Positions 1-27,950 of a stretch of 27,950 nt of DNA are shown piece by piece; position 1 is the stretch's first letter; each line of letters opens with the position of its first letter. A model generated the notes under the pieces. That model worked only from the letters and a program-made list of their open reading frames with translations. It was not told where the DNA came from and did not search any database. The position numbers and the translations under genes were made by a program. The stretch lies in IMG/VR virus record IMGVR_UViG_3300009788_000261, positions 1 to 27,950 of that record; one strand, written 5' to 3'. The stretch comes from a virus.

Positions 1-91
1 TACTCCTCCAACTTTGGGATTAGATAAAAATTTCAAAAGAGTAGTGGATGATGGCTTTGTATACAATGGTATTAGTACACAAGTAGAGAAA
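1..91. repeat. Direct terminal overlap, left copy
   Basis: The first 91 bases are identical to bases 27860-27950. The match lies inside a coding sequence and keeps the reading frame through the seam. It therefore marks circular closure (27,859 bp unique) better than it marks a biological terminal repeat. An exact odd-length overlap is what a de Bruijn assembler leaves on a circular contig; that last point is inference. Confidence 0.9.
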
Positions 92-811
92 TGGCACACT
101 CCATATCCACTAATCAATGCAACTGTAGGTGAGATGAATCTAGTCGAGATTAAAGTCTATGAGAATGGTGGCATTAATAATATGAAATTGGTACAGTTTG
201 GTTTAGGTGCTGAAGAGATAGGTGTTCCATTAAATTCCCTTGAAGTGTTAATTGAGGTACATTTAATCTCTAATGGCACAAATACAGGTATCAATGTAGA
301 TGAGATTGTCATTAATGATAAAGATAATCTAATTGATAATGATACAGTTACAGCTGTATCTTATGCTGTAACATGTCAGGATTCTGATGGTGATGTACTC
401 AGATGTGTTAAAGTAGATTTAGAGTATTCATATCGTGAAGAAACATTCAATCATATTATGATGATTAATGTAGTGGATAAACCTAGAAATTCACAGAATT
501 TCTACTTTAATGATGGTGTCCAAGTATTAGGTGATTCCCTAAATGAACCACCAACATACAAAATGTCAAATAAACATCTTAAACAGCAAACAGAGAATCT
601 TTATCTAACCTTAACTAGAACAGATAAAATTAATTACATTTGGACAGATGAGCTTGGTGTAGAATATCTACAAGTCTCTAGTGATAGATTTGATAGAATC
701 ACACCACATGAATCATACCAATGTACAGATCCACCACTAGCTGAAATTAATGTTCCAACTAGGAAAAATTGTCACTTTAGAGACTTGACTAGTCTTTGGA
801 GTTATCAATAG
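1..811 (+). CDS. Secreted beta-propeller protein, C-terminal part (continues from window end)
   Basis: This is the 3' part of a 602-residue gene that starts at 26862 and crosses the circular seam; base 1 is the third base of a Cys codon. The part encoded here, about residues 333-602, follows the propeller. It resembles a C-terminal domain I know from thaumarchaeal secreted proteins, with the typical stretches CTPPTLGLDKN, VDDGFVYNG, LTRTDKINYIWTDELGVEYL and NVPTRKNCHF, and several Cys residues. There is no hydrophobic C-terminal anchor and no PEFG-type sorting tail, so the protein may be released or held non-covalently at the surface. A TTG at 14 could be mistaken for a start codon, but the upstream frame is open and continuous with 27950. 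Gene of probable host origin; role in the virus unknown. Confidence 0.85.
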   Translation, partial: TPPTLGLDKNFKRVVDDGFVYNGISTQVEKWHTPYPLINATVGEMNLVEIKVYENGGINNMKLVQFGLGAEEIGVPLNSLEVLIEVHLISNGTNTGINVDEIVINDKDNLIDNDTVTAVSYAVTCQDSDGDVLRCVKVDLEYSYREETFNHIMMINVVDKPRNSQNFYFNDGVQVLGDSLNEPPTYKMSNKHLKQQTENLYLTLTRTDKINYIWTDELGVEYLQVSSDRFDRITPHESYQCTDPPLAEINVPTRKNCHFRDLTSLWSYQ

Positions 812-824
812 TTCCCATATAGTA
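812..824 (+). promoter_or_regulatory. Leaderless-type promoter box (terminase unit)
   Basis: TTCCCATATAGTA begins 32 nt before the GTG start at 844. It matches the recurring TTCYY plus A/T box of this genome and sits where a BRE/TATA pair would drive transcription starting at the start codon. Confidence 0.6.
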
Positions 825-843
825 TAGTTCTTAATTTTCTCCA

Positions 844-1329
844 GTGAGAAAACAACTGGTATCAACTGGAAGATCTAAGGGTGGTAAGACCACAAAAACT
901 CAAAGCTTACAACGACAGGTACATGTTGAGAAATTTATGAAGATGGGTTATGGTGTAACTAAAATTGCATCAATGAAAATTAATGGCAAGAAACTAGGTG
1001 CATTAGATACCATTTCAAAAGACATAAAAATTATTAATTCAAGGTGGCTAGAGTCTGATCTAGAATGGTTTCATAGAGCTAGCGTTGCAAGGATTGAGGC
1101 CAAACAAAGATTATTAGAACAAATGACAAGATTAGGCGATTTAATTTTAAAATTAAAAGACGATGAAGATAATCACAAAACTCTAGTCTATACAGAATCA
1201 CAACTAACTACAGTCATTACTAAAATCTATGAGATTGATGCAGACTTTGACCCAGAACAATACGTCAATAAAAAAATACAGGAGTCAGTAGATGTTAAAA
1301 TCAAAGAAGCAGAAACAACAATTAGTTGA
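844..1329 (+). CDS. terS: Terminase small subunit (probable)
   Basis: This is a 161-residue basic, mostly helical protein directly upstream of the terminase large subunit, overlapping it by 38 nt. It probably recognises viral DNA and recruits the packaging motor. Residues 1-25 are Lys/Arg-rich. Residues about 30-70 look like a helix-turn-helix of the kind seen in small terminases (GYGVTKIASMKINGKK, then a predicted recognition helix). A coiled-coil stretch follows (RIEAKQRLLEQMTRLGDLI), then an acidic tail suited to oligomerisation and large-subunit contact. The GTG start is supported by the promoter box 32 nt upstream. The identification rests on position and fold impression, because small terminases are poorly conserved. 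Confidence 0.6.
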   Translation: MRKQLVSTGRSKGGKTTKTQSLQRQVHVEKFMKMGYGVTKIASMKINGKKLGALDTISKDIKIINSRWLESDLEWFHRASVARIEAKQRLLEQMTRLGDLILKLKDDEDNHKTLVYTESQLTTVITKIYEIDADFDPEQYVNKKIQESVDVKIKEAETTIS

Positions 1330-2317
1330 TACCTTTCTGGAAGCAAATTACCCAGAACTATTAAAACATCTAGATACATTAGATTTAGCCCCAGTTGATA
1401 ATATTCCTTCTGATCTAACTGAATTTTATAACAATGTTGGATATTTCATCAATCAAAAAACAAACGAGTATGTAGAGTTTCTAGCACCACATCAGATACA
1501 ATGCTGGAATGACAGAGAGTTATCTCAATATAGATTATATCTAAAGTCTCAAAAAATTGGTCTCTCCACTATGATATTGCTAGAAGATCTACACATTGCA
1601 TTAACTGTAGGTAGAGGTAAAGAGATTCTAATCATATCTCAATCAAAAGAAAAAGCAAAAGAGCATATCCAGGATTTAAAAAAGATGATAGGCAATTCAA
1701 TCTATGTTGACTTTTTAATTGACAGAGCAATTACTGAAGAAGAACTATTACGAGATGAACGCTCAAAAATTGATACCATCTATTTGAGAAATCCTGCAGA
1801 TCCTAATAGACCAACTAAAATTATAGCTCTTGGTATTACATCAGCTGGTTCACTGATTTCATTTAAACGAGTATGTCACATTCACATGTCTGATATCACT
1901 TTAGCTGATATGACTGAAGATAGATTTGTCGAAGCATTTGGTGGTGCATTTAGTAGACTTGCAAATACTGATGGAACTATGGTAATTGAATGTCCACCAC
2001 GAGGACCATCAGGACCAGTTTTTAATATTGTAGATGAAGATGATTCACTCAAAGGAGATGGAATTGCAGTTGAACTAGAAGAAGGCAGAAAAATACAAAC
2101 TCCATCTGGAATTATGGTTAGAAAGTATACATATCAAGTTGGAATTGATTGTGGAATGATTACTGAATCATTTATAGAAAAAGAAAAACAAAGACTTGGA
2201 GTCTTATTTGGGATGTACTATTTAGCTGACTTTTATTCAACTGACCAAACTTGGTTTTCCAAGGATTCAGTTAATCAAATCTCCCAAGAAGCTACTGAGG
2301 TGTATGATGCCTTTTAG
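1292..2317 (+). CDS. terL: Terminase large subunit, ATPase part (frameshifted)
   Basis: This 341-residue frame carries the packaging ATPase. A Walker A-like motif KSQKIGLST lies at residues 84-92, a divergent form like the KSRQxGxS of other large terminases. ILIISQSKEKAKEH follows as in the family, then a Walker B-like strand ending HIHMSD near residue 195-200, and CPPRGPSGP near residue 233. The frame stops at 2315 in CCTTTTAGG. In the +1 frame the protein continues at once with the nuclease domain. Reading three T instead of four would join residues YDAF to RIDDYELFIGMDP. The intact enzyme, 1292-2995, would be 567 residues, normal for a large terminase. The start overlaps the small subunit gene, implying translational coupling. 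Confidence 0.85.
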   Translation: MLKSKKQKQQLVDTFLEANYPELLKHLDTLDLAPVDNIPSDLTEFYNNVGYFINQKTNEYVEFLAPHQIQCWNDRELSQYRLYLKSQKIGLSTMILLEDLHIALTVGRGKEILIISQSKEKAKEHIQDLKKMIGNSIYVDFLIDRAITEEELLRDERSKIDTIYLRNPADPNRPTKIIALGITSAGSLISFKRVCHIHMSDITLADMTEDRFVEAFGGAFSRLANTDGTMVIECPPRGPSGPVFNIVDEDDSLKGDGIAVELEEGRKIQTPSGIMVRKYTYQVGIDCGMITESFIEKEKQRLGVLFGMYYLADFYSTDQTWFSKDSVNQISQEATEVYDAF

Positions 2318-2675
2318 GATTGATGATTATGAATTATTCATTGGCATGGACCCAGCTATTGTTGGGGATTATTTTGGAATAGCAATACATGCATTACCAA
2401 CTGCTATTCCTGAAGACAAACCTTGGATGCCATTACTCATCAAGCTAATGCAATTACAAAAAAAGTCATACAAATCAACCTGGGAGGAATTAACAGAAGG
2501 ATTACTAGCAAAATATGTAAACTTTCGAGCAATTAACATTGATTATACAAATGAAAAGACACTAGCTGATTTTCTAGAATACAAGTATGGAGATGATAGA
2601 GTCAAAAAGACACCATTTACCAAAGGAGAATCTGGAACTAAAATGCAGATGGCAAAGAGTTCAAGACTTTTTTAG
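2304..2675 (+). CDS. terL: Terminase large subunit, nuclease domain N-terminal part (second frame)
   Basis: This 123-codon frame, +1 relative to the ATPase frame, holds the start of the RNase H-like nuclease that cuts concatemers. FIGMDPAIVGDYFG has the first catalytic Asp, and AINIDYTNEKTLADFL has the second acidic strand. Two ATG codons at 2304 and 2307 could allow separate initiation, but no promoter box or Shine-Dalgarno sequence precedes them. The domain lacks its third catalytic motif, which lies in yet another frame from 2642. I read it as the middle third of one terminase gene and not as an independent gene. Confidence 0.75.
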   Translation: MMPFRIDDYELFIGMDPAIVGDYFGIAIHALPTAIPEDKPWMPLLIKLMQLQKKSYKSTWEELTEGLLAKYVNFRAINIDYTNEKTLADFLEYKYGDDRVKKTPFTKGESGTKMQMAKSSRLF

Positions 2676-2995
2676 ATAATGGATATGCATTTCCAGATCA
2701 TAACAAGATAACAAATCCCTTTGAGAGAAATAACATTAGAACTCTAAAACAACAAATTATTAATGAACAAATTCTACTCAATCCTGATGGATCTATTAAA
2801 TTTGAACACAAGGGAAAACACAATGATTTACTTCATGCATGGATGCTATCTTTAGATGTAACAATGGAATATATGATAAACAAGTTAGGCGGTGGCTTGA
2901 CTATAATTGGTCCAGTAAGAAAGAAAAATCCAAGAACTCTAGCTGATTATAACCTAGTCTTAAACAAACATGGTTTGTCATCTAATGATTATTAA
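2642..2995 (+). pseudogene. terL: Terminase large subunit, nuclease domain C-terminal part (third frame, no start codon)
   Basis: This stretch is open from 2642 to the TAA at 2993-2995, in the same frame as the ATPase part and -1 to the middle part. It supplies the end of the nuclease. KEFKTFLDNGYAFPD continues naturally from the TKMQMA of the middle frame. HNDLLHAWMLSLD from 2819 is the third acidic motif (the D-D-x-x-A-like box of large terminases). Restoring one A in GGCAAAGAG at 2654-2656 joins the frames. Because the two shifts cancel, either the sequence has two small errors or the gene is translated through two recodings. It has no start codon of its own. Confidence 0.75.
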
Positions 2996-3008
2996 TTCCT
3001 TTAACTAA
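2996..3008 (+). promoter_or_regulatory. Leaderless-type promoter box (small paralogue 1)
   Basis: TTCCTTTAACTAA begins 31 nt before the ATG at 3027. The identical 13-mer precedes paralogues 2 and 3 at the same distance. Confidence 0.7.
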
Positions 3009-3026
3009 TTATCATTGTTTTTAATT

Positions 3027-3233
3027 ATGGCAGATGGTGATATTCGTACAGTTGTTCTTCCACTTACATTGGATTATCTTGCTCTAGCTGATCCAAATAA
3101 TATATTTCTAGATATTGGTGGTGGTTTTAGTACTACTACAACTGATATAGTATCTACTAGTATTGTAGATGTCTCTGGCAGAAACACTGTTAGAAAAGCA
3201 GTAATCACTCTAACTGGTAGAAGTATTGCATGA
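3027..3233 (+). CDS. Small tandem paralogue 1, unknown function
   Basis: This is a 68-residue protein, probably beta-rich (MADGDIRTVVLPLTLD, then KAVITLTGRSIA at the end). It shares with the two following genes the layout M-x-(D/N)-G-(D/N/E)-I, PxTLD near residue 15 and a C-terminal V-x-GR or ARD strand. I chose the ATG at 3027 over a TTG at 3015. It lies 31 nt after the promoter box and sits in the TTATG context shared by the paralogues. Function is not recognised. Position between terminase and portal, and a private promoter for each copy, would fit abundant small virion proteins, which is inference. Confidence 0.7.
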   Translation: MADGDIRTVVLPLTLDYLALADPNNIFLDIGGGFSTTTTDIVSTSIVDVSGRNTVRKAVITLTGRSIA

Positions 3234-3244
3234 TTTTATAATAA

Positions 3245-3257
3245 TTCCTTTAACTAA
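3245..3257 (+). promoter_or_regulatory. Leaderless-type promoter box (small paralogue 2)
   Basis: TTCCTTTAACTAA begins 31 nt before the ATG at 3276, identical to the boxes at 2996 and 3490. Confidence 0.7.
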
Positions 3258-3275
3258 TTATTATTATTTTTAATT

Positions 3276-3479
3276 ATGGTAAATGGCAATATCTCTTATG
3301 CACGTTTCCCAATTACTTTAGATATTGATGCTCCCGCAGATACCTCACCTCAACTTGCATTAACTACTAATTTTTTTCTAGCTGCATTTGATAATATGAT
3401 GTTTGAGATAATACCTATGACTGGTGGAAGTGGAAAAAGTAAAGCAGTGGTAGTAGTATTGGGAAGAGAGTTAGTATGA
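3276..3479 (+). CDS. Small tandem paralogue 2, unknown function
   Basis: This 67-residue protein is closest to the next gene. Both have the pattern M-x-(N/D)-G-(N/E)-I-x-YARFPITLD, then a DTSP block, then a glycine loop GGSGKS followed by a hydrophobic strand (KAVVVVLGRELV). The GGSGKS loop resembles a P-loop only superficially: it is near the C-terminus of a tiny beta protein with no Walker B and should not be read as a nucleotide site. Monocistronic, with its own box. Function unknown. Confidence 0.7.
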   Translation: MVNGNISYARFPITLDIDAPADTSPQLALTTNFFLAAFDNMMFEIIPMTGGSGKSKAVVVVLGRELV

Positions 3480-3489
3480 TTTATAATAA

Positions 3490-3502
3490 TTCCTTTAACT
3501 AA
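3490..3502 (+). promoter_or_regulatory. Leaderless-type promoter box (small paralogue 3)
   Basis: TTCCTTTAACTAA begins 31 nt before the ATG at 3521, third identical copy. Confidence 0.7.
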
Positions 3503-3520
3503 TTATTATTATTTTTAGTT

Positions 3521-3724
3521 ATGCCAGATGGTGAAATATTTTACGCAAGATTCCCAATTACATTAGATTCAAATGGTGTTCCTGATACTTCTCCTGTACT
3601 TCAAATAGCAACTATATTTCCTGCTGCTAATTTTGATAGTATAACAACTAAAATTGTTCCAATCAGTGGAGGAAGTGGAAAATCTAATGCTGTTATGATA
3701 GTTTTTGCAAGAGATATTACATAG
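3521..3724 (+). CDS. Small tandem paralogue 3, unknown function
   Basis: This 67-residue protein is a clear paralogue of the gene at 3276. It has YARFPITLD near the N-terminus, DTSPVLQIAT in the middle, and PISGGSGKSNAVMIVFARD at the end. Conservation of the YARFPITLD and GGSGKS blocks with divergence between them suggests two structural cores and a variable middle. Function unknown; a capsid-decorating or scaffolding role is possible from context only. Confidence 0.7.
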   Translation: MPDGEIFYARFPITLDSNGVPDTSPVLQIATIFPAANFDSITTKIVPISGGSGKSNAVMIVFARDIT

Positions 3725-3729
3725 AATAA

Positions 3730-3742
3730 TTCCTTTATGAAC
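3730..3742 (+). promoter_or_regulatory. Promoter box (portal gene), atypical spacing
   Basis: TTCCTTTATGAAC continues the TAATAATTCCTTTA leader of the upstream paralogues. It lies 39 nt before the GTG at 3769, so the mRNA would have a leader of about 8 nt. ATG codons at 3737 and 3759 are in other frames and soon stop. Confidence 0.5.
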
Positions 3743-3768
3743 TGTTCAGCAAATATTCATGAACGTTT

Positions 3769-5529
3769 GTGAACAAAAAGAAAAAAGAATATTCTTTAGA
3801 TGATATTGCAAAATATATAATTCGTTATCCACAATTTACAGATTCACAAATTGCATTAAAATTTAAAATTAATAGAACCAAAGTTTGGAGAGCACGAAAG
3901 CTAACCACTAGTGTAAAGTTCTCAAAGAAAAAAGAGAAAGGTCAATCAGTCATTTCTTGGGAAGGATTTGATGGAATAAAAGAAGAGATCATAGATCCTC
4001 AGACAAAAAGAAAACAATATCGAATAGCAGCAGCTGCTGGTCCAATAAGAGGAAAGCGTACCAAGTTTGAGCCAATGCTTTTTGGTGATATCACAGCATA
4101 TGATGAGGATGTAGTTAATCATTGGCAGCCATATATGCACTTGGTAGTAAATGATGAAAAAACTGGCACTGCTCTGTCTGCTGCTGAAATCAATTACAGA
4201 CGAAACACAAAGCAGAGATGGTTTCCTAGATATTTTTCAAATCCTGCACAGTCACTAGATTACATTACATTTGAGGCACATTCTCGTAGTACAATTGGTG
4301 GTCCATTATTACGAGCTATGGTAAAGTTCATTGTAGGTAGAGGATTCAAACCAGAACTTGAGCTGATTAATCCTGGTGAGGATTCTCAAGAAAACCAAAA
4401 AGAGATTGATTCACATGATGATATAATCCGTGATCTAATTCAGATAGAAAATCAACTATCATTTGACAAAGATGGATATTTGGATATATCATTCCAAGAT
4501 AAAATTGCAGCACTAATTCTTAATGCTATAACATTTAATCGATCTGCCTTACTATCAAGATATGACGAGCCAGTAAGCATTGATGATAAAAATTACGGCA
4601 ACATTCCAAGCTCTGTGCAAAACGCACATGCAAGAGAAATGGGGATAATCAAGACCAATCCATTTACTTCAAGATTAGAGCAGTTTCAGTGGCATAACTC
4701 TAGTGGATTTGTAGATATTAATGATTCAATATATCTGTGGAATCCACTCATATCAGCAAACACTTACAATTCAATGTGGTATGGTGATTCTTTCATGTTA
4801 CCAATGATTGATTCACTACGAGTACTACGAACAAACATTGGTGTTAATTTTGTTGCAATGGGTGAAAACGCATATTCAGGATTAGGATTACTATCAATAA
4901 AACCAGAAGGCTCTACTGCATCACAGAAAGAAGATGAATACAATTTAGTATCTCAAAGAATGGTTCCAGCTACTACAAATATACTAATGAAAGATCCTGA
5001 TCTTACACGCTTTGATAATATAGACTACAAACCAGAAGTGGATTCTTTTATCAACATGAATGAGTCGTTAGTAAAATATTGTGCAGCTACACTTGGTATG
5101 CCTCACGCAATGTTTTATGATGAATCAGCTAGTAATCGTGCTACAATGATTGGTAAAATCCAACTAGCAATTGCTACTACAATTAACCCAATGAGGGAAT
5201 GGATTAACCGTGCAATATCTCCGCAATCATATGACAAGTGGTTTAGAATTATGAACTTTGATGATAAAGAATTGCTAAAGAAATTCAGAGTAATCATGAA
5301 GTTTGATGATCTAAACATTGCAGAGTGGTTTGATAAAGTAGAGGCAGTAAATGAAATGGATGCCAGAAAACAATTAACTGATGCAGAATATGGAAAGTTA
5401 TTAGGGTTAATTAATTATCCTGGAATGGTTGAGACTGATGCAGAAACTATTCCTGGTGGAAATGGTGGAAACAAAATGAGCTTTGGAATGGGAAAAGATA
5501 AGCTAACTCTCAAAAAGAGTACTTTGTAA
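3769..5529 (+). CDS. Portal protein with N-terminal helix-turn-helix
   Basis: This 586-residue protein forms the dodecameric DNA entry ring at the capsid vertex. The core (about residues 100-520) has portal features: an N-terminal wing, YDEPVSIDD and WNPLISANTYNSMWYG segments, and near residues 440-480 the stretch LGMPHAMFYDESASNRATM followed by an amphipathic helix. The latter matches the LGVPP...SNxSxA region of SPP1/HK97-like portals. Unusually, residues about 7-43 (DDIAKYIIRYPQFTDSQIAL, then KINRTKVWRARKL) look like a DNA-binding helix-turn-helix, followed by a basic linker. The start is GTG, since no ATG is available upstream in frame. Next to the terminase, as expected for a packaging module. 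Confidence 0.8.
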   Translation: MNKKKKEYSLDDIAKYIIRYPQFTDSQIALKFKINRTKVWRARKLTTSVKFSKKKEKGQSVISWEGFDGIKEEIIDPQTKRKQYRIAAAAGPIRGKRTKFEPMLFGDITAYDEDVVNHWQPYMHLVVNDEKTGTALSAAEINYRRNTKQRWFPRYFSNPAQSLDYITFEAHSRSTIGGPLLRAMVKFIVGRGFKPELELINPGEDSQENQKEIDSHDDIIRDLIQIENQLSFDKDGYLDISFQDKIAALILNAITFNRSALLSRYDEPVSIDDKNYGNIPSSVQNAHAREMGIIKTNPFTSRLEQFQWHNSSGFVDINDSIYLWNPLISANTYNSMWYGDSFMLPMIDSLRVLRTNIGVNFVAMGENAYSGLGLLSIKPEGSTASQKEDEYNLVSQRMVPATTNILMKDPDLTRFDNIDYKPEVDSFINMNESLVKYCAATLGMPHAMFYDESASNRATMIGKIQLAIATTINPMREWINRAISPQSYDKWFRIMNFDDKELLKKFRVIMKFDDLNIAEWFDKVEAVNEMDARKQLTDAEYGKLLGLINYPGMVETDAETIPGGNGGNKMSFGMGKDKLTLKKSTL

Positions 5530-5532
5530 TTA

Positions 5533-5545
5533 TTCTTATATTGTT
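5533..5545 (+). promoter_or_regulatory. Leaderless-type promoter box
   Basis: TTCTTATATTGTT begins 31 nt before the ATG at 5564. A T8 run lies between box and start and may also end transcripts from the portal gene. Confidence 0.6.
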
Positions 5546-5563
5546 ATTTTTTTTAATTACATC

Positions 5564-5773
5564 ATGGTTAAAGACAAAGACAATAGTTCTAAGATTGAAG
5601 AGTTAGAAAAAACAGCAGAAGACCAAGCAAATACAATTGCCAAACTTGAAAATGAAATAAAACAATTAGGTGATCCAAACAAAACTCCTAAAATTATACA
5701 AAAGGGAAGTCAAAAGCATCCAAAATACGTAAAAAATAATATACAAATTCCTGCAACTATTCCAAAAGAATAA
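5564..5773 (+). CDS. Small coiled-coil protein, unknown function
   Basis: This is a 69-residue, highly charged protein with a clear heptad-like coiled coil at about residues 9-36 (IEELEKTAEDQANTIAKLEN) and a basic, Pro/Lys-rich tail. It stands alone with its own promoter box between portal and protease/scaffold. Small coiled-coil proteins at this place often help capsid assembly, which is context inference only. Confidence 0.6.
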   Translation: MVKDKDNSSKIEELEKTAEDQANTIAKLENEIKQLGDPNKTPKIIQKGSQKHPKYVKNNIQIPATIPKE

Positions 5774-5781
5774 TCTGATTC

Positions 5782-5794
5782 TTCTTTTATCACA
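5782..5794 (+). promoter_or_regulatory. Leaderless-type promoter box (protease-capsid unit)
   Basis: TTCTTTTATCACA begins 32 nt before the ATG at 5814. An ATG at 5807 stops after seven codons, so 5814 is the start. Confidence 0.55.
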
Positions 5795-5813
5795 AAAAAT
5801 AGTTCCATGATTA

Positions 5814-7229
5814 ATGTATCTTCTAGCTAAGGAAATTCCAGAATCAAATTTACTTACAAACTGGAAAGGACGAGAGGGAAAATTTGTTAGAACATTCGGC
5901 ATGAACTCTGAGAGAAATAAAAACGAGTGGCGTGCAACATGGGATTCTATAAAGAAATACATTCACACAGCATTACAATTTCCTGGAATAGAATATGAAG
6001 TGTGCAGAGCTGATGGATGCGATTTAGATCATGTAGAGGCTGATACCTTTGAGGAAAATCTTGCAAAGCAAAAGCCCTTTGAGAGAACAAAAATTATTGA
6101 TTTCATATTAGATGAAAAAAACGAATCAGTAGATCTAATTCACGAAGTAAATAGTGATGAATTTTGGGAAAAACTAAAAAAACGAGAGATAAAATACGTA
6201 TCTCCACTTATCTGGCCTCTAGTAAATGGTGTTCAAGTATTAGGTCATGGACGAGACGATTTACCAATTATTGACACTACTGCTTGGAAATTTGTTCATC
6301 ACGCATTTTTGAAGAATAATCCTGCATATGGCACTGATATTGCTACTGTCAAGACAATGTGTGATGGAGTAGACTGTGATGTAAAATTACTACAAGGAAA
6401 ACTATCAGCTGATACTACAACTGCTAATCAAGAAAATATTTCTAATCTGCAAGAAATACCATTACTGTACAAACACAAGGGACAATTAATTTTGTTATCA
6501 GCTAGTGAATGTGTACAAAACAAAATTAAAGAAAAAAAAGATTCTGGAATTAAAATTGATGACCAAGCTTTAGCTATTACATTTTCTGAATGTGGAGAAT
6601 CAAGAGGTAAGAAAGCAAAAAGTTCTTTTAAAACTTGTTCTTGCACTGCTAAACAGAATAGTATGCCTGACGATGAATCTCTAAAAAAAGAAAATGATGA
6701 GCTAAAAGCAAAGCTTGCAGCTCAAGAGGAAAAACAAAATGATGAAAAATCTCATGCAGCTCGTAAAGGCAGATATGCAAAACTTTTTGCAAATATAGAT
6801 GAAGAAGAACGCGAAAAAATGGTTGCAAGCTTACGTGGAGCTGAACATGAGAAAGACGAGCTCAAAGCTGCACAGGAAGTTGATGAAGAAATGAAGAAAG
6901 CAAAAAAGGCACTTCATGAAGGTCCAAAAAACGAAAAGATGATGGCTAGACTCTCAGCACTAGAAGCTAAAGCCTCAACTACAATGATTGAAGATTTGGT
7001 ATCACTAAAATCCAAAAACGGTCTTGCTGCAAAAGATGTAAATGAATATCATGCATCACTAAAGGGAAAAACATATGATGAAATTTTAAGCAAATATGAT
7101 GATAATATATTTGAAATTAAAAACATGAAGGCATCAACTACAAAAAGTGATGACTTTGAGTTTAATGGTGGTGAGTTAACTGCCCTTAAGGGTAAAACAT
7201 TCTCAGAAATTGCGGAGGTTAGCGTATAA
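5814..7229 (+). CDS. Capsid maturation protease fused to scaffold (probable)
   Basis: This 471-residue protein lies between portal and capsid genes. The N-terminal part includes YVSPLIWP (from about residue 127) and HHAFLKNNPAYG (from about 161). These recall the SP..F and ALTNNPAL blocks of Mu I-like prohead serine proteases, making the Ser of YVSP a plausible nucleophile. From about residue 284 to 365 it is an Ala/Glu/Lys-rich coiled coil, typical of internal scaffold, and the C-terminal 100 residues would bind the capsid protein. Such fusions cleave themselves out of the prohead. Four Cys around residues 184-188 and 278-280 are unusual for a scaffold. It overlaps the next gene by TAATG. 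The protease call depends on short motifs. Confidence 0.6.
   Translation: MYLLAKEIPESNLLTNWKGREGKFVRTFGMNSERNKNEWRATWDSIKKYIHTALQFPGIEYEVCRADGCDLDHVEADTFEENLAKQKPFERTKIIDFILDEKNESVDLIHEVNSDEFWEKLKKREIKYVSPLIWPLVNGVQVLGHGRDDLPIIDTTAWKFVHHAFLKNNPAYGTDIATVKTMCDGVDCDVKLLQGKLSADTTTANQENISNLQEIPLLYKHKGQLILLSASECVQNKIKEKKDSGIKIDDQALAITFSECGESRGKKAKSSFKTCSCTAKQNSMPDDESLKKENDELKAKLAAQEEKQNDEKSHAARKGRYAKLFANIDEEEREKMVASLRGAEHEKDELKAAQEVDEEMKKAKKALHEGPKNEKMMARLSALEAKASTTMIEDLVSLKSKNGLAAKDVNEYHASLKGKTYDEILSKYDDNIFEIKNMKASTTKSDDFEFNGGELTALKGKTFSEIAEVSV
7214..7219 (+). promoter_or_regulatory. Shine-Dalgarno sequence for the decoration protein
   Basis: GGAGGT lies 9 nt before the ATG at 7229, inside the end of the scaffold gene. 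It shows that genes inside units use a Shine-Dalgarno sequence although first genes appear leaderless. Confidence 0.6.
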
Positions 7230-7681
7230 TGGCTGATCTAAACCCAATGGTACCAGGAGATGTACCATATCCTCAGTATTCTGTAACTACAACTGAAGAA
7301 ATTTTTGCAGGAGTTACTATAGTTAAAGGAGTAATTTACACTAAAAACGCAACAGGTGAGTTAATTGTTGCAACAGGTGATTTTAACGATGGATTATTCC
7401 AAGCAAAAGCAGCACCTGAAATTGTACCTGCAGTAGCAGGAGATACTGTCCAAGTTTTAGGTCCAAGAACTAGAATGATCTTCACAACAACAGAAGCTGG
7501 ATTAATTGTTGGAGAAGATGTCATTGCAGTAGCTAATACTACTGGTGTAATTGGTGGTTTAGAATCTTCTGATTTGTATCTTGGAAAAATATTTGAGATT
7601 TATACTAGAAATACAGATTCAACTAGAAAAAAGATCACTGATGTTGGTGACAGAGTAGTAGTGGAGACGGTGCAAGCATAA
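7229..7681 (+). CDS. Capsid decoration (cement) protein, probable
   Basis: This 150-residue beta-rich protein sits directly before the major capsid gene. The pattern is that of small head-decoration proteins: an Ala/Gly/Val-rich strand series IVKGVIYTKNATGELIVATG, then AKAAPEIVPAVAGDTVQVLG, then LIVGEDVIAVANTTGVIGG. It would bind the capsid surface and stabilise it against DNA pressure. TAATG junctions on both sides couple it to scaffold and capsid. Family membership is judged from composition and gene order. Confidence 0.6.
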   Translation: MADLNPMVPGDVPYPQYSVTTTEEIFAGVTIVKGVIYTKNATGELIVATGDFNDGLFQAKAAPEIVPAVAGDTVQVLGPRTRMIFTTTEAGLIVGEDVIAVANTTGVIGGLESSDLYLGKIFEIYTRNTDSTRKKITDVGDRVVVETVQA

Positions 7682-8778
7682 TGGCTGGTTCTGAGTATAA
7701 GGGTTCAATTACTATTTTACCTGATGGTAGAGTGTATGAAGGACAGCATGAGAATGGTGCTCCAGAAGGCCAGAAACTTTTTGCTAGACTTCTAAAACCT
7801 ACAGAGAAAGGATTAGCAGCTAAAGTAAAACCAATGCAAGATAGAACCAGTGGATTATTTGCAAGAATAGTTAATGAGGGATTATCCTTAGCAGCAGCTA
7901 CTACAATTGCACAATCAGAGAACATTACTCATTTGCAGTTAATCAGATTATTTGAAGCAGCTCAAGGAGTACCTGATGTGTATTTCCACATTGATGCAAT
8001 GTATATACACAGAGATATTCCACAGTTAGAATTCAGAGAGACCTTCTATGATACTACACAAGACGTTGAATATTTAGATAGATCAGAAGAATCAAGATCT
8101 ACTCAGACAAACTATGATGAAATTGTTTATGATTTAAAGAAACTAACAGGAAAAACTTACAATCCAATTGAGGATATAATTAGAACTATCATTAATCCAC
8201 AAGAAGTTGACCAGAACCAAATAGCCTGGGGAATGCTTAGACGTAGAAACCAAGAAGGTATCAATCAACTAGTAAAAATTGCAAATACACAAACTCAGCT
8301 TGGCTCACCAGCAGATATTGGTGCAAACTTTCATTCCACTAACAATACAGGAAATGATCTTTTAGAATTATTCAAAAACTTTTTGATAGCAGAAGATGTC
8401 TCAATTGATTATGTGGCAATGTCTCCTACAATGTATGCTAATTATACCTCAAATACATGGACTGAAAATAGCGGTCCTTATGGATTATCCCCAACGAGAT
8501 TACCATCAGGTGGTGTTGTGCCATTTCCAGGAATCCCTGGAATCACAGCAGTAGTTGATGCAATGATTACAAATGATGATGTAATGTTTGCCATTAACAA
8601 AGCAAATGCAATGAGACTAGGACAAGGACCAGTAATTATGCGAAGATATTATGACGAGGAAAGAGATGCTGAAGTTGTAAAGAAATTAGACTTTAACGAG
8701 TATATTGCAGTAAACGACCAGTTAACCAAATTAACTAGAAACTTTGGTATGACCATACCATTTGACCCAGCAGCATAG
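7681..8778 (+). CDS. Major capsid protein, HK97 fold (probable)
   Basis: This 365-residue protein follows protease/scaffold and decoration genes, the fixed place of the major capsid protein. A helical region (QLIRLFEAAQGVPDVYFHID) is followed by a long middle with NPQEVDQNQIAWGMLRRRNQ. A later region, YVAMSPTMYANYTS followed by FPGIPGITAVVDAMITNDDV, matches the P-domain strand pattern of HK97-like capsid proteins (the phage form: v-m-spt-y..l, then l.G.pv..d..i). The C-terminus GMTIPFDPAA is typical of the final strand. It ends a unit; a new promoter box follows. Confidence 0.8.
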   Translation: MAGSEYKGSITILPDGRVYEGQHENGAPEGQKLFARLLKPTEKGLAAKVKPMQDRTSGLFARIVNEGLSLAAATTIAQSENITHLQLIRLFEAAQGVPDVYFHIDAMYIHRDIPQLEFRETFYDTTQDVEYLDRSEESRSTQTNYDEIVYDLKKLTGKTYNPIEDIIRTIINPQEVDQNQIAWGMLRRRNQEGINQLVKIANTQTQLGSPADIGANFHSTNNTGNDLLELFKNFLIAEDVSIDYVAMSPTMYANYTSNTWTENSGPYGLSPTRLPSGGVVPFPGIPGITAVVDAMITNDDVMFAINKANAMRLGQGPVIMRRYYDEERDAEVVKKLDFNEYIAVNDQLTKLTRNFGMTIPFDPAA

Positions 8779-8784
8779 AAATAG

Positions 8785-8797
8785 TTCTTTTCTCTTT
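8785..8797 (+). promoter_or_regulatory. Leaderless-type promoter box (connector unit), weak
   Basis: TTCTTTTCTCTTT begins 31 nt before the ATG at 8816. The A/T part is poorer in A than other copies; the spacing supports it and chooses 8816 over an upstream in-frame start at 8762. Confidence 0.45.
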
Positions 8798-8815
8798 TGT
8801 TTAATAATTACAATT

Positions 8816-9016
8816 ATGGGAATTAACTATGGCCAGTTCAGAAATAGAAGTGAGGATTTAAGAGATCTACCTGGCACAGTTCTTGAATCAATTGGTGATG
8901 ATAATTTAAGATATGAAAAATTTGACTATCAGGAAACTGCAGATCTAATAAATAGAAATTTAGATGTTGTGCAGGCAAGATATAACGAGCGATTCAATTT
9001 CCCACCAGCGAAATGA
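8816..9016 (+). CDS. Small protein after capsid gene, unknown function
   Basis: This 66-residue acidic protein begins MGINYGQFRNRSEDL and is helical in its second half (YQETADLINRNLDVVQARYN). It overlaps the next gene by ATGA, so the two are translated together. Its place between capsid and connector suggests a head-completion accessory. I do not recognise the family. Confidence 0.6.
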   Translation: MGINYGQFRNRSEDLRDLPGTVLESIGDDNLRYEKFDYQETADLINRNLDVVQARYNERFNFPPAK

Positions 9017-9471
9017 GTGTACAGCCAATAGATCAGTATTTGACACTTGATTTTTTCAAGAAGATGATACAAAGCACAGATACACAAGATGATGATTTGT
9101 ATTTACAATTTGTAAATGATGCTAATGGAAAAGTTCAAACTGCAATAGCTAGATATATTGATACACCAATTGGTGAAGGTTCTGAAATTTTTTCTAGATG
9201 TCATAATGCAGCCCTAGCATATGCCAGAGCATTACAAGCAGAAGATATCGAATTGATAGAAAAATCAAAAAATTATCTAGAAAAATATAACATTGAACTA
9301 TACGGAGAAGGTGGTACACAAGATCATCCAATGGCTGGAGGACTAATCCAGGAATTAATATCAACTAGAAATAATAGAACAGAAACTATTCTTGCAAGAT
9401 TTGATCCAAGAGAAATTAAAGTTCCATTACCAACTCAAAATGATCTATTTGTATCTCAACGATTCGGATAA
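9013..9471 (+). CDS. Head-tail connector (adaptor) protein, probable
   Basis: This 152-residue, largely helical protein has the look of the HK97 gp6/SPP1 gp15 adaptors that form a ring under the portal. It has an N-terminal helix (YLTLDFFKKMIQS), DLYLQFVNDANGKVQTAIAR, then an alanine-rich helix NAALAYARALQ and a lysine-rich one. The C-terminal quarter (DPREIKVPLPTQNDLF) is extended. Order after the major capsid protein fits. Confidence is limited because these adaptors share fold more than sequence. Confidence 0.5.
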   Translation: MSVQPIDQYLTLDFFKKMIQSTDTQDDDLYLQFVNDANGKVQTAIARYIDTPIGEGSEIFSRCHNAALAYARALQAEDIELIEKSKNYLEKYNIELYGEGGTQDHPMAGGLIQELISTRNNRTETILARFDPREIKVPLPTQNDLFVSQRFG

Positions 9472-9483
9472 TCTAGATTATAA

Positions 9484-9496
9484 TTCTCTTAAAAGA
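9484..9496 (+). promoter_or_regulatory. Leaderless-type promoter box (first fibre unit)
   Basis: TTCTCTTAAAAGA begins 31 nt before the ATG at 9515, a close match to the genome-wide box. Confidence 0.65.
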
Positions 9497-9514
9497 TTAA
9501 TGATGTTTTGAAGT

Positions 9515-9856
9515 ATGGTAGACTTTCCAATTGATACAGGTATTAGAAAAATAGGTGATTCAATTCTAACTCCAATTGCAAAAAATGTAGATGAGGAATG
9601 GTTTGCAGAAGACATTACCATACTATTATCTAACACAAAAGTTCTTGGTACAATAGTAGTTGATTTTGCTTATTCCATATCTACAATTATAGAGTATACT
9701 TTGGATGGTGGAGCTAATTTTATAGCATTTAATCAAGGAGATCCAGTAGAAGGTGGTCAATCAAGATTTATTGATGTAACTACTGGTAATTTAGTTAATT
9801 TTAGAGCAAAGGGTGCTGGAACTCTAATTCGTTGTATTGTGAGTCGTGTTCCATAA
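9515..9856 (+). CDS. Small beta protein, head or fibre accessory (unknown)
   Basis: This 113-residue beta-rich protein ends IEYTLDGGANFIAFNQGD, then SRFIDVTTGNLVNFRAKGAG, then TLIRCIVSRVP. That is a jelly-roll-like pattern also seen in small virion surface proteins of phages, where a single strand pair presents a glycine-rich loop. It opens a five-gene unit of adhesin-like proteins. The following ATG abuts its stop codon. No specific family is claimed. Confidence 0.6.
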   Translation: MVDFPIDTGIRKIGDSILTPIAKNVDEEWFAEDITILLSNTKVLGTIVVDFAYSISTIIEYTLDGGANFIAFNQGDPVEGGQSRFIDVTTGNLVNFRAKGAGTLIRCIVSRVP

Positions 9857-10060
9857 ATGACTTTATGGCATCCAGATCCTCCACAAGGATTTTCTACAGA
9901 GCAAGAACTAGTAATTATTGGCAGACCCGTAATTCCTAGATTTGATTCCCCACAAGGAATAAAGAGTGAATTTATTCCACCTATAGAAACTGCTTGGATT
10001 GACAATAATGGTAATGAGTTCTTAGATAACTTTGGAGAAGTTATAGTATTTTCACCATGA
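9857..10060 (+). CDS. Small protein with fibre-type C-terminal tag
   Basis: This 67-residue, proline-rich protein (WHPDPPQGF) starts at the base after the preceding stop and overlaps the next gene by ATGA. Its end, DNNGNEFLDNFGEVIVFSP, resembles the end of the ten-repeat propeller gene at 10542 (LGDDLVNENGEFLVAS). The two may share an assembly or docking tag. Function unknown. Confidence 0.55.
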   Translation: MTLWHPDPPQGFSTEQELVIIGRPVIPRFDSPQGIKSEFIPPIETAWIDNNGNEFLDNFGEVIVFSP

Positions 10061-10545
10061 CTATACGAATCTTTGAGTTACCCCCAAAAGCTGGTGAGGT
10101 TTTAAATTCTACTAAAATACCCACAGAAGATCCAAATGATCTAGCTGATGCAACAAGAATGGTGTCAGCTGCTGATATTACACCATACACATGGGCAGCA
10201 TCAGATGAAGACTCACCATTATCTGTAGGGGTATTATACACAACAGAAGCTGCAGTTGTTGGTAGGCAAATTAACAATGTTGCATTTTCTCTAAAGAATG
10301 CACCTACTGGAGGTACAATGGAGTTTGATATACTAAAAGAGACTGGAATTAATTTTAATACTTTTACAACTATTTTTTCAACTCGTCCAACAATTATGGT
10401 TAACGAGTTTACAAGTACAACATCAATTCCTGTACCCATAGTATCTGATACTTTATGGCAATCAGGAAGAAGACTACAAATTAGACTAATCACTAATGAT
10501 TCAAACTTTGCAGCTACTGGTGTAAAGGGGACAATAAAGTCATGA
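10057..10545 (+). CDS. Fibre or adhesin domain protein (probable)
   Basis: This is a 162-residue protein. Its C-terminal two-thirds has a jelly-roll pattern common in viral appendages: FSLKNAPTGGTMEFDILKE, a polar loop, FTSTTSIPVPIVSDTLWQSG, then LQIRLITNDSNFAATGVKGT. The N-terminal part (PKAGEVLNSTKIPTEDPNDL) resembles the segment by which fibre subunits attach. It is joined by ATGA overlaps to genes on both sides. Probable role in surface attachment, by family resemblance. Confidence 0.55.
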   Translation: MTIRIFELPPKAGEVLNSTKIPTEDPNDLADATRMVSAADITPYTWAASDEDSPLSVGVLYTTEAAVVGRQINNVAFSLKNAPTGGTMEFDILKETGINFNTFTTIFSTRPTIMVNEFTSTTSIPVPIVSDTLWQSGRRLQIRLITNDSNFAATGVKGTIKS

Positions 10546-12200
10546 CTCGAAATAGTGCAGCCCAAGTATTCAAAGGAGGTTGGGAAGAGCTAGAAAATGC
10601 AGTAATTACAGATAATGTAGTACAGTTTAGCTCTGAGAGATTTGGATTTTTCATCCGACCTGATGGTACTGAAATATTTACAATAGATCTTGCAGGTCTT
10701 GTTGAAACACGTACTTTGTCTGTTCCATGGGATGTTGCCACATTTGGTTCCATTACAAACACATTCAGCACTGATTCTGATATTGCAGAACCATCTGGTC
10801 TCTTCTTCAAAGATGATGGCACCAAAATGTTTGTGATGGATGTAACTACTGTTGAGATTTTTGCGTATGATCTTCCTGTACCGTGGGATGTTTCTAGTAT
10901 CGTAGATACTCCTGTATCACTTACTATTACAGTGCCATCTTCAACTCCTTTTCAATGTGTTTTTAGCACAGAAGGTGATTTTTTGTTTGTTACAGATGGT
11001 ACTGTTATAGTTAGATTTCCATTACCTGTACCATGGGACATTACAAGTTTTGTTCCATCAAGTGATACACAATTTGATCCTGTAGGTACGATGAATCCTG
11101 TTTCTGCTGCATTCAAGCCTCAAGGAGATATGATGTATCTTGGAGATCGTTTTACCATGATGGTTGAGGAATTTAGTCTATCGACTCTTTGGGATATTAC
11201 AACAGCTACACCAACAGGTAATGTGTTTACTTTTGCAGGTGCCGAGAATGCACGTGATTTGATATTTAGAACAAACGGATTAGAATTTTTCTCACTATCT
11301 TTTGATGATCCTCTTGCTACTGTTACAAAGTTTCATCTTGATGAATTATGGAACATATCATCTGCTGCATATTTTCCAAATCAAAATGCAATAACTGCTG
11401 CATTTCATGCATCAATCACTTGGAAACCTGATGGTCTGAAATATTTTATACTGGATGCTGCAAATCCTGATAAAATAGATGGATATAGCGTACCGCACCC
11501 ATTTAATTCAGATGGAGCTACTCTTGATGGTTCATTTGTTGTAAATCCGCCAGAAGGAAATCCAAGAGGAATGTTCTGGCATCTTGATGGTACACTTTGT
11601 TGGATTACAGGAACTGGAAGTGATGAAGTACACCAGTTTGACTTATCTACACCTTGGGACATTACAACAATGTCTGATCCTGGCATATCTGTACTGCCTA
11701 GTGGTACTGGTGGAGCACCTCAAGGAATGTTCATCGGTAAAGGTGGATTGAAACTATACATTGTAGATGGCCAAGATGACATAATGGAGTATAATATGAC
11801 CGTACCTTATGATATTACTACTTTGAATACAATCCCAGTTAATACGCTAGATATTTCAGCAAAAACAATGAGACCAAGAGATATCGTATTCAAACCAAAT
11901 GGTACAATGATGTTTATAATATCTGATACTGATAAAACTATAACACGATACATCTTACCAACTCCTTGGAGTTTAGCAGGTGCATTCTTTATTGATTCAC
12001 TTGATACTTTGATAGTTGGTGAAACAACACCACAAGGATTATTCATAAGACAAGATAATGGAAAACAACTATTTCTGTTAGGTGTTACAACTGCTAGTCT
12101 TCACACTTTTGACATGTCACTAGAGTTTAACAATACACTAATCAACGAACTTGGAGACGATCTGGTAAATGAGAATGGAGAATTTTTGGTGGCCTCATAA
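10542..12200 (+). CDS. Ten-repeat beta-propeller fibre protein
   Basis: This 552-residue protein is almost wholly repeats of about 50 residues, ten by eye between residues 36 and 530. Each runs (G/S)-x-F-x-P-x-G-x-x-x-F-x-x-D, then a short strand, then an L-P-x-PWDIT-type end. Examples are GLFFKDDGTKMFVMD with LPVPWDVSS, and GMFWHLDGTLCWITG with LSTPWDITT. Repeats of this kind fold as beta-propeller blades, and similar arrays occur in tail-fibre proteins of marine phages. Ten repeats exceed one ordinary seven- or eight-bladed ring. The C-terminus carries the NENGEFLV tag noted at 9857. Extracellular ligand binding is likely; the ligand is unknown. Confidence 0.65.
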   Translation: MTRNSAAQVFKGGWEELENAVITDNVVQFSSERFGFFIRPDGTEIFTIDLAGLVETRTLSVPWDVATFGSITNTFSTDSDIAEPSGLFFKDDGTKMFVMDVTTVEIFAYDLPVPWDVSSIVDTPVSLTITVPSSTPFQCVFSTEGDFLFVTDGTVIVRFPLPVPWDITSFVPSSDTQFDPVGTMNPVSAAFKPQGDMMYLGDRFTMMVEEFSLSTLWDITTATPTGNVFTFAGAENARDLIFRTNGLEFFSLSFDDPLATVTKFHLDELWNISSAAYFPNQNAITAAFHASITWKPDGLKYFILDAANPDKIDGYSVPHPFNSDGATLDGSFVVNPPEGNPRGMFWHLDGTLCWITGTGSDEVHQFDLSTPWDITTMSDPGISVLPSGTGGAPQGMFIGKGGLKLYIVDGQDDIMEYNMTVPYDITTLNTIPVNTLDISAKTMRPRDIVFKPNGTMMFIISDTDKTITRYILPTPWSLAGAFFIDSLDTLIVGETTPQGLFIRQDNGKQLFLLGVTTASLHTFDMSLEFNNTLINELGDDLVNENGEFLVAS

Positions 12201-13249
12201 TGGTTAAGAAAACAATAGATGAGCAAACATCTGCTGATGTAGAACTTGATCACCGTATAGTGTTTGCTAATGGTACAGGGAAAATGAGAAAAGATATTCT
12301 AGGTCACGTTTTAGATTACGCAACACACACAGGAATATTACAAGGACTTACAAAATCAGTTAATGCTGGAGATGACAAGTTATTTGATATTGAAGCAGGT
12401 GAAGGTATCATAATAGATAGAACAGACCCTATTAATCCTGTTCTAACTAGAATAATATTTCCGCAAACTCTTGGGATAACTGACCCTAACTTAACTGACG
12501 CATTGTCTCATGTGTATATTGACATTACAGGTACTGTTATCGTAAGAAATACATCACCAACTCAAACAAACCTTGAAGAGGAACTATACCTTGGAGGACA
12601 GGTTCACGATACCGCTGCTCAAATTATACTATTTCCAATACCAGACCCCGTAATTGCTTACGGGACTTCTGCAACTGAAATAGTAGAGACAGTATTATCA
12701 GGTGGCAGAACCCTCGAAGGCGGTTTCTTATTTCCTTCAGGAGCAATGGATTTGACCCTTGCCATTACAGCAGCTACAGTTAACCAATGGGGAAGAAATT
12801 TTGTAAATAATCCAGGTGATCCAAACATTACACCCATTCCTCCAAGAGTAATAATTCCTGCATCAAACTTTTTCAAAGTCTTTGATGATGGTGCAGGAAG
12901 TCTAGTCTTTTTCCCTCAACCTACCACGGATGTATTAGAACCAACACTGATGAATCTAAATGGTGCAGGAACTCTAGTTGCTCTACAACCTGGGCGATAT
13001 TCAATAATTCGGGTATTTATTTCAGCAGGTGATGAAAACGTTGTATTCTATTATGGAACGCAACAATATATGACTCTAATAGAAGCACAAGCAGCAATAG
13101 AGACTACATTTGTAGAGAATGAAGCTACATTCTCAATATCACCCATCGCAAAAATATTCATTGAAGAAGGGGTAACTGATTTGACAGCAGGCTTACTTGC
13201 AGGAACAGTAGTAATTCAACGAATAACATCAAGGACTCAATTAGTATGA
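12200..13249 (+). CDS. Fibre or appendage base protein (probable)
   Basis: This 349-residue protein starts at a TAATG junction. Residues about 45-130 (GLTKSVNAGDDKLFDIEAGEG, IIIDRT, then SHVYIDITGTVIV and ELYLGGQVHD) resemble a region of phage appendage proteins that begins with LTxGxV and a GxGxIVD turn. Those proteins link baseplate or head to fibres. The C-terminal half is beta-rich with an FFKVFDDGAGSLVFFPQPTT loop region. It is the last gene of the 9515 unit. A structural appendage is likely; attachment site on the particle is not known. Confidence 0.5.
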   Translation: MVKKTIDEQTSADVELDHRIVFANGTGKMRKDILGHVLDYATHTGILQGLTKSVNAGDDKLFDIEAGEGIIIDRTDPINPVLTRIIFPQTLGITDPNLTDALSHVYIDITGTVIVRNTSPTQTNLEEELYLGGQVHDTAAQIILFPIPDPVIAYGTSATEIVETVLSGGRTLEGGFLFPSGAMDLTLAITAATVNQWGRNFVNNPGDPNITPIPPRVIIPASNFFKVFDDGAGSLVFFPQPTTDVLEPTLMNLNGAGTLVALQPGRYSIIRVFISAGDENVVFYYGTQQYMTLIEAQAAIETTFVENEATFSISPIAKIFIEEGVTDLTAGLLAGTVVIQRITSRTQLV

Positions 13250-13293
13250 TTCTCAAATGAATATAATTGTAAATCTGGCATAATAACAAACAC

Positions 13294-13306
13294 TTCTCAA
13301 AAAGTA
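13294..13306 (+). promoter_or_regulatory. Leaderless-type promoter box (long fibre unit)
   Basis: TTCTCAAAAAGTA begins 32 nt before the TTG at 13326. The spacing is the best evidence that this TTG is the true start, because no ATG lies nearby in frame. Confidence 0.65.
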
Positions 13307-13325
13307 TGACCTTGAGTTAATTTCA

Positions 13326-16025
13326 TTGGTAACTCTTCCAAATCTAAATAAAGGAGTCACAAAAGATCCTACTCCTCCTGCAACTGATACTGTACTTTCT
13401 CCAATAACAATTCCTAATGGTACTACACTAGTTACAACAAAGACCACAAATGAAACAATAGACAATGTAGATCAACTAATTGATTATGTTTCAGGAGATA
13501 ATTCACCTAATTTTATTCCACAAAGTGCAATTGAAAATCTTGTAGCTGATTTAGCAGGAAAAGAAGATCTAGTTAACAAAGGAGCAGCTAATGGTTATGC
13601 TCCATTAGTTTCAAGTCTTGTACCAATTGCAAATTTAGGAACTGGTACTCCTGATGGAACAAAATTTCTAAGAGATGATGGTGTCTTTATTACTCCTGCT
13701 GCTGCTACTGGAATTACATCAATTAATGCAGATACAACTGCAGCACAAATAATTGCTGCAGGTACAGGATTGGGAATTGTCGATGTTGGTGCAACTCATA
13801 CTTTATCTATAGATGCAACTGTAGCTACTTTAACGGGAGCACAAATACTCACAAACAAAACAATTACTGCTGCTGCAAATACTCTTACAATAGCTTCAAC
13901 TGATTTAACAGATACTGTTAATATTGCAAGAGATACTAATAATCTAAGCTTCTTTGCAGCTACTACTTCTGCTCAATTAGCTGGTATAATCTCTGATGAA
14001 ACTGGTACAGGTGTCTTAGTTTTTGGAACATCTCCAACTATTGTTACTCCAACTATTGCAAGCTTTACAAATGCTGGACATAATCATCAAGATGCAGCAG
14101 GAGGAGGTCAACTTGATTCAACTCTATCATTATCTGACACTGCAGATATAACATATCTAAACACTGCAAATCTTTACATTGCTGGAGTAAGACAAGATTT
14201 TCTTGGATTATTAGCTGGAACTGCAGGTCTTAATGTTGGAGGAATTGCAGGAAATCCAACTACACAAGTTAATGGCGATCTTTGGCTTAACACAACAACC
14301 AATCAAATATTTGGAAGAATCAATGGAGTTGATGTTGATCTAGGTGCAGGTGGAGGTACTGGAATCACATCTATTAATGCAGATACAACTGCAGCTCAAG
14401 TTCTTGCTGGAACTACAAATAGAATATCTTTAGTAGATGTTGGTGACACTCACACTTTTGATATTGATGCAGCATATGTGGGACAATCAAGCATTACAAC
14501 ACTTGGTACAATAACTACAGGTGTATGGAATGGAACTGCTATAACTGGTGCAAATATTAATGCTGCAAGTACTGATTTAACAGATACTGCAGACATTGCA
14601 TATCTAAATACTGCGAATGTCTTTGGTTCTGCACTTACACAAACCTTTACTCATGCTGCTGCTGCAACAGGCTTTAGACTCTTACCAGTTGCAGGTGATG
14701 TAACTACAACTCCACTTGATGGATCAATCTGGTATAATCTAACAACTAATAAATTCCGAGTAAGAGAAAATGGGGCTACAGTTGATCTTATTGGTGCAGG
14801 TGGTGGCTCTGATACTCCTTGGACTGAAGCACATGACTTTGCAGGACAATTACTAACATGGGATATTGGTGCAACTCATGATATTACAACTCAACAAGTT
14901 GCTGATTTGCTTGTTTACACATTAGTTGATGATGAGGTAGATGTTGGAATAGAAATTTCAAACAGTGATGGATTTATCAGATTCCAAAATCTAAATCCGT
15001 CTGCTAATCAATTTAGTCCTGGCATAACTATGGAATCATCTGGTAGTAGTGGTGGTGATGCTGCTGATATAATAGGACAAATGTCCCCAGCAGACGATAC
15101 TGGCGCAAATCCTGCTCTAAGAATCATAGCCAGACAAAATGATGAGACAGATTTGGTGAATAGATCCATTTTAGATATTATGAATAATGCCAATATTCGT
15201 TGGAGATTCCAAGCAAATGGAGATGCTTTAAGCAATGTATCTACTTCTAAATTTGAAATTTTCAAATTAGTTGATGGATTTTCTGATGAACTAAACACAT
15301 CATCAAACAATCTTTTCATTGAAATAGATAATAGTAATCAAATTGGTTGGGATAATTCATCAGGAGACTTTGCAAATGCTATACAATTTAACACTGGAAA
15401 TAATTTCCAGGTTTTCCAAGGTGGATCTAGCAGTGATCTTCTCTTTCAAGTTACATCGACTCTTTTTGACATGCAAGGTCTTAGTATTCTCAATCCTGCT
15501 GCTATTGTAGATGCAGCCCTCAATGAACAAATAATTTTTGTCAGTGTAGCTTCTGCTGTTAATGAATTTACAATAACAAACGCAATATCTGCTAATGGTC
15601 CTATACTATCTGCAACTGGAACTGCAACTAATATCGATATTAATATCAATCCAAAAGGTACAGGTGTTGTATCACTAGCTGGAGATGTCTCTGTTTCTGG
15701 TGATCTTGTCATGGGTGATAGATTCCAAGGAAGTGTAGGAGCAGATATTGTTGGTGCTGCAACTATAACTCTTGGAGATGGAAACTATTTTGATATTACA
15801 GGAAATACCAATATTGATTTTATGACTACAACTGGTTGGCAAGCAGGTTCTATAGTTGTATTGCAATTTGATGCAAATTCAGGTGTTAATGATAACACTG
15901 CATCTCCACCTGCAAATACTGCTGCATTTGAACTTGCAGGAGACTTTACAGCTTCTGCAGGAGATACCATAACTGTTGTATTTGATGGTACATTTTGGCG
16001 AGAAATTTCAAGGAGTGTTAACTAG
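13326..16025 (+). CDS. Long trimeric-type fibre protein
   Basis: This 899-residue protein has the marks of tail or head fibres. A conserved N-terminal segment (NETIDNVDQLIDYVSGD) is followed by ATLTGAQILTNKTITAA and TGTGVLVFGTSPTIVTPTI, which are stock phrases of phage fibres. Then come repeated shaft modules (TGITSINADTTAAQ twice, STDLTDTxxIA three times with one variant) and glycine-rich hinges (DLGAGGGTG, DLIGAGGGSD). A head domain follows, ending VVFDGTFWREISRSVN, a usual fibre terminus. It probably forms a homotrimer that binds the host surface. TTG start supported by the promoter box. The next gene starts directly after its stop. Confidence 0.75.
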   Translation: MVTLPNLNKGVTKDPTPPATDTVLSPITIPNGTTLVTTKTTNETIDNVDQLIDYVSGDNSPNFIPQSAIENLVADLAGKEDLVNKGAANGYAPLVSSLVPIANLGTGTPDGTKFLRDDGVFITPAAATGITSINADTTAAQIIAAGTGLGIVDVGATHTLSIDATVATLTGAQILTNKTITAAANTLTIASTDLTDTVNIARDTNNLSFFAATTSAQLAGIISDETGTGVLVFGTSPTIVTPTIASFTNAGHNHQDAAGGGQLDSTLSLSDTADITYLNTANLYIAGVRQDFLGLLAGTAGLNVGGIAGNPTTQVNGDLWLNTTTNQIFGRINGVDVDLGAGGGTGITSINADTTAAQVLAGTTNRISLVDVGDTHTFDIDAAYVGQSSITTLGTITTGVWNGTAITGANINAASTDLTDTADIAYLNTANVFGSALTQTFTHAAAATGFRLLPVAGDVTTTPLDGSIWYNLTTNKFRVRENGATVDLIGAGGGSDTPWTEAHDFAGQLLTWDIGATHDITTQQVADLLVYTLVDDEVDVGIEISNSDGFIRFQNLNPSANQFSPGITMESSGSSGGDAADIIGQMSPADDTGANPALRIIARQNDETDLVNRSILDIMNNANIRWRFQANGDALSNVSTSKFEIFKLVDGFSDELNTSSNNLFIEIDNSNQIGWDNSSGDFANAIQFNTGNNFQVFQGGSSSDLLFQVTSTLFDMQGLSILNPAAIVDAALNEQIIFVSVASAVNEFTITNAISANGPILSATGTATNIDININPKGTGVVSLAGDVSVSGDLVMGDRFQGSVGADIVGAATITLGDGNYFDITGNTNIDFMTTTGWQAGSIVVLQFDANSGVNDNTASPPANTAAFELAGDFTASAGDTITVVFDGTFWREISRSVN
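13707..13744 (+). repeat. Fibre shaft repeat, copy 1
   Basis: This 38 bp segment encodes TGITSINADTTAA and recurs at 14358-14395 with few changes. A second shared 19-mer, ACTGATTTAACAGATACTG, occurs at 13899 and 14571. Together they mark an internal duplication of the shaft of the fibre gene. Confidence 0.65.
14358..14395 (+). repeat. Fibre shaft repeat, copy 2
   Basis: Second copy of the 38 bp segment at 13707; the distances between paired repeats (651 and 672 bp) indicate a duplicated module of about 650-670 bp. Confidence 0.6.
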
Positions 16026-16190
16026 ATGGGCGGATTTGGTTCAAACTTTGGAACAAACTTTGCAGGAATTGCTACAACTACTACTGTTGCACCATCAGTA
16101 AAAACAGTAACTGCAGATCTTTGTGTAACTACTAGTACCAAAAATGATCTATGTGTAATTGAATCAGTACAGGAGAATTTGTGTGTATAA
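16026..16190 (+). CDS. Tiny protein with LCV repeats, unknown function
   Basis: This 54-residue protein starts at the base after the fibre stop and overlaps the next gene by TAATG. The N-terminal half is Gly/Asn/Thr-rich (MGGFGSNFGTNFAGIATTTT). The C-terminal half repeats a short unit three times: DLCVTTST, DLCVIESV, NLCV at the end. Regular cysteines spaced about 11-12 residues in a beta-like repeat suggest a small stacked or metal-linked structure. Tight coupling to the fibre gene suggests an appendage accessory. Not recognised. Confidence 0.65.
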   Translation: MGGFGSNFGTNFAGIATTTTVAPSVKTVTADLCVTTSTKNDLCVIESVQENLCV

Positions 16191-16519
16191 TGGCTACAGT
16201 CTTTGCATTAGATCATTTAGGTGGAAAATTTCAAGTAAAGCTTGTAGATTGTGTTACTGAAGTTAATATTGACATATCAGATGTTGTAGAGCAGTTTATA
16301 GTATTTTACAAACCAGATGGAACAAGATTTGAAAAAACTGCAACACTAATAGAGGAACCTCCATCCAGTGGGAATTTTTTCATAACATACACAAACACTA
16401 GTCCTGAAACTGAATCTATTCTGGATTTGATTGGTAATTGGCAGTATGCAGGAAAAGTAAAACTCACTACTAATGATGAATTTCAAACATCAGAAAGATT
16501 TGTGTTTTGGGTGAGTTAA
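16190..16519 (+). CDS. Small beta-sandwich structural protein (unknown)
   Basis: This 109-residue protein has an immunoglobulin-like strand pattern (FALDHLGGKFQVKLVD, FIVFYKPDGTRFEKTATLIE, LIGNWQYAGKVKL, ERFVFWVS). KPDGT and the W-x-x-A-G-K segment are typical of small BppU-like baseplate or fibre-attachment domains. The ATG at 16190 overlaps the previous stop, and I prefer it to a GTG nine bases upstream. Its neighbours place it at the fibre/tail boundary. Confidence 0.55.
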   Translation: MATVFALDHLGGKFQVKLVDCVTEVNIDISDVVEQFIVFYKPDGTRFEKTATLIEEPPSSGNFFITYTNTSPETESILDLIGNWQYAGKVKLTTNDEFQTSERFVFWVS

Positions 16520-17359
16520 ATGGTAGTAGTAGACCATAACAAGAACATTCAGAGAATAATAGATCGTATCAAAGCAGATTCTAATCTTTTTGATAGTGGA
16601 GCAACAATTGGATTATTACGTTCTGTTGAATTTGGTGATCCTGCAAATAAAGTAAACCAAGCAACAAGACAAATACCTTATTCATATGTAACTACAGCTT
16701 CTGATTTACAAGAAACATCACCTGAAATTGGTGTATCAATTCCTGATAATGTAAAATCAGTAACAGTGGAATATCAAATAGTTGTAGTGGCTCAAGCCAG
16801 AGATAGACAAGTCAATAGCCAAAAACAACTATACGATTTAATTAAAAACATGAGAACAATGACTGAAAATGAACCAACATTTTCTGATCCTGCAAGTCCA
16901 GGAACTGATCCAATATTTATTAGAAGTATAATTAGTAATGTAAATTGGGAAGAACAAACCAGAGGGAAATTAATTACTGTAATTACAATGACTCTTTTGG
17001 CAACAATAGGGGCATTGTTTTTCTTGGAGGTTCCAGGGATTACTGATCCAATTCCATTAATCTCAAAACCACTTGATAGAGATATTGATAATATAGAGGA
17101 TATTTTAGATGATACGCTTATACTAAAAGATACAGCAGTAATAAAATCAAAAAGAACTATACTTGCAGAATTTGAAAGCACAGCAACAATAACATCTACA
17201 TTAAGAACAATAAAAGACAATAGAGCAGCAGATTCATTTACAATTACTAGTCCTACTGGAATAGAAATAGTAACAGCGTATGTTACACAGTTAGCAAGCT
17301 CTACTGGTTTTTCAGCTATGGAAACTAGTATTATACAATTAGATGTAGTAAATCCATAA
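16520..17359 (+). CDS. Tail completion or terminator protein (probable)
   Basis: This 279-residue protein lies directly before the tail tube gene, where phages keep the ring protein that ends the tail and joins it to the head. Residues 1-165 fit that role: an N-terminal helix (IQRIIDRIKADSNLF), then strands (VTVEYQIVVVAQARDR), a helix QKQLYDLIKNMRT, and a final strand pair. A hydrophobic stretch at about 151-170 (LITVITMTLLATIGALFFLE) includes the last beta strand and need not cross a membrane. The C-terminal 110 residues are an added Thr/Ile-rich beta domain not usual in the family. Confidence 0.5.
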   Translation: MVVVDHNKNIQRIIDRIKADSNLFDSGATIGLLRSVEFGDPANKVNQATRQIPYSYVTTASDLQETSPEIGVSIPDNVKSVTVEYQIVVVAQARDRQVNSQKQLYDLIKNMRTMTENEPTFSDPASPGTDPIFIRSIISNVNWEEQTRGKLITVITMTLLATIGALFFLEVPGITDPIPLISKPLDRDIDNIEDILDDTLILKDTAVIKSKRTILAEFESTATITSTLRTIKDNRAADSFTITSPTGIEIVTAYVTQLASSTGFSAMETSIIQLDVVNP

Positions 17360-17362
17360 TAC

Positions 17363-17375
17363 TTCTCATAAGATA
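17363..17375 (+). promoter_or_regulatory. Leaderless-type promoter box (tail unit)
   Basis: TTCTCATAAGATA begins 32 nt before the TTG at 17395 and starts the longest unit, which continues without a gap to 24791. Confidence 0.65.
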
Positions 17376-17394
17376 ATTATCAGATATTTCTTTA

Positions 17395-17889
17395 TTGGCA
17401 GATCTTGATTTTAATGAAGCAGTAAATATAGCAAAAAAATTCAAGGGATTTTTTAGAATTACAGATGGTGGAGATACTTTTCGTTATAAGGAACTACAAA
17501 CAGTTACAATTACTACAATAGCTGATACTGAAAAACACTATTCAGATGATGGTACAAAATCTATAGAATCAATAGGTGATTCAAGTGTATTTTCACTAAC
17601 TACAAAATTAACTGCTGATCTATTTGATACTGCATCAGCATCATCTACTACACAAATTAGAACAATAGGATTTTATCAGAATGCAATAATTAATGATAGA
17701 TTAATTCCATTAGCTACATTTGAGGGAATAAATGAAACCGAAGCTGGCTCTAACAAATTCATTCATGTTCAATTTACTGCTTTTATCTTAAACATACAAC
17801 AATCCAGAGTTGAATCTGATGGCTCCTACAACGTAACCATAACTGGTGAGATTAAATCATTGACCGAATCTAATCGTCAAGCAACATGA
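17395..17889 (+). CDS. Major tail tube protein (probable)
   Basis: This 164-residue beta-rich protein would polymerise into the tail tube. It shows the usual pattern of strands with a central helix: RYKELQTVTITTIADTEKHY, an exposed loop, LTADLFDTASASSTT, IRTIGFYQNAIINDRLIPL, and a final strand DGSYNVTITGEIKS. It precedes the tape measure region, as expected. The TTG start is fixed by the promoter box 32 nt upstream and by the lack of any nearby in-frame ATG. It overlaps the next gene by ATGA. Confidence 0.6.
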   Translation: MADLDFNEAVNIAKKFKGFFRITDGGDTFRYKELQTVTITTIADTEKHYSDDGTKSIESIGDSSVFSLTTKLTADLFDTASASSTTQIRTIGFYQNAIINDRLIPLATFEGINETEAGSNKFIHVQFTAFILNIQQSRVESDGSYNVTITGEIKSLTESNRQAT

Positions 17890-18386
17890 GTAGTAATATT
17901 TCATCAAAGCAAGACGTGATGAAATTATTATTCAATGTAACTAGATTTGAGATGCAGTATCCTAGATTTATCGAAGAATCTGCTCGTCAAATAATTGACC
18001 AGGAAATACTACAACCAATAAAAACTGCAATGAGATCATTTAGATATTCTGAGAAAATCATTGATGGAACTTTTATTGATAATCTATTTGTTAATGATAA
18101 TGGATTTATCCAGTTTGATGTAGTATCTGATTACAAATCAGAATTAGGTTTTGATGTAGCAAAAGCAAGAGAAGAAGGAACTAAAAGACATTTTATTAAA
18201 GCAGTAGGCAAGGCTGCACTTTCATGGGTTACAAATAACGTAAGACTATTTTCAAAGGGACACTGGGTTAAGGGATTCACAAAAAGCAATATTATTAAAA
18301 AAACTACAGAGATAAGATTTCCAATCGCTCAAGAAAGGATAACGCAAGAATCTGTAATATTTTTCAATAGAATGGTGATCCAATAA
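17886..18386 (+). CDS. HK97 gp10-like tail/connector protein (tentative)
   Basis: This 166-residue protein has an N-terminal helix (RFIEESARQIIDQEILQPIK), a strand pair, then AKAREEGTKRHFIKAVGKAA. The latter recalls the E-x-GTS/K-x-x-A-x-PF segment of HK97 gp10-like proteins, which act at the head-tail interface. The basic C-terminal part (FSKGHWVKGFTKSNIIKKT) could contact DNA. It overlaps both neighbours. It lies after the tail tube, whereas gp10 proteins usually precede it, so the call is weak. Confidence 0.4.
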   Translation: MSSNISSKQDVMKLLFNVTRFEMQYPRFIEESARQIIDQEILQPIKTAMRSFRYSEKIIDGTFIDNLFVNDNGFIQFDVVSDYKSELGFDVAKAREEGTKRHFIKAVGKAALSWVTNNVRLFSKGHWVKGFTKSNIIKKTTEIRFPIAQERITQESVIFFNRMVIQ

Positions 18387-19099
18387 TGGCAGTAGTAGAA
18401 CAAGTTAGATTTAGTATTTTTTCACAACAAGAAATACAAGAATTACAAAATGATGTTATAGAGATTGAAGATCTAGCAGAAAGAAAAAATATTGCAGAAG
18501 AAAAAATACAACAATCAAAACTAGCTAGAAGAGGAGGAATATTTGCACCAAATGAATTAGATGCGACATTACCAGCAGCAATTACCAAAAAACAGGGAAA
18601 TGCGTTAATTAGTAGAGTAGATGAATCAAAACTTGCAAATTCTGTAAAGTCAACTGACAAGACATCAGCTGCACCATTTGTTAGAAGTAGTTCGTTTAGA
18701 CAAATAAAAGACGATGTTGATTTACTAAAAGAAGGACAGAAAAAAACTAAAGATGCACTTTCATTCTTAACTGACTTTCAAGGAACAGCATTTACAAAAT
18801 TATTAGGTGCAGCAAGTAATTTTCTACCTGTTGGATTTGCATTATCTGTTGCTACTACAGTTTTTGCATTAATCCAAGCTCAGTTTGGAGCTGGTGGAAT
18901 ATTTGATACTAGAAAACGAGAATTAGATTCTGTAAAATCTCTAATTGGATTAGAAAGAGAAACTGACATTATTGGAGGTGACACACTATTTCTTGGCAAT
19001 CCTACTTTAGTTCAAGGCATTGCAAGAAACCAAACAAGCAATACTGAGAATCTGCGAGATGGTCAAAGAAGATTCGTACTAAGGAGTAATGGTTACTAA
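18386..19099 (+). CDS. Short tape measure protein (tentative)
   Basis: This 237-residue protein occupies the tape measure position, between tail tube and baseplate. Residues 12-48 and about 103-130 are strongly helical with coiled-coil character (EIQELQNDVIEIEDLAERKN; IKDDVDLLKEGQKKTKDALS). Residues about 146-168 (FLPVGFALSVATTVFALIQA) form a hydrophobic segment such as tape measures insert into the host membrane. At the usual relation of about 1.5 angstrom per residue it would specify a tail of only some 35 nm. The start follows GGTGATC, which pairs with the archaeal 16S rRNA 3' end. The alternative is a membrane-active tail tip protein. Confidence 0.45.
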   Translation: MAVVEQVRFSIFSQQEIQELQNDVIEIEDLAERKNIAEEKIQQSKLARRGGIFAPNELDATLPAAITKKQGNALISRVDESKLANSVKSTDKTSAAPFVRSSSFRQIKDDVDLLKEGQKKTKDALSFLTDFQGTAFTKLLGAASNFLPVGFALSVATTVFALIQAQFGAGGIFDTRKRELDSVKSLIGLERETDIIGGDTLFLGNPTLVQGIARNQTSNTENLRDGQRRFVLRSNGY

Positions 19100-19308
19100 T
19101 GCCCTTTACTAGTCCTGCCATCTATTTTAGAACAGTTTCATCTACTGCTTCAATAACTCCAGATCCATCAAATCTCCCATCAGATCAAATCTTACAGTTT
19201 GATTCTGAAAATAATATAGTTGAACTTGTAGATAACGCATATCAAAATAACGTATCAATAGATCCTGCTACAAACCCTGATGGTAAAAAAAACATTCCTA
19301 CAAGATAA
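19099..19308 (+). CDS. Baseplate-associated protein, N-terminal part (frameshifted)
   Basis: This 69-codon frame opens at a TAATG junction and ends five codons after an A8 run. Its last residues before the run, NPDGKK, continue naturally in the +1 frame as TFLQDNGRLEDIVTV. With seven A, 19099-19591 would be one gene of 163 residues. Small beta proteins of this size before the hub usually belong to the baseplate or distal tail. I regard this frame and the next as halves of one product. Confidence 0.55.
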   Translation: MPFTSPAIYFRTVSSTASITPDPSNLPSDQILQFDSENNIVELVDNAYQNNVSIDPATNPDGKKNIPTR

Positions 19309-19591
19309 TGGTAGACTAGAAGACATTGTAACAGTTAGTGGAAAACTACAAAATGCAGATTCTGTATTTATCAACAAGCTAAAATCCTTTGCTCGTAAAT
19401 TACAAATAGAGCCAGTATTTCACAAATTTGGTATATTTGGTCTTGCATATCCTGTTACTGATTCTTTTGATCTTGATCCTACAGATGAGGTAGGATATTT
19501 TATAGATAAATTACAAATTACAACTTCAGGCCAAAGCAAGTTTGTTGTTTCATTTATCCTGACGTTAAAAACAGGCGGTACTTTAGTTTAA
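19280..19591 (+). CDS. Baseplate-associated protein, C-terminal part (frameshifted)
   Basis: This is a 103-codon frame if started at the ATG at 19280, which lies inside the previous frame just before the A8 run. The bulk is a compact alpha/beta domain (INKLKSFARKLQIEPVFHKF, then GYFIDKLQITTSGQSKFVVS, ending LTLKTGGTLV). No promoter box or Shine-Dalgarno sequence supports 19280. Joining to the previous frame is simpler. It ends in a TAATG overlap with the hub gene. Confidence 0.55.
   Translation: MVKKTFLQDNGRLEDIVTVSGKLQNADSVFINKLKSFARKLQIEPVFHKFGIFGLAYPVTDSFDLDPTDEVGYFIDKLQITTSGQSKFVVSFILTLKTGGTLV
19285..19292 (+). other. A8 run at the frame change between the two baseplate frames
   Basis: The sequence GGT-A8-C sits exactly where the upstream frame must shift by one base to continue. 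Runs of eight A allow polymerase or ribosome slippage and are also a usual place for base-calling error. Confidence 0.6.
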
Positions 19592-22266
19592 TGTCTTCTG
19601 TAATTTTATCATATGAAGCAAAGATTACACTAATTGATAGGACAGCCCCAACTGTTACTCCAGTTACTATTGCAGGTGATACAACAGGTTCTCTTGGAAC
19701 AGGAACTGATTATTTAGTTGATGTAAAATTAACTTCTTCTGGAATTAAAAAAACAAGAAATGGTGTATTAAAACTTCGTTCAGTAGATGGAATATTCATT
19801 ACAAATGGACCAATTCTAATTGATTCAGAAACCAAATCAAATTTTTGGATTGATGCTCAAATTATCCAAAAGGATTCTAACGAAATTGACATTGAAGGTG
19901 AATTATTTCGATTCCAGATAGGAACACCAATTATTGAAAATACAGATAAGGGATTATTTCTAACTCTACCACTTTCTGCAGTTGAATATAGATTAAGAGA
20001 ATCATTAGATTCAGAGCAATTAATTTTACAAACACCAAAAGAGGCGTTTACTACTAGAATTCTTAATTATTTTAATCATCAAGGACCAGATGCACCGTTA
20101 ATTGTAATTAACAATCCTGCAGATATAGATCTACCTGATGATAACGTTTTAAAACAAAATTGGTTATCACAAGGACCAGTTACTGCACAACGTTCACTTG
20201 TTGAAATTATTGAAAGACTTGCAAATCCTGGAGTAGTTGGCGGTTCATTTACAGATTTTTATTATTTCTTTGAGCCTGATCCTAACGCAACAAAAACAAT
20301 ATTCATCAAAGCAGAAGAGTTTGGAGCTAGATCATCAGGTGTAATACTTGATGTGTTGGCACCAAGTGGAACTACAGTTGAGGAGAAACAAACATTTCAG
20401 ACAGATAATCTGAGATTCAAGGATGTTGTAATTGCAAGAGGTGCAAACAGTGTTCATAGATTACCAATGGAGCATACTAGATTTGCATCAGATGTAGAAC
20501 ATGCAAAGGTATCATTAGCTTACAATGCAGGAACTAACTATGTTAAAGGAGATTATGTACGATTTGATGTTGGTAGTGGTGTTATCCAACTATTCAAATC
20601 TCTAGTGGATAATAATCTGAATAATCAACCCGATATATCTCCAACTGAGTGGAATAATCTAAGTACATCAATAGAATTCTCACCATGGACTAATGATGCA
20701 GATTTTTGGATTACAAATTCTGCAGGACATGCTAGCCCTCCTGCACCATTTGTAGGATTTGCACTTGATATGAATTTGGCAAGAGCTGATTATGATAGAA
20801 ATGATCTTTATAATGAATTTGAGACGATTACTTTCAAATGGGTTACAAAGATTGGTGTTAATGATCCAACAAGTGAACCAGTTGATGAAATTTTTGAAGG
20901 CCAAAGATTTATTGTTGGAACTTCTCCAACAGGTGATTTTGCAGGACAGGCAAACAAGCTAGCACAATTTGATACATCAGTAATTCCTGCAGTATGGAGA
21001 TTCTCAAATGATCCAATCTTTGTTGCAGGTAGTCCACCACAACAAGACAGTGTATTGGATTTAGAGACTGGACAGATATTCAAGTTTGATGGATCTGTAT
21101 GGGTAGTAGCTTGGACTTTATCAACTGATGCAGGAATATCATCACCACTACATCCAATCAAAAGTATTACAAATGTTCTAGGTGCTACTGATGTACTTTC
21201 TGCAATAGAGTATGAATTTGATTGGGATACAGTATCTGATGTACAAAATCAAGCAAGTAGAGGTGCATGGTGGCATTTGTTTTTTCCATTGCCAAGACAA
21301 GCAAATGGTGGTGCAGGAATTGCAGTTGGTGATTTGTATAAACAACCAATATTGGATTTTATTAATTTAGATATTACACCAAAGGGATTAACTGGTTGGA
21401 ATAACGGTTTAGATTCTGAAGATCTTGGAAACCTTCGTGGAATAAATGTAAAGATGAGATTATCAATTCGTGATAATTCCAATGATCTAGTTGATTTTAT
21501 TTATGACATGCCTATAGTATGGTGGTTTCTTGACAAGTTTGATAGGATTGTATATACTGAAACTAAAATTCGCAGAAATGGTGAATGGGATACTATAGCA
21601 TTTCCTGCAGGACCAGATGCTAAAATGCAATTATATGACAATAGAATTGATGAATTAGTAACACTTCTTGGATATACTTTACCATTTAATTTCTTTTTGC
21701 AAGAAAAAGAATATACTGGTGTAAGATTTGATTGGAGAAATGTAAAAGCTATGGGTTGTTTTTACAAAGATGCATATGATCAAAACTTTTTTTACAAAAA
21801 TGCTGAAACTGATTTATTTGATAATTTCATTCAACACATTACACAAGTAGGACTACAACTATTATCTGGATTTGAAGAACCAGTTGCTAATGTAGTAATT
21901 GATACTGCAAAATTAGCATTAGATGAACTTACACTGATCAAGGATTCTTATGTATCAAGTAGAGATGCATCACAAAATGATTCAAGACAAAAACTGTCTA
22001 GCTTAACATCTCAAAGCGATTACATCAATATGAAAATTCTAGCAGAAGGAATTGAGGTAAGAGAAGCATTTTTCCCACAATTTCAAACACTAGATGGATA
22101 TGGAGATGTACGATTAAGATTAGGATTGACATTTGTAGCTCAGGGAACTAGAGTGCCTAATAGTCCTTTAACAATGGTAATAGGTGAAGTAACTCATTCT
22201 GTTACACAAAATCAAGGATATAGAGTAGAAGTGATAGGAGTGAATAAATTTGTTATATCATCATAG
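19591..22266 (+). CDS. Baseplate hub / tail tip protein with carbohydrate-binding insert (probable)
   Basis: This 891-residue protein follows the tape measure and is the largest tail gene apart from the long fibre. The N-terminal 300 residues look like a gp27/Dit-Tal type hub: many strands, then PKEAFTTRILNYFNHQGPDA and a jelly-roll-like region. Residues about 310-358 (YVKGDYVRF, then FKSLVDNNLNNQPDISPTEW) match the CBM5/12-like pattern Y-x-x-GD-x-V, F/Y-x-(A/S), N-x-xP, W, so it may bind glycans. A second glycine-loop domain (residues about 445-510) repeats the theme (GQIFKFDGSVWVVAWTL). The C-terminal part is again hub-like and ends in beta strands (GYRVEVIGVNKFVISS). The protein would seal the tail and contact the cell wall. 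Confidence 0.55.
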   Translation: MSSVILSYEAKITLIDRTAPTVTPVTIAGDTTGSLGTGTDYLVDVKLTSSGIKKTRNGVLKLRSVDGIFITNGPILIDSETKSNFWIDAQIIQKDSNEIDIEGELFRFQIGTPIIENTDKGLFLTLPLSAVEYRLRESLDSEQLILQTPKEAFTTRILNYFNHQGPDAPLIVINNPADIDLPDDNVLKQNWLSQGPVTAQRSLVEIIERLANPGVVGGSFTDFYYFFEPDPNATKTIFIKAEEFGARSSGVILDVLAPSGTTVEEKQTFQTDNLRFKDVVIARGANSVHRLPMEHTRFASDVEHAKVSLAYNAGTNYVKGDYVRFDVGSGVIQLFKSLVDNNLNNQPDISPTEWNNLSTSIEFSPWTNDADFWITNSAGHASPPAPFVGFALDMNLARADYDRNDLYNEFETITFKWVTKIGVNDPTSEPVDEIFEGQRFIVGTSPTGDFAGQANKLAQFDTSVIPAVWRFSNDPIFVAGSPPQQDSVLDLETGQIFKFDGSVWVVAWTLSTDAGISSPLHPIKSITNVLGATDVLSAIEYEFDWDTVSDVQNQASRGAWWHLFFPLPRQANGGAGIAVGDLYKQPILDFINLDITPKGLTGWNNGLDSEDLGNLRGINVKMRLSIRDNSNDLVDFIYDMPIVWWFLDKFDRIVYTETKIRRNGEWDTIAFPAGPDAKMQLYDNRIDELVTLLGYTLPFNFFLQEKEYTGVRFDWRNVKAMGCFYKDAYDQNFFYKNAETDLFDNFIQHITQVGLQLLSGFEEPVANVVIDTAKLALDELTLIKDSYVSSRDASQNDSRQKLSSLTSQSDYINMKILAEGIEVREAFFPQFQTLDGYGDVRLRLGLTFVAQGTRVPNSPLTMVIGEVTHSVTQNQGYRVEVIGVNKFVISS

Positions 22267-22269
22267 GAG
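22266..22269 (+). promoter_or_regulatory. Shine-Dalgarno sequence for the distal fibre gene
   Basis: GGAG overlaps the hub stop codon and lies 5 nt before the ATG at 22275, showing translation from the same mRNA as the hub. Confidence 0.55.
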
Positions 22270-22274
22270 CAATC

Positions 22275-24791
22275 ATGGCATTTAGAATAGATGATGATGA
22301 GAACAGGATTCAAGATCTTACAGATCAGATTGAGCAATTAGAGATTCAAACATTTTCTCCTGAAGTTGTAGCAAGAAATGAATCAACAAGAAACACAGGT
22401 GTACAAACTGGAGATGGAGCTGCAACTAATCCATATCCCGAATGGTATCCAGTAAGAGATTTTGGTACATTAGGTAATTTAACATTAGAAATTCTTCTTA
22501 ATCGAACTGATAGTCAGATTGCAAAAATGACATTAAATGGTGATGTTGACTTTGCATTTTCATTACCTCCTCCATTAAACAAGGGAATGTGGTTTATTTT
22601 AGATGTAACAATGGATGGTGTAGGGGGACACATAATTAATCTTCCTGGAAATGTAATACCTGCATCTACTACAATAGATAATACTGCAAATGCTAGAACC
22701 GTATTACGATTTACTACGACTGATGGAGGTACAACATTTTATGCTGAAAATCTTGAAACTGGAGGAGGAGGAACAACTGGTACCTTTGTTTCAGCAGATC
22801 TCACAGCAGATCAAATAACAAATCTTGCAGTTGGAGATCATGTTGAATTTGATAGAAATACACCACCTACAGGAGCTGATGGTGGTATTGTTTTACAAAC
22901 TGGAGCAGGGCAAGCCAATGGTATTTTTGAGTTAAAAATAGGAAAAACTTATTTCTTGAGTGCTGCTGTTGCTCCTTTCTTTGGTGCTGCAAATGATATA
23001 GATCTTGTTTGGTTTGACATCACAAATACTACAGAGATTGGAAGACGTTCAAGATACAGTGATGCAGTATTGGCAATGAACCAGCCAAAAGCAGAGATAT
23101 CTTTTACTCCTTTAACTGATGTAACTGTAGAGCTAAGACTCGTAGCAGCTACTACTCCTGCAAATCTCAATGGATATGATGCTGATCATACATTTGCCAG
23201 TATCTTTGAATTTTCTGGAAAAAATGGTGCTGCTGGAGCTCCTGGAGCTGCTGGTTCTATAGCTTTTAAGGATCCAGCTAGAGCAAAAACTCTTGTTGAT
23301 GTTCCCAGTCTTGCAGCATTTGATGTCATTACTGATGGAGTAACCTTGGTTGAAGGAGATCGTGTTTTACTTACTGAACAAGCAACATCTTCTGAAAATG
23401 GAATTTATGATGTTGGTGTTGTTACAACTGGAACAGCTCCATTAACTAGGAGCTCAGATCTTGATGATTCTGCAGAACTTGTTGCATCAATAATTCTCAT
23501 GGTTGAAGAAGGCAGTCAATTCGAAAATACAATGTGGCAATTGATTTCTGATAATCCTCTCACAATTGGAGTTTCAAATCAACTCTGGCAACAATTTGGA
23601 AGTGCTGTAACTGTTGGTCCTGATTTGGGACAAGATGGTGATGGGTTTGACCAACTTGGTTCTTTTGTATTTGATGGAAGAGTGGGTATTGGATTTGACA
23701 GACTGAAAAGATGGGAGTCTTTCTTTGACGAGCCACTACCTGATGCTTCAACTCTTGATATGATATATCTTCCATCCATACCTGACTTTACTTCACCATT
23801 CGCAGCTACACCTGGTAGAATAGTTGCAAGTGGACGTGGTGGTTCTCAAACAACAAGTATTACTTTTTCTGATGATTACAATCAAAATTGGGTAAAAGCA
23901 ACGAATGCTTTCAGACAAGATGTTAGTTTCGTACGGATGGCATTTGACCCTGTTGCTGAAATATTGATAGCAGTAGGTTCTGACCCAATTCCACTTGGTC
24001 TAAACAATATAATAATATCTACTGATAGAGGAGCAGATTGGACTGGAGGTGTTTTCACTGGTAATGATTTTAATCTTACTGACGTTATTTGGTCAGCAGC
24101 TGACTCACAATTTGTCTTAGTTGCTGTCAATGGAACAACATCTGTTTATACTTCACCTGATGGCACTACATGGACTGGAAGAACAACTCCTGCACCAACT
24201 AGTGGAACATGGCTCAAAATTGCATTTGATTCTGTAAAGGGACTCTACATGGTAACTGGTCAAAATAATGCAGATGTGATGACATCTCCTGATGCAATTA
24301 CTTGGACTGCAATTCCAACTGTCACTGGACATGATGGCAATATTTTCAAGTTGTTAGCTTCTGAGGGACATGGAATCTTCATTGGGATGCGTAGTAATGG
24401 AAACAGTCTAGTCACAGAAGATAATGGAGTCACTTGGACAACCCATTCTATGCCTGATGTTGGTGTCCTTAGTGATTTTACCATAGCATCTGATTTGTCA
24501 TTATTTGTGGCAATAGGTGAGCCAACAGCTGGTGGTTCAAGACTTCCAATTTTCTGGGCTTCCAATGATGGCAAGAGTTGGTTCCAAATGCCATTTAATA
24601 CAATCAGGATTCATCATCAGTCAGGAACATCGGGTGGAGGTTCTATTGGAACAAATGCTGTAATATCTTATGCTGAAGAATATGGTTACTTCTTTGGTGC
24701 AGGCATGGCACCAAATCAAAGCACGAGTATTAGTTATAGATTCTATCGTACAGAAGTGTCTCTCAACAACGAACTATTGCAAAATGGATAG
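22275..24791 (+). CDS. Modular distal fibre / receptor-binding protein with sialidase-like propeller
   Basis: This 838-residue protein has visible modules. Residues 6-30 form a coiled coil (NRIQDLTDQIEQLEIQ). A beta-rich region follows to about 310. Residues 314-329 are a short collagen-like GxxGxxG stretch. A domain from about 331 (AKTLVDVPSLAAF, GDRVLLTEQATSSENGIYDV) is well known from phage tail fibres. The last 320 residues form a propeller with five Asp-box-like turns: STDRGADW (581), SPDGTTW (625), SPDAITW (670), TEDNGVTW (713) and SNDGKSW (762). Sialidase catalytic residues cannot be confirmed by eye, and binding is more likely than catalysis. It is the last gene of the tail unit. Confidence 0.7.
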   Translation: MAFRIDDDENRIQDLTDQIEQLEIQTFSPEVVARNESTRNTGVQTGDGAATNPYPEWYPVRDFGTLGNLTLEILLNRTDSQIAKMTLNGDVDFAFSLPPPLNKGMWFILDVTMDGVGGHIINLPGNVIPASTTIDNTANARTVLRFTTTDGGTTFYAENLETGGGGTTGTFVSADLTADQITNLAVGDHVEFDRNTPPTGADGGIVLQTGAGQANGIFELKIGKTYFLSAAVAPFFGAANDIDLVWFDITNTTEIGRRSRYSDAVLAMNQPKAEISFTPLTDVTVELRLVAATTPANLNGYDADHTFASIFEFSGKNGAAGAPGAAGSIAFKDPARAKTLVDVPSLAAFDVITDGVTLVEGDRVLLTEQATSSENGIYDVGVVTTGTAPLTRSSDLDDSAELVASIILMVEEGSQFENTMWQLISDNPLTIGVSNQLWQQFGSAVTVGPDLGQDGDGFDQLGSFVFDGRVGIGFDRLKRWESFFDEPLPDASTLDMIYLPSIPDFTSPFAATPGRIVASGRGGSQTTSITFSDDYNQNWVKATNAFRQDVSFVRMAFDPVAEILIAVGSDPIPLGLNNIIISTDRGADWTGGVFTGNDFNLTDVIWSAADSQFVLVAVNGTTSVYTSPDGTTWTGRTTPAPTSGTWLKIAFDSVKGLYMVTGQNNADVMTSPDAITWTAIPTVTGHDGNIFKLLASEGHGIFIGMRSNGNSLVTEDNGVTWTTHSMPDVGVLSDFTIASDLSLFVAIGEPTAGGSRLPIFWASNDGKSWFQMPFNTIRIHHQSGTSGGGSIGTNAVISYAEEYGYFFGAGMAPNQSTSISYRFYRTEVSLNNELLQNG

Positions 24792-24852
24792 AGGGAAACT
24801 TCACTCTCTTCATCATGCTTCAGAACAATTAGATGAACACACAAGTATTTTA

Positions 24853-24867
24853 ATACTATAATAGTAT
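24853..24867. promoter_or_regulatory. Perfect inverted repeat before a small gene, operator candidate
   Basis: ATACTAT-A-ATAGTAT has perfect 7-bp arms around one base. It ends 3 nt before the ATG at 24871, overlapping where the transcript would begin. This gene lacks the usual TTC box, so it may be controlled differently. A TTTTAATA element at 24848 could be its TATA box. Confidence 0.4.
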
Positions 24868-24870
24868 AGT

Positions 24871-24993
24871 ATGAATATGGATATACTGACAAAAACCAAC
24901 ATTTTAGGAACATTTGTAATAACATTTCTGTATAATGGTGGTTTGGCAATCCAAGATCTAATCAACCAAGGCATACTGGTTCCTCCTGCATAA
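24871..24993 (+). CDS. Tiny hydrophobic protein, unknown
   Basis: This is a 40-residue frame with one hydrophobic stretch (ILGTFVITFLYNGGLAI), enough for one membrane span, and a short tail ending LVPPA. ATG codons at 24871 and 24877 are both possible. It stands between the tail unit and the small membrane-protein genes, which favours a small membrane protein of the same region. No homologue is recognised, and the frame could be chance. Confidence 0.4.
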   Translation: MNMDILTKTNILGTFVITFLYNGGLAIQDLINQGILVPPA

Positions 24994-25006
24994 TTCTTTT
25001 GTGTGA
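24994..25006 (+). promoter_or_regulatory. Promoter box variant before membrane protein gene
   Basis: TTCTTTTGTGTGA begins 28 nt before the ATG at 25022. It matches the TTCTTTT form of the box, but spacing is short and the A/T part runs into a hairpin. Confidence 0.4.
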
Positions 25007-25020
25007 AAAAACACACAAAA
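24997..25020. terminator. Perfect 9-bp hairpin (terminator or operator)
   Basis: TTTTGTGTG and CACACAAAA are perfect complements separated by six A. The element fills the 25 bases before the ATG at 25022. It could end the transcript of the tail unit or the small gene at 24871, or act as an operator over the promoter of 25022. It is the most perfect stem I see in the window. Confidence 0.45.
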
Positions 25021-25021
25021 C

Positions 25022-25294
25022 ATGTATGGGCAGCTGGAAAATTCAATGGCTGAATTATTAATACAAATAATTGCAGGACTGATACTTGCAGTATTAATTG
25101 GTGGTGCTTCATCAATGTTTATTTTATACAAGTGTGTACACGCACAGGCTCAAGACATGAAGCTCATGAAAAAGGCCACAGCATTTGTATTGAGAAGACA
25201 AGTACAAGAAACTAAAACATTACACCCTGAAGCAATAGATGAGATAGAGGATCTAGAACAAACATACAAAGACTTGACAGAGAATTTAAAATAG
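25022..25294 (+). CDS. Single-span membrane protein, possible lysis-region protein
   Basis: This 90-residue protein has one membrane span at residues about 11-36 (LLIQIIAGLILAVLIGGASS) and a charged helical C-terminal domain with coiled-coil character (IDEIEDLEQTYKDLTENLK). This layout occurs in small phage-associated membrane proteins but is not diagnostic. A second ATG at 25046 would give a shorter form lacking MYGQLENS. It has its own promoter variant and is followed by two further membrane genes. Confidence 0.55.
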   Translation: MYGQLENSMAELLIQIIAGLILAVLIGGASSMFILYKCVHAQAQDMKLMKKATAFVLRRQVQETKTLHPEAIDEIEDLEQTYKDLTENLK

Positions 25295-25300
25295 AATTAC

Positions 25301-25313
25301 TTCTCATAAATAA
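25301..25313 (+). promoter_or_regulatory. Leaderless-type promoter box (four-span membrane protein)
   Basis: TTCTCATAAATAA begins 32 nt before the ATG at 25333, one of the best matches to the consensus. Confidence 0.7.
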
Positions 25314-25332
25314 TAATTTTTAGTATCCATTT

Positions 25333-25701
25333 ATGATAGATCTAGCGTTTGTATTTTTTGGACTTTTTGCTGCTCTAATAGTTGATATTATCTGGTGGGT
25401 AAAACCCAAATTATCAAAGTCTGATAGATTTAAAGCACATGAACATTATCACGTATCTCTAGAATTAGTAATGTTATTCATCATTATACAAAATTTCACA
25501 AACAACTCAGCTTCTCTATTTATCTTGGGTGCAGCAGTTGGATTTCTGCTAGGAGAGTGGGATCAATTAAAAGAGATCAAAAATCGTAAAGTCGTTCCAG
25601 GACATCCATTTGGCTTTGGCTCTACTCACTTTAAGGCAAGCTGTGTGATTGGTGGAATTTTAACTGGAATTGTCATAATTCTATCTTTGGTACTAGTTTG
25701 A
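25333..25701 (+). CDS. Four-span membrane protein with HEHYH motif, unknown
   Basis: This 122-residue protein has membrane spans at about residues 4-23, 41-54, 59-75 and 102-122. The first loop ends in HEHYH (36-40), and the second loop contains PGHPFGFGSTHFKA with further His. The His-rich loops could bind metal, distantly recalling YdjM/DUF457-type membrane hydrolases, but the pattern is incomplete. Monocistronic, with a strong promoter box. Unknown function; a role in the cell membrane late in infection is possible from context. Confidence 0.6.
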   Translation: MIDLAFVFFGLFAALIVDIIWWVKPKLSKSDRFKAHEHYHVSLELVMLFIIIQNFTNNSASLFILGAAVGFLLGEWDQLKEIKNRKVVPGHPFGFGSTHFKASCVIGGILTGIVIILSLVLV

Positions 25702-25745
25702 TAAAAAAAATAACAATAATTTTTACAGAAAATCTTAGCAAATAA

Positions 25746-25758
25746 TTCCTTTAAATAA
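25746..25758 (+). promoter_or_regulatory. Leaderless-type promoter box (holin-like unit)
   Basis: TTCCTTTAAATAA begins 30 nt before the ATG at 25776 and is preceded by AATAA as at the small paralogues. Confidence 0.7.
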
Positions 25759-25775
25759 TTTTTCCCAAAAAAATC

Positions 25776-26114
25776 ATGGAAGAACCATTATTATCATTAT
25801 TGTTTAGCTCAGACGTTGTAGTAATTGCAATAGTAATTTCTGTTATTGGAATAAGTGTTAGAACTGGAATGGGTATGGTTGGAAAACCACTAAAGGAATT
25901 CAGCCCTAGTATAACTGCCATTTCATTTGTAATTGGATTCTTGGCAGCATCTCAATTGGTAGTAGTAGCTATTGAGAATTTACCTGTTGATGCAACTCCT
26001 GGAGTATTATTTTCTCTAATCATAGGCCAAATACTAACAGTAATGGGTCTTGATGCAGGTGTAAAAACAATCGGCAAAAAAGTTTCACCACTAATCAAAA
26101 AGGATGGCATATAA
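25776..26114 (+). CDS. Holin-like membrane protein (tentative)
   Basis: This 112-residue protein has three hydrophobic helices at about residues 9-27 (DVVVIAIVISVIGI follows a short acidic start), 45-65 and 77-95. It ends in a basic tail (KKVSPLIKKDG). Size, number of spans and basic C-terminus are those of phage holins. Thaumarchaea lack peptidoglycan, so a holin here would act without a murein enzyme, perhaps opening the membrane directly. It overlaps the next gene by TAATG. Confidence 0.45.
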   Translation: MEEPLLSLLFSSDVVVIAIVISVIGISVRTGMGMVGKPLKEFSPSITAISFVIGFLAASQLVVVAIENLPVDATPGVLFSLIIGQILTVMGLDAGVKTIGKKVSPLIKKDGI

Positions 26115-26371
26115 TGGAGCATAGTAATAGAGCCAAAACAAACATGACAAATCAACTCAAAGCACAGTTAGGATTCTACAAACAAGATCTAGAACATGAA
26201 AGAAATTCTCTGAGAAAAGCAAAATCTTATCTAAAGTATAATCTTCCAGGAGTAAAATCTATGATATCACAACATGAGAGAGGAGTAAGAAAGACCCTTG
26301 CAGATATTGAAGCTCTAAAGATACGCATTAGAAAACGTGAAAGAAATGGAGAATGCTACAAAATTCTTTAG
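26114..26371 (+). CDS. Basic coiled-coil protein, unknown
   Basis: This 85-residue protein, rich in Lys, Arg and Glu, has two helical segments (LGFYKQDLEHERNSLRKAKS and RKTLADIEALKIRIRKRER). It is probably a helical hairpin or coiled coil. It is translated from the holin-like unit through a TAATG overlap. Charge suggests contact with nucleic acid or an acidic partner. Not recognised. Confidence 0.55.
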   Translation: MEHSNRAKTNMTNQLKAQLGFYKQDLEHERNSLRKAKSYLKYNLPGVKSMISQHERGVRKTLADIEALKIRIRKRERNGECYKIL

Positions 26372-26380
26372 GTGATTAAT

Positions 26381-26557
26381 GTGGGAATTTTATTAGAAAA
26401 ATATAGAGAAAAACTTGAAATAGCATATAATATTGCTGGTATTAATGCTGATGTAGCTCAACTAGGAAGGGCATATCTTAGAGGCGATTCTAGAGGTATG
26501 AAAAAGAATGTTACCCAAATTATCAAAAAACTGGAAAAAGTCAGAAAATTAATCTAG
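26381..26557 (+). CDS. Small basic helical protein, unknown
   Basis: This is a 58-residue protein if started at the GTG at 26381, which is preceded by AGGTGAT (26370-26376), a match to the archaeal anti-Shine-Dalgarno sequence. A GTG at 26372, directly after the previous stop, would add three residues. The sequence (MGILLEKYREKLEIAYNIAG, then RGMKKNVTQIIKKLEKVRKL) is all-helical and basic. Last gene of the unit; it converges on the regulator gene. Confidence 0.55.
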   Translation: MGILLEKYREKLEIAYNIAGINADVAQLGRAYLRGDSRGMKKNVTQIIKKLEKVRKLI

Positions 26558-26585
26558 TTCTTTTTTATAAAAATCTCTGTTAGAC
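26558..26585. terminator. Bidirectional T-rich terminator between convergent genes
   Basis: The gap between two convergent genes holds T6 at 26562-26567 on the plus strand and A5 just after it, which reads as T5 on the minus strand. T runs without strong stems suffice for archaeal termination. Confidence 0.5.
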
Positions 26586-26729
26586 TTATCTCTGATTTCT
26601 TAGTGCCTTTAGTGAATATTCTATTGCATGACTTCTTGATGAAAATCTTGCAGTATCCTCAGTTTCTTGATCTATCCAATCTATTAGATCTTTTGAGATC
26701 GTAACACTTATCTGAATTTTTTTAGTCAT
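26586..26729 (-). CDS. Ribbon-helix-helix (CopG/Arc-like) transcription regulator
   Basis: This 47-residue protein is the only convincing minus-strand gene. It begins MTKKIQISVTISKDLIDWID, where the beta strand KIQISVTI would enter the DNA major groove as a dimer ribbon and KDLIDWIDQET is helix 1. RFSSRSHAIEYSLKAL follows as the turn and helix 2, including the conserved (S/G)RSxxIexALxxL pattern. It is too short for many gene finders. It is divergent from the secreted propeller gene across a 132-bp region with candidate operators, which it probably binds, including its own promoter. The start ATG at 26729 lies about 26 nt from a CTATACGA TATA-like box on the minus strand. Confidence 0.8.
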   Translation of the reverse strand: MTKKIQISVTISKDLIDWIDQETEDTARFSSRSHAIEYSLKALRNQR

Positions 26730-26861
26730 TAGTTTTCAATATTAAATCGTATAGTCATTAAGATACCCTTATAAAGTAGTATAAAATGATTGAAAATAAT
26801 ATGAAGTTTTATCTATCATACGATATACTGATAATATCTAAATGTTGGATTTGGAGATAAG
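26730..26861. promoter_or_regulatory. Divergent regulatory region with candidate regulator operators
   Basis: This 132-bp gap separates the regulator gene from the secreted propeller gene. ATCGTAT at 26746-26752 and its complement ATACGAT at 26818-26824 are inverted arms. The first overlaps the TATA-like box of the regulator gene. A plus-strand TTATAAAG at 26769-26776 could drive the propeller gene with a leader of about 60 nt, and GGAG at 26853-26856 is its Shine-Dalgarno sequence, 5 nt before the ATG. The usual TTC box is absent, so these two genes are controlled apart from the virion genes. Confidence 0.5.
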
Positions 26862-27950
26862 ATGAATATACTATGCATAATTCCAATCTTGTTTTTTCTA
26901 TCTATGATATCTACAAGTAGCATTACTCCAGCATTTGCTCAAGTAGTTTGGTCTGAACAGGTTAGCAGTACACCAAACAATCTAAATGATATATTTTTTA
27001 TTGATGCAAATAAAGGCTGGGCTGCAGGTGATGGTGGAACAATAATATACACTGATAATGGTGGTATGGGTTGGATTGATCTGGGTACTGGTATTATTTC
27101 TGAGAATATAAATTCCATATTTTTTCCTACTCCAAATAATGGTTTGGCTGTAGCTGATAATGGAATAATACTATACACTGAAGATGGCGGTGATAATTGG
27201 ATTACAATACCAACTACCTTTCAAAATAATCTAAATGATGTATTTTTTATTGATCAAAATATTGGCTGGGCTGCAGGTGATGGTGGAGTAATACTATACA
27301 CTGAAAATGGTGGTGTGGAATGGATTGTTCTGGCTACTGTTTCTGAGAGGAACATAAATTCCATATTTTTTACTAATGCAAATAATGGTTTTTTAGTAGA
27401 TAGTAATGGACAAGTAGCTGTCACAACAGATGGCGGTACTACTTGGATTGTTACTCATCGTATCAGTAATGTTGATGAAGTAAATGATATATTTTTTATT
27501 GATGAAAATAATGGTTGGGTTGTAGGTAAGGCTGGAATAGTGGCATATACTACAGATGGTGGTAAAATTTGGTGGGCAGCGATGATTAACTCTACTAATC
27601 CTTTAAATTCCATATATTTTATTGATAAAAATAACGGTTGGGCTGTTGGAGATAGTGGAGTAATGTTTACTTCCACAGATGGCGGTAAAAATTGGGATAA
27701 ATTATCTAGCTTTACTTCTGAGAACCTAAATTCCATATATTTTACTGCTGCAAATAATGGTTTGGTTGTTGGGAATAATGGGGTACTATTTACTATGTTT
27801 GCAGATGAAGAGAAAGATGAACTTCCACCAAAGAAATCAAATGGAGGTTGCGCTGACTGTACTCCTCCAACTTTGGGATTAGATAAAAATTTCAAAAGAG
27901 TAGTGGATGATGGCTTTGTATACAATGGTATTAGTACACAAGTAGAGAAA
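26862..27950 (+). CDS. Secreted seven-bladed beta-propeller protein, N-terminal part (continues at base 1)
   Basis: These 363 codons, open to the window end, continue in frame at 1-811 for a full product of 602 residues. Residues 1-26 are a signal peptide with a hydrophobic core (IIPILFFLSMI) and cleavage site PAFA before Gln27. Residues 42 to about 328 hold seven repeats of about 42 residues, alternating N-D-(I/V)-FFID and N-S-I-(F/Y)-F starts, each with a GW..GD.G turn and a T-(D/E)-x-GG-x-x-W Asp-box-like end. They match YCF48/BNR-type repeats and should close one seven-bladed ring. A Cys-containing linker (GGCADC) leads to the thaumarchaeal-type C-terminal domain. It would be exported from the infected cell; receptor masking, adhesion or a host-derived surface role are possible but unproven. 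Confidence 0.8.
   Translation, partial: MNILCIIPILFFLSMISTSSITPAFAQVVWSEQVSSTPNNLNDIFFIDANKGWAAGDGGTIIYTDNGGMGWIDLGTGIISENINSIFFPTPNNGLAVADNGIILYTEDGGDNWITIPTTFQNNLNDVFFIDQNIGWAAGDGGVILYTENGGVEWIVLATVSERNINSIFFTNANNGFLVDSNGQVAVTTDGGTTWIVTHRISNVDEVNDIFFIDENNGWVVGKAGIVAYTTDGGKIWWAAMINSTNPLNSIYFIDKNNGWAVGDSGVMFTSTDGGKNWDKLSSFTSENLNSIYFTAANNGLVVGNNGVLFTMFADEEKDELPPKKSNGGCADCTPPTLGLDKNFKRVVDDGFVYNGISTQVEK
27860..27950. repeat. Direct terminal overlap, right copy
   Basis: Identical to bases 1-91, so the unique length is 27,859 bp. See the left copy for interpretation. Confidence 0.9.

Follow-up and report, generated by a model that had tools for sequence, protein, structure and literature searches.

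Ammonia-oxidising archaea account for much of marine nitrification, and ammonium is trapped at their S-layer, the S-layer protein of N. maritimus being Nmar_1547 (8C8K; PMC11153153). Thaumarchaeal integrated elements carry an S-layer-like protein and plastocyanin (PMC6563490), and HFTV1, a tailed virus of archaea, uses an S-layer protein to recognise its host (PMC9973310). In bacteria, CwpV of Clostridioides difficile, an anchored surface protein composed of a constant and a variable part, blocks phage infection after adsorption (PMC4737114). Do the viruses of ammonia-oxidising archaea also act on the surface of their hosts? In the literature that we searched, nothing was found on surface conversion or exclusion in these archaea. 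If viruses rewrite the archaeal surface, the virus susceptibility, the adhesion and perhaps the ammonium uptake of living cells could change.

Here, we describe a gene in the virus record IMGVR_UViG_3300009788_000261, of which the whole stretch of 27,950 nucleotides was analysed (the window). Its product appears to combine an exported beta-propeller with a domain that recurs in secreted proteins of the presumed host.

Results

The window encodes a large terminase ATPase (1292..2317, plus strand; phrog_2, 5.7e-11), which is preceded by a small-terminase-like (TerS) ORF (844..1329, plus strand), named from its position before the large terminase (TerL) and matching no family. The closest relative is another IMG/VR record, G003 (51.7 kb, with a 144-base end overlap), whose terminase ATPase is 85% identical, and the portal-like protein is 81-90% identical in G003, G153 and G154. 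More distant terminases are found in Nitrosopumilaceae genomes, one of them adjoining an integrase-like ORF. Since relatives of the terminase occur in Nitrosopumilaceae genomes, and the proteins compared with named phage records have no relative there, the host is most likely a Nitrosopumilaceae archaeon. Among 50,697 named phage records, no match was found to the propeller, the C-terminal domain, the capsid protein or the head protein at 5814-7229. The ATPase and nuclease halves of the large terminase have separate genes; the nuclease is represented by ORFs of 123 and 50 aa in the window (2304-2675 and 2843-2995), by one 227-aa ORF in G003, and by two tandem nuclease-like ORFs in both G153 and G154. 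Between the terminase and portal-like genes of the window, there are also three tandem paralogous small ORFs of 67-72 aa (3015-3233, 3276-3479 and 3521-3724), all matching one 88-aa ORF of G003.

The gene under study begins at the right end of the window, where a frame opened at 26862 stays open to the last base (26862..27950, plus strand; 363 aa, running off the end) and covers the signal peptide, the propeller and the first 34 residues of the C-terminal domain. Positions 1-91 repeat 27860-27950 exactly and in direct orientation, which would mean either that a circular contig overlaps at its ends or that the repeat is internal. Joining the ends at this 91-base overlap gives a single frame of 602 aa that continues at 92..811 (plus strand; residues 364-602) and stops at 811, in line with the proposal of the first-pass annotation that the gene resumes at 1-811. 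Alternatively, the overlap may be an assembly artefact that fuses two paralogous genes with this C-terminal domain, the true genome being about 45-52 kb with a block missing between them. The complete relatives G003 and G154 (46.7 kb) indeed hold an extra 16-24 kb between a holin-like gene and TerS that is absent from the window, and genes with the C-terminal domain sit at different positions in G003 and G153. However, the overlap is exact and in frame, homologues of the 602-aa protein align straight across the join, and each relative has one such gene, so that we regard an artefact as unlikely, though still worth keeping in mind. A collapsed assembly would change residues 364-602 and the neighbourhood, and not the nature of the gene as an exported propeller followed by the beginning of a host domain: the pairing of the domains is independent of the join, because the contiguous right end already reaches 34 residues into the C-terminal domain. 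The region of the window in which the block is missing is 26558-27950 and 1-843, and neither a replication gene nor an integrase was found in the 27,950 bases.

The protein starts with a 26-aa signal peptide recognised by eye (MNILCIIPILFFLSMISTSSITPAFA|Q; 26862..26939, plus strand) with a cleavage site AFA|Q. It is followed by a seven-bladed beta-propeller of YCF48/BNR type (residues 27-316; 26940..27809, plus strand), which matches Pfam PSII_BNR/YCF48 with E=8e-31. The repeat has a period of 41 residues, the identity at that lag being 0.30 compared with a maximum of 0.15 in 1000 shuffles, and the seven repeats start at about residues 40, 82, 123, 164, 205, 247 and 288, two of them placed by eye. 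An AF2 model (pLDDT 72.6) was matched by Foldseek to the solved Ycf48 structure 5ojr (E=1.6e-19, TM 0.73/0.80). The propeller is not a Ycf48 orthologue, since it scores 140 bits against an equivalog cut-off of 326 (NF010237/PRK13684). It is acidic, with 2 Arg, and a short acidic linker connects it to the C-terminal domain, which begins at C330 (CADCTPPTLGLD...; 27849..27950, plus strand, delimited by alignment with host and viral copies) and contains six cysteines (330, 333, 458, 468, 574 and 590). A low-confidence model of this domain (pLDDT 58.7) shows an Ig-like beta-sandwich, for which Foldseek returned nothing beyond generic Ig-like hits at E above 0.001 and no significant PDB match; the domain is absent from Pfam, NCBIfam and PHROGs. 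The signal peptide cut at PAFA/Q, the seven regular blades and the Cys-containing C-terminal domain reminiscent of host secreted proteins, all described in the first-pass annotation, are thus recovered here by inspection, by Pfam, periodicity and structural comparison, and by the profile search described below, respectively. A YCF48 propeller also ends a 1097-aa phage protein that has no signal peptide and is probably structural (L124:7658-10951).

Upstream of the gene, a divergent ORF of 47 aa (26586..26729, minus strand) resembles ribbon-helix-helix (RHH) regulators, with a weak match to a PHROG transcriptional repressor (E=0.003), which agrees with the divergent regulator noted earlier. An imperfect inverted repeat (71%; arms 26729-26752 and 26818-26841) spans the intergenic region at 26729..26841 as a candidate operator, and TATA-like boxes (26770-26776 and 26780-26786) and a GGAG (26853-26856) could be discerned by eye. 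A sigma-70 promoter scan gave 8 hits with 5.1 expected, this bacterial model being uninformative for an archaeon. The divergent RHH-like ORF and the inverted repeat suggest that the gene has its own regulation. The gene does not clearly stand apart from the virion operons as first thought, for a gap of 32 nt separates its end from the TerS-like ORF, which has the same orientation, and its homologue in G003 lies 33 nt before TerS. Late read-through with the packaging genes is equally possible.

Based on a profile built from the window and G003 copies, the C-terminal domain was identified in 61 of 151 Nitrosopumilaceae genomes, some of which have as many as ten copies. Scans with a single sequence against viral and genome contigs found nothing, and alignments were required. 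The 53 host proteins collected are mostly exported and carry the domain at or near the C-terminus, behind heads as various as YCF48 propellers, NHL/SMP-30 propellers, SpaA/SdrD adhesin modules, cupredoxin and SBBP-type repeats (L005). The window protein fits this family both in layout (signal peptide, by eye; variable head; C-terminal domain) and in the consensus CxDCxPPTxGxD...(N)G...C...C...ND/HG, as judged from the profile, the alignment and a tree with the 53 host copies. When Nitrosopumilaceae genomes and viruses were searched for the domain pair, YCF48 with the C-terminal domain was found in host chromosomes, and the viral copies of the C-terminal domain outside the window had other heads. 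The closest full-length homologue is a chromosomal protein of 706 aa in Nitrosopumilus sp. LS_AOA (L041:3887-6007), which aligns co-linearly with residues 49-555 of the window protein (30%, E=3e-53) and is encoded between a phosphoribosyltransferase gene and housekeeping genes. In addition, a partial pair lies beside pyrimidine and respiratory genes in G092, and G121 has a relative of the pair with a diverged end. No donor of the propeller stands out, similar scores being obtained for the blades of the host pairs, for a separate host fragment and for phage proteins.

Three other viral records carry the C-terminal domain behind different N-termini. The G003 copy (742 aa) is exported and, with its different head, likewise stands just before TerS; the G153 copy (399 aa) belongs to another operon; and the G155 copy has 605 aa. 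No other gene in common was found between G155 and the window by tblastn, and the protein is absent from G154, a complete close relative. The copies of the window, G153 and G155, that is, three of the four viral ones, end in C-x-D-P-x-L-x(6-12)-R-x-N-C-x-[FW], which in the window is CTDPPLAEINVPTRKNCHF (residues 574-592; 719..775, plus strand). This Cys motif occurs in no host copy, nor in G003, and its presence in three viral copies argues for a viral subfamily rather than host DNA. In the tree of the domain, the viral copies lie on deep, long branches between two host subfamilies. With three viral rows they split apart, and with four, G153 and G155 are sisters (99/97); a single viral clade is neither supported nor rejected (p-AU 0.129 and, with four viral rows, 0.112). 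Consequently, the recent host-to-virus transfer for which such a tree had been proposed is not seen, given the deep viral branches and a motif of three copies that the hosts lack. We infer from the four viral copies that the gene may be accessory cargo long resident in viruses, with exchange of heads, because G155 has the gene without any other common gene and G154 lacks it; the patchy distribution and the movement between viruses expected of such cargo are seen in G153, G154 and G155. Two of these records hold further genes of note: a group II, thermosome-like chaperonin of 531 aa in G155 (18415-20010, in L137), and in G153 an ORF at the contig end with a cupredoxin-like start, of plastocyanin type by eye (G153rc 1-783, the reverse of L080).

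In G003, there is also a gene for a complete S-layer protein of 1630 aa, homologous to that of N. maritimus (L055:13114-18006, minus strand; 1458 bits to 8C8K), and one for an exported serine protease resembling alpha-lytic protease (L055:7034-8218, plus strand; E=1.2e-6). Complete S-layer proteins were found as well in three viral contigs of another lineage (L147:3933-8843, L148:4968-9758 and L149:5601-10259), with portal-like and head genes beside the S-layer gene. In a tree with 19 host S-layer proteins, the four viral ones group in a single clade of their own (SH-aLRT 99, without bootstrap). Named phage records contain no such S-layer protein, and a literature search of partial coverage returned no report of virus-encoded ones.

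Discussion

Judging from the sequence, the best overall explanation would be a protein exported to the surface of the infected archaeal cell, belonging to a host secreted-protein family that has been kept as a viral subfamily; we give this reading a little short of an even chance, and export to the surface, taken by itself, is very probable. Expression would start from the divergent promoter under RHH control, or result from read-through together with the packaging genes, or both. Export by Sec and cleavage after AFA are a strong inference from the N-terminus. Host and viral members share the Ig-like C-terminal domain, which would then anchor the protein at the S-layer or envelope, as its constancy behind many heads suggests. 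Finally, the swappable head, here the acidic seven-bladed propeller, may bind an envelope component and mask or alter a receptor, whereby superinfection, or the loss of progeny on receptors, could be blocked. Such exclusion or receptor masking is favoured because the head varies among viruses, as would be expected in the face of changing receptors, because an S-layer protein serves HFTV1 as its receptor, and because genes for host-surface proteins are present in the sister virus G003. However, adsorption of HFTV1 was not subject to superinfection exclusion (PMC9973310), and no integrase is seen in the window virus. In both the window and G003, the gene directly precedes TerS and could be co-expressed late, a timing less suited to exclusion. 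This particular role is consequently put forward only tentatively.

The main rival would retain export and change the target: an exported adhesin may alter cell-cell or cell-particle adhesion, as a conversion for spread or persistence, rather than virus entry. Propellers are common binding platforms, and some members of the host family have the adhesin-type SpaA/SdrD modules, but the viral heads share no adhesin module, and we consider an adhesin rather unlikely. The 32-33 nt spacing to TerS in the window and G003, together with the exported protease of G003, could instead point to an exported factor for late egress, which would loosen the S-layer or keep progeny off debris. This is improbable, given that the window protein has no enzymatic motif, that the gene is located elsewhere in G153 and G155, and that the RHH-flanked promoter suggests separate control. 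As for the cell-surface functions that the first-pass annotation derived from export, a role on the surface of the infected cell stands as the best reading, and recruitment into the virion does not. A receptor-binding or decoration protein of the virion would agree with the adjoining packaging genes and with the YCF48 propeller in the probable structural protein of the phage L124, but the latter lacks a signal peptide. Since assembly of tailed virions takes place in the cytoplasm, a signal peptide that is cleaved off argues against a place in the virion; moreover, the gene lies outside the tail module, upstream of TerS, and it is not kept with virion genes in close relatives, being absent from G154 and present in G155 without any common virion gene. 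We therefore reject the virion receptor-binding protein as very improbable. Could the segment be host DNA misassembled into the contig, the objection raised from the outset? The same domain pair does exist in host chromosomes, but the syntenic homologue before TerS in G003, the viral-only motif, the viral relatives and an identity of only about 30% to any host copy render this scarcely credible, and host contamination is rejected.

Because related and unrelated viruses carry versions with another head, it is probable that these viruses of ammonia-oxidising archaea modify the surface of infected cells. It is conceivable, if somewhat doubtful, that their tailed viruses have in common a dedicated envelope-remodelling set, consisting of a modular exported virus-specific subfamily, with a constant Cys-motif C-terminal domain and exchangeable heads and passed between unrelated viruses, and of complete S-layer proteins as a clade of their own. 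The genes named here are direct objects for testing surface conversion or exclusion.

Compared with known systems, the window protein is most like the host protein of L041, with which it shares the signal peptide, the YCF48 blades, the C-terminal domain and co-linearity; the latter is, however, chromosomal, has a longer C-terminal tail and lacks the viral motif. The photosystem II assembly factor Ycf48/HCF136 (PDB 2xbg, 5ojr) belongs to the same sequence family and has the same seven-bladed fold as the window propeller, which differs in being acidic with 2 Arg, in its additional C-terminal domain and in having no connection with photosynthesis. CwpV is comparable in the way it works, with its constant and variable parts and a block resembling superinfection exclusion, but it is host-encoded, bacterial and unrelated in sequence. 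Nmar_1547 is likewise an exported host envelope protein, a homologue of which is carried by a virus, the close relative G003, although both S-layer proteins are unrelated in sequence to the window protein. The thaumarchaeal integrated elements, as does the window virus, bring host-type exported proteins onto mobile DNA; they are, however, cryptic and integrated, and no such propeller is reported there (PMC6563490). The window gene is thus of a known kind, a host-type surface protein on a virus, and what is new here is the viral subfamily with its exchangeable heads.
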